Shown: piece by piece, positions 1 through 64,000 of the stretch
How positions within the stretch are numbered: the first letter of the stretch is position 1
Layout of the letters: each line of letters begins with the position of its first letter
Source: Leptotrichia hofstadii
GTDB taxonomy: Bacteria; Fusobacteriota; Fusobacteriia; Fusobacteriales; Leptotrichiaceae
Direction: 5' to 3'
Length of the DNA: 64,000 bases
Assembly: GCF_007990525.1 (NCBI RefSeq)
Contig: NZ_AP019823.1
Location: 310,001-374,000, forward strand
Translations under genes and position numbers: made by a program
Notes under the pieces: model-generated
Databases searched by the model: none
Seen by the model: the letters and a program-made list of their open reading frames with translations, nothing else
What the model was told of the DNA's origin: nothing

Positions 1-438
1 ATGGAAATTGTAAAAATATTTAACATCGCAAACGAAGATAATAGACAGATTCAAATAAAAAAAGTTTTAACTTTATTAAAAAGCGAAGATGTAAAAAGAC
101 AGGTTGGAATGGCAGATGAAGAAGTACATTCGATGAACTTGACTTACACATTGTCTGAAGTGAGAAAATATTACAATGACGGTAAAATCGAAAAAGCAGT
201 TTCAGAATATATAAACAACATCGTAAATGCCAATGCATCAAATGAAGTTCACGAATATAACCGCCTAAAAGAAACATTGCTATTATTAAATGTTTTGATG
301 ATAAATGAAGAAATTACAAATAAAAAATTACGTGAACAAAATAAGCAAAAGTTGGAAAGCACCTATATTTCTAAGGAAATAAAGAAAGCAACTGCAAAAG
401 ATGCAGATTATATGGATAAATATTTGAATGAGATGTAG
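1..438 (+). CDS. Hypothetical cytosolic protein, possibly 5'-truncated
   Basis: The reading frame begins with ATG at the first base of the window, so the true start may lie upstream. The 145 visible residues have no signal peptide or membrane segment and are mostly charged and helix-prone, ending in a lysine-rich segment (residues about 100-130). I do not recognise a family. It is followed after about 15 bases by a lipoprotein gene, so the two may be co-transcribed. Coding-like composition and the well-placed next ribosome site support a real gene; function is unknown. Confidence 0.6.
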   Translation: MEIVKIFNIANEDNRQIQIKKVLTLLKSEDVKRQVGMADEEVHSMNLTYTLSEVRKYYNDGKIEKAVSEYINNIVNANASNEVHEYNRLKETLLLLNVLMINEEITNKKLREQNKQKLESTYISKEIKKATAKDADYMDKYLNEM

Positions 439-453
439 TGAGGAAAATTGAAT

Positions 454-930
454 ATGAAAAAAATATTTTTATTTATATGCTTAATCTTGATGTTTGTTTC
501 TTGTGGAAAATTTGATAGAAAGAAATATAGCAAGAAAGATTTAAAAAAATTGGATTTTAATAAAAATTATGATTTTAAGCATAAGGAATCTTTTATGGGA
601 GAATCAGTATATTATGAATGGAATCTTGAATGCATAGAATTAAATTGCAGTATTTCCTATTTAAATGAAGTAAAAAACTATTCAAATAAAATTACTTTAG
701 TTTTAAAAGATTATAAACAAAAAAATAAAATAATGAAACAGATAGTAAATGGAATGAAAAAACCAGATGAAAATGTGATTGTTAGGGATTATTACCCTGA
801 GAGTAAGATTGCAATTTACGATAAAAATGAACATTATTCTTTTGAAACTTCTGTAAAAAATGAAGAATTTTATAAAGTATTAGATAATTTGCTTGGAGAA
901 AATCATGAGAGATTATTGGAAAAATTATAA
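454..930 (+). CDS. Small lipoprotein, unknown function
   Basis: The N-terminus is a lipoprotein signal: a lysine start, a hydrophobic stretch and a lipobox ending FVSC, with the modified cysteine about 17 residues in. The mature part is lysine-rich with no recognised domain. I start it at ATG 454 and not the in-frame TTG at 448, because the GTGAGGA ribosome site at 438-444 is then correctly spaced. It sits between two small genes on the same strand and is probably in an operon with them. Membrane anchoring is predicted from the signal only. Confidence 0.7.
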   Translation: MKKIFLFICLILMFVSCGKFDRKKYSKKDLKKLDFNKNYDFKHKESFMGESVYYEWNLECIELNCSISYLNEVKNYSNKITLVLKDYKQKNKIMKQIVNGMKKPDENVIVRDYYPESKIAIYDKNEHYSFETSVKNEEFYKVLDNLLGENHERLLEKL

Positions 931-957
931 ACAAATTTAAGAAAGGAAATTAAATTT

Positions 958-1473
958 ATGAAAAAAATTTTGTTAGTAATGATGTTGATGTTTTCAACGT
1001 TTATGTTTGGAAATCCAGAATTTGAAAAAAGTTATGGAGAAAGTATTACAAGCACTTTAAAATTTGGAATGACAAAACAGGAATTTGCTAAAATTATTCA
1101 GAAAAAAGCTCTGTCAAATTCACATGATGAAGGCAATTATGCGGTTTATTACTATGCTAATGTAAAAGATCCGCTGGGAATTGAAAGGCAGCTGAATAGT
1201 TTTAACTTTGTCGATGGGAGGCTAGTTTCTTCAGTTTTTGACTCACAAACTACCGATGCTGAACATGAACAAATAATAAAAATGTACATAAAAAATCAAA
1301 ACAGGCTTTCTAAGGAAAAAATGACAAAACTGGAAGCAAAAGGAAGGCTGCTGCTTTATAACAGTAAAAAAACAATAGAAATTGCAAGAATGATGGATCA
1401 CACTTTTATTACAGTACAAACTGCGGCGCCAAGGGTATTGGAATATAAAATTAGGTCAATAAAACAAAATTAA
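958..1473 (+). CDS. Secreted protein, unknown function
   Basis: A 171-residue protein with an N-terminal signal peptide (about 18 residues, cleavage likely after FMFG) and no lipobox cysteine. The rest contains a stretch beginning around residue 35 (FGMTKQEF) of the kind seen in small periplasmic proteins, but I cannot name the family. AGAAAGGA lies about 10 bases before the ATG. It is the last of three small genes on this strand before eno, which has its own promoter. Confidence 0.7.
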   Translation: MKKILLVMMLMFSTFMFGNPEFEKSYGESITSTLKFGMTKQEFAKIIQKKALSNSHDEGNYAVYYYANVKDPLGIERQLNSFNFVDGRLVSSVFDSQTTDAEHEQIIKMYIKNQNRLSKEKMTKLEAKGRLLLYNSKKTIEIARMMDHTFITVQTAAPRVLEYKIRSIKQN

Positions 1474-3107
<1,634 letters not shown>

Positions 3108-3141
3108 TAAAATCATAGTTCAGTAAAGTTCTAAATTAAAA

Positions 3142-3190
3142 ATGTCTCTTTTAAAGTAAAAAATAATACATTTAAAAGAGATATTTTTAA
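3142..3190 (+). terminator. eno terminator
   Basis: Inverted repeat TCTCTTTTAAA / TTTAAAAGAGA (3145-3155 and 3171-3181) followed by a T-rich stretch. Confidence 0.75.
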
Positions 3191-3197
3191 ATAAAAA

Positions 3198-3226
3198 TTG
3201 ACAATTATTAATAAATGATATATAAT
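3198..3226 (+). promoter_or_regulatory. Promoter of first FadA-like adhesin gene
   Basis: Perfect consensus: TTGACA (3198-3203), 17-base spacer, TATAAT (3221-3226), 45 bases before the ATG. Confidence 0.85.
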
Positions 3227-3270
3227 ATAAAAGATAATTAAAACAGATAACTAATTTAGGAGGCAAAATA

Positions 3271-3678
3271 ATGAAAAAAGTTGGAATTTTATTTGTACTT
3301 TTGAGTGCTTTATCATTCTCAGCTGCTTCTGCAAAATCTTCAAAAACAGCATCAGCTCAAACAGTGGTAGGTAGATTTAATCAGCTTGAAGCAGAATATG
3401 AAAGATTAGTAAATATGGAAAATCAAGAGTATAACAAATTAAAAGCAAATGCTGACGCAGCAGCTAGCAAGCTAGCTGAAAAAGAAGCTCAAAAAGCTCA
3501 ATTGGAAGAAAGAATCTCAAAAGTTGAAGCAGCTTCTGAAACAAAAGCTTTTAAAGCGCAATACGCTGAATTGGCAAAACAATATAAAGCTGTAGCAAAA
3601 TCTTTAGATACAGAAATCAAATCTTTAAGAGCAACAGTTGAAAATTTCGCAGCTATTGAAGCATTAAAAGGATATTAA
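3271..3678 (+). CDS. FadA-like secreted adhesin, copy 1
   Basis: A 135-residue protein with a signal peptide ending about SAASA (residue 21), followed by an almost entirely helical, Ala/Lys/Glu-rich mature chain of about 110 residues. Length, signal and helix content match the FadA adhesin family of Fusobacterium, whose mature form is a helical hairpin that polymerises at the surface. Homology to FadA is inferred from this pattern and from the adjacent paralogue. It has a consensus promoter and an AGGAGG-type ribosome site, so strong expression is likely. Another small coiled-coil outer-membrane protein is the main alternative. Confidence 0.75.
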   Translation: MKKVGILFVLLSALSFSAASAKSSKTASAQTVVGRFNQLEAEYERLVNMENQEYNKLKANADAAASKLAEKEAQKAQLEERISKVEAASETKAFKAQYAELAKQYKAVAKSLDTEIKSLRATVENFAAIEALKGY

Positions 3679-3693
3679 TTTAAATCAAAATAA

Positions 3694-3752
3694 ATGAAAG
3701 GAGATACGAGAATAAATTTAAAAATAAATATCTAGTTCTCGTGGATAAAAAA
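3694..3752 (+). promoter_or_regulatory. Hairpin between ribosome site and start codon of adhesin copy 2
   Basis: AAAGGAGAT (3697-3705) is the only strong ribosome site but lies 46 bases before the ATG at 3752. Between them ACGAGAA (3706-3712) and TTCTCGT (3736-3742) form a 7-bp stem. If folded, the site abuts the stem and the ATG lies 9 bases beyond it, which is correct spacing. A 13-codon open frame (3694-3735) also starts at the site. AGATA (3702-3706) can alternatively pair with TATCT (3729-3733). Confidence 0.5.
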
Positions 3753-4159
3753 TGAAAAAGAAATTAGCAGTATTATTAGGAGTTTTAGTATTAAGCAGCG
3801 TTTCATTCGCAGCACCTGCAAAAGCAGCTAGACCAGCAGGAGGATCAATTGAAAACAGCTTAAACAACTTGGAAAATCAATTAAGCAGATTACAACAAAT
3901 GGAAGATGCAAAATTCAGAGAACAGGAAGCACAAGCAAATGCAGCTGTTCAAAGATTAAATAACTACACAGCAATGCAAGCAAAAATCGATCAAAGAATT
4001 GCTGAAATTGAAGCAAATGCAGAAACTAGCATCTTTGGAAAAGAATTTAAATCAAAAATTGCTGAATACAAAAACTTAAGAAATCAATTAGACAAAGAAA
4101 TAGCTAGAGAACAACAAGCTATCGATAACTATGAATTAATTAAATCTTTAAGACAGTAA
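3752..4159 (+). CDS. FadA-like secreted adhesin, copy 2
   Basis: A 135-residue paralogue of the preceding gene: a signal peptide with cleavage near SFAAPA (about residue 21), then a helical, Gln/Ala/Glu-rich chain with coiled-coil character. Same length and layout as copy 1, but clearly diverged in sequence. It is 73 bases downstream of copy 1 with no terminator between, so both are probably on one transcript. Its start is unusual: the strong ribosome site is separated from the ATG by a hairpin (separate entry), which could set the ratio of the two adhesins. Confidence 0.75.
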   Translation: MKKKLAVLLGVLVLSSVSFAAPAKAARPAGGSIENSLNNLENQLSRLQQMEDAKFREQEAQANAAVQRLNNYTAMQAKIDQRIAEIEANAETSIFGKEFKSKIAEYKNLRNQLDKEIAREQQAIDNYELIKSLRQ

Positions 4160-4180
4160 TCCTGACTTAATATAAAAAAG

Positions 4181-4219
4181 ATGCTTTTTCAAATTATTTG
4201 AAGAGGCATTTTTTTTTGT
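4181..4219 (+). terminator. Terminator of the adhesin pair
   Basis: Long stem ATGCTTTTTCAAA / TTTGAAGAGGCAT with two G-U pairs, then a run of nine T. Confidence 0.85.
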
Positions 4220-4380
4220 GATTTAGAAATTATATTTAAGTTTTAGGTTCTTATACTAAACCTTATTTAAATGGGAAATACTGTTAATTTTTAAATTGGA
4301 TTTAAAAAAGTTTTCTTGATTTGACAAGATTTTCACTCAATATTTATAGAAAAATTATTTAATTGAAGGGAGGAATATGA

Positions 4381-5271
4381 TTGGAAGGAAAAATAAAGTT
4401 ACGTGGAATGTTATTAGCTAGTTTAGCTTCTAGCCTGTGGGCTATTTCAGGAATTTCTGGTGAAATTCTTTTCAAAAAGTTTAATTTTTCATCAGACTGG
4501 CTAGTTTCGACTAGAACATTAATTTCTGGAATTTTACTGTTTTTAATTGTTATTTTTATTGAAAAAAAATCTGTTTTAAAGCCATTGAAAAATAAGAGAG
4601 ATTGTGCTGGAATAATTTTATTTGGAACAGCGGGAATGTACTTAGTTCAGTATACATATTTTAAGACAATTGAATTAAGTAATGTTTCATTTGCAACAAT
4701 TTTACAGTTTACCGCACCATTTTTTATATTTATTTATGAATCTATAAAAAATAAAAAAGTTCCAGCTGTTTCAACTGTTATTCTATTGTTTATGACAATT
4801 TTAGGAGTTGTATTTATTGCGACTAAAGGAAACTTTTCAAATTTGTCAGTTTCACTAGAAGCGTTGCTGCTAGGAGTAATTTCAGCAATTATGATAGCTT
4901 TTTATTCAACATATCCAAAAAAACTTTTGAAAAAATATGGAAGTATTACAGTAGTTGGATGGGGAATGATAATAGGTAGCATAATTTCAAATGTTATTCA
5001 CCCTATTTGGAAAATTGAAGGAAATGTAAATGCAAAATCAATGATACAGGTAATAATCGTTGTAATTTTAGGAACTTCCATAGCCTATTTAATTTACATT
5101 GCAAGCCTAAATTATATTTCCTCTTCCCTTGCAGGAATTTTAACTGCTTTTGAGCCTGTACTTGCAGCGATATTATCAGTTGCTATTTTTGGATTAAGAT
5201 TTTCTTTTATTGAAATAGTTGGTTTTGTATTAGTATTTGTCTCAATTTTTATTTTGGAAAAGAGATTGTAG
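4381..5271 (+). CDS. DMT-superfamily (EamA) transporter
   Basis: A 296-residue integral membrane protein with about ten hydrophobic segments in two related halves (residues about 10-145 and 155-290), the layout of EamA drug/metabolite exporters. Substrate unknown. The start is TTG at 4381: GGGAGG (4368-4373) is 7 bases upstream, while the nearby ATG at 4377 is in another frame. A TTGACA at 4321 with an imperfect -10 about 18 bases later is a possible promoter. Confidence 0.85.
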   Translation: MEGKIKLRGMLLASLASSLWAISGISGEILFKKFNFSSDWLVSTRTLISGILLFLIVIFIEKKSVLKPLKNKRDCAGIILFGTAGMYLVQYTYFKTIELSNVSFATILQFTAPFFIFIYESIKNKKVPAVSTVILLFMTILGVVFIATKGNFSNLSVSLEALLLGVISAIMIAFYSTYPKKLLKKYGSITVVGWGMIIGSIISNVIHPIWKIEGNVNAKSMIQVIIVVILGTSIAYLIYIASLNYISSSLAGILTAFEPVLAAILSVAIFGLRFSFIEIVGFVLVFVSIFILEKRL

Positions 5272-5302
5272 AAATTATTGAATTCTGATAAAAAAATGCT
5301 TT

Positions 5303-5330
5303 GAGGGGAGAATTTTCCCCTCTTTTATTT
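5303..5330. terminator. Terminator between DMT transporter and phzF-like gene
   Basis: GAGGGGA / TCCCCTC stem followed by TTTTATTTT on the plus strand; on the minus strand the stem is followed a few bases later by a T run, so it may serve both convergent genes. Confidence 0.7.
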
Positions 5331-5431
5331 TATAAGTAAAATTCGATTCAAATAGAATAGTAAAAAATTATAAAACTTGAGGTTTGAGTAGTCTATCGTA
5401 ATTTGTGAGTAAAGTTTTAAAAAACATTTTG

Positions 5432-6253
5432 CTATATGAAAATTTCTGAAATTGCAAATAAAGCTGCTTTTCCACTCATTTTTATTCTTCCATCATCTGC
5501 TAGAGTGCAATAAAGTGTTCCGTTTCGCTCTGAAGCCTGATAAGCGATTAAATTTTCCTTTTGCAGTTTTGCCATCCAGTAAGGAGCAATATGACAGTGC
5601 CCAGAGCCGCAGACAGGATCTTCGTAAATATTTAATTTAGGAGCAAAGGAACGGGAAATACAGTCTATTTTATCAGTTGTATTTTTTATTTTAGAATTTA
5701 AAGAATAATTACTATGTTGAGCAGTAATATGCAGTAATAATCCATCAAGTTTTTTAATTTTTTCCGAATCTAAATCTGCACTTAAAATAAACTCTTCATC
5801 ATCAAATACACACATTAGATCTCGTCCTAGATATGCTTCAATTGGTTTTTTCCCGATTAATTCTACTATTTCATCAGTTATTTCAACTTTTTTCAAATCA
5901 TAAGCAGGAAAATCAAGCTCATATAAATCTCTATTTTTTCTATTTACAGTCAATTTTCCGCTCAATGTATCAAAAATTACAGTTTTTACACTTCTTTCAT
6001 AATAATTCATAATTACAAAAGCACAGGCAAGCGTGGCGTGTCCACATAAATCAATTTCACCGCCTGGCGTAAACCAGCGTAATTTATAGTGATTTCCTTC
6101 TCCTTTTACTGCAAAGGCTGTTTCGGACAAATTGTTCTCCCTTGCTATTAAAAGCATATTTTCGTCAGAAAGCCATTCGTCTAGAATACAGATTGCGGCT
6201 GGATTCCCTGAAAAAACTTTGTCTGTAAAAGCGTCAATTATATATTGCTTCAT
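5432..6253 (-). CDS. PhzF family isomerase-like protein
   Basis: A 273-residue member of the PhzF (phenazine biosynthesis-like) family, two-domain proteins related in fold to diaminopimelate epimerase. The SETAF motif with the general acid/base glutamate lies near residue 45; LCGHATLA follows at about 70 and DPVCGSGHC near residue 214. No phenazine genes are near, so the substrate is unknown; many members of this family are uncharacterised. AAAGGA precedes the ATG. It converges with the DMT transporter gene and diverges from the NlpC/P60 gene. Confidence 0.88.
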   Translation of the reverse strand: MKQYIIDAFTDKVFSGNPAAICILDEWLSDENMLLIARENNLSETAFAVKGEGNHYKLRWFTPGGEIDLCGHATLACAFVIMNYYERSVKTVIFDTLSGKLTVNRKNRDLYELDFPAYDLKKVEITDEIVELIGKKPIEAYLGRDLMCVFDDEEFILSADLDSEKIKKLDGLLLHITAQHSNYSLNSKIKNTTDKIDCISRSFAPKLNIYEDPVCGSGHCHIAPYWMAKLQKENLIAYQASERNGTLYCTLADDGRIKMSGKAALFAISEIFI

Positions 6254-6488
6254 AATATTGGTTTCCTTTCAAATTAATTTTGTTTATTTTAACAGATTTT
6301 AGAATATTTTTCTATAAAATTTTTATTTTGGTTAATATTGCAATTTATGATATTCAAATTTTCTTGTTTTTTCAAAATTAAATTATATTTTATTTTTAGT
6401 TAATTTACTTTTCTTAAAATTAATGTTACAATTGATACACATAAAAATATTACAATTGAAAATTAATTTTGAAAGGAATAAAAAATAT

Positions 6489-7136
6489 ATGAGAAAAAAC
6501 AAGTTTTTAACAGCAGTATGTATGTTATCTGCTTTTGTAGGTTCAAATCTACATGCGAAAACATCAAAAACTAAAAAAGTTGACAAATCAAAAACGTCTC
6601 ACAAACCTGTAAAAAATAGAAAGAGTCACAGTGGAAACAATACTGGAATTTATGCTGTTTCTTCAAAAAATAAAAATGAACTTATTGAAACAAAAATGTC
6701 AGAATTAAGACAAAGACATACTAAAGCCATGGCTTCAGGTTCGACTCAAGAGAGAAAGAAAGCGGCTGTAGAAAGAAAGCTTTTAACTTCATACAGCAAA
6801 TGGAGGGGGACAAGGTATGCTTTGGGAGGAGATTCTAAAAGTGGAATTGACTGTTCAGCCTTAACACGTAGAGTTTACCGTGAAGCTTTTAACAAGGAAC
6901 TTCCAAGAGTTTCACAACAGCAGATAAAGCAGGGGACAAGAGTTTCTGCGAAAAACTTGAAATCAGGAGACATCGTTTATTTCAGACCTGGTAACAGAAC
7001 AAGCCATACAGCTGTTTATGTTGGAAATTCATTGTTCATAAATGCTTCATCTTCAAAAGGCGTAGTAATGTCCTCGTTAAAAAGCCCATATTGGAGAAAA
7101 TATTTTAAGTACGGAGTAAGAGCTCATAATGCATAA
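6489..7136 (+). CDS. Secreted NlpC/P60 cell-wall peptidase
   Basis: A 215-residue protein with a signal peptide (cleavage near LHA, about residue 23), a basic linker, and a C-terminal NlpC/P60 papain-like domain. The catalytic cysteine is in DCSALT (Cys122) and the histidine in SHTAVYVG (His173). Such enzymes cut the peptide stems of peptidoglycan. I start at ATG 6489, which follows AAAGGA and begins a normal signal peptide, and not at the earlier in-frame ATG 6423. An MliC-type lysozyme inhibitor gene follows after 18 bases. Confidence 0.88.
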   Translation: MRKNKFLTAVCMLSAFVGSNLHAKTSKTKKVDKSKTSHKPVKNRKSHSGNNTGIYAVSSKNKNELIETKMSELRQRHTKAMASGSTQERKKAAVERKLLTSYSKWRGTRYALGGDSKSGIDCSALTRRVYREAFNKELPRVSQQQIKQGTRVSAKNLKSGDIVYFRPGNRTSHTAVYVGNSLFINASSSKGVVMSSLKSPYWRKYFKYGVRAHNA

Positions 7137-7154
7137 ATAAGGAAGTGAGGGTTT

Positions 7155-7523
7155 ATGAAATTAACTGGAAAATTAGTGATACTTTTAACAGGAGCATTGT
7201 TATTTGGATTCTCATTAAATGGAATTTCGGCAAGTAAACATAAAATAACTAAAAGAAAATATCCTGTGATAAAAATTAAACGTAAAGCCATTTATTCTCA
7301 GAAATTTAAATGCAGCAAAAAAGAATATACTGTAAATTATATTACGAATGATAAGATTCAATTGGTAGAAGTGTCAACCAATGCTAAACTTGTAATGGAT
7401 CAGGTCGTGGCTGCCAGCGGATCCAGATACAGCGATGGAAAGAATACCGATATTCATATAAAGGGCAATGAGGCGATACTTACACGAAACGGAAACAGTA
7501 TTTTTTGTGAAGGTTTAAAATAA
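7155..7523 (+). CDS. MliC/PliC-type lysozyme inhibitor
   Basis: A 122-residue secreted protein. After a signal peptide (about 26 residues) comes a basic linker and an eight-stranded-barrel type domain with the pattern of C-type lysozyme inhibitors: FKCSKKEY, a central ASGSRYSDG, then IKGNEA and a final FCEG cysteine. In characterised MliC proteins the serine of the SG.(K/R)Y loop and the lysine of KG enter the lysozyme active site. It has no lipobox, so it is periplasmic (PliC-like) and not lipid-anchored. Downstream of a cell-wall hydrolase, it would shield the wall against host lysozyme in the mouth. Assigned by recalled motif pattern. Confidence 0.72.
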   Translation: MKLTGKLVILLTGALLFGFSLNGISASKHKITKRKYPVIKIKRKAIYSQKFKCSKKEYTVNYITNDKIQLVEVSTNAKLVMDQVVAASGSRYSDGKNTDIHIKGNEAILTRNGNSIFCEGLK

Positions 7524-7553
7524 ATTGCAGGTGTATAAAAAATTAAATAAAAT

Positions 7554-7597
7554 AAGGAATTATTTCTTCTAAGCAAAAAGAGACAATTCCTTTTTTA
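7554..7597 (+). terminator. Terminator of the NlpC/P60-MliC operon
   Basis: AAGGAATT (7554-7561) pairs with AATTCCTT (7585-7592), followed by TTTTATTTT. Confidence 0.75.
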
Positions 7598-7769
7598 TTT
7601 TGATGCAAATGTTTATTTTTTATACTACTTCTCATTTAAATAGTGAATGCTTAATAGTAGTTTTTACTATCTTTATTTTGTAGAATTGTTCATTGCCGCA
7701 AATTCTTATCTTGCAGCAAAGGTATATAGTGATATTTAAAATTATATTTTATTTTTTAGAGATTAAAAA

Positions 7770-8705
7770 TTATAAGTCATTTTCTCTTAAATATTCTTCC
7801 ACATCAAGCCCTGCAATGGCTCCGCTTCCTGCCGCGATAATTGCCTGCTGGTATCTGCCATCTTGAACATCTCCTGCTGCAAAGATTCCAGAAGTGCTTG
7901 TTTTGGAAGATTTTCCTTTTGTTACAATATAGCCTCTTTCGTCAATCTCTACTTTCCCTTCAAGAAATTTTGTATTTGGAGTTCTTCCGATTGCTACAAA
8001 AATTCCATCTGCTGTTAAAGTTTCAGTTTCGCCTGTTTTGTTATTTATAAGCTCTATTCCTGTAACTTTTTCATCAGCCAGTACTTTTTTTGGAGTGTAG
8101 TCTAGTTTCCATTCGATTTTGCTGTTGTCTTTTGCTCTTTTTTGCATAATTGCTGAAGCGCGTAACGTATCTCTTCTGTGAATAACTGTAACTTTGCTGG
8201 CAAATTTTGTTAAAAAGACAGCTTCTTCCATCGCAGTATCTCCACCGCCAATTACAACAACATCTTTTCCACGGTAGAAAAATCCATCACAAGTGGCACA
8301 TGCACTAACTCCTCTTCCGATATTTTCCTTTTCGTTTTCAATTCCAAGATACTTTGCACTCGCTCCTGTTGATAAAATTATTGTTTTTGCTTCTATAATA
8401 TTTCCATTATCCAAATGTAATTTAAATGTTTTTTTGCCATTATTTTCAATACTTTCGATGTCTTTTACAACAGCCTGTAAAAATTCTGTTCCAAAATTTT
8501 TGGATTGAGCCTTTATGTCTTCTATTAGCTGTGGACCTGAAATTCCTTGTGGAAATCCTGGAAAGTTTTCAACTTCCGTTGTTGTTGTCAATTGACCACC
8601 TGGCTCCATTCCGTTTATAATTATATTTTTTAATCCTGCACGGCTTAAATAAATTGCGGCTGTCAGTCCAGCTGGACCTGAACCTATAATTACTGAATCA
8701 TACAT
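7770..8705 (-). CDS. trxB: Thioredoxin reductase
   Basis: NADPH-dependent flavoenzyme that reduces thioredoxin. The N-terminal FAD motif is GSGPAGL, the redox-active pair is in CATCDG, the NADPH-binding motif is GGGDTAMEE, and the second FAD motif is GIFAAGDVQD. I begin at ATG 8705 (311 residues, normal length): AAAAGGA lies 12 bases upstream and the family begins right at this point, whereas the upstream in-frame ATG at 8732 has no ribosome site. trxA lies upstream on the same strand. Confidence 0.95.
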   Translation of the reverse strand: MYDSVIIGSGPAGLTAAIYLSRAGLKNIIINGMEPGGQLTTTTEVENFPGFPQGISGPQLIEDIKAQSKNFGTEFLQAVVKDIESIENNGKKTFKLHLDNGNIIEAKTIILSTGASAKYLGIENEKENIGRGVSACATCDGFFYRGKDVVVIGGGDTAMEEAVFLTKFASKVTVIHRRDTLRASAIMQKRAKDNSKIEWKLDYTPKKVLADEKVTGIELINNKTGETETLTADGIFVAIGRTPNTKFLEGKVEIDERGYIVTKGKSSKTSTSGIFAAGDVQDGRYQQAIIAAGSGAIAGLDVEEYLRENDL

Positions 8706-8786
8706 ATTTTTCATCATTCCTTTTTTAGTCATTTTTTATAAATTATGATTAAGAGATCATAATCACAAAGTTTCTTCTTTAATATT

Positions 8787-8824
8787 AAAGTCTAGCAAAA
8801 TTGAAAAAACAATCGCTAGACTTT
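8787..8824 (-). terminator. Hairpin between trxA and trxB
   Basis: Perfect 10-bp stem AAAGTCTAGC / GCTAGACTTT with an 18-base loop. Read on the minus strand the T-tract after it is weak (AATATT), so it may only partly stop trxA transcripts before trxB. Confidence 0.45.
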
Positions 8825-8865
8825 TTCTATAAATAAATATATCTTTAAATAACGTATTTTTTATT

Positions 8866-9177
8866 TTATAATACTTGGTTTACTTCTTCATAAAGTGATT
8901 CTTTTGAGTGTAATCCAACTAATTTTTTAACAGGTTTTCCATCTTTGAATAAGATTAATGTAGGAATACTTTGGATTCCAAAAGATTGCGCCAATTCCAA
9001 TTCTTCATCTACATTTACTTTTCCAATTGTAGCTTTTCCTTCCATTTCACTTGAAAATTCTTCAATGATAGGAAGCTGCATTTTACAAGGTCCACACCAT
9101 TCTGCCCAGAAATCTACTAGAGCTACTCCATTTGCAATGCTTTTTTCAAAATTATCTTTGTTTAAATTTAATGCCAT
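8866..9177 (-). CDS. trxA: Thioredoxin
   Basis: A 103-residue thioredoxin with the active site WCGPCK near residue 29 and the cis-proline segment SIPT. It reduces protein disulphides in the cytosol and is recycled by TrxB, encoded just downstream. GAGG precedes the ATG. Its promoter at 9250-9278 is overlapped by a 22-bp palindrome, and the divergent gene encodes an ArsR-rhodanese regulator, so redox or sulfur-linked control is plausible. Confidence 0.96.
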   Translation of the reverse strand: MALNLNKDNFEKSIANGVALVDFWAEWCGPCKMQLPIIEEFSSEMEGKATIGKVNVDEELELAQSFGIQSIPTLILFKDGKPVKKLVGLHSKESLYEEVNQVL

Positions 9178-9249
9178 TTTACATCAACCTCTTTCTTTAG
9201 TCAATTTTATTAAGTTTATAATTTATAGTTCATTTTTTTTAAAAATTGT

Positions 9250-9278
9250 GTTATACTATTAGAAAATCAACTATTCAA
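9250..9278 (-). promoter_or_regulatory. trxA promoter
   Basis: On the minus strand TTGAAT (9278-9273) and TATAAC (9255-9250) are 17 bases apart. Confidence 0.65.
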
Positions 9279-9293
9279 TTAAGTAATTGAATA
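9272..9293. promoter_or_regulatory. 22-bp palindromic operator candidate
   Basis: TATTCAATTA, two central bases AG, then TAATTGAATA: a perfect 10-2-10 inverted repeat. It covers the -35 box of the trxA promoter and lies about 175 bases before the divergent ArsR-rhodanese gene. ArsR-family dimers bind inverted repeats of this size, which makes that protein the obvious candidate ligand. Confidence 0.55.
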
Positions 9294-9468
9294 CTATCAT
9301 ATTTAAAATAAATTGTCAATACTTTTATTATAAAATTTTGAAAATATATCAAAATTTAATATCCAGCTAGTCAAGGTTAAGTGAATTTGCAGATTAAAAT
9401 AATAATTTTTAAGTTTGGTTTTAAAGAGGTTTAGTATAAATAAAGAAAGTAAAAAGGAGCTGAATTAA

Positions 9469-10125
9469 ATGGATAAAATATGTCAAAATTATAAAAATAG
9501 CTTATATTCAGGATTGTCAAAAATAGGAAAATGCCTGTCCAGTGAAAAAAGAATCGAAATATTGGATTTGCTAGTTCAAGGGGCAAAAACTGTAGAGAGC
9601 ATTTCAAATGAAACGGGAATGAGCATTGCAAACACTTCAAGACATTTACAAATTTTAAAGGATGGAAACTTAGTTATTAGCGAAAAAAAGGGGAATTATG
9701 TTGTTTATGAAATCGCAAATACACAAATAATTGACTTGGTGTATCTTCTGATTGGGGTAGGAGAGCAGCAGCTGGCAGATATTCAGCGGATACACAATGA
9801 ATTTAATGACAGCTGCATGAAAATCCGTCCAATTACTTTGGAGCAGGCTTACGAAATGGTAAAAAGTAAAGAAACTTTAATAATAGATTTACGTCCAGAA
9901 GATGAATTTAATTCAAGCCATATAGAAAACGCAATAAATATTCCAATGAAAAATCTTGAAGAAAATCTGAAAAAATTGCCTAAAAACAAGGAAATAATTG
10001 TTTACTGCAGAGGGCGGAACTGTGCCTATGCGAATCTTGCTTCCAAATTTTTGAATGATAATGGATTTCATGCTTACAGCTTGAATCAAAGTTATTATGA
10101 TTGGAAAAAATATGATAATTTTTGA
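9469..10125 (+). CDS. ArsR-family regulator fused to a rhodanese domain
   Basis: A 218-residue fusion. Residues about 15-95 are a winged helix-turn-helix of ArsR type (recognition helix in ANTSRHLQIL). Residues about 120-215 are a rhodanese domain with an active-site loop CRGRNC whose Cys180 would carry a persulfide. Such fusions are thought to sense sulfur species, the rhodanese cysteine handling sulfane sulfur. It is divergent from trxA with a 22-bp palindrome between them. AAAGGAG lies before the ATG. Domain calls are secure; the regulated genes are inferred. Confidence 0.88.
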   Translation: MDKICQNYKNSLYSGLSKIGKCLSSEKRIEILDLLVQGAKTVESISNETGMSIANTSRHLQILKDGNLVISEKKGNYVVYEIANTQIIDLVYLLIGVGEQQLADIQRIHNEFNDSCMKIRPITLEQAYEMVKSKETLIIDLRPEDEFNSSHIENAINIPMKNLEENLKKLPKNKEIIVYCRGRNCAYANLASKFLNDNGFHAYSLNQSYYDWKKYDNF

Positions 10126-10146
10126 GTTTGATTTTAAAAATAAGAA

Positions 10147-10189
10147 AGAGACTATTTCAAAAAAAATTCTGAGACAGTCTCTATTTTTT
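10147..10189. terminator. Terminator shared by arsR-rhodanese and nucleotidase genes
   Basis: AGAGACT (10147-10153) / AGTCTCT (10176-10182) stem, with a T7 run on the plus strand and a T-rich run on the minus strand. Confidence 0.75.
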
Positions 10190-11982
10190 TAATATTTAAA
10201 TTTTACATTTGAAGATTCAGGTCTTCCAACTGATTTTTTCTCTTTAACATAGTTTATAAATGCTGTTTCAACACCTAAATGTGTATTTACACCTTCTCTT
10301 CCAGGAGTTGAAGTAATTTTACCAAAAGTTGTATATCCGTCTTTTCCTGCCGCAACATATGAATTTGTTCCTACAGTATAAGTTTTTCCTGCATCAATTG
10401 GAACCCATTTATTTGTTTTTGCATCAAGTACTTCCACTTTTTTAACTCTTGTTCCAAGACTTCCTGCCTTAGTTGCCTCAAATCTTATTGCAGCTCCATA
10501 AGGGAATGCTCCTGAAGATCCTCCGTCAAGAGCAAAATTCAATGAATCTTCGATTACTTGCTTTATTTCTGCACCATTCATTTTCAGGATATAGATTGTA
10601 TTGGAAGTAAATGGAAGGAGTGTATATGCATCATCATATGAAATTTTTCCTGGAGTTAAAGATATTCTTGTTCCTCCTGAATTCATTATTACCATATCAA
10701 TATTACCTGTTCCCATATTTTTAAGCATATGCAGAACTGTTTCAGATACAAGTGTTGTAGCTAAAGATCCCTCAGGATTTTTATCATTAGGAATTCTGTT
10801 TGCTGATCCACCAGGAATTTCCTGTGTTATATTTCCTATTTCCTTTTTACCAAGCTCATTCTTTTCCTTTTTATATCTTTCAAGAACTTTCTGTGCAGTT
10901 GGATCTTCTTTTACAAATTTTATATCTTTACGGCTGTTTACATATTTGATAATATCTTCTCTTTCTTTTCCTTGAAGTTCGCTTTTTTCACCTTTATCAT
11001 TTTTAACTTCAAATGAGCTATCACCAATAACTATTGTAGGCTCTGCTTTTAGTTCAGTTATTACACCTTTATCATTAAATTTAACCTTCATATTTCCTAC
11101 CAGATGAGAGTAGCTCCATGCTTCTGCAACATATACAGGTTCTCCTGCTGGAGACATTATTTTTTTAGGATATTCTGCAACAGGTTTTAATCCATATTCT
11201 GTATAACTTTCTCCCAATAGATAGTGAGTGTCTCCCGTAATAATAACATCTATTCCAGAAACTTTTTCAGCGATTTCAAGATTTTTTTCGTATCCTGCAT
11301 GTGATAAGAAAATTATCTTATTAAGTCCTTTGGCTTGAAGTTCTGCTACCATTTTTTTAGCTGTTTCAACTTCATCATGGAATTTTATATCTTTTCCTGG
11401 ACTTGAAGATTCGACGGTTTTTCCTACTACGTCTAATCCTACAATGGCAACATCTTGTCCATCTATTTTTCTAATTACATAAGGAGTCCATTTTCCCTCC
11501 AGTATGCTTCCCTTATCAGGAACAACATTCGCTGAAACTACTGGTACTTTTAATTCATCAAGAAAGTTTTTTAAGACAGTATTACCATCATCAAATTCAT
11601 GATTTCCCAAAGCAAATAAATCAAAATGTCCTACATTCATAAGTGCCGCATCAGCTTTTCCTTTAAACAAAGTATAATACAATGTTCCAGAAAGAGCATC
11701 TCCTGCGTGCAATACTAGGCTATTTTTACTGGATTTTTTTAAATCTGCGATTCTTTGAATCATTCTTGGCATTCCACCAACGTTGACAGTAACTTTTTTC
11801 CCATTAAGAACTAAGTCCATTTTTTCTTCTTCAAGATGTGAATGGTGATCATTAATGTGTATTAAATTCAGCTCCAATGTTTTAGCAGAAAGTTTGCTTT
11901 TTGAAGCAGTTTTTTTTCTAGTTGCTCCCATAGCTGATATGCTTATAGCTGCAGCGAGTCCTAATAAAATTAATTTTTTCAT
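10189..11982 (-). CDS. Secreted 5'-nucleotidase / 2',3'-cyclic phosphodiesterase
   Basis: A 597-residue UshA/CpdB-type enzyme that releases phosphate and nucleosides in the periplasm. The signal peptide ends about SAMGA (residue 20). The N-terminal metallophosphatase domain shows HINDHHSHL and GNHEFDDG metal-binding motifs and a later DTHYLLG; the C-terminal 5'-nucleotidase domain (about residues 370-560) carries MNSGGTRIS and the substrate-binding region after it. AGGAGG sits 5 bases before the ATG. The exact substrate (nucleotide or cyclic nucleotide) cannot be told from the sequence. Confidence 0.92.
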   Translation of the reverse strand: MKKLILLGLAAAISISAMGATRKKTASKSKLSAKTLELNLIHINDHHSHLEEEKMDLVLNGKKVTVNVGGMPRMIQRIADLKKSSKNSLVLHAGDALSGTLYYTLFKGKADAALMNVGHFDLFALGNHEFDDGNTVLKNFLDELKVPVVSANVVPDKGSILEGKWTPYVIRKIDGQDVAIVGLDVVGKTVESSSPGKDIKFHDEVETAKKMVAELQAKGLNKIIFLSHAGYEKNLEIAEKVSGIDVIITGDTHYLLGESYTEYGLKPVAEYPKKIMSPAGEPVYVAEAWSYSHLVGNMKVKFNDKGVITELKAEPTIVIGDSSFEVKNDKGEKSELQGKEREDIIKYVNSRKDIKFVKEDPTAQKVLERYKKEKNELGKKEIGNITQEIPGGSANRIPNDKNPEGSLATTLVSETVLHMLKNMGTGNIDMVIMNSGGTRISLTPGKISYDDAYTLLPFTSNTIYILKMNGAEIKQVIEDSLNFALDGGSSGAFPYGAAIRFEATKAGSLGTRVKKVEVLDAKTNKWVPIDAGKTYTVGTNSYVAAGKDGYTTFGKITSTPGREGVNTHLGVETAFINYVKEKKSVGRPESSNVKFKY

Positions 11983-12016
11983 ATTTCCTCCTCAAAATTT
12001 TTTATTTTTCAATATG

Positions 12017-12044
12017 ATTATATCCTGACTTTAAAAAAAATCAA
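12017..12044 (-). promoter_or_regulatory. Promoter of the 5'-nucleotidase gene
   Basis: Minus-strand TTGATT (12044-12039), 16-base spacer, TATAAT (12022-12017). The spacer plus -10 closely resembles the region before the neighbouring secreted-protein gene at 12692-12715. Confidence 0.6.
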
Positions 12045-12169
12045 GAATAATTTAATATTTTTAAGTATATTCAAACTTCTTGAAAATTGAATCGGTAAAA
12101 ATTAAACAAACTTAGGGATTGAGTAAATAATAACTTTCAAATTCAGCTTTAAAGCAGCTTTATTATAAT

Positions 12170-12580
12170 TTATTTATCTAAATAATTTTCTCTTATTAAA
12201 TCAAAATATTTATTTAATGATGCAGAACCAAAATCGTTTAGCCATTCCTGCTTTGGAATTGTGCAGTATTTGGAATAATATTTTGTGGTAACATTTATAG
12301 GATTTGTTTCGTTTACAAATAAACCTTCTTCCTGTATTATTCTTCCATAAGTGCTTAAAGACGAATTAAATGTATCTATCATTTTCGTATGTTTATTGTC
12401 TTCGTGAAATGAACGAAGTAATACCTGTTTTATAATAAACCTGCACCGAAAGTCTCCTGGAAATATTTCTGGAACATTTTTAAAAGTGTAGTCAAATTTC
12501 TTATCTGTAAACGGATCTTTTATATTTCCAAACGAAACTATACTCACCATTAAAAATAAATACACTGCCACTTTTTTCAT
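12170..12580 (-). CDS. Secreted protein, unknown function
   Basis: A 136-residue protein with a signal peptide (cleavage near VSFG, about residue 18) and two mature cysteines that could form a disulphide. No recognised domain. It lies upstream of the 5'-nucleotidase gene on the same strand, separated by about 190 bases that contain that gene's own promoter. AAAGGA lies about 11 bases before the ATG. Confidence 0.65.
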   Translation of the reverse strand: MKKVAVYLFLMVSIVSFGNIKDPFTDKKFDYTFKNVPEIFPGDFRCRFIIKQVLLRSFHEDNKHTKMIDTFNSSLSTYGRIIQEEGLFVNETNPINVTTKYYSKYCTIPKQEWLNDFGSASLNKYFDLIRENYLDK

Positions 12581-12888
12581 AAATAACCATCCTTTCTTTT
12601 TTATTCAAAAAACTATATTCAACTCATTAAAATAGAATTTTGTATGATGTGTTCATAACTTTTGAATTTAGTTTTAAAATGTTATCATTATATTATAACC
12701 TGATTTTAAAAAAATGCACATAAATTTTTTGAAATTAAAAAAAATATACTAAAAATATATATTTCTAAAATAAAGGCGTTTATTTTTTAGATAATTAGAA
12801 AAAAGGCAAAAAATAGCATAAATTGATAAAAGAATCAAAATATTTTGATATTTTTACAAATTACATGCTAAAAAGTGCAAAAAAATGC

Positions 12889-12916
12889 TTGACTTTGTGA
12901 AAATTAAAGTTATAAT
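12889..12916 (+). promoter_or_regulatory. PTS promoter
   Basis: TTGACT (12889-12894), 16-base spacer, TATAAT (12911-12916). Confidence 0.7.
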
Positions 12917-12934
12917 ATTAAAAAGGAATTATGT

Positions 12935-12950
12935 GAAACTAATTGAAACT
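12935..12950 (+). promoter_or_regulatory. GAAAC-box operator candidate, PTS promoter
   Basis: GAAACTAATT then GAAACT: two direct boxes exactly 10 bp apart, starting 19 bases after the -10. The same GAAACTAATT occurs 17 bases after the -10 of the aldolase gene (20151-20160), and GAAAC boxes with the same period follow the activase promoter. A DeoR regulator is encoded next to the PTS gene. Confidence 0.5.
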
Positions 12951-13110
12951 AAAAATAATGTTTGGTTAGAAAATAAAAATAGTTGAAAATAATAGATAAC
13001 TGTTTTAAAATAGATAGAAAATTTTAATAGTGTGGCACAAAATATAGAAGTTATATAAATTTTAGAGCAGTTTGAAAAATTTAATATTATAATTTTATTT
13101 GGAGGATGTT

Positions 13111-15318
13111 ATGAACAAGAACAAGAAAGAAAATCAGATTTTTCTTACGTTGCAGACAATAGGAAGAGCGTTCTTCCTGCCAGTTTCGATTTTACCAGTT
13201 GCTGGATTATTGCTGGGTTTAGGTGCCTCATTTACAAATCCTAAGACAATAGCATTTTATCATTTAGATGGATTGCTTGCACAAGGGACACCTATGAATT
13301 ATGTCCTTACTGTGATGAATAACGTTGGACTTGCAGTATTTGCTAATTTGCCTTTGATATTTGCGATGGCAGTAGCATTGGGAATGGCGAAAAAAGAAAA
13401 AGGAGTTGCGGTGCTCTCTTCTGGACTTTCGTTTATAATAATGCACACGACTATTAAAACGTTATTGGTATTTAGTGGCAAAATTTTGCCAGATGGAACT
13501 GTTTCGGAAAAAGTGCTGGATGGTGCGATAAGTTCCGTGCTTGGGATACAAACGCTTGAAATGGGAGTGTTTGGAGGAATTGTAGTAGGACTTGGAGTTG
13601 CATTTCTGCATAATAGATTTTATAAGACAAAACTTCCTGCGGCAATATCATTTTTTTCAGGAGTTAGATTTGTGCCGATTATATGTACGTTTGCTTATAT
13701 TGTTGTAGGATTTATTTCCTTTGCGATTTGGCCAGTTATTCAACAGGGAATATTCTCAATTGGAAGAGTTGTAACAGGTTCGGGGGACATTGGAATATTT
13801 ATTTTTGGATTTATGGAAAGAATATTGATACCTTTTGGACTTCATCACATCTGGTACATTCCATTCTGGCAAACAGGGCTGGGTGGAAGTGCAATGATAG
13901 ACGGAACAATGGTTTCAGGGGCACAGAACATATTCTTTGCAGAATTGGTATCGCCAAATACTACACGTTTTAGCATAGACGCGGCTAAATTTATGACAGG
14001 GAAGTATTCATTTATGATGGGTGGACTTCCAGGAGCAGCTCTTGCAATGTACCATTGTGCAAAACCAAATAAAAAGAAAATAGTTGGAGGATTGCTGCTT
14101 TCAGCAGCTTTAACAAGTTTTCTTACAGGGATTACGGAGCCTATTGAATTTACATTTTTATTCGTAGCACCTTTTGTATTTGTTGTTCATTGTATTTTTG
14201 CGGGAATTTCATTTGCACTTATGAGAATACTTGATATAGCGATAGGAACAACGTTTTCATGTGGATTAATAGACTTCACATTATATGGAATTTTGCCGGG
14301 AAGTTCAAAAACGCACTGGATTAGATTATTGCCGATATTTGTAATATATTTTGTACTTTACTATTTCTTCTTTAAATTTGTTATACAAAAATGGAATTTA
14401 AAAACTCCAGGAAGAGAAGACGATGATGAAGATACGAAATTATATACAAAAGATGATTATAATACTATGAGAGATAGTAGAAAACAAGGAGCAATAACGG
14501 AAGACACAGTTTCACAAGCAATTATAGATGGACTTGGAGGACTTGATAATTTTGGTGATGTTACGTGCTGTGCAACCAGACTGAGAATGCGTGTAAATAA
14601 TATGGATTTAGTAAATGAAGCGGCATTAAAGCGTACAGGAGCAATGGGAGTTATCAAAAAAGGCAGTGGAATTCAAGTTGTATACGGACCAACTGTGTCA
14701 GTTATTAAAAGTAATTTGACAGAATATATTGAAAAAATAAAAGAACACGGTATGGAAGCTTCATTTGCAGAAGAAAAATCAGGAAGAAATATAGATTTGA
14801 ATGTTTTGAACTTGAGTGAAGACAGTGTGAATGAAAATTATGAATCGTTAGAGGCAATAAATCAGATAATTGCTCCATATAAAGGTAAAATCTATGATAT
14901 TGAAAACATTAGTGACAAAATTTTTAATACAAAAGTTCTTGGAGATGGTTTTGCGATAGAAATTGAAGGCGATGAAATAATCGCTCCAACTGACGGAACA
15001 GTAGTAAATGTTTATACAACAGAACATGCCTTTATTATACAGGATAAATTTGGACATAATATTTTGATACATGTTGGACTTGGAACATCTGGATTAAATG
15101 GCGAGGGTATAAAATTATTTAAGAAAATAGGAGATACAGTTAAAAAAGGCGAAAAAATTGGTACATTAGATAGAAATGCGATAACAAAAGCAGGAATTTC
15201 ATTAATTTCACCTGTAACTTTCTTAAATGTAGACAAGGCAAAATATGGTATAAAAGTTGAAAAAGCTGGAAATGTGAAAGCTGGAGAAGAAACAGTTATA
15301 TTTATAACTAAAAAATAA
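13111..15318 (+). CDS. PTS glucose-family transporter, EIICBA fusion
   Basis: Imports and phosphorylates a sugar. Residues about 10-430 form the EIIC membrane channel (HHIWYIPFW and ITEPIEFTF motifs of the glucose superfamily); about 455-545 is EIIB with the phosphocysteine in CCATRLR (Cys487 by alignment); about 590-735 is EIIA with His639 and His654, spaced 15 residues as in E. coli IIA-Glc. The start is ATG 13111 after GGAGG. Its substrate cannot be read directly. The context of a YbiW-type ring-opening enzyme and an FSA-type aldolase suggests 1,5-anhydroglucitol or a related sugar, but plain glucose or maltose remains possible. Confidence 0.9.
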   Translation: MNKNKKENQIFLTLQTIGRAFFLPVSILPVAGLLLGLGASFTNPKTIAFYHLDGLLAQGTPMNYVLTVMNNVGLAVFANLPLIFAMAVALGMAKKEKGVAVLSSGLSFIIMHTTIKTLLVFSGKILPDGTVSEKVLDGAISSVLGIQTLEMGVFGGIVVGLGVAFLHNRFYKTKLPAAISFFSGVRFVPIICTFAYIVVGFISFAIWPVIQQGIFSIGRVVTGSGDIGIFIFGFMERILIPFGLHHIWYIPFWQTGLGGSAMIDGTMVSGAQNIFFAELVSPNTTRFSIDAAKFMTGKYSFMMGGLPGAALAMYHCAKPNKKKIVGGLLLSAALTSFLTGITEPIEFTFLFVAPFVFVVHCIFAGISFALMRILDIAIGTTFSCGLIDFTLYGILPGSSKTHWIRLLPIFVIYFVLYYFFFKFVIQKWNLKTPGREDDDEDTKLYTKDDYNTMRDSRKQGAITEDTVSQAIIDGLGGLDNFGDVTCCATRLRMRVNNMDLVNEAALKRTGAMGVIKKGSGIQVVYGPTVSVIKSNLTEYIEKIKEHGMEASFAEEKSGRNIDLNVLNLSEDSVNENYESLEAINQIIAPYKGKIYDIENISDKIFNTKVLGDGFAIEIEGDEIIAPTDGTVVNVYTTEHAFIIQDKFGHNILIHVGLGTSGLNGEGIKLFKKIGDTVKKGEKIGTLDRNAITKAGISLISPVTFLNVDKAKYGIKVEKAGNVKAGEETVIFITKK

Positions 15319-15330
15319 TCAGTTCAATTA

Positions 15331-15358
15331 AACCTCTATAATAATATAGAGGTTTTTA
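15331..15358 (+). terminator. PTS terminator
   Basis: AACCTCTATA / TATAGAGGTT with a 4-base loop, then TTTATATA. Confidence 0.8.
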
Positions 15359-15427
15359 TATACATTATTGAATTGTAGTCCGTAATAATTTTAGTGGATA
15401 TTAATTAAAATTTATAAAAAGTTTTTC

Positions 15428-15456
15428 TTGAAAAATTTTCTAATATTCGATAGAAT
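15428..15456 (+). promoter_or_regulatory. deoR-type regulator promoter
   Basis: TTGAAA (15428-15433), 17-base spacer, TAGAAT (15451-15456). It overlaps the 5' end of the open frame, which supports the later start at 15488. Confidence 0.65.
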
Positions 15457-15487
15457 AAAAAATAACATAAAGATTGGATATGATAAA

Positions 15488-16237
15488 ATGCTGAAAAATG
15501 AAAGACAAGATATAATTTTAATGAAACTTAATAACAAAGGTAAAGTTGTAGTTGGAGAACTTGCGATTGATTTGTCGGTTTCTGAAGATACGATAAGAAG
15601 AGATCTCGCTGAAATGGATTCAAAGGGACTGTTAAAAAGAGTTTTTGGAGGAGCATTGCCTTTAAACAGATATGCTTTGAACTACACAGAAAGGGAAAAT
15701 TTTGAGCCTGAATTAAAATACGAACTGGCATTGAAAGGAGTAAAACTTCTAAAAGATGGCCAATTAGTGGCAATAGACGGAAGTACTACAAATTTGCAGC
15801 TTGCAAGGGCAATTCCTGTAAATTTATCATTAACAGTAATTACAAACAGCCTTACTATAGCAAGTGAACTTTCTAATCATAAAAATATAGAAATAATAAT
15901 GGTTGGAGGGAATTTGTTTCAAAAGATTATGACCAATGTGGGAGATTTGGCGGTGGAGCAGATAAAGGAATATTATCCAGATATTTGTTTTATGGGAGCC
16001 TATGCAATTCATCCAGTTATGGGAATAACAAGCCCTTATGAAAAGGAAGTCAGTGTAAAACGTCAGTTTATAAAGTCTTCAAGCAGAGTTGTGACGTTAA
16101 TTATACCAAATAAATTTAATGTAATAATGCCTTATAAAGTATGTGATATGGTAGATGTTACAACAATTATAACAGATAAGAGCGTATCAGAAGAGATACT
16201 GAAAGAGTATGAAAAAATAGGAATTGAATGCATTTAA
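15488..16237 (+). CDS. DeoR-family sugar regulator
   Basis: A 249-residue regulator: an N-terminal DeoR helix-turn-helix (residues about 15-55, SVSEDTIRRDL recognition helix followed by the RVFGGA end of the domain) and a C-terminal sugar-phosphate-binding domain of the ribose-isomerase-like fold (about 75-230, DGSTTNLQLA then NSLTIASEL). I choose ATG 15488, giving normal length and the usual MLKNERQ beginning; a promoter overlaps the upstream extension. It lies between the PTS and the glycyl radical enzyme genes, so it is the likely reader of the GAAAC boxes and of a phosphorylated sugar made by the PTS. Confidence 0.88.
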   Translation: MLKNERQDIILMKLNNKGKVVVGELAIDLSVSEDTIRRDLAEMDSKGLLKRVFGGALPLNRYALNYTERENFEPELKYELALKGVKLLKDGQLVAIDGSTTNLQLARAIPVNLSLTVITNSLTIASELSNHKNIEIIMVGGNLFQKIMTNVGDLAVEQIKEYYPDICFMGAYAIHPVMGITSPYEKEVSVKRQFIKSSSRVVTLIIPNKFNVIMPYKVCDMVDVTTIITDKSVSEEILKEYEKIGIECI

Positions 16238-16240
16238 CTG

Positions 16241-16260
16241 AGAGGCTGATGCCTCTTTTA
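16241..16260 (+). terminator. Terminator after the DeoR gene
   Basis: Short stem AGAGGC / GCCTCT with a 4-base loop and TTTTA after it. Confidence 0.55.
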
Positions 16261-16321
16261 AAATTATCAAATATATCAGTAAATACCTAAAAAATATGAA
16301 TTTAATTTCCTTATAAAAAAT

Positions 16322-16360
16322 AAAAAAATACAAGAAGCCTAAAATTACTAGCTTCTTGTA
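16322..16360 (-). terminator. Terminator of the activase-GRE operon
   Basis: Perfect stem TACAAGAAGC / GCTTCTTGTA (16329-16338 and 16351-16360); on the minus strand it is followed by a run of seven T. Confidence 0.9.
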
Positions 16361-16402
16361 TAGAGAAAACTTATATATAAAAATTATCTAAAAGATAAAT
16401 GT

Positions 16403-18805
16403 TTATATTCTTTGTTCTGTTCTTGAAATAATATCATTCTGTGTAGTTCTGTCAAGTGTAACAAATTGAGCACAGTATCCAGCCACTCTTACAATAATGT
16501 CTCTATGTTTTTCAGGTTCAACTTGTGCTTGTTTTAATGTTTTTCCTGAAATAATGTTAAATTGTATATGCCATCCTTTTGAACTTATAAATGATTTTAT
16601 TACATTTACAAATTTTTCAAACTGTTCTGGAGTATTTACCAATTCTGGTGAATATTTTTGATTTAATAATTGTCCACCTGTAATCATCAGAGTTGGCAAT
16701 TTATTTACAGAATTTAATACTGCTGTAGGACCGTTTGTGTCAGTTCCCTGAGTTGGAGAACCTCCTTCTGCTGCAGGAGTATAAGCGTATCTTCCGTCTG
16801 GAGTGGCACCGCTCACTGTTCCCATTGGTACATTTGAAGAAATTCCAGATGTTGAAACTCCATAACCACCGTTTATTGGTCCTCTTCCGTATCTTGTATT
16901 ATGGTATTTTTGAATTTCATCAATGTATGTCCAGTAGATATTTGTAGCAAATTCATCCACTTCATCAATATCATTACCGTATTTAGGTACTTCTAACAAT
17001 ATTTTTCTGATTCTTTCCCCATTTTCACCTTCGTAGTTTGTTTGCAGAGCATTGTAAACTTCTTCTTTTGTTAAGATTTTGTTATCAAAAACAGTAGTTT
17101 TTAGAGCGTATAGTGAATTTGCAGCATTTGCAATTCCCACTTGAAGTCCTGAAATGATGTCATAAACAGCTCCACCTTCTTTTGCGGAAAGTCCTCTGCC
17201 GATACAGTCGTCAATAAGGCTTGATAATAAAATGTCAGGGAATTCTTCCAAATGTGTGTCAGACAATGCGTCAAGCGCAACAGACAGTTTTGTATAGTGT
17301 TTCATATATTTTTTCCATGCTTCCCATAAATCATCGTAAGTTTCATAGTCAGTCAGTTTTCCGGCTTTTAGCAATTGAAGTCCAGTTCTAGCGTCATAAC
17401 CGTCATTTAATACAAGTTCAGTTGCTTTTACAAAGTTTAAGAAAGTCATTCCTGTACATCTGTATCCCCATTTTCCAGGAACAGCAACTTCCACACATCC
17501 AACCATTGAATAATTGTAGGCATCTTCAATTTTTACGCCTTTGTTTAACAGTGCAGGAACTATTATTTCATCTGTATGCATTGCAGGCATTCCATAACCT
17601 GTTGCTGCTACTTCGGCACATTTTCTAATAAATTTTTCTGGAGAATTTATGTGAAATCTTGCTGACAGGTTTGGCTGTGTAAGTTTATTTTCTCCGACAC
17701 TTTCTAAAATCAGATAGCTTAATTCATTTGTAGAATCTTTTCCGCTTGGAGTTGATCCTCCTATTGTAACATTTTGATAAGTTGGATAACCTGCACCATA
17801 ACCAGAATGCGAAGTTGAACGGACTTTTATTACAGAGTAAAGTTTTACCCATAGACATTGCAGCATTTCTTTTGCAAATTCCCTGTCTAAATCGCCTTCC
17901 AGTACATCTTTTTTGTAAAGAGGATACAAATACTGATCCACTCTTCCAAGAGAAGCTGAATGTCCGTTGCTTTCAATCTGAATTACTAAATGAATAAACC
18001 AGATTGCCTGTACTCCTTCCCAGAATGTCTGAGCAGGATTTTCAGGTACGTTTAGACAGTTTTTTTGAATTTGAAGTAATTCTTCTTTTCTTTGTGGATC
18101 AGTTTCCTTTTCAGCAAGTTCCTTTGCCAAATTTGCAAATCTATGAGCAAAGTCGATAGTTGCCTGTGCCACAATTTGTACAGCTTTTAAGAAATCAATT
18201 TTATTGTATCCGCCATAAACTGTAATGTCTACTTTTTCCATAGAAGCCTTAGCTTCTTCAATTACACCTTTTAGTCCTTTTGTCAAAACCTTTTTAAAAT
18301 CAGGTACAATATGTCCGTCACCAGAAGTCATATTTCCTTCACCGTGAATAATTTTTGCGATTCCAGCTTCTTTTATTTCCTGTGGCATCTGAGCGTGCGC
18401 TCTATCTTTTAATGTTTTTCCACGCCACCATTCGCATATTTCCAAAAGTTCAGGAATTTCTTCTTCAGGAATTCTGAATTTATCTCCGTCTCTATGGTCA
18501 AAGTTTCCTTTTTCCTTGATTTCATCAACAATCCAATCTACTGCATATTCTGGGAAAAGAGGTGCTGTTCTTTCATCAACAGACTGATTTCCCACAATAA
18601 GTTCTCCATCTTTTATGTATATTGTCATATTTTCTAAAATTTCTTTAACTGCATAAGCACGAACAATGTATTTTGATTTTCCTTCATGTTCTTTGTATGC
18701 TTTTGTCAAAAGTCTTCCTCTTTCGACACTGACACCAGGAAATTTTGATAAAGCCGATTCTCTTAATTTTTTTACTCTTTCACTTTTTAAAACAAATTCT
18801 CTCAT
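16403..18805 (-). CDS. Glycyl radical enzyme of the YbiW/PflD type (not true PFL)
   Basis: An 800-residue glycyl radical enzyme. The radical glycine is Gly776 in RVAGY near the C-terminus. The active site is GCVEV with thiyl Cys437 and Glu439, the C-x-E arrangement of C-O cleaving eliminases; true pyruvate formate-lyase has two adjacent cysteines. The region KWGYRCTGM, the WWRG motif and EGNMTSGD match E. coli YbiW as I recall it, better than PflD. YbiW was reported to open 1,5-anhydroglucitol-6-phosphate to 1-deoxyfructose-6-phosphate. The start is ATG 18805: GGAGG lies 8 bases upstream and overlaps the earlier TTG at 18820. It follows its activase gene by 38 bases. Confidence 0.88.
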   Translation of the reverse strand: MREFVLKSERVKKLRESALSKFPGVSVERGRLLTKAYKEHEGKSKYIVRAYAVKEILENMTIYIKDGELIVGNQSVDERTAPLFPEYAVDWIVDEIKEKGNFDHRDGDKFRIPEEEIPELLEICEWWRGKTLKDRAHAQMPQEIKEAGIAKIIHGEGNMTSGDGHIVPDFKKVLTKGLKGVIEEAKASMEKVDITVYGGYNKIDFLKAVQIVAQATIDFAHRFANLAKELAEKETDPQRKEELLQIQKNCLNVPENPAQTFWEGVQAIWFIHLVIQIESNGHSASLGRVDQYLYPLYKKDVLEGDLDREFAKEMLQCLWVKLYSVIKVRSTSHSGYGAGYPTYQNVTIGGSTPSGKDSTNELSYLILESVGENKLTQPNLSARFHINSPEKFIRKCAEVAATGYGMPAMHTDEIIVPALLNKGVKIEDAYNYSMVGCVEVAVPGKWGYRCTGMTFLNFVKATELVLNDGYDARTGLQLLKAGKLTDYETYDDLWEAWKKYMKHYTKLSVALDALSDTHLEEFPDILLSSLIDDCIGRGLSAKEGGAVYDIISGLQVGIANAANSLYALKTTVFDNKILTKEEVYNALQTNYEGENGERIRKILLEVPKYGNDIDEVDEFATNIYWTYIDEIQKYHNTRYGRGPINGGYGVSTSGISSNVPMGTVSGATPDGRYAYTPAAEGGSPTQGTDTNGPTAVLNSVNKLPTLMITGGQLLNQKYSPELVNTPEQFEKFVNVIKSFISSKGWHIQFNIISGKTLKQAQVEPEKHRDIIVRVAGYCAQFVTLDRTTQNDIISRTEQRI

Positions 18806-18843
18806 TATCTTATCCTCCAAATTTTATTATTTACTTAAATTTT

Positions 18844-19662
18844 TTATCCATTCAGTTTTACCTTTAATCCATAACTTTTCATTATTTGTAAAGCATTATC
18901 GAGTTCTTCCTGTGTATGTTTTTCAAGTGTTTTCATCGGATATGGCATTCTCAATTTTCTATATTTTTCAAGTCCCATTGTATGATAAGGCAGTATATTT
19001 ACTTCCAGTAAATTTAATTTTTTCAAAAATTCTGCTGTTTCGTGAATATTCTTCTCATCATCATTTATTCCTTTTATAAATGGAAATCTCATAATAATCT
19101 TTTTATGCCATTTTGAAAGTTTTGTAAGATTTTCTAAAATAATTTCATTTGAGACAGAAGTGTATTCCTTATGTTTTTGGCTATTTAAGTGCTTTATATC
19201 AAATAATACAGTATCTGTTAGTTTTGCTAAATTTTCAAGATCCTTGTAATTCCCATATCCTGTCGTTTCTATGGCCGTGTTAATATATTCTTCTTTTAAC
19301 TTTTCAAAAAGTTCTATTGCAAAAGCTGAATTTACAAGTATTTCTCCACCACTCAATGTAACACCGCCACCAGAATTTCTATAAAAGTTTTCATCTTTCA
19401 TAACGATTTCAAATACTTCTTCCAGTGTCATGTCTTTTGCAACCTGTTTCAATGAATTTACGGCAGGACAGCTAGAACATGGATTTTTGTTTCCTTTGTA
19501 AAGAGAGCCATCATAATCCCAAAATTCATTTTCCAATTTTTGAGTTTCAGGGTTAGAACACCACAGGCATCTAAGCGGACACCCTTTAAAATAAACAACA
19601 GTTCTAATTCCCGGTCCGTCAAATGTAGCCCCTCTTTCAATATCTGTGACCAAAGCTTTCAC
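18844..19662 (-). CDS. Glycyl radical enzyme activase (radical SAM)
   Basis: A 272-residue radical SAM protein that installs the glycyl radical on the next gene's product. The cluster-binding C-x3-C-x2-C is Cys28, Cys32, Cys35 (CPLRCLWC); FDGPGIRT precedes it and SGGE follows (about residue 100). Many non-PFL activases carry an insert with two extra 4Fe-4S clusters; here only a remnant CSSC at 62-65 is left, so the insert is much reduced. The start codon is GTG at 19662, with GAGG 10 bases upstream. It is the first gene of the operon, under the promoter at 19728-19756. Confidence 0.9.
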   Translation of the reverse strand: MKALVTDIERGATFDGPGIRTVVYFKGCPLRCLWCSNPETQKLENEFWDYDGSLYKGNKNPCSSCPAVNSLKQVAKDMTLEEVFEIVMKDENFYRNSGGGVTLSGGEILVNSAFAIELFEKLKEEYINTAIETTGYGNYKDLENLAKLTDTVLFDIKHLNSQKHKEYTSVSNEIILENLTKLSKWHKKIIMRFPFIKGINDDEKNIHETAEFLKKLNLLEVNILPYHTMGLEKYRKLRMPYPMKTLEKHTQEELDNALQIMKSYGLKVKLNG

Positions 19663-19701
19663 ATCCTCTACACCTCTTTTCTTTTAAAAATTGCTTCTTA
19701 A

Positions 19702-19727
19702 GTTTCATTTTGTTTCTTTATATTTCG
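19702..19727 (-). promoter_or_regulatory. GAAAC-box operator candidate, activase promoter
   Basis: Read on the minus strand: CGAAAT, GAAAC, GAAACT, each exactly 10 bp after the previous one, starting right after the -10 box. Same box and period as at the PTS and aldolase promoters. Confidence 0.55.
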
Positions 19728-19756
19728 ATTTTACCCTATTTTTGAAAATTTGTCAA
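19728..19756 (-). promoter_or_regulatory. Activase-GRE operon promoter
   Basis: Minus-strand TTGACA (19756-19751), 17-base spacer, TAAAAT (19733-19728). Confidence 0.75.
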
Positions 19757-19971
19757 TAGTTTTATAAAAAAATTTATATAAAATGTGAAAGTTAATTTAA
19801 TTTATAAATAAGAAATAGATTTGTTAGTTTTGAAGTTGTTTTTAATTTGAAATATTTAGAAGAGAATATAAATTGAAATAGGATAAAAATTATATTATAT
19901 ACGATTTTGATATAGTATTAATTATGTAGAATAATTTAGGAAAAGAAACTAAAATATATGTAAATAAAAAT

Positions 19972-20040
19972 AGAAAAAGCCAGTTCAAATTGAACTAGCC
20001 CTTGTCGTTGTTTTTTTCATATTATGATTGTTTCTTTACA
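19972..20040 (-). ncRNA. Candidate small RNA of about 67 nt
   Basis: A complete small transcription unit on the minus strand. Its promoter is TTGAAT (20074-20069), 17 bases, TATAAT (20051-20046). About 40 bases after the predicted start comes a hairpin GCTAGTTC / GAACTGGC with a 5-base loop (19999-19979) and a T5 tail. A GAAAC box (20034-20030) sits at the predicted start. An 11-codon frame (ATG at 20019) lacks a ribosome site. Alternatives are a leader with an attenuator read from an upstream activase promoter, or a chance hairpin. Confidence 0.4.
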
Positions 20041-20045
20041 TGTTA

Positions 20046-20074
20046 ATTATAACATAAAGAAAGTAATTATTCAA
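20046..20074 (-). promoter_or_regulatory. Promoter of the candidate small RNA
   Basis: Minus-strand TTGAAT, 17-base spacer, TATAAT; no coding sequence begins between it and the terminator at 19979-19999. Confidence 0.55.
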
Positions 20075-20105
20075 TCAAAATTTTTAGAAAAGTTGAAAAA
20101 AAGCA

Positions 20106-20134
20106 TTGACTTTTCTTAAATTATGTATTAAAAT
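20106..20134 (+). promoter_or_regulatory. Aldolase promoter
   Basis: TTGACT (20106-20111), 17-base spacer, TAAAAT (20129-20134). Confidence 0.75.
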
Positions 20135-20139
20135 AATAT

Positions 20140-20160
20140 CGAAATAAAACGAAACTAATT
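20140..20160 (+). promoter_or_regulatory. GAAAC-box operator candidate, aldolase promoter
   Basis: CGAAAT at 20140 and CGAAACTAATT at 20150, 10 bp apart, beginning 6 bases after the -10. GAAACTAATT is identical to the PTS box. Confidence 0.55.
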
Positions 20161-20208
20161 AAAATATTAAATTATTATTTCAATAAAAAAAGAGAGAGGA
20201 TGATGAGA

Positions 20209-20925
20209 GTGCAATATTTTATTGATACAGCAAATTTGGAGAGTATAAAAAAAATCAGTGATATTTTTCCAATAGCAGGTGTAACTACAAATCCTACTAT
20301 TATTGCCAAGGAAAAAAGAGATTTTAAAGAGATTATAAACGATATTTTTGATATTATTGGAAAAGATAAGATTGTGCATGCACAGGCTGTGGGAACTACA
20401 GCTGAAATAATAGTAAAAGAAGTACAGCTTTTGCGTGATACTTTTGGAGAAAATTTTTATACAAAAATTCCTGTAACGCCTGAAGGAATAAAAGCTATGA
20501 AGATTTTATCAAAAGATGGTCATAAAATAACTGCAACAGGTATTTTATCACCACAGCAGATAATTATGGCAGCAGAAGCAGGGGCAGAATATATGGCACC
20601 GTATATTAACCGTTCTGACAACATTGGTGAAAATGGAATTGAAATTGTAAAAGATGCCTATAAGATCCTTGAAATGACTAAAAAGACTGATGAAGAAAAA
20701 CTGGCACGGTACAAAAGAATCTTTGAACCTAAAATATTAGGAGCTTCGTTTAAGAATGTAAGGCAAGTTCACGAAACTATTCTGGCTGGATCAAAATCTG
20801 TAACAGCAGCTCCAGACGTTTTTGAAAAATTAATTTATCATCCTTACACAGACTGGAGCATGGATACATTTAATTCAGACTGGAAAAAAGTTTATGGAGA
20901 AAAGACGCTTCTTGACTTGCTATAA
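20209..20925 (+). CDS. Fructose-6-phosphate aldolase (FSA-type), often labelled transaldolase
   Basis: A 238-residue class I aldolase of the transaldolase fold. Key residues point to fructose-6-phosphate aldolase and not to transaldolase: Asp6, Gln59 (HAQAVG, where transaldolases have Glu), Schiff-base Lys86 (KIPVT) and Tyr132 (APYINR, where transaldolases have Phe), nearly the same numbers as E. coli FsaA (59, 85, 131). That numbering and the ribosome site AGAGAGG 9 bases upstream favour the GTG at 20209 over the ATGs at 20200 and 20203. FsaA cleaves fructose-6-phosphate and, in the reported anhydroglucitol route, 1-deoxyfructose-6-phosphate. A short insert near residues 160-180 makes it longer than FsaA. 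Confidence 0.85.
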   Translation: MQYFIDTANLESIKKISDIFPIAGVTTNPTIIAKEKRDFKEIINDIFDIIGKDKIVHAQAVGTTAEIIVKEVQLLRDTFGENFYTKIPVTPEGIKAMKILSKDGHKITATGILSPQQIIMAAEAGAEYMAPYINRSDNIGENGIEIVKDAYKILEMTKKTDEEKLARYKRIFEPKILGASFKNVRQVHETILAGSKSVTAAPDVFEKLIYHPYTDWSMDTFNSDWKKVYGEKTLLDLL

Positions 20926-20991
20926 TTTTTTCAAATTAAAGAATAGATTTTTTGCTTTGATAAGAGGCTTTAATACATTTTTTTTACGTGC

Positions 20992-21020
20992 TTGCAATTA
21001 TTTTTTAAATATGCTATAAT
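20992..21020 (+). promoter_or_regulatory. tuf promoter
   Basis: TTGCAA (20992-20997), 17-base spacer ending ATGC (extended -10), TATAAT (21015-21020). Confidence 0.8.
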
Positions 21021-21081
21021 CAAAATGATAAAAATAGATTATTAAAAAACAAAAATCAAAATAAATGGAGGAAAAATTAAA

Positions 21082-22266
21082 ATGGCAAAAGCTAAATTCG
21101 AGAGAAGCAAACCACACGTAAACGTAGGGACAATAGGTCACGTTGACCACGGGAAAACAACAACAACAGCAGCAATTTCAAAAGTATTGGCTGAAAAAGG
21201 ACTGGCTGAAAAAGTTGATTTTGAAAATATCGACCAAGCCCCTGAAGAAAGAGAAAGAGGGATTACAATCAACACAGCTCACATTGAGTACGAAACAGAA
21301 AAAAGACACTATGCGCACGTTGACTGTCCAGGGCATGCGGATTACGTAAAAAACATGATTACAGGAGCGGCTCAAATGGATGGAGCAATCCTAGTAGTAT
21401 CAGCAGCTGACGGTCCAATGCCTCAAACAAGAGAGCATATCCTGCTTGCAAGACAGGTTGGAGTACCTTATATCGTAGTTTACTTAAACAAAGTTGACAT
21501 GGTAGATGACGAAGAATTATTAGAACTAGTAGAAATGGAAGTAAGAGAACTACTTACAGAATACGGATTCCCTGGAGACGATGTGCCAGTAATCAAAGGA
21601 TCTTCATTAGGAGCATTAAATGGAGAAGCTCAATGGGTAGATAGAATCATGGAATTAATGGATGCAGTTGATGACTACATTCCAACACCAGAAAGACCAG
21701 TAGACCAAGCATTCCTAATGCCAATTGAAGACGTGTTCACAATCACAGGAAGAGGAACAGTTGTAACAGGAAGAGTAGAAAGAGGAGTAATCAACGTTGG
21801 TGAAGAAGTAGAGATTGTAGGAATCAAGCCAACAACAAAAACTACTGTAACAGGAGTAGAAATGTTCAGAAAATTATTGGATTCAGGACAAGCTGGAGAC
21901 AATATAGGAGCATTATTAAGAGGAACTAAGAAAGAAGAAGTGGAAAGAGGACAAGTGCTTGCTAAACCAGGAACAATCAATCCACATACAGGATTCAAGT
22001 CAGAAGTATACGTATTGACAAAAGATGAAGGAGGAAGACATACACCATTCTTCACAGGATACAAACCGCAATTCTACTTCAGAACGACAGACATTACAGG
22101 AGAAGTAAACTTGCCAGAAGGAGTAGAAATGGTAATGCCTGGAGACAACATTGAAATGACAGTTGAACTAATTCACCCAATCGCAATGGAAGAAGGATTA
22201 AGATTTGCGATAAGAGAAGGTGGAAGAACAGTAGCTTCAGGAGTAGTAGCAACTATTACTAAATAG
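21082..22266 (+). CDS. tuf: Elongation factor Tu
   Basis: GTPase that brings aminoacyl-tRNA to the ribosome. At 394 residues it is full length. The GTP-binding motifs [17 protein letters not shown] and NKVD and the effector region RGITINTAH are all present. GGAGG precedes the ATG by about 9 bases. It stands alone with its own promoter and terminator and not in the usual rpsG-fusA-tuf string. Regular codon use marks it as highly expressed. Confidence 0.98.
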
Positions 22267-22376
22267 TTTTCTGTAAAGGACTTTCTTACATTATATATTA
22301 ATAGTAAATATTTTATAATTATTTAGTAAAATTTTTAATAAATTAAGATATTTATAATCAGAATATAATAAACAAG

Positions 22377-22439
22377 GCACTTGATTAAATTAATAAAAAA
22401 TTTTTTATATAATTTATTCATAGTGCTATTGTTTTTTTT
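22377..22439 (+). terminator. Terminator after tuf
   Basis: GCACT (22377-22381) / AGTGC (22422-22426) closes a long AT-rich stem (TTAAATTA... paired with ...TAATTTA) and is followed by eight T. Confidence 0.55.
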
Positions 22440-22685
22440 AAAAATATGAGGTATACTCAATATAGGAATTATTAAAATGTTGGATTTATATATTATCAAC
22501 AAAAAAATTATTAGAATGTCTTATACATCTTACATTCAGGAATAATAGGCTGATAATAGTATTTGTATATTGATTTTAGGGCAGTTTGTTCAGATGATGG
22601 AGCTATGTTCTAAAGGAAGTTTTTTTATCGGATTGTTAAATTTTGTTAATGAAATTTTCATAGATATACTTTTTTTCAAAAAAAC
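22440..22685 (+). other. Intergenic sequence with no clear gene
   Basis: Between the tuf terminator and the barrel-protein promoter. A single plus frame (about 22477-22740) reads through with two adjacent stops and no ribosome site, so at most a decayed short gene. Nothing else was recognised. Confidence 0.4.
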
Positions 22686-22714
22686 TTTACAAATCCATAT
22701 TATTATGCTAAAAT
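22686..22714 (+). promoter_or_regulatory. Promoter of outer-membrane barrel gene
   Basis: TTTACA (22686-22691), 17-base spacer ending ATGC, TAAAAT (22709-22714). Confidence 0.7.
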
Positions 22715-22770
22715 TAACTGTGAATTGTTAAGATGTATATTTGTTAAAATTATTTTTAGGAGGAAAAACA

Positions 22771-23877
22771 ATGAAAAAATTATTAGGATTATTAGCATTA
22801 GCAGTAGTATCTAATTTCGCTTTAGCGGATAAAAGTCAAGATACTTTAAAAGAATTTCATTTCTCTAGCGAATATAGAGGATCATACACAGATAAGAAAA
22901 ATAATACTGGAAATGGATTAGGAATCGCTGGATTTAGAAAAGACAATCAAGAAAAAATCAGATGGAGAAATGCTTTTGGTGGAGATTTACAACTAGTAGA
23001 TGAAGGAAACTTAGGATTAAGATTTGACTTTCAAAATGACCAAGACAGAGTGAGAAATGATTTTGATTATGTAACTAGAACTAATGACAAAGGAACTTAT
23101 GATAAATCTCAAACTTGGGAAAACAATATTGCATTATACAAAGATGTAACATTAGGTAATTGGACTGCTGCTTGGGATTTAGGATGGAAATATAAATCTA
23201 CAAGTGGAAAAGGTGTTTATGGAGGACATAGAGGAACATCAAATGAATTCTATGTAGGACCAGCGTTTGGACTTAACTTGTTAGGATTCAACTTCAAAGG
23301 TAAATCTCAATTAGTTTACTTTGATCAAGCTGGAGGAAAATCTGCAGATAATGCATGGGCCGGTAATGATTTCAGAAAAGAAAAAGTATCTGGATGGGGA
23401 GCTAACTTTGATTTAGAAACTGGTGGTAAATTACTTGATAATGCCGCTGGAAACTTTAAATACTATGTAAACTTAAATAATCATCTAAGAGATGCTAAAG
23501 GTAAATTAAAAGAAACTGGAAAAGATGCAAAATCTACTGTATACTTAGATTATGTAGTTGGAGCAAACTATAATACACCTTCATTAGCAGGAGTTTACGG
23601 ATTGGTTAATCTTGAAAATGAATGGGAAAGACAAACAGCTAGACATGGATTCCAAAATAACTTTTCAGTATGGACTGGATTAGGATACAAAAAAGGATTT
23701 GATATTGCAGTAGGAAAATTAACAATTAACCCAGAAGTTAAATATAGAGTTGTTAATAAAGAAACTGTTAAAGGTGTATACAATGATGGACGTTACTACA
23801 ACAGTAACAGAGAACAATACACAAGAGAATACAATGAATTGAGAGCTGGAATAAAAGTTGGTTTAGAAGTTAAATAA
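22771..23877 (+). CDS. Outer-membrane beta-barrel protein (porin-like)
   Basis: A 368-residue protein with a signal peptide (cleavage near FALA, about residue 20). The mature chain is rich in alternating hydrophobic and polar residues, aromatic girdle residues and Gly/Asn turns, ending in a strand-like sequence, as in Gram-negative porins. It resembles fusobacterial FomA-type major porins in layout, but I cannot confirm that family. The start is ATG 22771, since AGGAGG precedes it and the upstream TTG would add a non-signal extension. It has its own promoter and terminator. Confidence 0.75.
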   Translation: MKKLLGLLALAVVSNFALADKSQDTLKEFHFSSEYRGSYTDKKNNTGNGLGIAGFRKDNQEKIRWRNAFGGDLQLVDEGNLGLRFDFQNDQDRVRNDFDYVTRTNDKGTYDKSQTWENNIALYKDVTLGNWTAAWDLGWKYKSTSGKGVYGGHRGTSNEFYVGPAFGLNLLGFNFKGKSQLVYFDQAGGKSADNAWAGNDFRKEKVSGWGANFDLETGGKLLDNAAGNFKYYVNLNNHLRDAKGKLKETGKDAKSTVYLDYVVGANYNTPSLAGVYGLVNLENEWERQTARHGFQNNFSVWTGLGYKKGFDIAVGKLTINPEVKYRVVNKETVKGVYNDGRYYNSNREQYTREYNELRAGIKVGLEVK

Positions 23878-23913
23878 TCGTTTGGTTATTCAGAATAATT
23901 CATAGAAAAAGGG

Positions 23914-23939
23914 ATGAGATGTTTTTTCATCTCTTTTTT
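23914..23939 (+). terminator. Terminator of the barrel-protein gene
   Basis: GAGATG / CATCTC stem with a T6 loop and T6 tail. Confidence 0.8.
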
Positions 23940-23972
23940 GTTAAAAAAAATTTGAAAAATCGAAAAAATGAG

Positions 23973-24001
23973 TTGACAAAAATTCAAAAATATATTATAC
24001 T
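23973..24001 (+). promoter_or_regulatory. tRNA-Leu promoter
   Basis: TTGACA (23973-23978), 17-base spacer, TATACT (23996-24001). Confidence 0.8.
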
Positions 24002-24025
24002 AATCAAGTAACATTAATTTTGTTT

Positions 24026-24111
24026 GCCCGAGTGGTGAAATTGGTAGACGCAACGGACTCAAAATCCGTCGATTTTATATCGTGCCGGTTCGACTCCGGC
24101 CTCGGGCACCA
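24026..24111 (+). tRNA. tRNA-Leu (CAA)
   Basis: Full class II cloverleaf of 86 bases with encoded CCA. The acceptor is GCCCGAG / CTCGGGC, the anticodon loop CTCAAAA gives CAA, there is a long variable arm, and the T-loop is GGTTCGACTCC. Own promoter and a terminator just downstream. Confidence 0.96.
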
Positions 24112-24142
24112 ATAATATAATAAATTTTTTCATAATAAATTG

Positions 24143-24168
24143 CACTCTACACTCCTAGAGTGTTTTTT
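24143..24168 (+). terminator. tRNA-Leu terminator
   Basis: CACTCTA / TAGAGTG stem, 6-base loop, then TTTTTT. Confidence 0.85.
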
Positions 24169-24240
24169 ATTTTATTCAGTTATTTATATTTCATTCAAAT
24201 CTCTTCAAAATATATTCTAATTCCTTTAATACTGTATTTC

Positions 24241-24269
24241 TTGTTTTTTTCTTTATGGTGTAGTATAAT
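24241..24269 (+). promoter_or_regulatory. yqeK promoter
   Basis: TTGTTT (24241-24246), 17-base spacer, TATAAT (24264-24269). Confidence 0.65.
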
Positions 24270-24334
24270 AATAGAGACAATATATGTTTATTTACGTTTA
24301 TTAAAAATAATTATAGATAAGGGGAAGTGGTATT

Positions 24335-24910
24335 ATGAATATAGAAGTAATTAGAAAAAATGTAAAAAAATATTTGGATGAAAAAAGATACAATCATGTG
24401 GAAAGAGTTGTAAAATGTGCTGTAGAGCTTGCAGAGATTTATAATGTTGATGTGGAAAAAGTTGCAGTTTCGGCTTGGCTTCATGATGTGGCAAAATTTT
24501 TTGACTTGTCAGTTATGATTGACTTGACGAAGGGGAAATATCCTGAAGTAGAGGACAAGATGTCGAAGTCCACAGCTGTGCTTCATGGATTTGCAGGAGC
24601 TGAGTTTGTACGGCAAAATTATGAATTGTTTGGAATCGATGATGAGGAAATTTTGGATGGGATAAAATACCATACGATTGGGAAAGAAAATATGAGTACT
24701 CTTGCCAAGATTATTTATCTTTCAGATGCAATTGAGGAAGGTAGAAGCTGGGAAGGTGTGGAAACAGCTAGAGAACTTGCAAAAACTGATTTAGATAAAG
24801 CAATAAAATTTGAAATTGAGGAAAAATTAAAATATTTACTTTCAAAGGATTCGATTATTCATCCCAATATTATAAAATTTAGAAATTCAATAATAGCCAA
24901 CCAGGCATAA
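24335..24910 (+). CDS. yqeK: YqeK-type HD hydrolase (diadenosine tetraphosphatase)
   Basis: A 191-residue HD-domain protein of the YqeK family, reported to split Ap4A symmetrically into two ADP. The first metal histidine is in RYNHVERV (about residue 22), the HD pair is in AWLHDVAKF (about 50) and later histidines are in KYHTIGKEN (about 112). Family members often sit in nadD-yqeK-rsfS operons; here yqeK stands alone with a promoter of its own. GGGGAAG precedes the ATG. Confidence 0.85.
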   Translation: MNIEVIRKNVKKYLDEKRYNHVERVVKCAVELAEIYNVDVEKVAVSAWLHDVAKFFDLSVMIDLTKGKYPEVEDKMSKSTAVLHGFAGAEFVRQNYELFGIDDEEILDGIKYHTIGKENMSTLAKIIYLSDAIEEGRSWEGVETARELAKTDLDKAIKFEIEEKLKYLLSKDSIIHPNIIKFRNSIIANQA

Positions 24911-25169
24911 AATTTAAAAAAATTAGATTTAATCTAAAAAAATGCTTTAAAATATAACTGAAAAGGCATTACTTTGGCAGTTTTTAGGCATATTTTACTA
25001 GAATTTTATAATTTAGATTAATACTAAACTTCATTAAAAATAAGAAATTATAATAATCACAATAAGTTTCAAATACTTGTTATATAGTATAATTCAAAAT
25101 TTATGAAATATTTGTTATTTAAATGAGGAATAGTACAATTTGATACATTGAACAAGACAGAGGGAAAAT

Positions 25170-27437
25170 ATGGGAAATAAAAAAAAGAAAGAAAAACATA
25201 AAAATAAAAATATTGAAAATAATGAGAAAAATTTTCATAAGGGAAAAAAATTTAATAATAAAAAAGAAAATCAGAAAACTCAAAAGATTGAACTTAAGGA
25301 AGAGCGTGAATTAAAATATTTGCGGCAAGTACTGGCAGAGTATGAGTTTACTTTTCAGGAAATATTGCAGCTGCTGGAATGGAGCCAGAAAAAGCGGAAA
25401 ATGTATAAGCAGCTTTTGAATGCGTGGGAAGAAAGTGGCGATATTTATTTGAAAAGGAATGGAAAATATACTTTACCTGAGAAGGAAGGGTTTGTGAAAG
25501 GGGAAATTTCTATTTCCAGTGGAAATTTTGGATTTCTTGATATTAATGGAGAGGCTAGCGTCTTTATTCCTGGATCTTATTTGAATACAGCTATGAATGG
25601 AGATACAGTTTTAGTACGTATTTTGAAGGAAAGTTCAGATGGAAAGAAGCGTGAAGGGGAAGTTTACAAAGTTGTGAAAAGAAATCGGGATGTTATTGTC
25701 GGTGTTTTTGAGCATAATTTAAGTTTTGGCTTTGTGCGTCCAAGAAATTCTCCAAAGGATATTTATATTCCAAAAAAATTGATAAAAGGTGCAAAAACTG
25801 GAGATTTAGTGGCTGTAAAGGTGGATTTCTGGGGAGATGAGGAAAGAAAGCCAGAAGGAGAGATTGTAAGCGTTCTGGGAAGTCCTAAGGATACAGAGGC
25901 ACTAATTTCATCATTGCTTTTGAATGAAGGAATTGAGGAGAAATTTCCAAATGAAGTCTTGCAGGAACTGGACAAAATTGATGAGGATTTTTCGGAAGAA
26001 CTAAAAAATCGAAAAGATTTGAGACATCTTGACATTATTACAATTGATGGCTCTGATGCGAAGGATTTAGATGATGCAGTTTATGTGGAAAAAACAGAAG
26101 ATGGGTATAAACTTTTTGTAAGCATTGCCGATGTTTCTTACTATGTACGAGAAAATAGCGAGATTGATACAGAAGCATTGAAGCGTGGAAACTCAATTTA
26201 TCTTGTAGACAGGGTAATTCCTATGTTGCCAAGAAAATTGTCAAATAATTTATGTTCGCTTAATCCGAATGAGGATAAGCTAACTTTTACTGTAGAAATG
26301 GATTTGGATAAAAAAGGTAAAGTTGTAAGAAATGATTTTTACAAATCGGTTATAAAATCTAAATACAGAATGACTTACGAAAATGTGAATACAATTTTGG
26401 AAAAAAATGAAGAATCTGAAGAATATCGAAATCTATATGATAAATATAGAAAAATTGATGAAATGCTTAAAAATATGCTGGAATTATCTAAAATCATCAG
26501 AAACAACAAAAAGAGACGCGGGAGCATTGATTTTGAATTACCTGAGATAAAGGTAGTCTTAGATGAGAATAAAGCCGTAAAGGACATCGTATTGCGTTCT
26601 AGAGGGGAAGCTGAAAGAATTATTGAAGACTTTATGGTTATTGCAAATGAAACTGTGGCGGAAAAACTTTTCTGGGAAGAAATTCCAGCAATTTACAGAG
26701 TCCACGAAGATCCTGACAAGGCGAAAGTTCAGGCATTGAATGAAACACTGATAAAATTTGGATATTCCCTAAAAGGATTGGAAGAAATGCATCCTGGCAA
26801 ATTCCAGAACATAATAGAAAGAACGACAGGACTGCCAGAAGGGTATTTGATTCACAAACTGATTTTACGGGCAATGCAGCGTGCAAGATATGCCAACAAA
26901 AATCTGGGACATTTTGGTCTTGCTTCTAAATATTATTTGCACTTTACATCACCGATACGTCGTTATTCTGACTTAATTGTTCATAGAATGCTTGGACGTT
27001 CGATTGAAAAATTTATGAACGAAAAAGAAAAGGCTAAATATGGAGCTAATTTTGAAGCAATTGCCTCAAGTATTTCGAGAACTGAAAGAATAGCGGATAA
27101 ACTGGAAGAAGACAGTGTAAAAATCAAGTTGATTGAGTATATGCAAGATAAAATTGGGCAAGTTTATATTGCTAGACTTAGCGGGATGAATAAAAATAAG
27201 ATATTTATGGAACTGGAAAATCACATAGAAGTAGTTTACAATGTTACAACAGCACGTGATAATTTTATTTATGATGAAGAAAACTTTAAAATCATAGATA
27301 AAAGAAATAATGAGTCCTATACTATGGGAAGCACAATGAAAGTAAGTGTTGTAAGTGCAAGTTATACAAAAATGGAAATTGAGGTCATACCTTATGTGGA
27401 AGAAAGAGCAAAAATCGAGGAGGCTGAAGAGGAATAA
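25170..27437 (+). CDS. rnr: Ribonuclease R
   Basis: A 755-residue 3'-to-5' exoribonuclease of the RNB family. The layout is a Lys-rich tail (residues 1-45), a winged-helix segment, two cold-shock domains (about 100-240), the RNB catalytic domain (from about 275, with DGSDAKDLDDAV metal-binding aspartates) and a C-terminal S1 domain (about 650-735). smpB follows after 21 bases, a common pairing because both act in trans-translation and decay of faulty mRNA. Confidence 0.95.
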   Translation: MGNKKKKEKHKNKNIENNEKNFHKGKKFNNKKENQKTQKIELKEERELKYLRQVLAEYEFTFQEILQLLEWSQKKRKMYKQLLNAWEESGDIYLKRNGKYTLPEKEGFVKGEISISSGNFGFLDINGEASVFIPGSYLNTAMNGDTVLVRILKESSDGKKREGEVYKVVKRNRDVIVGVFEHNLSFGFVRPRNSPKDIYIPKKLIKGAKTGDLVAVKVDFWGDEERKPEGEIVSVLGSPKDTEALISSLLLNEGIEEKFPNEVLQELDKIDEDFSEELKNRKDLRHLDIITIDGSDAKDLDDAVYVEKTEDGYKLFVSIADVSYYVRENSEIDTEALKRGNSIYLVDRVIPMLPRKLSNNLCSLNPNEDKLTFTVEMDLDKKGKVVRNDFYKSVIKSKYRMTYENVNTILEKNEESEEYRNLYDKYRKIDEMLKNMLELSKIIRNNKKRRGSIDFELPEIKVVLDENKAVKDIVLRSRGEAERIIEDFMVIANETVAEKLFWEEIPAIYRVHEDPDKAKVQALNETLIKFGYSLKGLEEMHPGKFQNIIERTTGLPEGYLIHKLILRAMQRARYANKNLGHFGLASKYYLHFTSPIRRYSDLIVHRMLGRSIEKFMNEKEKAKYGANFEAIASSISRTERIADKLEEDSVKIKLIEYMQDKIGQVYIARLSGMNKNKIFMELENHIEVVYNVTTARDNFIYDEENFKIIDKRNNESYTMGSTMKVSVVSASYTKMEIEVIPYVEERAKIEEAEEE

Positions 27438-27458
27438 AGAATATTGGAAGGAGGGAAA

Positions 27459-27908
27459 ATGCCAGTATTAGCTAGAAATAAAAAGGCTTTTCACGATTAT
27501 TTCATAGAAGACAAGCTGGAAGCAGGAATTGAACTTGTAGGAACGGAAGTAAAATCAGTAAAAGCTGGAAAAGTCAGCATAAAAGAAAGTTTTATAAGAA
27601 TTATACGGGATGAAGTTTTTGTAATGAACATGCATATTACACCTTATGAATTTGGAAATATTAATAATGTGGCAGAATCCCGTGTGAGAAAATTGCTTTT
27701 GAATAGACGTGAAATAAAGAAATGGAGTGAGAAAATCAAAGAACAAGGCTACACTATTGTTCCAATTTCAGTTTATACAAAGCAAAGGCTTGTAAAAATG
27801 GAAATAGGGCTTGCAAAAGGTAAAAAGATACACGATAAAAGGGAATCGCTGAAAAGGAAAGATATTGACAGGGATATGAAGAAAATTCAAAAGAATTTTG
27901 GAAGATAG
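27459..27908 (+). CDS. smpB: SsrA-binding protein SmpB
   Basis: A 149-residue partner of tmRNA in ribosome rescue. Family segments are NKKAFHDYF at the start, GIELVGTEVKS, and the basic C-terminal tail with HDKRESLKRKD. The start is ATG 27459, with GGAGGG 5-10 bases upstream; the earlier TTG adds five residues that overlap that site. It follows rnr and ends at a bidirectional terminator. The tmRNA gene itself is not in the window. Confidence 0.96.
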   Translation: MPVLARNKKAFHDYFIEDKLEAGIELVGTEVKSVKAGKVSIKESFIRIIRDEVFVMNMHITPYEFGNINNVAESRVRKLLLNRREIKKWSEKIKEQGYTIVPISVYTKQRLVKMEIGLAKGKKIHDKRESLKRKDIDRDMKKIQKNFGR

Positions 27909-27954
27909 ATTGAGAATGGTAAAAGTTAGAAAATATAAATTTCTGATAATAAAA

Positions 27955-27990
27955 AATGTACCTTTTAAATAGGGTACATTCTTTTTTTTT
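27955..27990. terminator. Bidirectional terminator smpB / acyltransferase
   Basis: AATGTACC / GGTACATT stem with T runs on both strands. Confidence 0.85.
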
Positions 27991-27994
27991 TAGA

Positions 27995-29812
27995 TTATTT
28001 ATTTGTATTTGAATTTAAAATATCTTTGCTTAATACAGAGTAAAGCAGGTTAATGTATCTTTTCGCCGCATGAGGTTTTGGATGTGTTCCATCTTTGTAG
28101 AAATATTCCTGTTTACCTTTTGAGTATGAATACCAGTCAATTACTTTTATATTTGGATTCTCGGCGCTTGCCTTCTTGATTTCTGCATTAACGCTGTCTT
28201 GCCATGGATCAGGCATAACCGTGTTTATAAAGTAAAGTTCATGCCCTTTCAATGTTTCCAAAACAGATTTCATATCTTTTTCGTAAATTGTACCATTTGT
28301 TCCAAGTGCAATTACAATTATTTTTCTTAATTTTCCATTTTGAGCGTAATTTTTCAGCATATTTGGCAATTCATAAAATTGACGTCCAACTTTTGTTTCG
28401 ATAATCGCATTAGGATATTTTTTCTTTAGGTCAACTTTTGTCATATCTAATACAGAATCTCCGATAAATAATATTTCCCGTTCATCATTAGGATATTTTT
28501 GCAAAATTTCATCTTGAATTTTTGATTCTTCTTCAATACCTTTTGATGGAGTATTTATTGCCTTTAGGAGCTCATCCATTGTCAGATTGCTAGTTTGTGC
28601 ATTTGCTGATGGCGTTGCAGGTTGAACAGGTTTAGGTTCTTCTACGGACGCTGCCGCCTGTGCCGCCTTCATTTCTTCCAGATCTTTATTTTCGTAAACT
28701 GGAGAGCATATTAAAACAGCAAAAATAGAAATCAAAAGAGGATAACTTATATATTTTATGCTTTTTTTCTCAAATAAAAGGTAACTTAATTCTGAAATAG
28801 CGACTAAAACAATAATTTGCATAAAAAACTGCTGTGTATTTGAAAGTTTTGTCCATTTAAAATATTCACGTGCAAATATCATAACTGGGTATTGCCAAAG
28901 ATAGTACTGGTACTGATGCTGCCCTAATCTTATAAAAGGATTAAATATCTTTGGATATTTTGAAAGGCTGAGCTTTCTTAATTCAGGTTTTGAAAATAAA
29001 ACAATTGTAAATCCGATTAAAATGCTTGACAAGAACATTAATCCGTAATAATTGTAGGCGCTTCTGTAGTCTATTCCGAAGCAGAAGAAAGCTAATAAGG
29101 CTAATCCTAGAATACCGAGAGTAAATATAATTTTTTTCTCAATATCTTTTTTAATTTCCCTATTTGCATAAAAACATGCTATCCCCGCGGGAATAAAGAA
29201 AGCGAAAGCTCTTGTATCAGTTCCGTAATATATTCTTGAAAAATCAGCTCCTTCTGAAGATTTTGAAGTTATATAAAATATATAAGCCATCATCAAAGCT
29301 GAAATTGTTCCCAGCCCTAAAAATATGATACCAATTGTGTTATTTTTTAATTTAAGTTTTTTTAATCCTTGTATCAGAATGGGGAAAAATACATACATCT
29401 GTATCAGGAAAGATAATGCCCAGATGTGTGTTAATGGCAAGATGATTCCAAAGTTATCAAAATACGACATTTTTGAAAAAATCTGGTAGATGTTATTCAG
29501 TCCAAGGACTGAAAATAAAGCGCTGTACTTATATTTCATTTCAAGTCCATTGTTTACGAAATATAATGCAACAGTTGAAGCTAAAATTACGACCAGAAGA
29601 CTTGGATAGACTTTTCTCAACCTTTTATTAATTACTGTAAATATTGAAAAATCTCTTGAAAGCAGTCCGCTCGTAACTAAATATCCGCTTAATGCAAAAA
29701 ATATAACAACGCCAATGTAAGTTCCCTTATAGGAAAACCAGTGATAAACGCAGATAAGAACAAGTGCAATTGTCCTTAATATGTCAAGGCTCTGTATTCT
29801 TTCCTTTTTCAT
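27995..29812 (-). CDS. OatA-like acyltransferase (acyltransferase-3 plus SGNH domain)
   Basis: A 605-residue membrane enzyme. Residues about 1-365 hold ten or so membrane helices of the acyltransferase-3 family, with the DILRTIA start and the periplasm-facing histidine of VYHWFS. A Pro/Ala-rich linker (about 375-405) leads to a C-terminal SGNH hydrolase-like domain with GDSV (about 455), GTNG (about 515) and DGTHP (about 580). OatA-type proteins move acetyl groups across the membrane onto peptidoglycan or surface glycans, and peptidoglycan O-acetylation gives lysozyme resistance. A free-standing SGNH relative is encoded upstream. Confidence 0.88.
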   Translation of the reverse strand: MKKERIQSLDILRTIALVLICVYHWFSYKGTYIGVVIFFALSGYLVTSGLLSRDFSIFTVINKRLRKVYPSLLVVILASTVALYFVNNGLEMKYKYSALFSVLGLNNIYQIFSKMSYFDNFGIILPLTHIWALSFLIQMYVFFPILIQGLKKLKLKNNTIGIIFLGLGTISALMMAYIFYITSKSSEGADFSRIYYGTDTRAFAFFIPAGIACFYANREIKKDIEKKIIFTLGILGLALLAFFCFGIDYRSAYNYYGLMFLSSILIGFTIVLFSKPELRKLSLSKYPKIFNPFIRLGQHQYQYYLWQYPVMIFAREYFKWTKLSNTQQFFMQIIVLVAISELSYLLFEKKSIKYISYPLLISIFAVLICSPVYENKDLEEMKAAQAAASVEEPKPVQPATPSANAQTSNLTMDELLKAINTPSKGIEEESKIQDEILQKYPNDEREILFIGDSVLDMTKVDLKKKYPNAIIETKVGRQFYELPNMLKNYAQNGKLRKIIVIALGTNGTIYEKDMKSVLETLKGHELYFINTVMPDPWQDSVNAEIKKASAENPNIKVIDWYSYSKGKQEYFYKDGTHPKPHAAKRYINLLYSVLSKDILNSNTNK

Positions 29813-29960
29813 AAAATAAAAAAATTCCTTTCTTTCAAAAATATATTTGTTTAATAATTTAATTACGTAATTTGCTCTTTCTTTTTTCGCTTAAACCTGA
29901 AGATTGTCTAATTTTATTACCTTGACTTTGAAAAGTTCAAGTGTATTCAGATATAAAATT

Positions 29961-30059
29961 TAATAAAAAAACTACTTTAAAACAAATCGCCAAATTACAT
30001 AGAATACTATGTTTTATGATATAGCTTAACTTTCTTAGTTTGAAATTAAAGTAGTTTTA
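29961..30059 (-). terminator. Long-loop terminator after the SGNH gene
   Basis: AAAACTACTTTAA (29968-29980) pairs perfectly with TTAAAGTAGTTTT (30047-30059) over a 66-base interior; the minus strand then reads T7. The interior holds a smaller hairpin (ACATAG / CTATGT). Confidence 0.6.
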
Positions 30060-30066
30060 TAAAAAA

Positions 30067-30717
30067 TTATTGTTTTCTTAAATCGATTATTTTGTCCATT
30101 TTTATGATTTTCTCTTGTGCATTTGAAGAATTATCTTTTGGAGTTTTTGCTTTGTCATTTTCTCCAAGATAATGTTTTTTAATTTCGTTAGTTAAAAAGT
30201 CTGCGTAATATCTTTGCCCTTTGTCATTCAGATGAGTTCTGTCCTTGTAAAAATACTCATTTTTACCTTTTGCGTAAGAGTACCAGTCTATTAGATAGGC
30301 ATTTGGATATTGATCTACTTTTTCCTTAAGCTTTCTATTTACTTCCTGTTCCCATGGATCCTTGTGGGCAGTATTCATAAAGAATACATCTTTTCCATTT
30401 GCCATTTCCATAACATAATCAAAGTCCTTGTCTGTAAATTTTCCATTTGTTCCAAGATGAACAACTAATACAGTCTTTAACTTGTTATCTTCGACTAATT
30501 TTGTGACAATTCCTGGAAGTGTAGAAAATTGACGCGATATTTTTGTATCAAAATATGGATTTTTAAAATTAGGACCAATGTACTGCTTACTGCTGTTCAT
30601 TATAGAATCCCCTACGAACACAATATCTTCAGGCACTTTTCCACTAAACATCTCTTTGGCAATGATGATTCCAGAGCCAAAAACTAATATTACTAAAATA
30701 AACAAAAATTTTTTCAT
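30067..30717 (-). CDS. Secreted SGNH-fold protein related to the OatA C-terminal domain
   Basis: A 216-residue protein with one N-terminal hydrophobic signal or anchor and an SGNH domain: GDSI (about residue 36), GTNG (about 110) and DRTH (about 170), where the neighbour has DGTH. Segments such as WYSYAKGKNEYFYKD closely match the C-terminal domain of the downstream acyltransferase, so the two arose by duplication or domain splitting. It could act on the same glycan. GGGAG precedes the ATG. Confidence 0.8.
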   Translation of the reverse strand: MKKFLFILVILVFGSGIIIAKEMFSGKVPEDIVFVGDSIMNSSKQYIGPNFKNPYFDTKISRQFSTLPGIVTKLVEDNKLKTVLVVHLGTNGKFTDKDFDYVMEMANGKDVFFMNTAHKDPWEQEVNRKLKEKVDQYPNAYLIDWYSYAKGKNEYFYKDRTHLNDKGQRYYADFLTNEIKKHYLGENDKAKTPKDNSSNAQEKIIKMDKIIDLRKQ

Positions 30718-30762
30718 AATCTTTCTCCCTTTTTATTTTTTACTAAATTTTTTTAACAAATC

Positions 30763-30791
30763 ATTATAAGATATTATTTTTCTTTTGTCAA
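30763..30791 (-). promoter_or_regulatory. SGNH gene promoter
   Basis: Minus-strand perfect consensus: TTGACA (30791-30786), 17 bases, TATAAT (30768-30763). Confidence 0.8.
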
Positions 30792-30843
30792 ATTTTTTAA
30801 AAATTGAATTTTTTAATAAAAAATATATTGGGAAAATACTAGT

Positions 30844-31389
30844 TTAGTCAGCTACAAGCATTATTCTGAATTTATTGTATGGATTTATGAATACCATTTT
30901 TTTCAAGTTTGTATCATAGGCATAAGCTAAAATTCCGTCATCGTTATTGTCTTCTTCTACGAGAAATACATCTTTTACCAGTTTTAGCCTAATTGTCTGT
31001 TCCTTTACAGGCATTTCCTTTCCTGCTTCGGCTGATTCATCAAGATATTTTGTTAGGAAATATCCGTTGCTGTCTTTTTGTATTTTAAAAGAATCGGATG
31101 TATCTGTATAACCAAATGTTTTGTTCAAAAACTGTTCTTCATGCAAGCTTCCGTCTGTTGCAAATTCCTGATCCATTCCTTTTACCATTCCTCCTGGATA
31201 TTCTTCATTGCTTTCATCAGGGAAATCAGTGGTATCAGCAGATTTATCTCCATTATTTTCCTGCGATTGCTGTGCGGTGTTTTGTGCGCCGCTTTGAGAA
31301 ACAGAGGTTTCAGTGCTTGCTGTTTCATTCTTTCCGCAAGATAGCAGACCGATAGCTATTATTGTTATAAGTAGAAATATTTTTTTCAT
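30844..31389 (-). CDS. Lipoprotein, first member of a three-gene secreted family
   Basis: A 181-residue lipoprotein with lipobox LLSC (cysteine about residue 18), a Gln/Asn/Ser-rich spacer and a C-terminal domain shared with the next two genes: GGMVKGMDQEF, FGYTDTSDSFKIQKDS, and AYDTNLKKMVFINPYN. The start is ATG 31389, after GGAGGA; the earlier in-frame codon lies before that site. Function unknown. This copy is membrane-anchored while its two paralogues are secreted. Confidence 0.78.
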   Translation of the reverse strand: MKKIFLLITIIAIGLLSCGKNETASTETSVSQSGAQNTAQQSQENNGDKSADTTDFPDESNEEYPGGMVKGMDQEFATDGSLHEEQFLNKTFGYTDTSDSFKIQKDSNGYFLTKYLDESAEAGKEMPVKEQTIRLKLVKDVFLVEEDNNDDGILAYAYDTNLKKMVFINPYNKFRIMLVAD

Positions 31390-31449
31390 ATATAATTCCT
31401 CCAAAATTTATTTTTTAAAGTAAATACATTTCCGTTTTATTTCAATATG

Positions 31450-31478
31450 ATTATATAATATTTTTTTTAAAATGTCAA
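31450..31478 (-). promoter_or_regulatory. Promoter, family copy 1
   Basis: Minus-strand TTGACA (31478-31473), 17 bases, TATAAT (31455-31450). Confidence 0.75.
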
Positions 31479-31570
31479 CTATGTTTTTAGCATTTTTATT
31501 AACAGTAAAATATATGATGTTGAAAGTGTGTTTTGAATAATTCTAAAATTTATGGATAATTAAGACAATA

Positions 31571-31629
31571 AAAAAGAGAAAATTAACTGTAATTTAAGTG
31601 TAAATTTGTTTACTAAAGTTAATTTTCTC
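31571..31629 (-). terminator. Terminator, family copy 2
   Basis: GAGAAAATTAAC / GTTAATTTTCTC stem with TTTTTTATTG after it on the minus strand. It closely resembles the terminator at 32382-32441. Confidence 0.8.
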
Positions 31630-31675
31630 GTTATTTTTAAAATTGAAAAATTCAAAAAAGTTAAAATTATTGTGA

Positions 31676-32197
31676 TTAATTAACAGGATACACTATTTTA
31701 TAATCGTTGTATGGATTTATAATTACCACTTTTTTAAGTTTTGTATCGTAGGCATAGGCGTAATCATTATTATTATCGCCAAGGGCTCTAAGAAATACAT
31801 TCTTTTCCAATTTTAATCTGATTCTTTCCTCTTTTACTATCGTTTTACCGTCAGGTTTATCAGAATATTTGTAGTCTTTCTGAGTGTTGAAATTGTCAGA
31901 ATAGACACCTTCAGTAACATAGTGTATTAAAAAATATCCCTTGCTGTCTTTTTGAATTTTAAAACTGTCTGATGAATCTGGATAGCCAAATTTCTTGTTC
32001 AAAAGCTTTTCTGGATGCAATTTTCCATCTGTAGTAAATTGTTGATCGAATCCTTTTGCTAATCCGCCTAGAGATTCTTCGTCTTGCTGAATGCTTTGTG
32101 TATTATTTTCAGCAATAATACTTTCATTTGCATAAGATACAGCACTTATTGCAAACATTGCCATTAGAACGCATAATTTTTTTAAATTCTTTTTCAT
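31676..32197 (-). CDS. Secreted protein, second member of the three-gene family
   Basis: A 173-residue secreted protein (signal peptide ending about SYA, residue 23). The mature domain is that of its neighbours: GGLAKGFDQQF, DSSDSFKIQKDSKGYF and AYDTKLKKVVIINPYN. Compared with copy 3 it has a short insert around residues 110-130. It has its own promoter (TTGACA-16-TATAAT at 32290-32263) and terminator. AAGGAG precedes the ATG. No known family recognised. Confidence 0.78.
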   Translation of the reverse strand: MKKNLKKLCVLMAMFAISAVSYANESIIAENNTQSIQQDEESLGGLAKGFDQQFTTDGKLHPEKLLNKKFGYPDSSDSFKIQKDSKGYFLIHYVTEGVYSDNFNTQKDYKYSDKPDGKTIVKEERIRLKLEKNVFLRALGDNNNDYAYAYDTKLKKVVIINPYNDYKIVYPVN

Positions 32198-32262
32198 GAT
32201 AAATTCTCCTTTTTATTTTTTTGTTTTTTCGAGTAAATAATTTTCTGTTTTATTACAATATA

Positions 32263-32290
32263 ATTATATATCATTTTTTTGAAATGTCAA
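32263..32290 (-). promoter_or_regulatory. Promoter, family copy 2
   Basis: Minus-strand TTGACA (32290-32285), 16 bases, TATAAT (32268-32263). Confidence 0.7.
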
Positions 32291-32381
32291 GTAATTTTTT
32301 CATCATTTTTAATAACGGTAAAATTTATACTGTTAAAAATATATTTCAAATAACTCTAAAATTTATAGATAATCGAAGGAA

Positions 32382-32441
32382 TAAAAAAAGAGAAAACTAA
32401 CCGCAATAGACAAATAAATTTGCGAAAAGGTTAATTTTCTC
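32382..32441 (-). terminator. Terminator, family copy 3
   Basis: GAGAAAACTAACC / GGTTAATTTTCTC stem followed on the minus strand by a T7 run. Confidence 0.8.
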
Positions 32442-32497
32442 CCTGTTTTTAATAAATATAAGTTATAAAGTTCTGAATAAAATCTAAAATCAGATTT

Positions 32498-32971
32498 TTA
32501 ATCAACTATAGTCATTATTTTATAATTGTTATGTGGGTTTACTATTACTACTTTTTTAAGCTTTGTGTCGTAAGCATAAGCATAATCCCCATCTTTGGCT
32601 ACTTCTCTAAGAAATACATTCTTTTCTAATCTTAATCTTACTTTTTCCTCTTTTATTGAACCAGAACCGTCTTGTTCTGCAGATTCATCGATATATTTTG
32701 TCAAAAAATACCCTTTACTGTCTTTTTGAATTTTAAAAGTATCAGCTGTGTCTGTATAACTAAGTGTTTTATTCAAAAACTTTTCTGCATGCAATTTTCC
32801 ATCTGTAGTAAATTTCTGATCTATTCCTTTTGCTAATCCACCTGGAAATTCTTCGCTTTGTGTAACGCCTTGAGTATTATTTTGAGCAGTTGCGCTTCCA
32901 TTTGCATAAGTTACTGCTCCCATTGCTAATACTGCCATTAGCAGACATAATTTTTTAAAATTTTTCTTCAT
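32498..32971 (-). CDS. Secreted protein, third member of the three-gene family
   Basis: A 157-residue secreted protein (signal peptide ending about TYA, residue 23) very close to copy 2 over most of its length: GGLAKGIDQKF, TADTFKIQKDSKGYF, then KLKKVVIVNPHN. The signal peptides of copies 2 and 3 are nearly the same, so this duplication looks recent. AAGGAG precedes the ATG; the promoter is TTGACT-17-TATAAT at 33066-33038. Confidence 0.78.
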   Translation of the reverse strand: MKKNFKKLCLLMAVLAMGAVTYANGSATAQNNTQGVTQSEEFPGGLAKGIDQKFTTDGKLHAEKFLNKTLSYTDTADTFKIQKDSKGYFLTKYIDESAEQDGSGSIKEEKVRLRLEKNVFLREVAKDGDYAYAYDTKLKKVVIVNPHNNYKIMTIVD

Positions 32972-33037
32972 GGTAAATTCTCCTTTTTATTTGTTTTCAA
33001 AATAGCAAATTTTTTATTCTGCTTCTTGATTAATAAA

Positions 33038-33066
33038 ATTATATAATAGAATTTACAGTAAGTCAA
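33038..33066 (-). promoter_or_regulatory. Promoter, family copy 3
   Basis: Minus-strand TTGACT (33066-33061), 17 bases, TATAAT (33043-33038). Confidence 0.75.
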
Positions 33067-33132
33067 TACTGTTTTTTTTTTTGCGATTTTTTGAAATTTT
33101 TTTAGAAAATAGATTGAATAAAATTATTCAGC

Positions 33133-33161
33133 TGGTTATTTTTTATAAATTATGCTAAAAT
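33133..33161 (+). promoter_or_regulatory. tex promoter (extended -10)
   Basis: TAAAAT at 33156-33161 preceded by ATGC, with a weak -35 (TGGTTA, 33133-33138) 17 bases upstream. Confidence 0.55.
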
Positions 33162-33213
33162 AGATTTTGATAAATTCAAATAAAAAAATCAAACTGTAAA
33201 TGGAGGAAAGACA

Positions 33214-35379
33214 TTGGATATTGTAGCTAGTGTGGCAAAGGAACTAAATTTTAAAGTGCCACAAGTGGAAAATACGATAAAACTTTTTGATGAAGGTGCG
33301 ACTGTACCGTTTATTGCTAGGTATCGGAAGGAAGTTACAGGAAATCTGGATGAGGAGCAGATTAGGGATGTAATTGAGAAAATTACGTATTACAGAAATT
33401 TGGAAAAGAGGAAAGAGGAAGTTATAAGGCTGATTGAGGAGCAGGGAAAATTAACTGAGGAATTGCATAAAAGTATTGTAAATGCGATGAAACTGCAGGA
33501 AGTGGAAGATCTGTACCTGCCTTATAAGAAAAAGAAAAAAACAAAGGCGGATATTGCAAAAGATCAAGGGTTGGAGCCTCTTTCAGAATTTGCACTGGCA
33601 AAAGGAACTACGATGGAGCAGCTGGAAAAAGAAGCCAAGAAGTATGTTACGGAAGAAGTGGCGGATGTTAAGGCTGCAATTGAAGGAGTTCACTTGATTA
33701 TCGCTCAGGATATTTCGGAAAATATTAAAATCAGGGAGTTCTTAAGGGATAAAATTGCAAAATTTGGGATTTTAACTTCTAAAGTTATTGAGAAAAATAA
33801 GGAAAATGATGAAAAAGGTGTTTATCAGGATTATTATGAATATTCGGAGCAGATTGGTAGAAGTGCTTCAAATAGGATTCTTGCGTTAAATCGTGGAGAA
33901 AAGGAAAAAATATTGAGAGTCGACATTGATATTGACGAAAAAACAGAAGAAGTTATAACAAACTTTATTCTGAATACTTTTGAAAATAAAAATTTGACTG
34001 AATTTTTTAAGGAAATTATAAAAGATTCACTGGACAGACTGGCTTATCCATCCATAAAGAATGAAGTGAGAAATATTTATACAGAAAAAGCGGAAGAAGA
34101 AGCAATCAACATTTTTTCTGAAAATCTGGAAAAACTATTGTTACAACCGCCTTTATCGAAAAAAACACTTATGGGATTGGATCCAGGATATAGAACAGGC
34201 TGCAAGATGGTAATTATTAATAAAGATGGATTTTACGAAACAAATGACGTACTTTTTCTTGTAGATGGAGTACATAACGAAAGACAGCTTGCTGCTGCAA
34301 AGAAAAAAATATTGGACTATATAGCAAAATATGACGTGGATATTATTGCAATTGGAAATGGAACAGCTTCGAGGGAAACAGAGGCTTTTGTTGCCGATGT
34401 AATAAAGGATTCTAAGAAAAAAGTTTCATATCTGATTGCAAATGAGGCTGGGGCTTCGATTTACTCTGCTTCCAAACTTGCTATTGAGGAATTTCCTGAT
34501 CTGGATGTTACGGCAAGAGGAGCAATTTCCATTGCGAGAAGGATTCAGGATCCGATGGCAGAACTTGTAAAAATTGATCCAAAATCAATTGGAGTGGGAA
34601 TGTATCAGCATGATGTAAATCAGAAAAAATTAAATGAAACTTTGGAACAGACAATTGAGCATGTAGTAAATAACGTAGGAGTCAATATAAATACAGCTTC
34701 ATGGGCATTATTAAGTTTTGTTTCTGGAATTAAGAAAAATGTGGCAAAAAATCTTGTGGACTATAGACACGAAAATGGTGATTTTAAGGACAGAAAACAG
34801 CTTAAAAAAGTAAAAGGTCTGGGAGATAAGGCATTTGAGCAGATGGCAGGATTTGTTGTTGTGCCTGACAGTGAAAATCCGCTTGATAACACGATTATCC
34901 ATCCAGAATCATATCACATTGCAGAAATTATCTTGAAGGAAGCTGGCTGTAAAGTTGAGGATTTGAAGAACGATTTGGATGCTGTAAGACAAAAATTGCA
35001 GAAAATAGACTTGGAAAAAATTATTAAGGAAAATGATTTTGGAAGGGAAACAGCGAAGGATGTGTACGAGGCACTGCTAAAAGACAGACGTGATCCCCGT
35101 GATGAATTTGAAAAACCGCTTTTACGTTCGGATATTTTGAACATGGATGATTTGACAGAAGGAATGGTTCTGGAAGGGACTGTAAGAAATGTGGCAAAAT
35201 TTGGGGCATTTGTTGATATAGGGCTAAAAAATGATGCTTTGATTCATATTTCTGAAATAGCAGAAAAATTTGTTTCGGACGCTACAAAGGAACTTTCTGT
35301 GGGACAAATTATAAAAGTTAAAATATTGTCACTAGATAAGGAAAGAGGAAGAGTTGGACTTACAAGAAAGGGGCTTTAA
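33214..35379 (+). CDS. tex: Tex family RNA-binding transcription accessory protein
   Basis: A 721-residue Tex protein: an N-terminal helical part (PFIARYRKE segment), a YqgF/RNase H-like domain (about 325-450, GLDPGYRTGCK), helix-hairpin-helix repeats (about 490-560) and a C-terminal S1 domain (about 645-720). Tex relatives (Spt6-like) bind nucleic acid and affect transcription. The start codon is TTG at 33214, with GGAGG 7 bases upstream; the N-terminus matches the family from that point. Confidence 0.94.
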   Translation: MDIVASVAKELNFKVPQVENTIKLFDEGATVPFIARYRKEVTGNLDEEQIRDVIEKITYYRNLEKRKEEVIRLIEEQGKLTEELHKSIVNAMKLQEVEDLYLPYKKKKKTKADIAKDQGLEPLSEFALAKGTTMEQLEKEAKKYVTEEVADVKAAIEGVHLIIAQDISENIKIREFLRDKIAKFGILTSKVIEKNKENDEKGVYQDYYEYSEQIGRSASNRILALNRGEKEKILRVDIDIDEKTEEVITNFILNTFENKNLTEFFKEIIKDSLDRLAYPSIKNEVRNIYTEKAEEEAINIFSENLEKLLLQPPLSKKTLMGLDPGYRTGCKMVIINKDGFYETNDVLFLVDGVHNERQLAAAKKKILDYIAKYDVDIIAIGNGTASRETEAFVADVIKDSKKKVSYLIANEAGASIYSASKLAIEEFPDLDVTARGAISIARRIQDPMAELVKIDPKSIGVGMYQHDVNQKKLNETLEQTIEHVVNNVGVNINTASWALLSFVSGIKKNVAKNLVDYRHENGDFKDRKQLKKVKGLGDKAFEQMAGFVVVPDSENPLDNTIIHPESYHIAEIILKEAGCKVEDLKNDLDAVRQKLQKIDLEKIIKENDFGRETAKDVYEALLKDRRDPRDEFEKPLLRSDILNMDDLTEGMVLEGTVRNVAKFGAFVDIGLKNDALIHISEIAEKFVSDATKELSVGQIIKVKILSLDKERGRVGLTRKGL

Positions 35380-35479
35380 ATAAGAGTTTGAAAATTAAAT
35401 TTAATTTGTTCAAAGTTAGAATTGTTTAATTTTATTTGTTTAGTTTTGGAATAGGCTAAAATTTAATTTAGAAAAAAAT

Positions 35480-35508
35480 TTGTACTTTTGTAAAAAATTT
35501 GATAAGAT
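35480..35508 (+). promoter_or_regulatory. lctP promoter candidate
   Basis: TTGTAC (35480-35485), 17 bases, TAAGAT (35503-35508); a further TATAAA lies a few bases downstream. Confidence 0.45.
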
Positions 35509-35563
35509 ATAGTATAAAATGTTAATTATTTTAACAAAATTATAGAAAGAAGGTTTAGAAAAA

Positions 35564-37141
35564 ATGGAATTTTTAGTAGGTTTAATACCAATAATTTTAT
35601 TTTTAATTTTGTTAGCAGTTTTAAAAAAATCTGCGTTATTTAGTACTTATGCGAGCTTGACTGTAGCGATTATTTTGAACTTTGTCATGTCAAGTTGGCG
35701 AATTCCGGTTCAAGGAATTATTGCTTCACTTTTTGAAGGGTTTGCAGTGGCTTGGATGCCAATTGGATTTGTAATAATAGCGGCTATTTTTGCTTATGAC
35801 TTATCAGTAAAAAATGGTAAAATTGAAATCATCAAAACGATGTTGGGAAACATTACATCAGACAGACGTGCCCAAGCTTTAATACTTGCCTGGGGATTTG
35901 GTGGATTTATAGAAGGTATTGCAGGATATGGGACAGCGGTTGCAATTCCAGCGGCAATTATGATTTCTTTAGGATTTTCTCCTATGACAGCGGCAATGAT
36001 TTGCTTAATTGCAAATTCGACACCGACAGCATTTGGAACAGTAGGACTTCCAGTTACAACAATGATTTCAAACTTTGGATTAAATCCTCAACAGACAGCA
36101 TTATTTACATCATTGCTATTGTTAATATTAACTTGTATTATTCCTTTTATTTTAGTAGTTTTTGCAAATAAAGAAATGGATGGCGGAAAAAATCCAGCTT
36201 TTGGAAAAGGAATTTTGCCAGTAATTATCGCATCAATTATTGGGTATATGGTACAGCCATTAATAGCTATGGCAACTGGAGCTGAACTTCCTACAATTAT
36301 TTCAAGTTTATTAGCAATGATTTTAATGATTATTGCAACAAAAATGTTTGTTAAGGCGGAAGAAGGATTTGAAACTGTGGCTGTTTCTACTAAAGATGCA
36401 ATTTTAGCTTGGCTTCCGTATATTTTAATGGTAGTTTTAATCGTAGGGACAAGTCCGGTTGTTAAAGTTATAAATGAGCCTTTGCATGAACATACAATTT
36501 CAACAATTGATTTTTCATTTGGGCATTGGGCAACTTGGTTTAGAGATGCAAAAAGCGCAAAAGAAGCTGGAGTTGCGTTTAAATGGATTTTGGCACCAGC
36601 CGCACCTTTATTTGCAGCAACAGTTATCGCAGGATTTATTCAAAAAGTAAAAGTAAAAGACATGGTTGAAGTACTAGGTCATACAATTTATCATAAATTA
36701 GATAAGATGTTAGTAATCATGGGAATTGTAGCACTTTCAGTAGTTATGAAGCACAGCGGAATGACAGCAAGCATTGCTGACGGTCTTAAAACATTGACTG
36801 GATCAGGATTCCCATTCATTGCACCATTCTTAGGTACAATTGGAACATTTGTTACAGGAAGTGATTTGTCATCTAACTTGTTATTTGGTGGAATTCAAGT
36901 AGGAGTAGCGAAGGGATTATCACAAAATCCAGCACTGCAGTCATTGTTAATTGCGGCTAATACCGCTGGAGCTACAGGTGGTAAAATGATTTCACCACAA
37001 AATATCGCAATTGTAACATCAGTTTCTGCAGCATTAAATGGAAAAGACGGAGAACTTTTAGGAAAAACTATTAAATATTCTGTACTGTATGGACTTGTGC
37101 TAGGTATTTTGACATTTGTTGGAGCAGGAATGATACATTAG
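35564..37141 (+). CDS. lctP: L-lactate permease
   Basis: A 525-residue membrane protein with about 13 hydrophobic segments and the LctP family signature regions GFGGFIEGIAGYGTAVAIPA (about residue 108) and IANSTPTAFGTVGLPV (about 150). These permeases carry lactate or glycolate with protons; in a lactate-producing fermenter it may also export lactate. AAGAAGG precedes the ATG. It has no partner genes beside it. Confidence 0.92.
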   Translation: MEFLVGLIPIILFLILLAVLKKSALFSTYASLTVAIILNFVMSSWRIPVQGIIASLFEGFAVAWMPIGFVIIAAIFAYDLSVKNGKIEIIKTMLGNITSDRRAQALILAWGFGGFIEGIAGYGTAVAIPAAIMISLGFSPMTAAMICLIANSTPTAFGTVGLPVTTMISNFGLNPQQTALFTSLLLLILTCIIPFILVVFANKEMDGGKNPAFGKGILPVIIASIIGYMVQPLIAMATGAELPTIISSLLAMILMIIATKMFVKAEEGFETVAVSTKDAILAWLPYILMVVLIVGTSPVVKVINEPLHEHTISTIDFSFGHWATWFRDAKSAKEAGVAFKWILAPAAPLFAATVIAGFIQKVKVKDMVEVLGHTIYHKLDKMLVIMGIVALSVVMKHSGMTASIADGLKTLTGSGFPFIAPFLGTIGTFVTGSDLSSNLLFGGIQVGVAKGLSQNPALQSLLIAANTAGATGGKMISPQNIAIVTSVSAALNGKDGELLGKTIKYSVLYGLVLGILTFVGAGMIH

Positions 37142-37193
37142 TAACTAAAAATTTGAATAAAATTTAAAAATTTAGATATAATAATTAAAGAAA

Positions 37194-37226
37194 AAGGAGA
37201 ATACTAAAAATTTGGTATCTCCTTAT
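37194..37226 (+). terminator. Terminator after lctP
   Basis: AAGGAGA(A)TAC / GTATCTCCTT with one bulged base and a weak T-rich tail. Confidence 0.5.
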
Positions 37227-37358
37227 TTGTATATTTAAGGACAATAACTAAGAAAAAAATAATATATAAAGCTGAGTTATTTTAAAATGTATAAAATTGT
37301 GATATAATAAAAAACATAAATAAAGAGAATAATTTAAAATAAAAATATGGGAGGAAAA

Positions 37359-40151
37359 ATGTCGGAAAATAATAATGTGGAAGACAAGGTAGATTATGCA
37401 AAAACGCTAAATTTACCAAAGACGAGCTTTAAAATGAAAGCTAATCTGGCTCAAAAAGAACCTTTAACATTAAGGGACTGGAAAAAAGCTGAAATTTATG
37501 AAAAATCATTAAACGAAGGGGCACCATTTTTTGTGTTACATGATGGACCTCCGTATGCAAATGGAGATATTCACATTGGGCATGCATTAAATAAAATATT
37601 GAAGGATATTATCTTAAAATACAAAAGATTAAGAGGTTATAATGCACCATATATTCCAGGATGGGATACACATGGTCTTCCTATCGAGTGGAAAATAATG
37701 GAAGAACTTGGAGAAAAGGCAAAAAATATGACCCCATTGCAAATTAGGCAGGAATGTAAAAAATATGCTTTAAAATGGGTAGAAAAACAAAAAGAAGGAT
37801 TCAAAAGGCTTGGAATTTTAGGAAACTGGGATAATCCTTATATTACTTTAATGCCTGAGTATGAAGCGGAACAGTTAAAAGTATTTAAGGAAATTTATGA
37901 AAACGGTTATGTTTATAAAGGGCTAAAACCAGTTTACTGGTCTCCTACTACTGAAACAGCTTTGGCTGAAGCGGAAATTGAGTATAAAGATGTAGAATCT
38001 CATTCAATTTATGTGAAATTTGAAGGGACACAGGATTTATTGGATAAATTAGGAGTGGAAGAGGCAAGTATTCTTATTTGGACAACAACGCCTTGGACAT
38101 TGCCTGCAAACTTGGGAGTATTTTTACATCCTGAATTTGACTACGGATTATACAAAACAGAAAAAGGGAATTTAGTTTTAGCAAAAGAACTAGCTGAAAC
38201 TGTATTTAACACACTTGGAATTTCTTATGAATTATTGAAGGAATTTAAAGGAACTGAACTTGAGAAAACTCATTACAAACATCCGTTCTTGGATAGAGAA
38301 GGGCTGGTAATGCTTGGAGATTACGTTACGGCTGATGCAGGGACTGGAGCAGTACACTCGGCACCTGGACACGGAGCGGACGATTACAATTATTCACGAA
38401 AATATGAACTTGGAGTATTGTCGCCAGTTGACGACAGAGGGCATATGACAAAGGAAGCTGGAAAATACGAAGGAATGTTTTATGCAAAAGCAAGCAATGT
38501 AATTGTGCAGGACTTGACAGAAAGCGGGCATTTATTGCATCACAGCAAATTTGTTCACTCGTATCCGCATGACTGGAGAAGTAAAAAACCTGTAATTTTC
38601 AGAGCGACTGAGCAATGGTTCATTAGTGTTGATGAAAGCGATATTAGGGAAAATGCTATAAAAGCGCTAGATGATGTGGAATTTGTACCATCTTGGGGTA
38701 AAAATAGAATTGGTTCAATGTTAGAAACTCGTCCAGACTGGACTATTTCAAGACAAAGAGTATGGGGTGTACCGATACCATTGTTCTACAACAGAGCGAC
38801 TGATGAAGTTATCTATGAGCCAGAAATTATGGACAGAGTAATTCAAATGGTAAAAAAAGAAGGAACTGACATTTGGTGGAAATATGAAGCCAAAGAAATT
38901 ATCGGGGATGAACTTTTGGAAAAATATAACTTGAAAGATGTGGATATTAGAAAAGAAAGAAGTATAATGGACGTCTGGTTTGACTCAGGAGTTTCACATA
39001 GAAGTGTGCTAGTGCCAAGAAACTTGCCAAGACCAGCAGACTTGTACCTTGAAGGAAGTGACCAGCATAGAGGGTGGTTCCAATCTTCATTGTTGACATC
39101 AATCGCAAGTACAAAAGATGCACCTTACAAGAGAATCCTAACTCATGGATTCACAATGGACGGACAAGGAAGAAAAATGTCTAAATCACTTGGAAATACA
39201 ATACTTCCAAAAGATATTACAGAAAAATACGGAGCAGATATTTTAAGACTGTGGGTTTCTTCAGTAGATTACAGAGAAGATGTAAGAATTTCAGAAAATA
39301 TTTTACAGCAAATGTCTGACGCTTATAGAAGAATCAGAAATACAGCTAGATTTTTGATGGGTAACTTAAATGATTTTGATTATGCAAATGATAAAGTTGA
39401 CTATAAGGATATGTTTGAAATTGACAAGTGGGCAATGCACAAACTGGAAGAATTGAAGGCTAAAACAACAGAATTTTACGATAAATACGAATTTTACAGT
39501 CTATTCCAGGAAATTACATATTTCTGCTCAATGGAAATGTCTTCATTCTATCTGGACATCGTAAAAGACAGACTTTACTGCGAAGGGACAACTTCAATTG
39601 AAAGAAGAAGCACACAGACTGTATTGACAGAAGTTCTGAAAGTGCTAGTAAGAATAATTGCCCCAGTATTGTCGTTTACGGCTGATGAAATCTGGGAAAG
39701 AATTCCAGAAACACTAAAAGAAGAAGAAAGTGTACATTTATCAAAATGGATTGAAGCAAGACCTGAATGCTTAAATAAAGAATTAGCACAAAAATGGGAT
39801 AAAATCGCACGTCTAAGAAGAGAAGTGAACAAAAAGCTGGAAGCAGAAAGACAAAATGGATTAATAGGACATTCTCTTGATGCAAGAGTTCTTTTAAACA
39901 TTGCCAATGATGAATATTCATTTATAAAAGATTATACAGAAAATGAAGTTTCTGACTTGTTTATCGTATCTCAAGTTAAATTTGTAAGTGATAATTTAGC
40001 AGAAAGCGAAATCGAAGGAATTAACATCGCTGTGGAAAAAGCGTCTGGAGAAAAATGTGAAAGATGCTGGAAATACGATGAGGAAGTAGGCCATAATCAC
40101 AACCACCCAGATGTATGTCCAAGATGTGCAAGCGTTTTGGAAAAAATGTAA
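37359..40151 (+). CDS. ileS: Isoleucyl-tRNA synthetase
   Basis: A 930-residue class I synthetase charging tRNA-Ile. [15 protein letters not shown] holds the HIGH motif (about residue 60-70) and [10 protein letters not shown] the KMSKS motif (about 605). The editing domain with [11 protein letters not shown] lies between, and a C-terminal zinc ribbon with CERCW and CPRC closes the protein. The start is ATG 37359, with GGGAGG just upstream, and not the ORF start 12 bases earlier. No T-box leader is present; a TATAAT at about 37302-37307 with TGTGA before it is the likely -10. Confidence 0.97.
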
Positions 40152-40176
40152 CATAAAATTTATTTTGTAAAATAAG

Positions 40177-40221
40177 ACTAAATAAAGCTAAATTAAAAAT
40201 AACTTATTTAGTTCGTTTTTT
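40177..40221 (+). terminator. ileS terminator
   Basis: ACTAAATAA (40177-40185) / TTATTTAGT (40204-40212), then CGTTTTTT. Confidence 0.75.
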
Positions 40222-40258
40222 ACAAATATGTGTTAATAAAAAATGTGAGGAGAAAAGA

Positions 40259-40729
40259 ATGCCTTATATAATTATTATTTTGGTTTTAGCTGCATTAGAT
40301 CAGATTACAAAGCAGTTAATGTACAACGTATCAGGTGGAACGCAAGGTTTTTCAATACCAATAATAGATAAATTCTTTCACTTGACTTATGTTGAAAATC
40401 ACGGCGGAGTTTTTGGTCTATTGCAAGGAAAAATCAATTTATTTACAATAGCAAGTGCAGTTCTAATTATATACGTAATCGCTGTAGAGTACAAAAACTT
40501 TAAGAATTACAGCAAATGGACAAAAATAGGAGTAGCAGTAATTGCCGCTGGAGCTGCAGGAAATATGATTGACAGGATTCTTCGTGGATATGTAATTGAC
40601 ATGATAGATTTTCGAGGAATCTGGGCTTTCGTATTCAATGTAGCAGATATGTATGTGCATATTGGGATTTATATTATTGTAATTGATTATTTAGTAAGAA
40701 AGTGTAGAAAGAAAAAGAGTGGTGAATAA
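40259..40729 (+). CDS. lspA: Lipoprotein signal peptidase (signal peptidase II)
   Basis: A 156-residue membrane aspartic protease that removes the signal peptide from lipidated prolipoproteins. It has four membrane segments; AGNMIDR and FNVADMYVHIG carry the two catalytic aspartates. GTGAGGAG precedes the ATG. It fits a genome with several lipoproteins in this window. A disrupted membrane-protein gene begins immediately after its stop. Confidence 0.94.
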   Translation: MPYIIIILVLAALDQITKQLMYNVSGGTQGFSIPIIDKFFHLTYVENHGGVFGLLQGKINLFTIASAVLIIYVIAVEYKNFKNYSKWTKIGVAVIAAGAAGNMIDRILRGYVIDMIDFRGIWAFVFNVADMYVHIGIYIIVIDYLVRKCRKKKSGE

Positions 40730-40732
40730 TTG

Positions 40733-41427
40733 ATGTTTGGAGGGCTAATCTTAGTATTGTTATTTTTTGTTCTAATTATAGTAGTGATTATTTTGATTAT
40801 AAGCATAATAATTTCAAAAAATAAACTAAGAACAACATTTAAAATAAATATTGGAATACTAATTTTTGTGCTCTTATTTTTCTTTATTTGGTTTCCTGTT
40901 AAAGAAAATACAGTTTTAAAATTAAAAAATGGATATTTGGTAGAAATAGAAGATTTTGAACATACTGCTTATTATTTAACAAATGTCGGTTATTTAGAAG
41001 GTTTAAAAAAAGAAAAAAATAATTGGATTGGCTATATTAATAAAATTGAAGAGCTTCCAAGTGATATTTTTTATTTGGCAGGTATGATGAATTAACTGAA
41101 AAAGAAAGAAAAAAAATAGATGAAAAATCAGGATATTTTATCATTAATTCAAAAGAAGAAATATTTAATTTAACAGAAGAACAATTAAAAGAAAAATTAA
41201 AAATAAAAAACCTTAATTTGAAATATCCATTTAAAGTTATACGACAATATGGAGAAAAAAAGAAATTATCACCATACTATAAATTTATAGAGGATAATTA
41301 TTTATCAAATAAAATAAATATAACAACGTTTAATACTATTAAATATACAACTATAGCATTATTGACTTTAGTAGCAGTGATTTTGAAAATAAAATTAATA
41401 AAAAAGAGAAAGGATAGAGATAAATGA
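40733..41427 (+). pseudogene. Membrane protein gene split by a frameshift
   Basis: The first frame (40733-41095) encodes about 120 residues with two strongly hydrophobic segments (about residues 1-25 and 33-52), then stops. The -1 frame is open from 41065 through 41427, gives plausible coding sequence (..YDELTEKERKKIDE..), and ends with another hydrophobic segment and a basic tail; it has no start codon with a ribosome site near the junction. The break is near a T6 run at 41067-41072. Rejoined, it would be about 230 residues with helices at both ends. It could be a pseudogene or a base-call error. Function unknown. Confidence 0.65.
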
Positions 41428-42299
41428 CTTTTCAGGAAATTATATTAACTCTTCAAAAGTTCTGGGGAGATAAAGGGTGTATAATATCAAATCCGTACGA
41501 TATTGAAACAGGTGCGGGAACGTTTAATCCAGACACTTTTTTAATGTCGTTAGGGCCTGAACCTTGGAATGTTGCCTATGTTGAGCCATCACGTCGTCCA
41601 AAAGACGGAAGATATGGTGAAAATCCCAACAGAGTGTACCAACATCATCAGTTTCAAGTAATTATGAAACCATCGCCAGAAAATATTCAGGAACTTTACT
41701 TAGAAAGTTTAGTGGCATTAGGAATTAATCCTAAGGAACACGACATAAGATTTGTGGAAGATAACTGGGAAAGCCCTACGCTTGGAGCGTGGGGATTAGG
41801 ATGGGAAGTTTGGCTGGATGGAATGGAAATTACACAGTTTACATATTTTCAGCAAGTTGGAGGACTGGAAGTTGACATTGTTCCATCTGAAATAACTTAT
41901 GGACTTGAAAGAATTGCGCTTTATTTGCAAAATAAGGACGATGTAAAAGATTTAGAATGGACAAAAGGCGTAAAATACGGAGAAAGAAGATTCCAGTTTG
42001 AGTATGAATTATCAAAATACAGCTTTGAAGTGGCAGACGTTCCAATGCACTTCCAACTTTTTGATATGTACGAAAAGGAAGCTCAAAACTGCCTAAACAA
42101 CGACTTAGTATTTCCAGCCTACGAATACGTTCTAAAATGCTCACACACATTCAACAACCTTGATGCAAGAGGTGCAATCAGTACCACAGAAAGAATGTCT
42201 TATATTTTAAGAATCAGGGATTTGGCTAAGAAATGTGCAGAGAAATTTGTGGAGGCAAGGGAGAGATTGGGATTCCCGTTGTTGAATAAAAATAATTAG
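41424..42299 (+). CDS. glyQ: Glycyl-tRNA synthetase alpha subunit
   Basis: A 291-residue class II catalytic subunit of the bacterial alpha2-beta2 glycyl-tRNA synthetase. [14 protein letters not shown] opens the protein, with motif 2-like residues in [17 protein letters not shown] and motif 3-like residues in [12 protein letters not shown]. It overlaps the end of the upstream frame by four bases (ATGA). glyS would normally follow directly; here it is 1.9 kb away because two other genes lie between. Confidence 0.97.
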
Positions 42300-42362
42300 A
42301 ATTTAGAAATTATAGGGGAAAAGGGAACTTTTTATAATTTATAAAAAGAGAGGTGATAAAAT

Positions 42363-43640
42363 TTGAAATTGAGTATAAATAATATTGGGAAATTAAAAAA
42401 TGCAAAAGTAGAAATAAAGGGAATAACTGTAATTGCAGGGGAAAATGATACTGGGAAGAGCACAGTTGGAAAAATTTTATTTTCTGTATTTAACAGTTTT
42501 TACAAATTAGATGAAAAAATTATAAAATTAAAAAAGACAAATATTCAAAATTATTTGCAAAGGCTTATTACAACTAATCCATTTGAAGACTATCCAGATT
42601 TTTCAAAATTAATAGAAAAAATTTTTAAAGATAGTTCGATTTATGATAAAAATGATTTGAAGCTGAGAAATGATATTTTGTATTTTATTGCTGAAAACAA
42701 GACAAAAAGTGAAGTAGATGAAATTAATGAAACAAACGATGATTATTTTGAAAATCAGATAAAAAAAATACAGGAAATACTAAGAATTTCAGAAGAAGCG
42801 TTTATAAATTTTATTTTGACTAAAAATATTGGAAATGAATTTAGCAATCAAATCAATAATATTTATTTAAAATCAACTGGAGAAATTGAACTGGAAATTA
42901 GAAATAAAAGAGTGGCAATAGCAGTGGAAAATGATGATGTAAAAAGTCTGGGATCTAAATTTTATCTTGATAATGAGGCTATTTATATGGATGATCCATT
43001 TATACTGGATGAATTAAACTCAAATAAGAAAAATCGGAATAATGAAAATGATGTGATTTTAGCAAATCATAAAGAACATTTGCAAAATAAGCTGATTGAT
43101 AAAAATCCAAATATAATAGAGGAAATAATTTTAAATTCAAAACTTGAAAAATTTTTGAAAAAATTGAATGAAATATTTAAAGGCTCAATCAGTGCAGATA
43201 GAAACGGGTATTTTGTTTACAAAAGGGAAGGACAGCCAAAAGAACTGAATATAAAAAATCTTTCTGCTGGATTAAAGTCTTTTGGAATATTAAAAATGTT
43301 ATCTCAAAATAATTTGTTAGAGGAAAATGGAACAATAATTCTAGATGAACCTGAAATTCATTTACATCCTGAGTGGCAAATAAAATTTGCAGAATTAATT
43401 GTGTTGTTACAAAAAGAATTTGGAATGCATATTTTACTTACAACACATAGTCCTTACTTTCTCAAAGCTATCCAAGTTTATTCAAAAAAGTATGAAATAT
43501 CAGACAAATGTAAATATTATATGAGTGAATTGGATGGAGAACAAGCAATTTTAGTTGACAAGACTAATAATTTGGAGGATATTTTTTACCAATTAACAAT
43601 TCCTTTTGAAAATTTAATGAACAAGGAAGAATTATTATGA
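42363..43640 (+). CDS. AAA/ABC-type ATPase of a two-gene ATPase-nuclease module
   Basis: A 425-residue P-loop ATPase of the overcoming-lysogenization/RecF-like type. Walker A is GENDTGKST (26-34), an ABC-like signature LSAGLKS lies near residue 300, Walker B ILDEPEIHLHP near 325, and the H-loop TTHSP near 360. A coiled, low-complexity middle (about 75-260) separates the halves. Unlike OLD proteins it has no C-terminal TOPRIM nuclease; the nuclease seems to be the next gene, which overlaps by four bases. The start is TTG with AGAGAGG 10 bases upstream. It sits between glyQ and glyS, an odd place that suggests insertion. Defence role inferred. Confidence 0.82.
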   Translation: MKLSINNIGKLKNAKVEIKGITVIAGENDTGKSTVGKILFSVFNSFYKLDEKIIKLKKTNIQNYLQRLITTNPFEDYPDFSKLIEKIFKDSSIYDKNDLKLRNDILYFIAENKTKSEVDEINETNDDYFENQIKKIQEILRISEEAFINFILTKNIGNEFSNQINNIYLKSTGEIELEIRNKRVAIAVENDDVKSLGSKFYLDNEAIYMDDPFILDELNSNKKNRNNENDVILANHKEHLQNKLIDKNPNIIEEIILNSKLEKFLKKLNEIFKGSISADRNGYFVYKREGQPKELNIKNLSAGLKSFGILKMLSQNNLLEENGTIILDEPEIHLHPEWQIKFAELIVLLQKEFGMHILLTTHSPYFLKAIQVYSKKYEISDKCKYYMSELDGEQAILVDKTNNLEDIFYQLTIPFENLMNKEELL

Positions 43641-44167
43641 TAAACAAAATATCAGAAAATTTTTTAGAAATTTTGGAACAATGTAGAACTACGATGAAAA
43701 AAGCGTCTTGGGATAAAGAAAATAAGGAATACATGGTTAAATCTGAATTAGAAGTTATTAATTTTGATAATTTGAAAAGTAAATATTGTAAAATGATGAA
43801 ATTAAATGGTGAAGGTATCAAATCAAACGATGTTTTATTTATAAAAAATGATAAATTTGTATTTATTGAGTTTAAAAATGGTAAAAATATTAAAAGGTAT
43901 GATTTACAGCAAAAAAATTATGATAGCATTTTGATATTTAATGATATTTTTAATAAGACATTGAAAGATACAAGAATAGAAATGGACTATATATTGGTGT
44001 ATAATAGTAAGTACAATGAAAAACTCGGAGGACAATTTTTAGGAAAAATGAAAATTGTAACTGAGAAATTAGGATTAGAAAAGTTTGAAAACTATTTTTT
44101 CAATAAAGTACATACTTACTCAAAAGAAGAATTTGAGGAAAAATTTGTAAAAAATATGGAAAATTAA
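43637..44167 (+). CDS. Predicted PD-(D/E)xK-type nuclease partner
   Basis: A 176-residue protein whose ATG overlaps the ATPase stop (ATGA), so the two are translationally coupled. A conserved glutamate (KSELEV, about residue 37), SNDVLFI (aspartate about 70) and FIEFKNG (E-x-K, about 82-84) fit the E...D...ExK order of restriction-endonuclease-like folds. No helix-turn-helix or membrane segment. I do not recognise the exact family. Paired with an ABC-type ATPase it may be the effector of a defence system, but this is inferred from motifs and coupling only. Confidence 0.6.
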   Translation: MINKISENFLEILEQCRTTMKKASWDKENKEYMVKSELEVINFDNLKSKYCKMMKLNGEGIKSNDVLFIKNDKFVFIEFKNGKNIKRYDLQQKNYDSILIFNDIFNKTLKDTRIEMDYILVYNSKYNEKLGGQFLGKMKIVTEKLGLEKFENYFFNKVHTYSKEEFEEKFVKNMEN

Positions 44168-44226
44168 GAATATTGTTTAGAAAAATAGTTAAAAAAAATG
44201 TAAATTTGTAAAGGAGAGAATTAATT

Positions 44227-46263
44227 ATGAATTTTCTTTTTGAAATAGGATTGGAAGAATTGCCTGCACGATATGTGGATCAGGCGGAGAAAGATCTGAA
44301 AAAAATAATAGAAAATGAATTAAAGGCTGAAAGAATTAAGTTTTCAGGCATTGAATCGTTTAGTACACCTAGAAGAGTTACTGCGATTATAAAGGATTTG
44401 GCTGAAAAACAGGATGATTTAGATAAAAAAAGCGTAGGGCCTTCGGTTGAGATTGCTTATAAGGAAGGACAGCTTACGAAAGCTGGAGAAGGGTTTGTGA
44501 AGTCGCAAGGTGCTACGACTGATGATATAAAGATTATTGAAAATGAAAAAGGAAAATATATTTCGATTGAAAAATTTATTGCAGGAAAAAATACTAAGGA
44601 GATTTTACCTGAAATATTGAAAAATGCGATAAAGAAAATAGAGTTTGAAAAGTCAATGAAATGGGCTGACAGAACATTCAGATTTGTAAGACCGATTAAA
44701 TGGTTTGTAACTTTGTTTGATAATGGAGAAATTTTACCTTTTGAGTTTGAAGGGCTAAAAGGTGGGAATAAAACTCGTGGAATGAGATATTTTGCTTCTC
44801 AGGACATTAAGATTAATAATCCGCTTGACTATGAGAAAATATTGCTTGAAAATTTTGTTATTGTAGATGGTGAAAAAAGAAGAGAAGAAATTTTGAAAAG
44901 CATAAGGGAAAATGGTGAAAAGGATGGAGATACTGCTATAATCAATAAATATTTATTGGATGAAGTGGTTAATGTGGTAGAGTATCCTTATGCAATAAAA
45001 GGTGAATTTAGCAAGGATTATTTGCAACTTCCTGAAGATATTATCACGATTACATTGGAAACTCATCAAAGATATTTTCCGGTAAAAGATAAGGATGGTA
45101 AATTATCTAATAAATTTATTGTTATAAGAAATGCGCCTGAATATTCTGAAACTGTAAAAAAAGGGAATGAAAAGGTTGTAGAGCCAAGACTTGCTGATGC
45201 GAAATTCTTCTTTGACGAGGATTTGAAAAATAAATTTGCGGATAATGTGGAAAAACTGAAGGAAGTTACTTTCCAAAAGGATATGGGAACAATTTTTGAA
45301 AAAGTCAAAAGAAGTGAGAAAATTGCTGAATATCTGATTTCAGAGTTAAATTTGAATGATAAGAAGGAAAATATCATAAGAACTGTAGATTTAGCAAAAG
45401 CGGATCTTGTTTCAAATGTAATTGGAGAAAAGGAATTTACAAAATTGCAAGGATTTATGGGTTCTGTTTATGCTGAAAAGCAAGGCGAAGAGAAAGATGT
45501 AGCACTTGGGATTTTCGAGCATTACTTGCCACGTTATCAAGGAGATGAACTGCCAACAACTGTGGAAGGCTCTATCGCTGGAATAGCTGATAAGATGGAT
45601 ACAGTAATTGGATGTTTTTCAGTTGGATTAAAACCGACAAGCTCTAAAGACCCTTACGCATTAAGACGTGCGACACAAGGAATTATCCAAGTTGTATTAA
45701 ATTCAAAATTATCTTTTGACTATAAAAAATTAATCGAAAAGGCTTATGAAATTTTTTCAAATGATAAAAAAGTGCTGGAAAAAGATGTTGTAAAAGATGT
45801 GACCGAGTTCTTTAAACAAAGAATAATTAACGTGCTTTCAGAAAAATATAAAAAAGATCTTATAAATTATGAGATAAATCTTGAAAGTAATATTGTGGAA
45901 CTTGATAAAAAATTATCTGAACTTCTGAAATTATCACAGACTGAAAATTTTGAAATTTTGATAAATCTTTTGAAACGTGTAAAAAATATTGTGAAAGATG
46001 AAAAAAATGAAAATCTAAATATTGACACTACTTTATTTGAATTGGAAGAAGAAAAGACATTGTATAATTTAGCAAATCAATTGGAAAGTATTGAAAATAC
46101 AGAATTTTCAAATTATATTGAAACATTGTTAAATAATGCATCTACGATTAATCAATTTTTTGATAATGTAATAATTAATGTTGATAACGAAAAATTGAAA
46201 GAAAATCGTATTGCATTATTGAAAAAATTAGAAATTTCTATTGATAAAATGATAAATATCTAA
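44227..46263 (+). CDS. glyS: Glycyl-tRNA synthetase beta subunit
   Basis: A 678-residue beta subunit; it helps bind tRNA-Gly and carries an HD-like domain. Family sequence is clear: FEIGLEELPARYV at the start, ETHQRYFPVKD mid-protein, and KPTSSKDPYALRRATQG near residue 480. AAGGAGAG precedes the ATG. It is separated from glyQ by the ATPase-nuclease pair. tRNA-Gly (TCC) is encoded in the tRNA cluster at 55 kb. Confidence 0.96.
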   Translation: MNFLFEIGLEELPARYVDQAEKDLKKIIENELKAERIKFSGIESFSTPRRVTAIIKDLAEKQDDLDKKSVGPSVEIAYKEGQLTKAGEGFVKSQGATTDDIKIIENEKGKYISIEKFIAGKNTKEILPEILKNAIKKIEFEKSMKWADRTFRFVRPIKWFVTLFDNGEILPFEFEGLKGGNKTRGMRYFASQDIKINNPLDYEKILLENFVIVDGEKRREEILKSIRENGEKDGDTAIINKYLLDEVVNVVEYPYAIKGEFSKDYLQLPEDIITITLETHQRYFPVKDKDGKLSNKFIVIRNAPEYSETVKKGNEKVVEPRLADAKFFFDEDLKNKFADNVEKLKEVTFQKDMGTIFEKVKRSEKIAEYLISELNLNDKKENIIRTVDLAKADLVSNVIGEKEFTKLQGFMGSVYAEKQGEEKDVALGIFEHYLPRYQGDELPTTVEGSIAGIADKMDTVIGCFSVGLKPTSSKDPYALRRATQGIIQVVLNSKLSFDYKKLIEKAYEIFSNDKKVLEKDVVKDVTEFFKQRIINVLSEKYKKDLINYEINLESNIVELDKKLSELLKLSQTENFEILINLLKRVKNIVKDEKNENLNIDTTLFELEEEKTLYNLANQLESIENTEFSNYIETLLNNASTINQFFDNVIINVDNEKLKENRIALLKKLEISIDKMINI

Positions 46264-46431
46264 TTTTTATCTATTTTTTTCCGATTGGCAGTAAATTTGA
46301 GAATAATTTTTGAAATTTATTTTAAAAGGAAAAAAATAAAATGAATGACTCAAGAGTCATCTAAATAGCTGTTTTGTTGAAAATGTACTGAATACAACGG
46401 ATAAAACAATCTAAATAGTTGAATTTTTTTA

Positions 46432-46460
46432 TTGACTTTTTATTAAAACAATGGTATCAT
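46432..46460 (+). promoter_or_regulatory. ompA promoter P1
   Basis: TTGACT (46432-46437), 17 bases, TATCAT (46455-46460). Confidence 0.6.
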
Positions 46461-46518
46461 ATACTTGTAAACGTGAAGTTTTGGCTAAAGAATATTTTTT
46501 AATTATAAAGTTAAAGTA

Positions 46519-46547
46519 TTGATTTTTTTCTTAAAATAGTGTATAAT
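46519..46547 (+). promoter_or_regulatory. ompA promoter P2
   Basis: TTGATT (46519-46524), 17 bases, TATAAT (46542-46547). Confidence 0.75.
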
Positions 46548-46622
46548 CTTAGAAGAGGATTAGAAGAAAACAGTACTAACTAAGTTAGAGAAAAAACAAA
46601 ATGACATTCAGGAGGAATTGAA

Positions 46623-47726
46623 ATGAAAAAATTAGTAATTTTAGGAACAGCTTTATTAGCTTTAAACGCTGTAGCATCTGAAGTCCAAATTAAAGGTGGA
46701 TATGATTTCTACAGAAAATACAAATCTGGTTCAGACGTTAATGGTTCAGATTTTAGATTAAAACCAGGTCCAGTAGCTGGTTTAGAATACATCGTTGACA
46801 ACCAAGGTGAATTTGAATGGGGAGTAGGTTCAGAATATAAATTCTCTGCTAACTCAGGAAAATTAAAAGATAAAAAAGAAAACACAAAAATTGCAAGAAG
46901 TGTACCTGTATACGCTTTAGGTAAATTCAACTTAATTACAACTAATAGTGGAAATGATGCACTATACGTATTAGGAAGAGCAGGATATAACTTTGCTAAA
47001 GAAGCAAAAGAAGCTAGAAGAGATGACTTGAAAGTATCAGGTGGACCATATGTAGCAGCTGGATTAGGAACAGAGTTCGGACCAGTTTCATTAGAAGCTA
47101 TATATGAAAGATCTAACTTCAAAACTAGAGATACAGTAGCAGGAGACAGAAACAGAGATTATTCTGATTCAGTAGGAGTAAGATTAGGATATAGATTTGG
47201 ACAATTGAAAAATGACAGATCACCTAAAATCATAACTCAAACAGTTACAGTGCCTGTACCAACTCCAGTGCCTGCACCAGCACCAACTCCATCAAGAGAC
47301 ATTGATCAGCCAAATACAGCTATATTACCATTTAGCTGTTCAGTTGATGATAAGAAGTGTGTAATTAGAGGATTTAAAGTGGATGGTAGAGTACCTAATG
47401 AAGGTGAAGCTGCTGACTTAAGAGCTATTGCAGGTGTAATTAACCAATTTGCTGATGGTGGATCAATTGATTTCGTTGGACATACAGATTCAACTGGATC
47501 AGCTGCATACAACCAAAAATTATCAGTAGCCAGAGCACAAAACGTTGCTAAATTGTTGAGAGAATATGGATTGAAAAACACAATTTCTTATGGAACAATC
47601 ACTGGACAAGGAGAAAGCAATCCAGCAGATACTAATGATACTGTTGACGGAAGATACAATAACAGAAGAGTTGAATTATTCTTCCAAAACGTTGATTTCA
47701 GTAACGTAAGATTTATCAACAAATAA
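46623..47726 (+). CDS. OmpA-family outer-membrane protein
   Basis: A 367-residue protein: a signal peptide (about residues 1-19), an N-terminal eight-stranded-type barrel (about 20-195, starting VQIKGGYDFY and ending GVRLGYRFG), a proline-rich hinge of repeated PVP/PAP units (about 210-225), and a C-terminal OmpA domain (about 240-360) with FVGHTDSTG and NQKLSVARA that binds peptidoglycan. It anchors the outer membrane to the wall. Two tandem promoters and AGGAGG suggest high expression. Confidence 0.93.
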   Translation: MKKLVILGTALLALNAVASEVQIKGGYDFYRKYKSGSDVNGSDFRLKPGPVAGLEYIVDNQGEFEWGVGSEYKFSANSGKLKDKKENTKIARSVPVYALGKFNLITTNSGNDALYVLGRAGYNFAKEAKEARRDDLKVSGGPYVAAGLGTEFGPVSLEAIYERSNFKTRDTVAGDRNRDYSDSVGVRLGYRFGQLKNDRSPKIITQTVTVPVPTPVPAPAPTPSRDIDQPNTAILPFSCSVDDKKCVIRGFKVDGRVPNEGEAADLRAIAGVINQFADGGSIDFVGHTDSTGSAAYNQKLSVARAQNVAKLLREYGLKNTISYGTITGQGESNPADTNDTVDGRYNNRRVELFFQNVDFSNVRFINK

Positions 47727-47753
47727 TTGAAATTTAAAATTTTTTATAAATTA

Positions 47754-47782
47754 GGGAGATATTTTTAATATCTCTCTTTTTA
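47754..47782 (+). terminator. ompA terminator
   Basis: GAGATATT / AATATCTC with a T3 loop and a T-rich tail. Confidence 0.8.
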
Positions 47783-47845
47783 TATAATTTTAAAAGACTT
47801 TTAGTTTATCTTTATTAAAAAATTCATAAAAAATCTATATAAACA

Positions 47846-47874
47846 TTGATTTTTAACTTAATAAATGATATTAT
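47846..47874 (+). promoter_or_regulatory. ptsH promoter
   Basis: TTGATT (47846-47851), 17 bases, TATTAT (47869-47874). Confidence 0.6.
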
Positions 47875-47933
47875 TTACGTAAGATTAGCTTTATAGTCAA
47901 AGCTTTGTTGTAAAATTTAATAGGAGCACTAAC

Positions 47934-48242
47934 ATGAAAGGGGGGGCTATGACAGAAATTACTGTGGAAATAAAGAACGAGCAGGGGCTTCATGCCAGAC
48001 CAGCTGGACAGATTGTCAATATCGCAAAAAGGTACAACCTGAAATTGGAAATAGAAAAAATTGGAGAAAATGAAGTTGTTAACGGAAAAAATGTATTTGG
48101 AGTGATGACTCTTGGAGCAGCAAAAGGAGAACAATTAAAACTTAGGGCTGTTTCAGAAAATGGAGAGAACAGCGATGAAGAAAGTAAACTATTGGACGAA
48201 TTAAGACAACTGATTGAAATTGATAAATTTTTTGAAAAATAA
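47934..48242 (+). CDS. ptsH: HPr phosphocarrier protein
   Basis: Carries phosphate from enzyme I to PTS EIIA domains, such as that of the EIICBA at 13 kb. GLHARPA holds the phosphorylated histidine. The regulatory serine of Gram-positive HPr (Ser46) is replaced by asparagine in GKNVFG, so HPr kinase control at that site is not possible. The first ATG (47934) follows TAGGAG; an in-frame ATG at 47949 would give the usual family start but lies only two bases after a run of seven G, so the start is uncertain. The 102-residue form is slightly long for the family. Confidence 0.92.
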   Translation: MKGGAMTEITVEIKNEQGLHARPAGQIVNIAKRYNLKLEIEKIGENEVVNGKNVFGVMTLGAAKGEQLKLRAVSENGENSDEESKLLDELRQLIEIDKFFEK

Positions 48243-48260
48243 TTTTATAAACAAAATATA

Positions 48261-48308
48261 AAGAAGGGAGAAAGAACTAGCTAATATAAGTAGTTCTGGA
48301 GTGCAAAA
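48261..48308 (+). promoter_or_regulatory. rpsA leader hairpin flanked by two ribosome sites
   Basis: GGGAG (48266-48270), then a stem AGAACTA (48273-48279) / TAGTTCT (48291-48297), then GGAG (48298-48301) and ATG 48308. It has the same arrangement as the leader of the second adhesin gene. Confidence 0.5.
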
Positions 48309-50110
48309 TGAACGAAAAAGAATTTGAAGTATTGTTGGAAGATTATTTGCCAGAAGAAAAAAAATCTGGAGATGTAGTGGAAGGAGTGATTACTAGAAAA
48401 GAGCTGGATTTCGGATTTCTTGATTTGAATGCAAAAAAAGAAGGAAGAATTTATGCTAGCGAAGTTAAGGATTTTGAAATAGGAGATAAAATTGAAGTAA
48501 AAGTTTTAAGAGAAGATGAAGACAATATCATTGTTTCAAAATTTTTATTGGATAAGGCAAAAGAACTGGCATCATTTAATGTAGACGACATTGTAACTGG
48601 AGAAATTATAAAGAAAATCAAAGGTGGATACACTGTAAGAATTGGGAAAAATGAAGCATTTCTACCATTTTCACTTGCCAGATTCGACAAAAATAAAGAT
48701 TATACAGGACAAAAATTTAAATTTTTAATAAAGGAAAAAAATAAGAGCAACATAACTGTTTCAAGAAGTGACTTAATAAAAATTGAAGAAGAAAAATATT
48801 TTGAAAAAGTAAATATTGGAGATGTTGTTACTGGTAAAATTAAGGAAGTATTTGATTTTGGTATTATTCTGGACTTGGAAGCAACTAGCGGATTTATCCA
48901 TATATCTGAAATTTCTTGGAATCAAGTGGATAATTTGACTGAAAAATATAAAATTGGTGATGAAATAAGTGCTAAAATTATTGAAAAGGATGCTGAAAAA
49001 AATAGATTGAAATTAAGCATAAAACAATTATCAGAAGATCCTTGGGTTGCATTTGCGGCAAGCCATAATGTAGGAGATGTAGTTGAGGCAGTTGTGAAGG
49101 ATGTACTTGATTTTGGGATAGTTGTAACTGTTGACGGAAATTCTGGATTTGTACATGTTTCAGAGCTGGCTTGGCACAATGGAGCTAAGGAGCTTAAAAA
49201 CTACAAGGAAGGGGATAAATTTTCTGCAAAGATTATTCAAATTGAAGATGAAAAGAAAAATGTCAAGTTAAGTGTAAAACAACTGTTAGAAAATCCTTGG
49301 GATACAGTTAAGGAAAAATACCACATCGGAGATATTATCGAAAAACCAATAACAGAAGTATTTGACTTTGGATTGTTAATTTCGCTGGAAAAAGATATTG
49401 ATGGACTTTTACATGTGTCTGACTTGTCATATAAGAGAGAAACCAATTTAACTTCAAAATATAAGGCAGGAGACGTAATCAAATTTAAAATAGTTGACTT
49501 TAATGACGAAAAAAATAGAATTACTCTAAGTGCTAAAGCGTTGCTTGATGATAGATGGGAAATTCTTGAGGAAACTTATGACTTTGATAATGCATTTAAA
49601 GGAAAGGTCATGAATGTTCAGGATTATGGAATTTTTGTAGAATTGGAAAAAGGGATAGAAGTGTTTGTTCATAAAAATGAATTTTCATGGGACAGAAAAG
49701 AGCATAAGGAATACAAGGTTGGCGATGAAGTGGAATTTAAAGTAATTGTAATTGATAAACTTGCCAAGAAACTTTCTGGAAGTATCAAGCAACTTGAAAA
49801 ATCGCCTTGGAAGGAAGTTACGGAGCAATATAAGAAAGGGAATATTGTAAATACTGAGATTGTGGAAATTCAGGAAAACTTTGTACTTGTTAAATTGACA
49901 GACAGATTTAACGGAATTATACCAAAACGTGAATTGGCAGATGAATTTTTGAAGGATATTTCTGAAAAATTCTCTGTTGGAGATAAAGTTGAGGCTGTAA
50001 TTACAGATATTAATGATAAGAGAAAATCAATTGCGTTATCTGTAAAAAAAGTTCAGGAAATGGAAGAGAAAAAAGAGCTGGATGAACTTATGAAAGTTTA
50101 TGGAGTCTAA
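48308..50110 (+). CDS. rpsA: Ribosomal protein S1
   Basis: A 600-residue protein built of about six to seven S1 RNA-binding repeats of some 75-85 residues; the central ones are obvious, each with a G.V.G.(I/V)..(V/I).DFG start and ending ...K.RI.LS.K.L..DPW. The first repeat (about 17-85) is degenerate, as in S1 proteins that dock on the ribosome. It helps mRNA unfolding at initiation. S1 often represses its own mRNA, and a hairpin sits across this ribosome site. Confidence 0.92.
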   Translation: MNEKEFEVLLEDYLPEEKKSGDVVEGVITRKELDFGFLDLNAKKEGRIYASEVKDFEIGDKIEVKVLREDEDNIIVSKFLLDKAKELASFNVDDIVTGEIIKKIKGGYTVRIGKNEAFLPFSLARFDKNKDYTGQKFKFLIKEKNKSNITVSRSDLIKIEEEKYFEKVNIGDVVTGKIKEVFDFGIILDLEATSGFIHISEISWNQVDNLTEKYKIGDEISAKIIEKDAEKNRLKLSIKQLSEDPWVAFAASHNVGDVVEAVVKDVLDFGIVVTVDGNSGFVHVSELAWHNGAKELKNYKEGDKFSAKIIQIEDEKKNVKLSVKQLLENPWDTVKEKYHIGDIIEKPITEVFDFGLLISLEKDIDGLLHVSDLSYKRETNLTSKYKAGDVIKFKIVDFNDEKNRITLSAKALLDDRWEILEETYDFDNAFKGKVMNVQDYGIFVELEKGIEVFVHKNEFSWDRKEHKEYKVGDEVEFKVIVIDKLAKKLSGSIKQLEKSPWKEVTEQYKKGNIVNTEIVEIQENFVLVKLTDRFNGIIPKRELADEFLKDISEKFSVGDKVEAVITDINDKRKSIALSVKKVQEMEEKKELDELMKVYGV

Positions 50111-50204
50111 TTTTACAAATTCAAAATATAATAAAATTAAGAAAGAATTATAATCTTAGCATTTAAATATATATAATATATATAGTTAATTATAAAAAAT
50201 AAAT

Positions 50205-50233
50205 TTTACATAATTTTAAAAAAGTGCTAAAAT
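50205..50233 (+). promoter_or_regulatory. ilvE promoter
   Basis: TTTACA (50205-50210), 17 bases ending GTGC, TAAAAT (50228-50233). Confidence 0.65.
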
Positions 50234-50279
50234 ATAAAAGTAAATATTAGAATACTGAAATACATGGAGGTAAAATTAG

Positions 50280-51218
50280 ATGGCAAAGACAGAATTTATG
50301 AAATTTGCATATTTCGATAAAGAAATAGTGGAATTTGAAAAAGCAACAGTTAGTATTGCTACACACAGTTTACAATATGGAACAACTTGCTTTGGTGGAA
50401 TCAGAGGATATTACAGAAATGGGAAAGTAGCGATTTTCAGATTGCAAGATCATTATACAAGACTTATGAATGCGTCAAAAATGTTAGGATTTGAATATTT
50501 TATAACTTGGGATGAATTTAAGGATATTGTTACAGAGTTAGTTAAGAAAAACGATGTAAAAGAAGACTTTTATATGCGTCCGTTCGTATTTTGCAAGGAG
50601 CCTAGATTATCGCCTAAAAAAGCAGGATTAGACTTTGATTTGGCAATTTACATGCTGCCGCTTGCAGATTATGTAAGTACAGAAGGTGGACTGAACTTAA
50701 TGAGTTCGACTTATAGAAAATATAATGATTCGGCAATTCCTACGAAAGCGAAAGCAGGAGGTTCATACATTAACTCGTTCCTTGCGACAAGTGACGCTCA
50801 AAGAAACGGATATGATGATGCATTAATGTTTGATGACGCTGGAAACGTGGTAGAAGTGTCAGTTGCAAATATAATACTGGTTTACAGAGGGCAAATAATA
50901 ATCCCTGACACTGGAAACGCGGCTCTTGAAGGGATTACAGTAAGATCGGCATTGGAATTACTGGAACACAATGGATATAAAATAAATCGTGGAAAAATCG
51001 ACAGATCAATGGTATTCACAGCAGACGAACTGCTAGTAACAGGAACAGCAATGAAAATTACTTATGCAGAATCATTGGACAAACGTCCTATTGGGCAGTT
51101 AGACTTTAATGCAAAACCACAAGCAGGTAAATTTCATAAATTGTTAAAATCAGAATATGAAAAAGTAATCAATGGAGAACATGAATTGTCTTCTGAATGG
51201 TTATTTATTGTAGAATAA
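50280..51218 (+). CDS. ilvE: Branched-chain amino acid aminotransferase
   Basis: A 312-residue PLP enzyme of fold type IV that interconverts branched-chain amino acids and their 2-oxo acids. THSLQYGTTCFGGIRGY is the family start; KAKAGGSYINS carries the PLP lysine (about residue 160) and EVSVANIILV and GITVRSALELL follow. No other branched-chain biosynthesis genes are near. ATGGAGG precedes the start. It has its own promoter and a terminator. Confidence 0.94.
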   Translation: MAKTEFMKFAYFDKEIVEFEKATVSIATHSLQYGTTCFGGIRGYYRNGKVAIFRLQDHYTRLMNASKMLGFEYFITWDEFKDIVTELVKKNDVKEDFYMRPFVFCKEPRLSPKKAGLDFDLAIYMLPLADYVSTEGGLNLMSSTYRKYNDSAIPTKAKAGGSYINSFLATSDAQRNGYDDALMFDDAGNVVEVSVANIILVYRGQIIIPDTGNAALEGITVRSALELLEHNGYKINRGKIDRSMVFTADELLVTGTAMKITYAESLDKRPIGQLDFNAKPQAGKFHKLLKSEYEKVINGEHELSSEWLFIVE

Positions 51219-51222
51219 AGGT

Positions 51223-51268
51223 AAGTACACTGGAAATGCTTGAAAAAGGCATTGAAGGTGTACTTTTA
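51223..51268 (+). terminator. ilvE terminator
   Basis: AAGTACAC / GTGTACTT outer stem with inner AATGC / GCATT, then TTTACATT. Confidence 0.75.
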
Positions 51269-51425
51269 CATTATTGGTGGAAATTCTTTTATTATTTTGA
51301 AAAAAAACTTGTATTTAAGATAAATTAGGAGTAAAATATAGTTGAAAGGGAAGAAGGGATAATAGAAGATTATTGAAAATTTATAAATAATATGATTAAA
51401 AATGGAATTTCGATATAATTTTTTA

Positions 51426-51545
51426 CGTTAATTAATTTAATTGAGAGAATCAAGGTGTGACAAGAGATTGAAACTTCTTGGGAAATTAAATAGTAATGTA
51501 AAATTTGGGAAGAGAGATGGTTATTTAAAATCATCTCTCTTTTTG
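51426..51545 (+). ncRNA. Candidate small RNA between ilvE and miaB
   Basis: The 600-base gap holds an orphan terminator (51511-51545) with no gene before it after the ilvE terminator. A TATAAT at 51414-51419 (weak -35) would give a transcript of about 120 nt, and an earlier TTGTAT-17-TAAAAT (51309-51337) one of about 200 nt. Inside, CAAGA / TCTTG can pair. No coding frame with a ribosome site is seen. Confidence 0.3.
51511..51545 (+). terminator. Orphan intrinsic terminator
   Basis: AGAGAGATG (51511-51519) / CATCTCTCT (51532-51540), then TTTT. Confidence 0.8.
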
Positions 51546-51817
51546 GATAAATTTGTTTGGATTTTACTTGAATGGCGAGGTTTAGGTTATCAAGCAAGTA
51601 TTAATTAAAAAAAAGAATAAAAATTTCTTGAAATTCTAAAATAAAAATGATACCATTATGATAAGCAAAAATAAACTTGAAAAATTCAGATTTATACTTG
51701 GATAGTATCGAAATGCTATTTAAGTGGTAAAAAATTATCATATTTAAGCAATTCAAAAACTGTTCGGGAGAAAATCACAGACTTTTAAGAAATAGAACAA
51801 AAATTTGGAGGGAAAAA

Positions 51818-53146
51818 GTGGAAAAGAGAGCAACAATAATAACTTATGGTTGTCAGATGAATGTAAATGAAAGTGCAAAAATGAAACAAATGCTGCAAAC
51901 AATGGGGTACCAGATGACAGAAGATATTGAAAATACGGATTTGGTGTTTTTGAATACTTGTACAGTAAGAGAAGGAGCCGCTGTTAAGGTGTATGGAAAA
52001 CTCGGAGATTTGAAAAGAATAAAGGAAGAAAAAGATGGGAAAATGATTATTGGCGTTACAGGATGCCTTGCTCAGGAAGTAAGGGATGAATTTATTAAAA
52101 AGACTCCTTACGTGGACTTGGTACTTGGAAATCAGAATATAGGAAGAATTCCTGATATTTTAGAAAGAATTGAATCTGGGGAAGAAACACATATTGTCAT
52201 GGTGGATGATGAGGATGAATTGCCAACAAGGGTTGATGCTGACTTTGGGGATGATATTGTAGCTTCAATTTCCATAACTTATGGATGCAATAATTACTGT
52301 ACATTTTGCATAGTTCCCTATGTACGTGGAATGGAGCGTTCTGTACCGCTTAACGAAATAGTTAGCGATGTTGAACAATACACAAAAAAGGGATACAAAG
52401 AAATATTATTTTTAGGACAGAATGTAAATTCGTATGGAAGCGATTTTGCAAATGGGCAGGATAATTTTGCAGAATTATTGGAGGAAAGTGCAAATGTAGA
52501 AGGAGATTTCTGGATAAAATATGTGTCGCCACATCCAAAGGACTTTAGTGATGAAGTAATTGATACAATCGCAAGAAACCCGAAAATAGCAAGAATGCTG
52601 CATCTGCCACTGCAATCCGGTTCTACAAAAATTTTGGATGCAATGAACAGAGGATACACAAAAGAGGAATTTATTGCACTTGCTAAAAAAATTAAGGAGA
52701 AAGTACCTGATATTGGGCTTACAACAGATATTATCGTAGGTTTTCCAGGGGAAACAGATGAAGATTTTCAAGACACGATGGATGTTGTGAATGAAGTTGG
52801 ATTTGAAAATGCGTTTATGTTCATGTATTCAAAGAGAACAGGGACTCCTGCGGCTACGATGGGCGAACAAGTCGATGAGCAAATAAAAAATGAGAGACTG
52901 CAGCAGCTTATGAGATTACAGAATATGAAGGCAAAAGAAGAAAGCCAGAAATATCTTGGAAAAATTGTTAAAGTGCTTGTGGAAGGACCGAGCAGAAAAA
53001 ATCCTGAAATGTTGACAGGAAGAAGTTCTACGCATAAAATAGTTTTATTTAAGAGCGATAGAAAGGATTTGAAAGGGAAATTTGTGAATACAAGAATTTA
53101 TGATGCAAAAACATGGACATTATATGGAGAGTTGGTGGAGGAATAA
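51818..53146 (+). CDS. miaB: tRNA methylthiotransferase MiaB
   Basis: A 442-residue radical SAM enzyme adding a methylthio group to i6A37 of tRNAs. The N-terminal domain has three cluster cysteines (YGCQMN, NTCTVRE, TGCLAQE); the radical SAM cluster is CNNYCTFC (about residue 155); a TRAM domain closes the protein (about 375-440). The start is GTG at 51818 after GGAGGG. rho begins at the base after its stop codon. Confidence 0.95.
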   Translation: MEKRATIITYGCQMNVNESAKMKQMLQTMGYQMTEDIENTDLVFLNTCTVREGAAVKVYGKLGDLKRIKEEKDGKMIIGVTGCLAQEVRDEFIKKTPYVDLVLGNQNIGRIPDILERIESGEETHIVMVDDEDELPTRVDADFGDDIVASISITYGCNNYCTFCIVPYVRGMERSVPLNEIVSDVEQYTKKGYKEILFLGQNVNSYGSDFANGQDNFAELLEESANVEGDFWIKYVSPHPKDFSDEVIDTIARNPKIARMLHLPLQSGSTKILDAMNRGYTKEEFIALAKKIKEKVPDIGLTTDIIVGFPGETDEDFQDTMDVVNEVGFENAFMFMYSKRTGTPAATMGEQVDEQIKNERLQQLMRLQNMKAKEESQKYLGKIVKVLVEGPSRKNPEMLTGRSSTHKIVLFKSDRKDLKGKFVNTRIYDAKTWTLYGELVEE

Positions 53147-54604
53147 ATGAAGACAAAAGAGACAAAGATAGAAGTCGAGATGGGAAAAAATCAGCAAGAG
53201 CAGATTGAACCTGTAAAAAAGAAAAGAGGACGTCCGAAAGCGTCGGAAACAAAGGAAATTTTAGGACTTAGCGAAAATTTAGAAGAAAAAAAACAAATTG
53301 AAAAAGAAGAAGAAACAGAGAAAAAAAATAGTTCAGAAAATTTGAATCTTGAAGAGGAAATGATAAAGGATATTCTTTCACAAAATGTGACAAAACTAAA
53401 GAAAATGGCAAAAGAATATAAAATTGAAAATTTTTCAGGAATGTCAAAACATGAACTTATAAATGCTATTTTGATAAAAAAAGGGGAAGAAAGAGGAAAA
53501 ACTTATGGATTTGGGAAACTGGATGTAATTGGAGATGGAAATTATGGATTTTTGAGAAATACTTCAATTGGTCCTGATGTTTATGTTTCAATGTCACAAA
53601 TAAAAAGATTTTTCCTGAGAAATGAAGACATTGTATTTGGAGAATTAAGAATACCAATTGGTACAGAGAAGAATTATGGAATTTTAAAAGTACTGCTAGT
53701 AAATGGAGATTTGCCTGAAAAATCACTCGAACGTCCATATTTTGACGATTTAGTGCCATCATATCCAGATGAGAAGTTAAATTTGGGAAGCGGAGAAATT
53801 TCTTCAAGAATTATTGACTTAATTTCACCAATTGGAAAGGGTCAGAGAGGGCTTATAGTTGCACCGCCAAAAGCTGGGAAAACTGTACTCCTTTCTACAA
53901 TTGCAAATGATATTATAAAATATAATCCAGAAATTGATGTGTGGATTTTACTAATTGATGAAAGACCGGAAGAAGTTACAGATATTAAGGAAAATGTGAA
54001 GGATGCGGAAGTGTATGCCGCGACTTTTGATGAAGATCCAAGAGTGCATACAGAAGTTACAGAAAATGTGCTTCGAATGGCAAAAAGGCAAGTGGAACGT
54101 GGGAAGAACATTTTAATTTTAATGGACAGCTTAACAAGATTGGCACGTTCGTATAACATAACAATCCCATCAAGTGGAAAATTGATTTCAGGAGGAATTG
54201 ATCCGAATGCCCTTTATTATCCAAAAAGATTTTTAGGTGCCGCAAGAAATATAAAAAATGGCGGGAGCCTTACGATTATTGCAACCGCACTTGTTGAAAC
54301 TGGAAGCAGAATGGATGAAGTAATTTTTGAAGAATTTAAAGGAACTGGAAATATGGAAATTATTTTAAGCCGAACACTTGAACAATTAAGAATATTTCCT
54401 GCAATTGATGTATTAAAGAGTGGCACAAGACGTGAAGAATTATTAATTCCAAGAGAAAATCTGGAAAAAATCTGGAAGTTGCGAAGAGAACTAAGTGAAA
54501 TGTCAGAAGTTGAAGGGATGAGAAACTTAATTGAACTAATAAAGAAATACAAGAATAATGATGAATTGTTGGAAGATTTATATAAAGTAAAAAAAGGAAA
54601 ATAA
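53147..54604 (+). CDS. rho: Transcription termination factor Rho
   Basis: A 485-residue hexameric RNA helicase. Residues about 1-70 form a charged Lys/Glu-rich extension not found in E. coli Rho, followed by a Rho N-terminal helical domain (about 75-110), a cold-shock RNA-binding domain (about 120-190, YGFLRNT) and the RecA-like ATPase core with Walker A PPKAGKT (about 243-249) and Walker B ILILMDSLTRLAR. ATG 53147 follows the miaB stop directly, so translation is coupled; GGTGGAGG lies within the end of miaB. Confidence 0.95.
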   Translation: MKTKETKIEVEMGKNQQEQIEPVKKKRGRPKASETKEILGLSENLEEKKQIEKEEETEKKNSSENLNLEEEMIKDILSQNVTKLKKMAKEYKIENFSGMSKHELINAILIKKGEERGKTYGFGKLDVIGDGNYGFLRNTSIGPDVYVSMSQIKRFFLRNEDIVFGELRIPIGTEKNYGILKVLLVNGDLPEKSLERPYFDDLVPSYPDEKLNLGSGEISSRIIDLISPIGKGQRGLIVAPPKAGKTVLLSTIANDIIKYNPEIDVWILLIDERPEEVTDIKENVKDAEVYAATFDEDPRVHTEVTENVLRMAKRQVERGKNILILMDSLTRLARSYNITIPSSGKLISGGIDPNALYYPKRFLGAARNIKNGGSLTIIATALVETGSRMDEVIFEEFKGTGNMEIILSRTLEQLRIFPAIDVLKSGTRREELLIPRENLEKIWKLRRELSEMSEVEGMRNLIELIKKYKNNDELLEDLYKVKKGK

Positions 54605-54628
54605 AAATAAATTATTAAGGAGAAAAAG

Positions 54629-54910
54629 ATGTTTGGAAATGTAAAAAATGAAGCAGGATTGCTGTTTAACAAGGGAAATTTTAAATTGGTAAAGAAAATT
54701 TTGAAAAAAGATGAGAAAATTGCTAAGCACAATCATGAAGATGAGGAAATTGTTTTTACCGTTCTAAAAGGAAAAATGGAAATGTACCTGAATGAAACTG
54801 AAAAACATGTTTTAGTACCAGGAGATATTTTACATTTTGACGGAATAAACTTTATTAATGGAAGTGCTTTGGAAGATTCTGAAGTTAGTGTAACATTGAT
54901 AAAAAAATAA
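54629..54910 (+). CDS. Small cupin-domain protein
   Basis: A 93-residue single-domain cupin. The first metal motif region is KHNHEDEEIVFTVLKGKME (about residues 33-51) with two His and a Glu; the second cupin motif PGDILHFDG follows at about 70. Function unknown; such proteins often bind a metal and a small ligand. It is 24 bases after rho with AAGGAG before the ATG, and a terminator follows. Confidence 0.82.
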   Translation: MFGNVKNEAGLLFNKGNFKLVKKILKKDEKIAKHNHEDEEIVFTVLKGKMEMYLNETEKHVLVPGDILHFDGINFINGSALEDSEVSVTLIKK

Positions 54911-54919
54911 TTATATAAT

Positions 54920-54947
54920 GAGGGTATAATTTTTTATGCCCTTATTT
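54920..54947 (+). terminator. Terminator after the rho-cupin operon
   Basis: GGGTATAA / TTATGCCC with a short T loop, then TTATTT. Confidence 0.6.
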
Positions 54948-55029
54948 AGTTGAAATATACTAAAAATAATGGAAAAATGGTATTTTAGTAAAAAAAATCA
55001 AGAAAAATTGAAATTATCAGAAAAAAGTG

Positions 55030-55058
55030 TTGACATTCATTCTGATTTATGATATTAT
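55030..55058 (+). promoter_or_regulatory. tRNA cluster promoter
   Basis: TTGACA (55030-55035), 17 bases, TATTAT (55053-55058). Confidence 0.75.
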
Positions 55059-55104
55059 ATTTCTTGTCTGAGAGTATTTGAAAAATTGAAGATATTCTTT
55101 AGAA

Positions 55105-55181
55105 CGGTGTATAGCGCAGCTCGGTAGCGCACCTGCCTTGGGAGCAGGGGGTCGTAGGTTCAAATCCTACTACACCGACCA
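55105..55181 (+). tRNA. tRNA-Pro (TGG)
   Basis: 77-base cloverleaf with encoded CCA: acceptor CGGTGTA / TACACCG, anticodon loop CTTGGGA, T-loop GGTTCAAATCC. Confidence 0.95.
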
Positions 55182-55192
55182 TTATAGATTTT

Positions 55193-55268
55193 GCGGGAGT
55201 AGCTCAGTTGGTAGAGCGTCAGCCTTCCAAGCTGAATGTCGCGAGTTCGACCCTCGTCTCCCGCTCCA
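55193..55268 (+). tRNA. tRNA-Gly (TCC)
   Basis: 76-base cloverleaf with encoded CCA: acceptor GCGGGAG / CTCCCGC, anticodon loop CTTCCAA. Confidence 0.95.
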
Positions 55269-55303
55269 TTTTATTTATAAGAACAATTTGGTTATAAATA
55301 TAT

Positions 55304-55380
55304 GGTGACCGTAGTTCAGTTGGTAGAGCGCCAGTTTGTGGCACTGGTTGTCGCGGGTTCAAGTCCCGTCGGTCACCCCA
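55304..55380 (+). tRNA. tRNA-His (GTG)
   Basis: Cloverleaf with encoded CCA and anticodon loop TTGTGGC. The extra 5' G (G-1) typical of tRNA-His pairs with C73 (GGTGACC / GGTCACC). Confidence 0.94.
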
Positions 55381-55387
55381 TAACTGC

Positions 55388-55463
55388 GAGCCATTAGCTC
55401 AGTCGGTAGAGCACTTGACTTTTAATCAAGGTGTCACTGGTTCGATCCCAGTATGGCTCACCA
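55388..55463 (+). tRNA. tRNA-Lys (TTT)
   Basis: 76-base cloverleaf with encoded CCA: acceptor GAGCCAT / ATGGCTC, anticodon loop CTTTTAA. Confidence 0.95.
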
Positions 55464-55487
55464 CTATGATAATTAAATAATAGATTT

Positions 55488-55571
55488 GCGAGAGTGGCGA
55501 AATTGGTATACGCACTAGACTTAGGATCTAGCGTCTTCGACATGTGGGTTCGAGTCCCACCTTTCGCACCA
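55488..55571 (+). tRNA. tRNA-Leu (TAG)
   Basis: 84-base class II tRNA with encoded CCA: acceptor GCGAGAG / CTTTCGC (one G-U), anticodon loop CTTAGGA, long variable arm. It is the last of the cluster; the integrated element begins within 25 bases of its end. Confidence 0.95.
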
Positions 55572-55595
55572 TAAAACCCCACATAAAATAGTGGA

Positions 55596-56951
55596 TTAGT
55601 TCAGTAATATCAGCACTTCTAAAGGTTGATATTTTTTTATTTTCACCCTTTTTATTAGCATTCTGAACATCAAGAATAAATTATATCTATCTGTTTCATC
55701 CATATTTTCTAACACTTCTTTTAAGATTTTTATATTGTCCAATTTTTCTTCACTTATTGTTTTATCTTTTATTATTCTATCAATATCATTCAAGGAATCT
55801 TCAAATACTCGTTTTCTATTTTTCAGTTCCTCAAGTTTATCATTTAATTCAAATTCATTTATCAATTCTTTAGTAAATAATTCTAAATACTTAGTTCTTT
55901 CTCTATCTATTTTTTTGATTTGCTTGTCTATATTTTCTCTATCTCTTTTATACTTTTCTAAATTAGGCTTTTCGTTTAAAAACTCTAATTCTTTCAAATT
56001 CAATAATTTACGTATTATAAACTTTTCGGCTTTATTCATGGATATTGCCTTTTTACATTTATCACATCTGTAATTAACGCTGTTTTTAAACATTTTTCCA
56101 CCACAGGTACATTCCAGTATGCCTGTGAATAAAAATTTGCCTTCTTTACGTATTACACGTTGCTTGAATAACATTTGCCGCTGCACTTCTCTGAATAGAT
56201 CTTCACTTATTAATGCTTGGTGATTTCCCTTAAATATTGTTATTTCCTTGTTTATCTTAACTTCTCCAGTATTAATATTATTTTCTTTTCTACCATACAT
56301 AAGATTGCCGATATAAAACTCATTTTGTAGAATCCATTTAATAGATGAAATATTTCTATTAAATATACTTGCTGTTTCAGAAATACTTTTAGTATTTAAG
56401 TATGTATTAAAAATACTTATTACATCTTCAGAAGTTTCAGGATCTATTACAATATTATTATGTTCGTCTTTTTTATAGCCAATTGGGATATTTCCACCTT
56501 GCCATATTCCTGCTTTGGCTCTAGCCCATTTATTTGACTTTACCCTCATTGATATTTGTTTTCTTTCGTAGTCTGCTAACACAGCAAATATTTGAAAGAA
56601 CAACATACCGGTGGGGGTTGTTGTATTTATTTCAGATTGTGAGATAGATACAAATTTTATATTACTTTTTTGAAGTTCCAAAACAAAATTTAACATAGTT
56701 AAAGTTATACGTGAAATACGAGAACTCTCGTAAACCACAAGCACATCAAATGATTTCTTTTTGATTTCCTGTTGTAATTTAAGAAAGCCTTCACGATTAT
56801 CATTACCTCCGCTTTCTACGTCCTGTATAACTTCTTTTAATTTGTAACCGCTCATTTTACAAAAATCTTCGCATTTTCTTATCTGAAACTCAAGTGAACG
56901 CCCCTCTTCCTGCATTTCTGTGCTAACCCTAGCATATATAATGGCTTTCAT
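55596..56951 (-). CDS. Large serine recombinase (integrase)
   Basis: A 451-residue site-specific recombinase. The N-terminal resolvase domain begins AIIYARVSTE with the catalytic serine (Ser10) and has YESSRISR and ADYERKQIS segments. A recombinase domain follows (about 150-260), then a zinc ribbon (CTCGG, CDKC, about 283-310) and a coiled coil (about 335-420) as in phage-type large serine integrases. It likely integrates and, with a directionality factor, excises the element. The ATG follows the stop of a 23-codon gene directly, with AAAGGAG inside that gene. Confidence 0.93.
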   Translation of the reverse strand: MKAIIYARVSTEMQEEGRSLEFQIRKCEDFCKMSGYKLKEVIQDVESGGNDNREGFLKLQQEIKKKSFDVLVVYESSRISRITLTMLNFVLELQKSNIKFVSISQSEINTTTPTGMLFFQIFAVLADYERKQISMRVKSNKWARAKAGIWQGGNIPIGYKKDEHNNIVIDPETSEDVISIFNTYLNTKSISETASIFNRNISSIKWILQNEFYIGNLMYGRKENNINTGEVKINKEITIFKGNHQALISEDLFREVQRQMLFKQRVIRKEGKFLFTGILECTCGGKMFKNSVNYRCDKCKKAISMNKAEKFIIRKLLNLKELEFLNEKPNLEKYKRDRENIDKQIKKIDRERTKYLELFTKELINEFELNDKLEELKNRKRVFEDSLNDIDRIIKDKTISEEKLDNIKILKEVLENMDETDRYNLFLMFRMLIKRVKIKKYQPLEVLILLN

Positions 56952-57023
56952 CTATGCTCTCCTTTTGTCCTGTTCTGCTTTGATTTTGTATAATAGTTTT
57001 AATATTTCTTCCTTATTTTTCAT
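56952..57023 (-). CDS. 23-residue peptide upstream of the integrase
   Basis: ATG 57023 overlaps the stop of the preceding gene (TAATG), GGAGGG lies 4 bases upstream, and the stop codon touches the integrase ATG. The peptide is Lys/Glu-rich (begins MKNKEEIL). It may be a coupling device that carries ribosomes to the integrase start, or a tiny protein such as a directionality factor fragment. Confidence 0.45.
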   Translation of the reverse strand: MKNKEEILKLLYKIKAEQDKRRA

Positions 57024-57214
57024 TATCCCTCCGTTTCCGTCATATCAAAATAATTCGATATAACACAATCTTTTGAAACGTGTTTAGCAGTCTCTTCAAA
57101 AGTTGGACCGCTAAAACTTTCTTCTTGTATTTCTTCTCTGTCAATATACACTTTTGCTATGAATCTTATTTCATTTTCAATTTTTATTTTGTAAATTTCG
57201 GCATGTTTTATCAT
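57023..57214 (-). CDS. Small phage protein, unknown
   Basis: A 63-residue protein starting at ATG 57214, which overlaps the previous stop (ATGA). No recognised domain; it ends with an acidic tail (MTETEG). It is part of the leftward early operon with tightly overlapping genes. Confidence 0.6.
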   Translation of the reverse strand: MIKHAEIYKIKIENEIRFIAKVYIDREEIQEESFSGPTFEETAKHVSKDCVISNYFDMTETEG

Positions 57215-57453
57215 TGATCCATTCTTTCCCAATCCTCAACTTCCTCTCCTGTTTTGAGAACTTGAAAGCCTGTTTCTATAGTATCCCATAACCAAACATC
57301 AAATTCTTTTTCTAACTTTTCTTCATCATTTATTATTTCTTCCGCCTCTTTTTCTGTATAGCCGTAATCATCGACTAAATCTATAACTTCAGCATTTGTA
57401 CAGAAAGCATTTGCATTGCTGTTTGCATAAAATCCTACCTTGTATTTGCTCAT
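57211..57453 (-). CDS. Small acidic phage protein, unknown
   Basis: An 80-residue acidic protein (many Glu and Asp, segment GYTEKEAEEII about residue 31). AGGAGGAG lies 6 bases before the ATG. No family recognised. It is in the early operon and overlaps the next gene by four bases. Confidence 0.65.
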   Translation of the reverse strand: MSKYKVGFYANSNANAFCTNAEVIDLVDDYGYTEKEAEEIINDEEKLEKEFDVWLWDTIETGFQVLKTGEEVEDWERMDQ

Positions 57454-57503
57454 TTGTTCTCCTCCTGTTTGTTACAAAAAGTACCCTCAATTAATCCTCT
57501 CTT

Positions 57504-58010
57504 TTATCTTACAAGTAAACTTTGCGAAGTCTCCAAATGTACTCCAGCAATTTCTTCTCCGTTCTTAATTGCTTTTTTGATTTCTTCTTTTTCTATTTTA
57601 TCGCTCTGAATCATAGTTACAAATTTTGCTGGTATTAAACTTTTGTCGTCAATCACTAAAGATGGATTGTTATTTTTAATTGTAAATGTACCTGTTTCAG
57701 TTTCTATTCTCTTAACATCCAATCCTTGCATGGCTTCTAAGATTAAACTTTTTAGTGCTTTTTTTCTTTCGCTTGCTTGTTTTGCTTTTTTAGTATAGAA
57801 ATCAGCAATTTCTTTGCATTTTTCTGCTTTTAATTCTAAATCTTTCAATAGTAATTCCAGTTGGTCCGATTTTTCTTCTAATAGCAATGAAACACTTTCT
57901 TTTGTATCATTTATTGTTTGTTCGTCCAATTCATTATTTTGGTTATCCAAAAAATTTATTATATTATTTATTTCTTTTAATTCGTATTTTATTAAACTCA
58001 AATTATTCAT
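57504..58010 (-). CDS. Siphovirus Gp157-family protein
   Basis: A 168-residue protein with an N-terminal coiled coil (about residues 5-85) and a C-terminal part with GTFTIKNNNPSLVI, PAKFV and ....K..IKKAIKNGEEIAGVHLE, the recognisable end of Gp157 proteins. Family members are phage early proteins near SSB and recombination genes, linked to phage resistance in Streptococcus thermophilus phages. AAAGGAG precedes the ATG. Confidence 0.82.
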   Translation of the reverse strand: MNNLSLIKYELKEINNIINFLDNQNNELDEQTINDTKESVSLLLEEKSDQLELLLKDLELKAEKCKEIADFYTKKAKQASERKKALKSLILEAMQGLDVKRIETETGTFTIKNNNPSLVIDDKSLIPAKFVTMIQSDKIEKEEIKKAIKNGEEIAGVHLETSQSLLVR

Positions 58011-58028
58011 TTTGTTTTCTCCTTTCTA

Positions 58029-58409
58029 TCATTTCTTATTCTTATCAAAAGGAAATCCTTCGTCCTCATCAGAATCATAACGATTTCTGTTATTATTTTC
58101 ACCGTTACCACTGTTTTTGCTGTCAATAAATTCAAAAGTATTTGCCAAAACTCTTGTAAATTTCCTTTTTTCTCCGTTCTGTTCGTAACTGTTTACGCTT
58201 AAACGTCCTTGTATTAATATTCTGTTGCCTTTCCCAAAATATTCTGCTATATTCTCAGCCGTCTTTTCCCAAGCCACACAGTCGATAAACTCAGCTTCAT
58301 CTTTTGTTTTCTGTACAGCCAATGTAAAAGTTGTATATGCCTTTCCGTTTGATGTATATTTTAGCTCAGGATCTCGTGTTAATCTTCCCATTAATATTGC
58401 TACGTTCAT
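58029..58409 (-). CDS. ssb: Single-stranded DNA-binding protein
   Basis: A 126-residue SSB. The OB-fold spans about residues 1-105, beginning MNVAILMGRLTRDPELKYT, with the FIDCVAWEKTAENIAEYFGKG segment; an Asn/Gly linker and an acidic tip follow (DSDEDEGFPFD), though three lysine-type residues follow the usual DDxPF-like end. It works with the ERF-type annealing protein of the element. GGGAG precedes the ATG. Confidence 0.93.
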   Translation of the reverse strand: MNVAILMGRLTRDPELKYTSNGKAYTTFTLAVQKTKDEAEFIDCVAWEKTAENIAEYFGKGNRILIQGRLSVNSYEQNGEKRKFTRVLANTFEFIDSKNSGNGENNNRNRYDSDEDEGFPFDKNKK

Positions 58410-58412
58410 AAT

Positions 58413-59007
58413 TTATGCTCCCTTCTTTTGCTTATTGTTTTTTATATAGTTACATAATTTTTCTAAATCTTTAATTGGAACTTTGCTTAAATTGTCTGTT
58501 GAATTAGCGAGTAAATATTTATCTATCTCTTTTTCATTTCCTTTTAAATGTTCATTTATATATTTAACTGCTTTTTGGATTTTCTCCTCTTCTGTCGAAT
58601 ATTCTTTAGGTTTATTTTGTTGCTTATCTTTGTCAATTGTTGCGTTAATCATATCGTCTTCCACTATTTCTAAAGCGTTTAGATAACAGTAACGTTTTAA
58701 ATAAGTATGCGTACTTCCTATCATTTGTAATCCATTCTGTCCTTTTAAAACTATTTCAGCCTTTGGAGTTACAAAAGTGATTGTTTCGTCCGTTTTCTCT
58801 GTATTAATTACAGTTAATACACCTTCGTTTTTCTAGCAAATCAAATTTTGAAAAAAGTTTTAAGTTTTCAAATATTTCATTCACTTTTGGCAAGAAGTCT
58901 TTTAGTTCAAAATATTTAAAGCCGGAAAATTTATTATGCCCTCCCATTTTCAATCCCAAACTTTGCAATTCAACTCTAGCCTTTTGTAATTTTTCGTAAA
59001 TGTTCAT
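58413..59007 (-). pseudogene. ERF-family ssDNA-annealing protein gene with a frameshift
   Basis: The first part (from ATG 59007 after GGGAGG) encodes an ERF-type N-terminus (KARVELQSLGLKMGGHNKFSGFKY) and stops at 58804. The other frame is open upstream of 58724 and continues the family sequence (VTPKAEIVLKGQNGLQMIGSTHTYLKRY). Removing one base from the A5 run (minus strand, 58832-58828) joins them into one protein of about 197 residues. ERF proteins anneal single strands in phage recombination. Either the gene is broken or the run is a base-call error. Confidence 0.75.
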
Positions 59008-59134
59008 TATTCTTTTCCTCCCATTTATCATTGTCTTGTTTTAATTCCTTGTTAAGTTCCTGCAAGTTCTTAGCAGCATTCTTAAAAAAGTTAAGACTTG
59101 CGTTTTGTTGTTTTATATAGTCATCTGTAAACAT
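58976..59134 (-). CDS. Small phage protein (52 residues)
   Basis: ATG 59134 with GGAGGG 6 bases upstream; the ATG overlaps the previous stop (TAATG). It encodes a charged, helical 52-residue protein (begins MFTDDYIKQQN) and ends inside the ERF gene, overlapping its start by 32 bases. No family recognised. Confidence 0.5.
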   Translation of the reverse strand: MFTDDYIKQQNASLNFFKNAAKNLQELNKELKQDNDKWEEKNNEHLRKITKG

Positions 59135-59313
59135 TATTTTCCCTCCAGCAATAATTTCTCGATTCTTTCAAATTCTCTATCACATTCTTCTTGTGTATCA
59201 AAACGAAGAACAAAGACTTCTTGAGAATACGAAAATTTTATTTCAAATTCCCTTTTTCCTATAGTATGAAAATTTGACAAATTAAGTAAAATATCTTTAA
59301 TTTTTATCCACAT
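59134..59313 (-). CDS. Small phage protein (59 residues)
   Basis: ATG 59313 with AAAGGAG 7 bases upstream. It encodes 59 residues (begins MWIKIKDILL) rich in Glu and Phe. It overlaps the end of the upstream membrane-protein gene by ten bases and the next gene by one base. No family recognised. Confidence 0.5.
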   Translation of the reverse strand: MWIKIKDILLNLSNFHTIGKREFEIKFSYSQEVFVLRFDTQEECDREFERIEKLLLEGK

Positions 59314-59528
59314 AGTTTTTCTCCTTTAAAAAAATTCTCCCCTTTTACAAGACCCATAAATTCCTTAATTCTGCTTGGCACATACCATAGTAGTAGTGCC
59401 ATTAAAAATGGAAACACTGTATTACCGCCAAATATCCAATGCCCTTTAACTCTAATCGTTTCAATCTGCATTAGAGCAGTTGTTATAATTAGAATTATCC
59501 ATTTTATTGCACTCTTTGTTGTCAGCAT
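59304..59528 (-). CDS. Small phage membrane protein
   Basis: A 74-residue protein with two hydrophobic segments (about residues 8-24 and 38-54), starting at ATG 59528 with GGAGG 6-10 bases upstream. It sits inside the early operon, overlapping a shorter gene in another frame upstream and the next gene downstream. Topology suggests an inner-membrane protein; function unknown. Confidence 0.6.
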   Translation of the reverse strand: MLTTKSAIKWIILIITTALMQIETIRVKGHWIFGGNTVFPFLMALLLWYVPSRIKEFMGLVKGENFFKGEKLCG

Positions 59529-59595
59529 TTTCTTCCTCCATTTCTTCAATTTCCTGTTTATCCATTTCTTTTTCCAGCTGTTCTCTTATTGTCAT
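59461..59595 (-). CDS. Small acidic phage protein (44 residues)
   Basis: ATG 59595 with a perfect AGGAGG 7 bases upstream. It encodes a very acidic 44-residue protein (begins MTIREQLEKE) and overlaps the following membrane-protein gene by 68 bases in another frame. The strong ribosome site is the main support. Confidence 0.45.
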   Translation of the reverse strand: MTIREQLEKEMDKQEIEEMEEENADNKECNKMDNSNYNNCSNAD

Positions 59596-59677
59596 ATTTT
59601 GCCTCCTGAAATTTATTTAAGATTATTAATATCTTATCCAAACCCACAATCGCTTATGGGCTTGGTAAAATATCAAT

Positions 59678-59824
59678 TTATTTCCAGTTCGGATTAAAAA
59701 GTAGTGGCTTTGGTTGTTTTTTGTTAAACAGCCTTTTGATTCTATTTTTTAGTTTCTTAGCTTCTCTTTCCTTTTTCACTTTCTCGTTATTGCTGTTTAC
59801 TAATGTTACCGATTCAAAATTCAT
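59678..59824 (-). CDS. Small basic phage protein (48 residues)
   Basis: ATG 59824 with AGGAGG 6 bases upstream. It encodes 48 residues, strongly basic in the middle (VKKEREAKKLKNRIKRL), ending NPNWK. A hairpin CCAAGCCCA / TGGGTTTGG follows at about 59640-59665. No family recognised. Confidence 0.5.
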   Translation of the reverse strand: MNFESVTLVNSNNEKVKKEREAKKLKNRIKRLFNKKQPKPLLFNPNWK

Positions 59825-59835
59825 TGTTATTCCTC

Positions 59836-60150
59836 CTATGCTATTTTTTTAGTTGTTACAGTTACATCTACAATTTCATCTTCCCACTCTGCTTCCTGAT
59901 GTCCGTTGTCGTATGTTATTACTCCAACTTGATAACTTTTTTCAACTTGTTCCTCATATTCAAAGTTCTCAAAATATTCACGAATTTTCATAACTTCCTT
60001 TGTTGTGGCTCCGTCCAATATCCAGCTCATAAGCCAATTGTTCAACCATTCTTGAGTATATTCGATTTCATCGTTATCGTTTACCTTTAGTTCTTCACTA
60101 TCAATTAAATCGAATATTACGCCTCTTACTTCTTTTTCTAAAGCTGTCAT
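59836..60150 (-). CDS. Early phage protein, unknown
   Basis: A 104-residue acidic protein, first gene of the leftward early operon. The start is ATG 60150, with AGGAG 9 bases upstream; the in-frame ATG nine bases earlier lies too close to that site. No recognised domain. Its transcript would start at the promoter at 60238-60266 and is likely repressed by the CI-like protein. Confidence 0.6.
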   Translation of the reverse strand: MTALEKEVRGVIFDLIDSEELKVNDNDEIEYTQEWLNNWLMSWILDGATTKEVMKIREYFENFEYEEQVEKSYQVGVITYDNGHQEAEWEDEIVDVTVTTKKIA

Positions 60151-60177
60151 TTTTATCATCTCCTATTTATAACATTA

Positions 60178-60291
60178 TGTAACGTTTTTGTTACATAAAT
60201 TCCTTTAAAAAAGTAGTCTTATCTTGACTACAAAATTATTATAACACATTTGTAACAAAAATGCAACACTTTTTTGTAACAAAATTGTTAC
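60178..60291. promoter_or_regulatory. Divergent phage control region with GTAAC operators
   Basis: Three operator-like sites share GTAAC half-sites: TGTAAC-6-GTTACA (60178-60195), TGTAAC with nearby TGCAAC (60251-60268), and GTAACAA-AA-TTGTTAC (60276-60291). The middle site covers the early promoter; the third covers the -35 of the repressor promoter; the first lies downstream of the early promoter. This is the layout of a lambda-like repressor switch. Confidence 0.65.
60238..60266 (-). promoter_or_regulatory. Early leftward promoter of the element
   Basis: Minus-strand TTGCAT (60266-60261), 17 bases, TATAAT (60243-60238). Confidence 0.7.
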
Positions 60292-60314
60292 TTTTTGAAA
60301 AAATGTGGTAAAAT
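60285..60314 (+). promoter_or_regulatory. Repressor promoter
   Basis: TTGTTA (60285-60290), 18 bases, TAAAAT (60309-60314); the -35 lies inside an operator. Confidence 0.6.
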
Positions 60315-60341
60315 TAGAATAAGAAAGCAGGAGGAATACTT

Positions 60342-60767
60342 ATGAAACTAGGGGAATTATTAAAAGAAAAGAGAGAGCAAAGAAATTTAACTTTGCGACA
60401 AGTAGAGAATAAATTAAAAGGAAAAAATATTAATTACAGTCACACAAGTATAAAAAGATTAGAGAATGAGGAACACGAAAAAGTTCCAATAAAAGTTTTA
60501 TCGGCTTTAGCAGAAATATTTAATCTAAATAAAATAGAATTGTTTAATCTGGCTGGTGCTGCCTTAGATAAAATAGACGATGATAGGGTTTTACAATTGA
60601 ACAGAAGAGAAAAATTGCAAAGAGAGAAATTTTTAGAAGATAATGCCGTATTTTTCTTTAATGATGAAAATGTTTCGGAAGAAGACAAAGACAAGTTAAT
60701 GCTTGCTCTGAATAACGCATATTTTAGATCAAAAGAAATAAAAAGGGATAAGAAAAATAAAAAATAG
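60342..60767 (+). CDS. CI-like repressor (XRE helix-turn-helix)
   Basis: A 141-residue regulator. Residues about 3-68 are an XRE helix-turn-helix (LTLRQVENKL then HTSIKRLENE). There is no LexA-type autocleavage domain; instead an ImmA-type protease gene follows after 16 bases, as in ICEBs1-like ImmR/ImmA switches. It likely represses the leftward operon and itself through the GTAAC sites. AGGAGG precedes the ATG. Confidence 0.88.
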   Translation: MKLGELLKEKREQRNLTLRQVENKLKGKNINYSHTSIKRLENEEHEKVPIKVLSALAEIFNLNKIELFNLAGAALDKIDDDRVLQLNRREKLQREKFLEDNAVFFFNDENVSEEDKDKLMLALNNAYFRSKEIKRDKKNKK

Positions 60768-60783
60768 CCATTATTGGAGGAAT

Positions 60784-61209
60784 ATGAAAAAGAATTTTGT
60801 ATTAAGAGTAAAAAATCTGATAGAAAAATACAGAACAAAGAATCCTTTTGAAATTTGCGAAAGAGCAGGCGTTGAAATAATATTTCAGGATTTAGGAAAA
60901 ATAAAAGGATTTCATGTAAGAAACGCTGGAGTCAGTTTAATAATGATTAACAGCAAACTTTCTGAATTAATGATAATTATAGTGCTGTTACACGAGTTAG
61001 GACATGCCGTATTGAAGCATCCAACAAAAGATATTTCTTTTATGAAAGATAATTTTTTTGGATTTTCCAACCAGCTAGAAAACGAAGCAAATTTATTTTT
61101 GGCAGAATTTTTATTTAATTACATTCCGCTAGAGGATTATTTTGTTGGAAAAGAAGAAGAAAAAGCATTGATGAGATTGGCGGAGTTGAAAAGTAGATTT
61201 GGGAAATAA
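60784..61209 (+). CDS. ImmA/IrrE-type metalloprotease
   Basis: A 141-residue zinc peptidase with HELGHA (about residues 76-81) and a downstream glutamate in ENEANLF (about 104-108). Proteins of this type cut or inactivate their partner repressor when the cell is stressed or mating conditions arise, which releases the element. It is co-transcribed with the repressor. GGAGG precedes the ATG. Confidence 0.9.
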   Translation: MKKNFVLRVKNLIEKYRTKNPFEICERAGVEIIFQDLGKIKGFHVRNAGVSLIMINSKLSELMIIIVLLHELGHAVLKHPTKDISFMKDNFFGFSNQLENEANLFLAEFLFNYIPLEDYFVGKEEEKALMRLAELKSRFGK

Positions 61210-61277
61210 AGATAAATAAAAAAGAGATTTAAAAAGGGTTTATTGAGGAAAACTATAGTTAAGATACGGAGAAAAAT

Positions 61278-62099
61278 GTGGAACATATAGATTTTCCTGA
61301 AGAAATGAAAAATAAATTTGAAATAATACAATTTTTAAATAATTTGTTATCTGCAAAAGATAACAAGCTATACTATAATATGAAAGAGATAAGGTTTTTT
61401 GAAGCTTCGTTGCTTCCGCTTTTTCACACTATTAACCAGCAGTTGTTTCAGACACATGAAAAAATATATTACAATGAAATAAAGAGTGAAATAATAGATT
61501 TTTTTGCAAAAAACAAATATTTAAAATTATTTAATAATGAAATTAGAATATCTGAAGATAATTATAAGACAATGCTGGATTTTACAATGTTAAAGAAGCA
61601 AGAAAATGAGAATGATACATTTGGAAAAATAAAAAATATAATATTAGAGAAAAAGTTATTGAATAATAGTAATTTGATTTATAGCTATCTATTAAGTAAT
61701 ATTGGAGAAATTACTAACAATAGTTATGAACATGGAGAAACAGCGGTAGCATATATATGTGGGCAGTATTATCCTAGACTTAGCAAACTTTCTTTTTCGG
61801 TAAGCAATTTAGGAAAAACAATAAATGAAAAGGTAAAAGAAGTTAAACCTAATTTATCAAATAAAAAATGTATAGAATGGATATTTAAAGAAGGTACAAC
61901 CACAAGAAAAGATGGAACATCGGGCGGTTATGGTTTGTATGATTTAAAAGAAATGGTTGAAGAATTAGAAGGGAATATAACAGTAGTTTCAGGGTATGAT
62001 TATTATTCTGTTGATAAAAACAGAAAAACAGTTTATAATAGACTAACTAACAAATATAAAGGAACAACGATTATTATTGATATTTATTATAAAAGATAA
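61278..62099 (+). CDS. GHKL (histidine kinase-like) ATPase, first gene of a three-gene cassette
   Basis: A 273-residue protein. Residues about 1-135 are of unknown type and helical. Residues about 140-273 are a GHKL ATP-binding fold: N-box GEITNNSYEHGE, a G1-like SNLGKTI where the usual aspartate is asparagine, and G2 GGYGLYDLKEMVEELEG. This resembles anti-sigma kinases (SpoIIAB/RsbW type). The start is GTG at 61278 after GGAG. A STAS-like gene follows after 21 bases and a PIN gene overlaps that, so the three form one unit. I know of no named system with this make-up. Confidence 0.8.
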   Translation: MEHIDFPEEMKNKFEIIQFLNNLLSAKDNKLYYNMKEIRFFEASLLPLFHTINQQLFQTHEKIYYNEIKSEIIDFFAKNKYLKLFNNEIRISEDNYKTMLDFTMLKKQENENDTFGKIKNIILEKKLLNNSNLIYSYLLSNIGEITNNSYEHGETAVAYICGQYYPRLSKLSFSVSNLGKTINEKVKEVKPNLSNKKCIEWIFKEGTTTRKDGTSGGYGLYDLKEMVEELEGNITVVSGYDYYSVDKNRKTVYNRLTNKYKGTTIIIDIYYKR

Positions 62100-62120
62100 T
62101 GATAGCTTAAAGGAGGAAAA

Positions 62121-62417
62121 ATGGAAATAAATGTAAAAGAATTAATTAAAACAGAATTTGCAATTAAAGCTGAAAAAGGAGAAATTTTGCACAAAGAATT
62201 AGAAAAAGGGATAAAAAAGAACGAAGAAATCGTGTTAGATTTTAGTGGAATCGAGGCGAGCACAACAAGATTTTTTAATGTTTCAATAGGGAAACTTTAT
62301 GGAGAATTTTCAGAGGAAACAATTGACAACATAAAAATAAATAATGCCAACGAAGTTGTAGCTAATCAGATAGAGGTGTCTAAAAATGGATCAAAAATAT
62401 TTTACTCATCTAAATAA
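62121..62417 (+). CDS. STAS-like protein (DUF4325 type), second gene of the cassette
   Basis: A 98-residue protein with the pattern of the STAS-like DUF4325 family: IVLDFSGIEASTTRFFNVSIGKL (about residues 36-58), an acidic strand followed by a Ser/Thr-rich turn where classic STAS proteins are phosphorylated. STAS proteins pair with GHKL kinases as anti-anti-sigma switches, which matches the gene upstream. AAGGAGG precedes the ATG. Its last 32 bases overlap the PIN gene. Confidence 0.75.
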   Translation: MEINVKELIKTEFAIKAEKGEILHKELEKGIKKNEEIVLDFSGIEASTTRFFNVSIGKLYGEFSEETIDNIKINNANEVVANQIEVSKNGSKIFYSSK

Positions 62418-62958
62418 TTATGATTTAAGAACAATTAATGAAAAAAAAGTAATATTTGATACAAATGTTCTGGTAAACCTCTATCATCCTGAAATAAACA
62501 AAAATAATACGATAAACCAAAACTACATTTCAAAAATAGAAGATTTACTCATAGATTGTAAAATAAAAAAAATAAAAATAAAGATAATAATTCCCATTAT
62601 ATCAGAATTTTATAATTTAGCATTGAATGCTGCTTTTGAAGACTATAAAATAAGTAAACTTAAAGATGAAAAATTTACTAAAAAAGATTATCGAAAAACT
62701 CCTGAGTTTAAAATTTCAAACGCAGGAATAATAAAGATAATAAATGACATTCTTCTGCATCAAGAATTTGAAGTTGAGCATTATAATTTTGAATATGAAA
62801 AAATAGAAAATAAAGAAACGTTGTTATCTAGTTTGGATTTTACAGATTTAATAATAAGTAAATATTGTGAAGAAAAAGATGTTTGTTTAGTAACTTTAGA
62901 TAGTGATTTTAGAAAAACTTTTAGAAGAAATTTAAAATTTAGTATAATATCTAACTGA
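62386..62958 (+). CDS. PIN-domain nuclease, third gene of the cassette
   Basis: A 190-residue predicted RNase. FDTNVLVNLY (Asp about residue 25) is the first acidic motif; SEFYN (about 69) offers a glutamate; FTDLIISKYCEE (about 152) and TLDSDFRK (about 171) give the remaining acids of a PIN active site. GAGGTG lies 6 bases before the ATG, inside the end of the STAS-like gene, so translation is coupled. As the likely effector, it could cut tRNA or mRNA when released by the ATPase-STAS pair; this is inferred. Confidence 0.8.
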   Translation: MDQKYFTHLNNYDLRTINEKKVIFDTNVLVNLYHPEINKNNTINQNYISKIEDLLIDCKIKKIKIKIIIPIISEFYNLALNAAFEDYKISKLKDEKFTKKDYRKTPEFKISNAGIIKIINDILLHQEFEVEHYNFEYEKIENKETLLSSLDFTDLIISKYCEEKDVCLVTLDSDFRKTFRRNLKFSIISN

Positions 62959-63019
62959 TAAGTAAAGGCACTTTTAACTGGTTTCTTTTTTAATACTTTC
63001 AATTTTCTTTGAAATATGA

Positions 63020-63025
63020 TATAAT
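63020..63025 (+). promoter_or_regulatory. Extended -10 before the 3' lipoprotein gene
   Basis: TATAAT preceded by TGA, with a poor -35 (TTTCAA, 62997-63002) 17 bases upstream. Confidence 0.5.
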
Positions 63026-63059
63026 TTAATAAATTATAAAATAGAAAGCGAGGAAAAGA

Positions 63060-64000
63060 ATGAAAAAGATATTATTGGTTTTGACGATGATGTTATTTGT
63101 ATTCAGTTGTGGAACACCGCAAGCACAGAAAGATTTAGAAAGTGTATTAAAGGCACTTCAAACTGGAGATGCAAAAAAAATAAAGGAGTTGAATCCTAAT
63201 TCGGAAATGTCGGCAAACGATGAAACTGTAAAAATTTTCTTAAGCGGATACAAAAAAATGAGTTACAAAATCAAGAAAACAAAAGTGGAAGGAGACAAAG
63301 CAATTGTAAATCTTGATATAAAAGCTCCTGATCTGAGTTCTTATTTTCCAGAATTTATGCAACAAGGAATGGCATTAGCTTTTTCAAATTTTGGAAAAAG
63401 TGAAGAAGAAATGAAAAAACTTGGAGAAGAATTTACAACAAAATATTTTGAGGAAAAATTAAAGTCAAAAGATTTGAAGTTTAATGAGAAAAATATGGAT
63501 GTTGTGTTGAAAAAGAATGGTAAAAATTGGCAAGTTTATGGACAAGACGAAAAAAATAAAGAATTTTTTGAAGTGCTTACTTTTGGTTTTTCAAAATTAG
63601 CAGAAAATACAAATGGAGCTTCCGAACAAAAGCAACCTACCAAGTATTTTAAAAAAGGTGAAAGAGGCGTAATTGAAAATACGGCACAAACTGTAACAGA
63701 TGTTAAAGTTGTAGAAAAAGGAGAGTATTCACAACCTAAAGAAGGGAATGAATACATAGTTATAAAACTTACTAAAGAAAATGTTTCAAAAAATATAGTG
63801 CCAGGTGCAATATCAGAACATTACCAAATTGAAACTAAGGATAAAAAACTAATTAAACCAGACGTAAGTGTTGTTGAATTTGGAGAATTTAATTTTGATG
63901 ATATACCAGTTGGAAACAAAATTGACCAGACAATTGTCTTTGAAGTTCCAAAAGGGCAAGCAGGAACTTTTAACATAATAGAAAACGGACATAAACTGGC
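63060..64000 (+). CDS. Lipoprotein with DUF4878/DUF4352-like domains, cut by window end
   Basis: The frame is open from ATG 63060 to the last base, giving at least 313 residues and no stop. The lipobox is VFSC (cysteine about residue 17). Residues about 20-165 resemble small NTF2-like lipoprotein domains (LKALQTGDAKKIKEL start); residues about 195 onward resemble the immunoglobulin-like DUF4352 fold (ENTAQTVTDVKVV, then EYIVIKLT). Family names are tentative. GAGGAA precedes the ATG. It probably belongs to the chromosome, not to the integrated element. Confidence 0.75.
   Translation, partial: MKKILLVLTMMLFVFSCGTPQAQKDLESVLKALQTGDAKKIKELNPNSEMSANDETVKIFLSGYKKMSYKIKKTKVEGDKAIVNLDIKAPDLSSYFPEFMQQGMALAFSNFGKSEEEMKKLGEEFTTKYFEEKLKSKDLKFNEKNMDVVLKKNGKNWQVYGQDEKNKEFFEVLTFGFSKLAENTNGASEQKQPTKYFKKGERGVIENTAQTVTDVKVVEKGEYSQPKEGNEYIVIKLTKENVSKNIVPGAISEHYQIETKDKKLIKPDVSVVEFGEFNFDDIPVGNKIDQTIVFEVPKGQAGTFNIIENGHKL

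Follow-up and report, generated by a model that had tools for sequence, protein, structure and literature searches.

Candidate ribosome-binding site split by a hairpin in the leader of a FadA-like adhesin gene of Leptotrichia, with similar layouts in other genes

How could the second of two tandem FadA-like adhesin genes of Leptotrichia hofstadii be translated when its Shine-Dalgarno (SD) sequence lies 46 nt from the start codon? This question is raised by the window, by which we mean the whole stretch of 64,000 nt analysed in our study, which belongs to a Leptotrichia genome of 2.6 Mb with a GC content of about 0.31 (GC from sampled DNA). A preliminary description of this DNA had proposed that a hairpin brings the SD and the start codon together, as is known for a few genes of phage T4. 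The genes concerned and the signals that surround them are the following:

3198..3226, forward strand: promoter of the probable fadA1-fadA2 operon (TTGACA, 17 nt, TATAAT; 12/12 consensus match)
3271..3678, forward strand: first FadA-like adhesin gene, fadA1 (ORF; PF09403, E 3.8e-23)
3752..4159, forward strand: second FadA-like adhesin gene, fadA2 (ORF; PF09403, E 5.9e-26; present in 13/13 members of the genus)
4174..4216, forward strand: hairpin resembling an intrinsic terminator, closing the probable operon (from the sequence)

Because both genes stand in tandem between the promoter at 3198-3226 and the terminator-like hairpin at 4174-4216, they probably constitute a single two-gene operon. 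The promoter is a perfect sigma-70-type sequence and is kept 5' of fadA1 in relatives, and the fadA2 product belongs to the FadA adhesin family, with a PF09403 score of 91.2 bits against a gathering cut-off of 28.5. The SD of fadA1 is the canonical AGGAGG, with no hairpin in its spacer. The tandem pair (window 3271-4159) is found 3' of the enolase gene throughout the genus; elsewhere in the genome, a third FadA-like paralogue (G000:C1:1010944-1011315) lies close 3' of the PTS IIA gene whose leader carries a spacer hairpin too.

Anatomy and predicted fold of the fadA2 leader

The leader of fadA2 comprises the following elements:

3697..3705, forward strand: Shine-Dalgarno sequence AAAGGAGAT, 46 nt 5' of the ATG at 3752; invariant in 10/10 hairpin-bearing species
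3705..3713, forward strand: 5' arm of the spacer hairpin, core ACGAGAA at 3706-3712 (from the fold)
3714..3734, forward strand: variable loop region, with an A+U-rich apical stem pairing 3716-3720 with 3725-3729
3735..3743, forward strand: 3' arm of the spacer hairpin, core TTCTCGT at 3736-3742 (from the fold and pair counts)
3743..3751, forward strand: residual spacer GGATAAAAA, 9 nt; 9-10 nt in all ten species
3694..3735, forward strand: 13-codon frame, present, not conserved and judged incidental

The hairpin-separated SD was described with exact coordinates in the preliminary description: the gap is 46 nt, and the pairing of ACGAGAA with TTCTCGT leaves 9 nt. This hairpin is the minimum-energy fold of the leader (-8.5 kcal/mol, nine pairs including two terminal wobbles). 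In the window species at 37 C, the predicted values are 0.88 for an unpaired SD, 0.69 for an unpaired ATG and 0.96 for a formed stem; the SD and the ATG are thus predicted outside the helix, and the exposure of the SD together with the formation of the stem fits a hairpin that acts as a structural spacer. One genome, G001, deviates, as a longer context predicts a different fold for its leader. A search with Rfam covariance models found no match to the fadA2 leader up to E = 1.

We consider it very likely that the fadA2 leader is a split, or accommodated, ribosome-binding site with the hairpin as structural spacer, as in T4 genes 25 and 38, and that this design has been reused in the lineage. 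The 30S subunit would pair with AAAGGAGAT, the hairpin right behind it would remain folded and be kept out of the mRNA path, and the effective GGAG-ATG separation would be about 11 nt rather than 48, which would give fadA2, the second gene of the operon, a translation site of its own. Other Leptotrichia genes and at least one neighbouring genus would use this design too, with unrelated stems and one recurring class. We infer that ribosomes employ the distal SD while the hairpin in between stays folded, and that expression would depend on this hairpin. It is important to consider that hairpins near start sites often repress translation, a fact that we counted against the structural-spacer reading.

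The leader had also been described as a possible switch, perhaps one that responds to temperature, in which an alternative pairing, AGATA/TATCT, hides the SD in competition with the open form. The letters of the window do allow that pairing, but it is weak (-2.1 kcal/mol, against -8.5 for the spacer hairpin) and unconserved, TATCT being present in only 2 of the 10 species, and in the window species the predicted exposure of the SD barely shifts between 25 C (0.84) and 50 C (0.92), a range over which the stem stays formed; an RNA switch or thermometer is accordingly so improbable that it can nearly be set aside. RNA thermometers and SD-sequestering hairpins likewise place a hairpin in the initiation region, but they hold the SD or the AUG inside the helix, unlike the fadA2 SD, which is predicted to be open and outside it. 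Two further elements of the leader had been pointed out. First, the 13-codon frame at 3694-3735 does exist; in other species it begins with ATG, GTG or ACG and has 6 to 22 codons, and we rejected a conserved upstream peptide since the start and the length vary between species. Second, GGA at 3743 had been named as a sequence that alone might support translation; it is unlikely to be the sole SD because it occurs there in only 2 of the 10 species. A proximal SD match, even of three bases, is absent near the ATG in 7 of the 10 hairpin-bearing species.

Conservation of the leader across the genus

Conservation in related genes, suggested as a check in the preliminary description, was found at the fadA2 orthologues of 10 of the 13 Leptotrichia genomes, which keep the SD AAAGGAGAT, the flush hairpin and 9-10 nt to the ATG, with GGAG-to-ATG distances of 48-62 nt across species. 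The loop varies in sequence and length, yet an A+U-rich apical stem is predicted in each of the ten species. When a hairpin was constrained to the flush position in dinucleotide shuffles of the same spacer, equally or more stable hairpins appeared in no more than 0.6% of the shuffles for all ten species. The 5' arm has 95.7% of its cells paired, and two pairs are altered on both sides. It is important to note that the covariation of the fadA2 basal stem alone is modest, its score being reached by 55 of 500 shuffles, and that both double changes sit in one species (G011, with basal stem ATGGGAA/TTCCCAT, where two pairs are exchanged with compensation); for this reason, the case rests on more than the fadA2 stem.

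The three remaining genomes, those of the deep-branching G005, G007 and G009, have no insert, and their fadA2 SD lies at an ordinary distance and overlaps the end of fadA1, as it likewise does in three neighbouring genera of the family (G014, G017 and G020-G022). Our model of the fadA2 leader (R1) found one match per genome in 10 genomes, the next being at E 0.036 or worse, and we rejected dispersed copies of the leader on these grounds. A scan of genome contigs with this leader returned only two Leptotrichia records, already among the genomes compared, and one weak unrelated match.

These comparisons also bear on the idea that the hairpin shields the 5' end of a processed fadA2 mRNA, or sets where that end lies, with effects on mRNA stability, and that translation would start from weak binding, independent of an SD, at the A-rich tail. 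Intercistronic processing is plausible given that a single strong promoter and a single terminator appear to serve both fadA1 and fadA2, and the residual tails are indeed A-rich. However, AAAGGAGAT never varies and directly abuts the stem, the residual gap stays constant, orthologues that lack the hairpin have a proximal SD, and the identical geometry recurs in many unrelated leaders, all of which make this alternative very unlikely.

The same layout in unrelated genes

We searched sampled parts of the genome of the window species for the succession SD, flush hairpin, 5-12 nt and ATG, and then read the leaders of the orthologues genus-wide. The hairpin-spaced layout was also found at unrelated genes, namely pcp, NAMPT/nadV, PTS IIA, adk and a CoA-disulfide-reductase-like gene, and it is mostly kept across the genus: it is present in 8 of 9 orthologue leaders of pcp, 8/8 of nadV, and 13/13 of both PTS IIA and an amino-acid ABC permease. 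The adk hairpin occurs in 10 of 13 genomes, the same ten species as that of fadA2; in G005, G007 and G009, adk has an ordinary AAAGGA site and no hairpin (L256; orthologues L248-L260). The N-termini of pcp (pyroglutamyl-peptidase), adk and the CoA-disulfide-reductase-like product are backed by family profiles from residue 1, and the start of nadV (nicotinamide phosphoribosyltransferase) by NAMPT_N at residues 3-96. The pcp gene of G004 keeps its stem, as TGCACGA/TCGTGCA, while the ATG inside the stem is lost, and that of G003 has no hairpin and an ordinary SD near the ATG.

In the PTS IIA leader, the whole stem is replaced between species. It is ACAGG/CCTGT in the window species, TGCGGGA/TCCTGCA in G006, and AAGACCAA/TTGGTCTT in G009 and G005, and its position is unchanged in all of them; one of these cases (G005) has a residual tail of 11 nt. 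Compensated pairs go from A-U to G-C in three rows and from G-C to A-U in one, and among alignable rows the covariation is 0.395 against 0.272 in shuffles, a value that 1 of 500 shuffles and none of the slid registers attained. The PTS IIA orthologues of most other genera present a purine-rich SD-like stretch near the ATG, with no hairpin there.

In order to evaluate frequency, we counted hairpins that are flush with the SD and stop 6-11 nt short of the ATG, in sampled DNA and in shuffles; we regard this positional test as the most informative one. The counts were 10 against 2.35 in G000, 2 against 0.3 in G007, 6 against 0.7 in G011 and 7 against 1.4 in G017; pooled over the sampled Leptotrichiaceae DNA they give 25 against 4.75, events that are not independent, as the three Leptotrichia samples (G000, G007 and G011) share orthologues. 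The other positional classes of the same genomes remained close to the shuffles, with 10 against 12.8 (flush, other tails), 13 against 9.9 (non-flush, 6-11 nt tail) and 25 against 25.9 (non-flush, other tails), and the positional peak stands at offset 0 with a tail of 9. A Fusobacteriaceae control of like composition (G053) gave 1 against 0.5. A stricter energy-ranked scan of 864 kb of the genome of the window species found 10 hairpins of -4 kcal/mol or lower (1.90 in shuffles) and 7 of -6 kcal/mol or lower (0.74 in shuffles). Of the 10 hairpins, at least four are false, as they stand within coding sequence or rely on an SD that evidently is not their own. The energy-ranked scans agree with the positional test; the scans used simple ORF calls, and several energy-ranked entries are plainly false. 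Scaled to genome size, the excess suggests about 20-35 hairpin-spaced genes per genome. Canonical GGAG-ATG gaps in the genome have a mode of 8 and lie mainly between 5 and 11 nt; in the hairpin-spaced leaders, the effective gap is about 9-12 nt.

Other spacer hairpins were observed in these samples. In G017, which belongs to another genus of the family, two genes named by eye from their N-terminal sequences as glycine-reductase-like and HAD-type hydrolase (L207, start 15233, and L206, start 14120, in minus-strand numbering) have much stronger spacer hairpins, of -21.2 and -15.8 kcal/mol. In two Leptotrichia species distant from each other, A+U-rich spacer hairpins occupy the same position before an RNase-H-like gene, which was likewise identified by eye (L131:15187, minus strand, G000; L156:12107, plus strand, G007).

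One class of stems recurs. The pattern GGAG-W-G(T/C)(A/G)TGA...TCAT(A/G)CA is common to the pcp, nadV, CoA-disulfide-reductase-like and NUDIX genes, with 30 matches in 12 of the 13 genomes and none in the reversed-pattern control:

L073:19913-19950, minus strand: stem-class site
L074:18304-18342, plus strand: stem-class site
G000:C1:1524604 and 1865592: stem-class sites
11 other genomes: 26 more stem-class sites

The stem GTATGAT/ATCATAC stands directly behind GGAG, and its 5' arm holds an ATG or GTG 3 nt after the SD. This class may recur because its leaders share a common descent, because it folds efficiently or because a factor binds it. A phage source of the leaders was rejected on scans of viral contigs, which gave no match of the fadA2 type and, for the GTATGAT class, three matches that are coding-like and have no ATG at the expected place.

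This recurrence and the largely conserved sequence of the fadA2 stem speak for another explanation, in which a repressor, an RNA-binding protein or a small ligand would bind the hairpin, whose position would serve regulation instead of spacing. Against this, the stems differ wholly between genes and, for PTS IIA, between species, so no single recognition sequence exists, and a flush 5' end followed by a tail of about 9 nt suits the needs of spacing and not those of protein binding; we therefore regard a regulatory target as unlikely. A broader proposal, in which a second mode of initiation with dozens of selected spacer hairpins extends over the Leptotrichiaceae and the GTATGAT/ATCATAC sites form a regulon that a trans-acting factor, or the ribosome itself, would recognise, is speculative, and we consider it rather unlikely.

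Precedents and significance

The T4 precedent invoked in the preliminary description is a direct experimental one, given by genes 25 and 38 (PMC3014915). In gene 38, an intervening structure cuts the SD-AUG distance from 22 to 5 nt, and in gene 25 a hairpin cuts it from 27 to 11 nt; both have mutational and probing support, with conservation limited to the closest T-even phages (PMC3014915), and stem mutations in gene 25 lower initiation (Nivinskas 1999; Malys and Nivinskas 2009, as reviewed in PMC3014915). The fadA2 leader resembles gene 25 in its too distant SD, intervening hairpin, intercistronic position and clade-limited conservation. It differs from that single phage gene in lying on a bacterial chromosome, in involving many genes per genome, and in its spacers of about 25-62 nt and larger hairpins. 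As in gene 38, a hairpin between the SD and the AUG would shorten the spacing, although gene 38 belongs to a phage, has a small hairpin and leaves a different residual spacing. Canonical SD sites of the genus (fadA1, AGGAGGCAAAATAATG) have the same SD sequence and a similar effective distance but no intervening hairpin.

A chromosomal precedent in bacteria for a hairpin-spaced SD was not found in the open-access literature, to which the search was confined. Because the anatomy and the clade-limited conservation match T4 and no chromosomal report was found, we classify the leader as an accommodated-type site, one that would work like those of T4 and would be new in being chromosomal, recurrent and lineage-wide. 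By comparison of genomes, our study establishes the anatomy of the layout, its conservation and covariation, its enrichment at one specific position and its exchange for ordinary SDs in relatives. Conservation, compensatory changes, a residual spacing that stays fixed and the recurrence of the layout in many genes give strong support to the central idea of the preliminary description, that the hairpin would bring the SD and the start codon together in the manner of T4.

Gene finders and expression models for bacteria usually expect an SD about 4-15 nt from the start codon and count a hairpin in that interval as harmful. If our reading is true, an entire lineage of bacteria has formed, time and again, functional sites whose spacer contains a folded hairpin, and what was a T4 curiosity would become a general rule for the tolerance of the 30S subunit to structure in the mRNA track. 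The start-codon annotation of these genomes would also gain. Orthologues with and without the hairpin, such as those of adk, would constitute a natural experiment on why such hairpins are gained, kept or lost.

Follow-up and report, generated by a model that had tools for sequence, protein, structure and literature searches.

Genes and promoters at the locus

Between 12.9 and 20.9 kb of the window (the whole stretch of 64,000 nucleotides that we analysed), the Leptotrichia genome encodes a glucose-family phosphotransferase system (PTS) protein, a DeoR-family regulator, a YbiW-like glycyl radical enzyme (GRE), its activase, and an aldolase of the fructose-6-phosphate aldolase (FSA) type. A preliminary description of this DNA had proposed these five genes; each is an open frame at the coordinates below, and Pfam and NCBIfam concur. 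The PTS gene (13099..15318, + strand, likely ATG at 13111) encodes an EIICBA protein of the glucose/maltose family (PF02378, PF00367, and PF00358). The regulator is also on the + strand (15428..16237, likely ATG at 15488; PF08220 and PF00455). The spacer between these two genes contains a hairpin with a T run, so it is not certain that they are transcribed together. On the - strand are the GRE, a member of the YbiW superclade (16403..18820, likely ATG at 18805), and a radical SAM activase of 272 amino acids (18844..19662, GTG start; PF04055), which scores above the cut-off of TIGR02494 and whose auxiliary-cluster insert is shortened in the alignment. The aldolase (20200..20925, + strand; PF00923) has fructose-6-phosphate aldolase 1 as its nearest solved chains.

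Sigma-70-like promoters precede the PTS gene, the activase-GRE unit, and the FSA gene. The promoter of the PTS gene (TTGACT-16-TATAAT, 12889..12916, + strand) matches 11 of 12 positions in a consensus scan, and the start of the locus at 12889 coincides with its -35 element. The activase-GRE unit has TTGACA-17-TAAAAT (19728..19756, - strand; 11/12), and the FSA gene has TTGACT-17-TAAAAT (20106..20134, + strand; 10/12). Common to all three promoters is a tandem GAAAY-N5-GAAAY repeat past the -10 element, which resembles an operator: GAAACTAATTGAAAC lies 19 bp past the -10 of the PTS gene (12935..12949, + strand), the triple repeat GAAATATAAAGAAACAAAATGAAAC lies immediately past that of the activase-GRE unit (19702..19726, - strand), and GAAATAAAACGAAAC lies 7 bp past that of the FSA gene (20141..20155, + strand). 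The repeat pair is conserved at the FSA gene in 13 of 13 loci, on the activase strand in 12 of 13, and in all 6 of the PTS loci examined; these 6 loci also have a sigma-70-like promoter upstream of the PTS gene. The regulator accompanies the PTS gene in 6/6 loci (the window included). The gene set is probably co-regulated.

By count alone, the repeat is not unusual in the window (4 occurrences versus 2.27 expected; 19 of 100 shuffles were as high). A genome-wide regulon based on it was rejected: a loose pattern had 156 matches in the genome, versus 49 for a backward control. Of the other sites, we viewed three loci (L185, L198, and L213). The occurrence at L185 is near genes that we recognised by eye as oxaloacetate-decarboxylase-like, and we took it for chance.

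The glycyl radical enzyme

The GRE has the hallmarks of the eliminase class. The C-x-E active site that had been claimed is present as C437-V-E439 when counted from the ATG (C442-V-E444 from a TTG start, the numbering that we use here), G781 lies in an RVAGY loop, and the activase gene adjoins. Two segments had also been described as YbiW-like, KWGYRCTGM and WWRG. Both are present, but the second does not mark a clade: it is replaced by WWKG and YWEG in two close relatives. A signature of the superclade, which we derived within this analysis, combines the loops EGNxTSGD and KWGYRCTGM with an RGP insert, and the Leptotrichia protein carries all of it.

When compared with solved structures only, the closest characterised relative by sequence is YbiW (769 bits, with glycerol dehydratase next at 627 and PflD at 505), and by this score the likeness to YbiW is far beyond chance. 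The YbiW structure, 8id7, is by its title a complex with 1,5-anhydroglucitol-6-phosphate (AG6P). In the tree, a YbiW superclade that includes the Leptotrichia GRE has support of 100/99. The placement with YbiW, and outside PflD, glycerol dehydratase (GD), and CutC, stands at the level of the superclade but not for YbiW's own clade. The Leptotrichia protein belongs instead to clade A, which also has members from several Clostridium, Orenia, and Propionispora, and which is sister to the YbiW clade plus a third clade, C. With groups named after a first tree, the AU test rejects the grouping of clades A and B without C (p 0.0087).

Two other memberships were rejected. First, the GRE does not belong with PflD by the tree and by NCBIfam model NF007437: it scores 616 bits against an equivalog cut-off of 1109, while E. 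coli PflD scores 1725 and two PflD-like proteins score 1261 and 1269. Second, membership among the glycerol or propanediol dehydratases is not supported, as the GRE does not group with 1r8w or 9rco in the tree. It shares the eliminase fold and the C-x-E motif with these B12-independent dehydratases, but it differs from them in tree position, in gene neighbours, and in the residues at the positions of glycerol dehydratase Asp447 (Gly) and Tyr640 (Ser). Fold comparison was dropped as a discriminator. The structure model (pLDDT 89.7) has 8id7 as its first Foldseek match, but rows for YbiW and propanediol dehydratase interleave by VIA Z (6xs4, 52.8; propanediol dehydratase 5i2g, 51.7; 8id7, 50.6).

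The GRE differs from E. coli YbiW in sequence (47% identity), in belonging to a separate clade, and in its pocket. Using pocket positions taken from related GREs by alignment to GD positions, we found at least seven pocket-lining differences (G342/S338, Y345/S341, T347/L343, A289/V284, S656/G660, G659/S663, and S662/A666 in GRE/YbiW), while some other pocket residues agree with YbiW. The b2/b3 segment is GYGAGYPTYQN in the Leptotrichia protein and KASAGSPLYQN in YbiW. At the position of T347, two of four PflD rows have T and the other two have S, versus L in YbiW.

The enzyme is probably an anhydrohexitol-6-phosphate C-O lyase, as predicted from its family and active site. AG6P is its likely substrate, and only likely because its clade lies outside YbiW's own and because of the pocket-lining changes. 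The same pathway logic might instead serve 1,5-anhydromannitol-6-phosphate (AM6P) or another 1,5-anhydrohexitol-6-phosphate, which would yield a 1-deoxyketose-6-phosphate for the FSA. The separation of clade A from the YbiW clade (100/99), the b2/b3 segment, and the T/S residues of PflD at T347 are consistent with such a substrate, as is the failure of the PTS protein to reach any substrate-named cut-off in NCBIfam. We consider this rather unlikely: EGNxTSGD, KWGYRCTGM, H287, Y348-Q349-N350, and S658 all match YbiW and not PflD in the alignment, and a glucose-family PTS would fit a gluco-configured substrate. We also tentatively raise the possibility that clade A forms a third type of anhydrohexitol-phosphate lyase, in addition to YbiW and PflD, that acts on a substrate different from AG6P. 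It would then be part of a DeoR regulon in which the tandem GAAAY repeats couple import to radical ring opening and aldol cleavage.

Aldolase, reductase, and importer across genomes

The residues that had been cited as marks of an FSA are confirmed: Q62, K89, and Y135 (counted from 20200) align with Q59, K85, and Y131 of E. coli FsaA. The earlier numbering, Gln59, Lys86, and Tyr132, fits a GTG start at 20209. The Q, K, and Y are found in 31 of 32 aligned FSAs (including the window's and two E. coli references). The protein scores 203.5 bits, below the equivalog cut-off of TIGR00875 (245.95), so by sequence we describe it as FSA-like by its residues but below the curated score.

For the reductase, the preliminary description had called the pathway complete apart from a hydroxyacetone reductase and suggested a search for a gldA-like gene elsewhere in the genome. 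That was too cautious, because the genome does encode a GldA homolog (57% identical to E. coli GldA), which by homology is a candidate for this step. Thus, homologs of the GRE, the activase, FSA, and GldA are all found in one genome. In this genome gldA is unlinked to the cassette. We found no GAAAY pair in its upstream region, and its -35 segment, TTGACTTTGTGAAA, is identical to that of the PTS promoter. GldA adjoins the cassette in other genera. Among family relatives, one locus has the GRE, activase, FSA, DeoR, GldA, and PTS genes all together (L131), another has GldA directly after the GRE (L132), and a third has PTS, FSA, and GldA near the GRE (L133).

Across 13 Leptotrichia genomes, GRE, FSA, and GldA are all present in 10 and all missing in 3. 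The three genomes without a GRE may be one lineage, so this pattern may reflect a single event. It bears on whether the aldolase is simply the transaldolase or FSA that the organism uses in sugar-phosphate metabolism, with the GRE serving an unrelated reaction as a diol or glycerol dehydratase. Such an arrangement would be consistent with the FSA gene being the sole PF00923 match in the genome and scoring under the FSA cut-off; also, the fold is common to GRE eliminases, and the model matches propanediol dehydratase and YbiW about equally. But FSA is missing from exactly the 3 genomes that lack the GRE, which is not expected of a core enzyme and disfavours a housekeeping transaldolase. The FSA-type residues, the repeats common to the FSA and GRE promoters, the Gly and Ser at the Asp447 and Tyr640 positions, and the tree, with glycerol dehydratase and 9rco outside, also argue against this arrangement, which we consider very improbable.

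In clade A as a whole, 15 of 20 loci have an FSA gene in the flanking sequence that was retrieved. Three of the five genomes without a linked FSA encode one elsewhere (48-52% identity); in the other two, which are basal, the only FSA-like protein is 37-38% identical, and one of these has an internal stop. FSA enzymes are promiscuous. Together with the unlinked loci, this leaves some room for the locus to use an altogether different phosphorylated polyol or cyclic ether, and for the FSA to act on another ketose phosphate. We judge this to be highly unlikely, as the triple of GRE, FSA, and GldA parallels the E. coli pathway step by step and GldA is near the cassette in other genera.

The importer is less constant. 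The closest solved chain to the EIICBA protein is glucose-specific EIICB, and the protein is under the cut-off of every substrate-named EIIBC model that NCBIfam listed. It is probably the importer and 6-kinase. The preliminary description had noted that importer and regulator sit in the same 8 kb; this is so here, but the PTS gene is next to the GRE in just 5 of the 10 Leptotrichia genomes that have a GRE, and a contig scan that required at least 150 bits found a PTS at 1 of the 20 clade-A loci.

A proposed anhydroglycolysis pathway

The chemistry of anhydroglycolysis was reportedly described for E. coli YbiW, FsaA, and GldA by Ma et al. in JACS in 2024 (doi 10.1021/jacs.4c07718), with FsaA or FsaB and then GldA said to act after YbiW. 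Section 5.1 of PMC12441222 states that in E. coli, phosphorylation by a PTS is followed by conversion of AG6P to 1-deoxyfructose-6-phosphate by YbiW. The Leptotrichia GRE, activase, and FSA genes have the same order and orientation as ybiW-, ybiY-, and fsaA+, and the GRE signature loops, the FSA residues, and a GldA homolog in the genome are shared as well. Unlike the E. coli ybiW locus, the Leptotrichia locus has PTS and DeoR genes beside the GRE, and gldA, unlinked here, is linked in some relatives. The E. coli PflD/FsaB/GldA/Frw PTS locus, which acts on AM6P, similarly brings PTS, FSA, GRE, and activase together, with gldA beside fsaB; its GRE is from another family, and its Frw EIIC/EIIB differ from the glucose-family EIICBA.

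From the kinship to YbiW, the synteny, the co-occurrence of GRE, FSA, and GldA, and the shared promoter repeats, we infer the reactions, the substrate, and the regulator's site as follows. The PTS would take up a 1,5-anhydrohexitol and phosphorylate it at C6; species that lack this PTS would use another importer for this step. The activase would install the GRE's glycyl radical at G781. The C442 thiyl radical would then abstract the C2 hydrogen while E444 deprotonates the C2 hydroxyl, and the resulting ketyl radical would expel the ring oxygen from C1 to give 1-deoxyfructose-6-phosphate. FSA would cleave this to glyceraldehyde-3-phosphate, which would enter glycolysis, and hydroxyacetone, which GldA, encoded elsewhere in the genome, could reduce with NADH to 1,2-propanediol. 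A DeoR protein would control the three promoters via the GAAAY-N5-GAAAY repeats.

Overall, we put the probability that the locus is a commonly controlled anhydroglycolysis gene set, with AG6P as the most likely substrate, at roughly two in three. The original anhydroglucitol reading is partly supported, by the GRE family, the gene layout, the aldolase residues, the co-occurring GldA homolog, and the shared repeats. Its substrate is likely at most, and the importer is not a constant component. Among the matches listed for literature on anhydroglucitol, YbiW, anhydroglycolysis, and Leptotrichia GREs, none reported the Leptotrichia locus (the 2024 JACS paper may already list Fusobacteria), and anhydroglucitol was absent from the matches listed for PTS/PtsG. 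The pathway type is known from E. coli (2024), and the Leptotrichia locus is very probably of this type.

Clade A offers a sister clade of YbiW for probing specificity for AG6P versus AM6P, and the GAAAY repeat is a candidate operator. The locus would give an oral genus a complete and probably co-regulated gene set for anhydroglycolysis. 1,5-Anhydroglucitol has been measured in saliva, and PMC6383396 reports lower salivary levels in caries-active children. More speculatively, consumption of 1,5-anhydroglucitol by oral Leptotrichia may be a confounder of these salivary levels.

A cassette with the gene order of E. coli ybiW, ybiY, and fsaA

The assignment of this cassette to anhydroglycolysis, a pathway of a kind already known from E. 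coli (YbiW, FsaA, and GldA), is well supported. According to the preliminary description, an importer, a regulator, a glycyl radical enzyme (GRE), its activase, and an aldolase lie within a single stretch of about 8 kb, and this is borne out by Pfam and NCBIfam: at 12.9-20.9 kb of the window, we find PTS EIICBA (13099-15318, + strand), DeoR (15428-16237, +), GRE (16403-18820, -), activase (18844-19662, -), and an FSA-type aldolase (20200-20925, +). The last three have the identical arrangement in E. coli K-12: ybiW (-), ybiY (-), and fsaA (+). The window spans G000:C1:310001-374000 within a genome of 2.6 Mb. A review (PMC12441222) recounts the E. coli pathway and states that many other gut bacteria are able to grow on 1,5-anhydroglucitol. 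Within the literature searched, the following appear to be new: that the cassette is found in Leptotrichia, that its GRE belongs to a sister clade of YbiW, that an importer is linked to it, and that its promoters share repeats (see below).

In another genus of Leptotrichiaceae (L131), the GRE, activase, FSA, a CstA-like carrier, DeoR, GldA, and PTS are together; in L132, GldA comes next after the GRE; in L133, a 41% identical PTS, FSA, and GldA are all within 11 kb of the GRE; and in L134, FSA, a GRE from clade C (see below), DeoR, a 48% identical PTS, and activase are consecutive. The CstA-like carrier adjoins FSA in three Leptotrichiaceae loci (L131:12689-14164, L044:2780-4255, and L132:6029-7492).

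A second DeoR gene adjoins FSA in 7 of the 9 other cassette-bearing Leptotrichia loci. In the eighth (L123), the two are separated by an OrfB/IS605-type transposase with a match to a Cas12f1-like domain (L123:13124-14221), while L130, the ninth, is on a short contig. The gene after FSA in the window is EF-Tu (20925-21082) in place of the second DeoR, which lies about 55 kb away (G000:C1:275215-275979, 91% identity); together, these point to a rearrangement.

Relationship of the glycyl radical enzyme to YbiW

The GRE was originally described as being of the YbiW type. This holds at the level of the superclade, but the enzyme lies outside YbiW's own clade. Among solved structures, its closest relative is E. 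coli YbiW (769 bits), followed by glycerol dehydratase (627 bits), propanediol dehydratase 5i2a (614 bits), and 9rco, which is also titled propanediol dehydratase (599 bits); CutC (529 bits) and PflD (505 bits) score lower. It falls below the cutoff of every GRE equivalog that NCBIfam lists, as does YbiW itself among matches listed to 1e-100, and we saw no YbiW equivalog among the listed matches.

Clade members came from a scan with two peptide patterns based on six sequences. Of 545 confirmed matches, the best 80 were retained, so further branches may be absent. Among these 80, the nearest named relatives are Leptotrichia hongkongensis and Leptotrichia sp. oral taxon 879 (98% identity each), although that scan may have excluded records close to the genome of the window itself. 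In a careful tree of 29 rows, chosen from 90 assembled sequences, the YbiW superclade (support 100/99) has three clades (100/99 each): clade A, with the window, Leptotrichiaceae, several Clostridium, Orenia, Propionispora, and others; clade B, with E. coli YbiW, Bacteroidales, and others; and clade C, with Clostridia, Bacillus, and others. PflD, glycerol dehydratase/9rco, and CutC fall outside the superclade. Clades B and C together form the sister group of clade A (100/98), and grouping A with B without C was rejected (AU P = 0.0087, with groups named from an earlier 58-row tree).

In the alignment, the window's GRE agrees with YbiW at C442, E444, G781, H170, S284-S288, and Y348-N350 (numbered from the TTG start) and in the KWGYRCTGM loop, as well as in the EGN-TSGD loop except at its position 164, which varies among clades. 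PflD shares the C, E, G, H170, S284, N285, and S288, but differs at H287, at Y348-N350, and in both loops taken whole. YbiW differs from clade A at Y341, G342, Y345, T347, A289, S656, G659, and S662 (clade A residues). By our own mapping to reference residues numbered as in PMC7077986, G342 aligns with glycerol dehydratase Phe333 and HypD Ser334, and T347 and Y348 map to the region of HypD Asp339/Phe340. The small residue at G342 (Ser in YbiW, Gly in clade A) might leave space for a larger substrate. Because the core residues and loops agree and several clade A positions differ, the pocket appears to be of the YbiW type, though not identical, and 1,5-anhydroglucitol-6-phosphate should not be taken as its proven substrate.

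A structural model of the GRE (pLDDT 89.7, pTM 0.92) had 8id7, titled YbiW with 1,5-anhydroglucitol-6-phosphate, as its first Foldseek hit; 8id0 is titled PflD with 1,5-anhydromannitol-6-phosphate. In the VIA comparison, YbiW and propanediol dehydratase rows were intermixed, so the fold adds nothing beyond the sequence case.

The aldolase and a GldA homolog

The Gln, Lys, and Tyr that led the aldolase to be described as FSA type are present: Q62, K89, and Y135 align with FsaA Q59, K85, and Y131. K is common to all 32 aligned FSAs (including the window's, FsaA, and FsaB), and Q and Y to all but L116 (31/32). The protein scores 203.5 bits, under the TIGR00875 equivalog cutoff of 245.95, and is the sole PF00923 match in the genome.

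In fetched flanks of loci among the best 80 of 545, FSA is linked to the GRE in 15 of 20 loci from clade A, 0 of 22 from clade B (E. coli left out), and 17 of 38 from clade C, and GldA (at least 200 bits) in 3, 0, and 1, respectively; these are lower bounds because many loci are short. FSA-less loci of at least 12 kb number 14 in clade B and 15 in clade C. For the five clade A loci without a linked FSA, three genomes encode a 48-52% identical FSA elsewhere and two have only 37-38% matches, one of which carries an internal stop. Five clade B loci with a YbiW-like GRE but no FSA nearby (L064, L067, L068, L096, and L117) have a DeoR gene close by and, after the GRE, a frame of about 320 amino acids. 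Where tested (L067 and L117), this frame is a ROK-family kinase; a kinase may take the place of the PTS there. In L065, a DUF2064 gene sits where this frame lies in these five.

A gldA-like gene had been suggested as something to look for elsewhere in the genome. Of four genes above the cutoff for PF00465, the one at G000:C1:1851511-1852605 shares 57% identity with E. coli GldA across 346 columns, with a partial E. coli sequence (345 residues, ended by the fetched stretch) used for the comparison. Across 13 Leptotrichia genomes (the window's own plus 12), the GRE (at least 97% identity), FSA (at least 92%), and GldA (at least 92%) occur together in the same 10, as counts uncorrected for phylogenetic dependence; G005, G006, and G012 lack all three and show no more than weak GldA matches (27-28%). 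Among the ten, G002, G003, and G008 have an additional weak FSA match of under 100 residues within a 145-residue frame. The PTS (at least 98%) is in 5 of the 13, adjoining the GRE every time, and any other PTS reaches at most 49% identity. Outside the genus, 60% identical GldA relatives are found in genomes without such a GRE or FSA (G014 and G031), so GldA is not confined to the pathway.

Shared repeats and a short activase

Promoter-like sites at 12889, 19756 (- strand), and 20106 score 11, 11, and 10 out of 12, but other sites in the region score equally high, and the region's total (53 versus 43.0) is near chance. Tandem GAAAY units with a 10-bp period follow each of the three sites within 20 bp. 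All 4 exact matches in the 64-kb window are at the cassette, from which the pattern was derived; such a number is unremarkable by itself (2.27 expected, and 4 or more in 19 of 100 shuffles), and there are 156 matches genome-wide. The repeat is kept on the FSA side in 13 of 13 loci, on the activase side in 12 of 13 (not L132), and on the PTS side in all 6 examined (a set without L044, L133, and L134). In a comparison of 10 Leptotrichia, identity is 95% and 99% at the two divergent sites, versus 78% for the entire spacer; 14% and 3.4% of equal-length windows are as conserved. The case for shared repeats rests on position and conservation, not on count. The two DeoR paralogs, 31% identical to each other, are both only candidate binders. 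A 14-mer, TTGACTTTGTGAAA, is common, at the -35, to the region upstream of gldA (G000:C1:1851511; L135:8512) and to the PTS promoter (12889).

The activase has 272 amino acids in the window and in L122, and 300 in L128:6583-7485 and L127:11016-11918. By alignment, the auxiliary iron-sulfur insert is mostly absent from the window's protein, with one CxxC remaining. This short activase is a natural test case for whether GRE activases need their auxiliary clusters.
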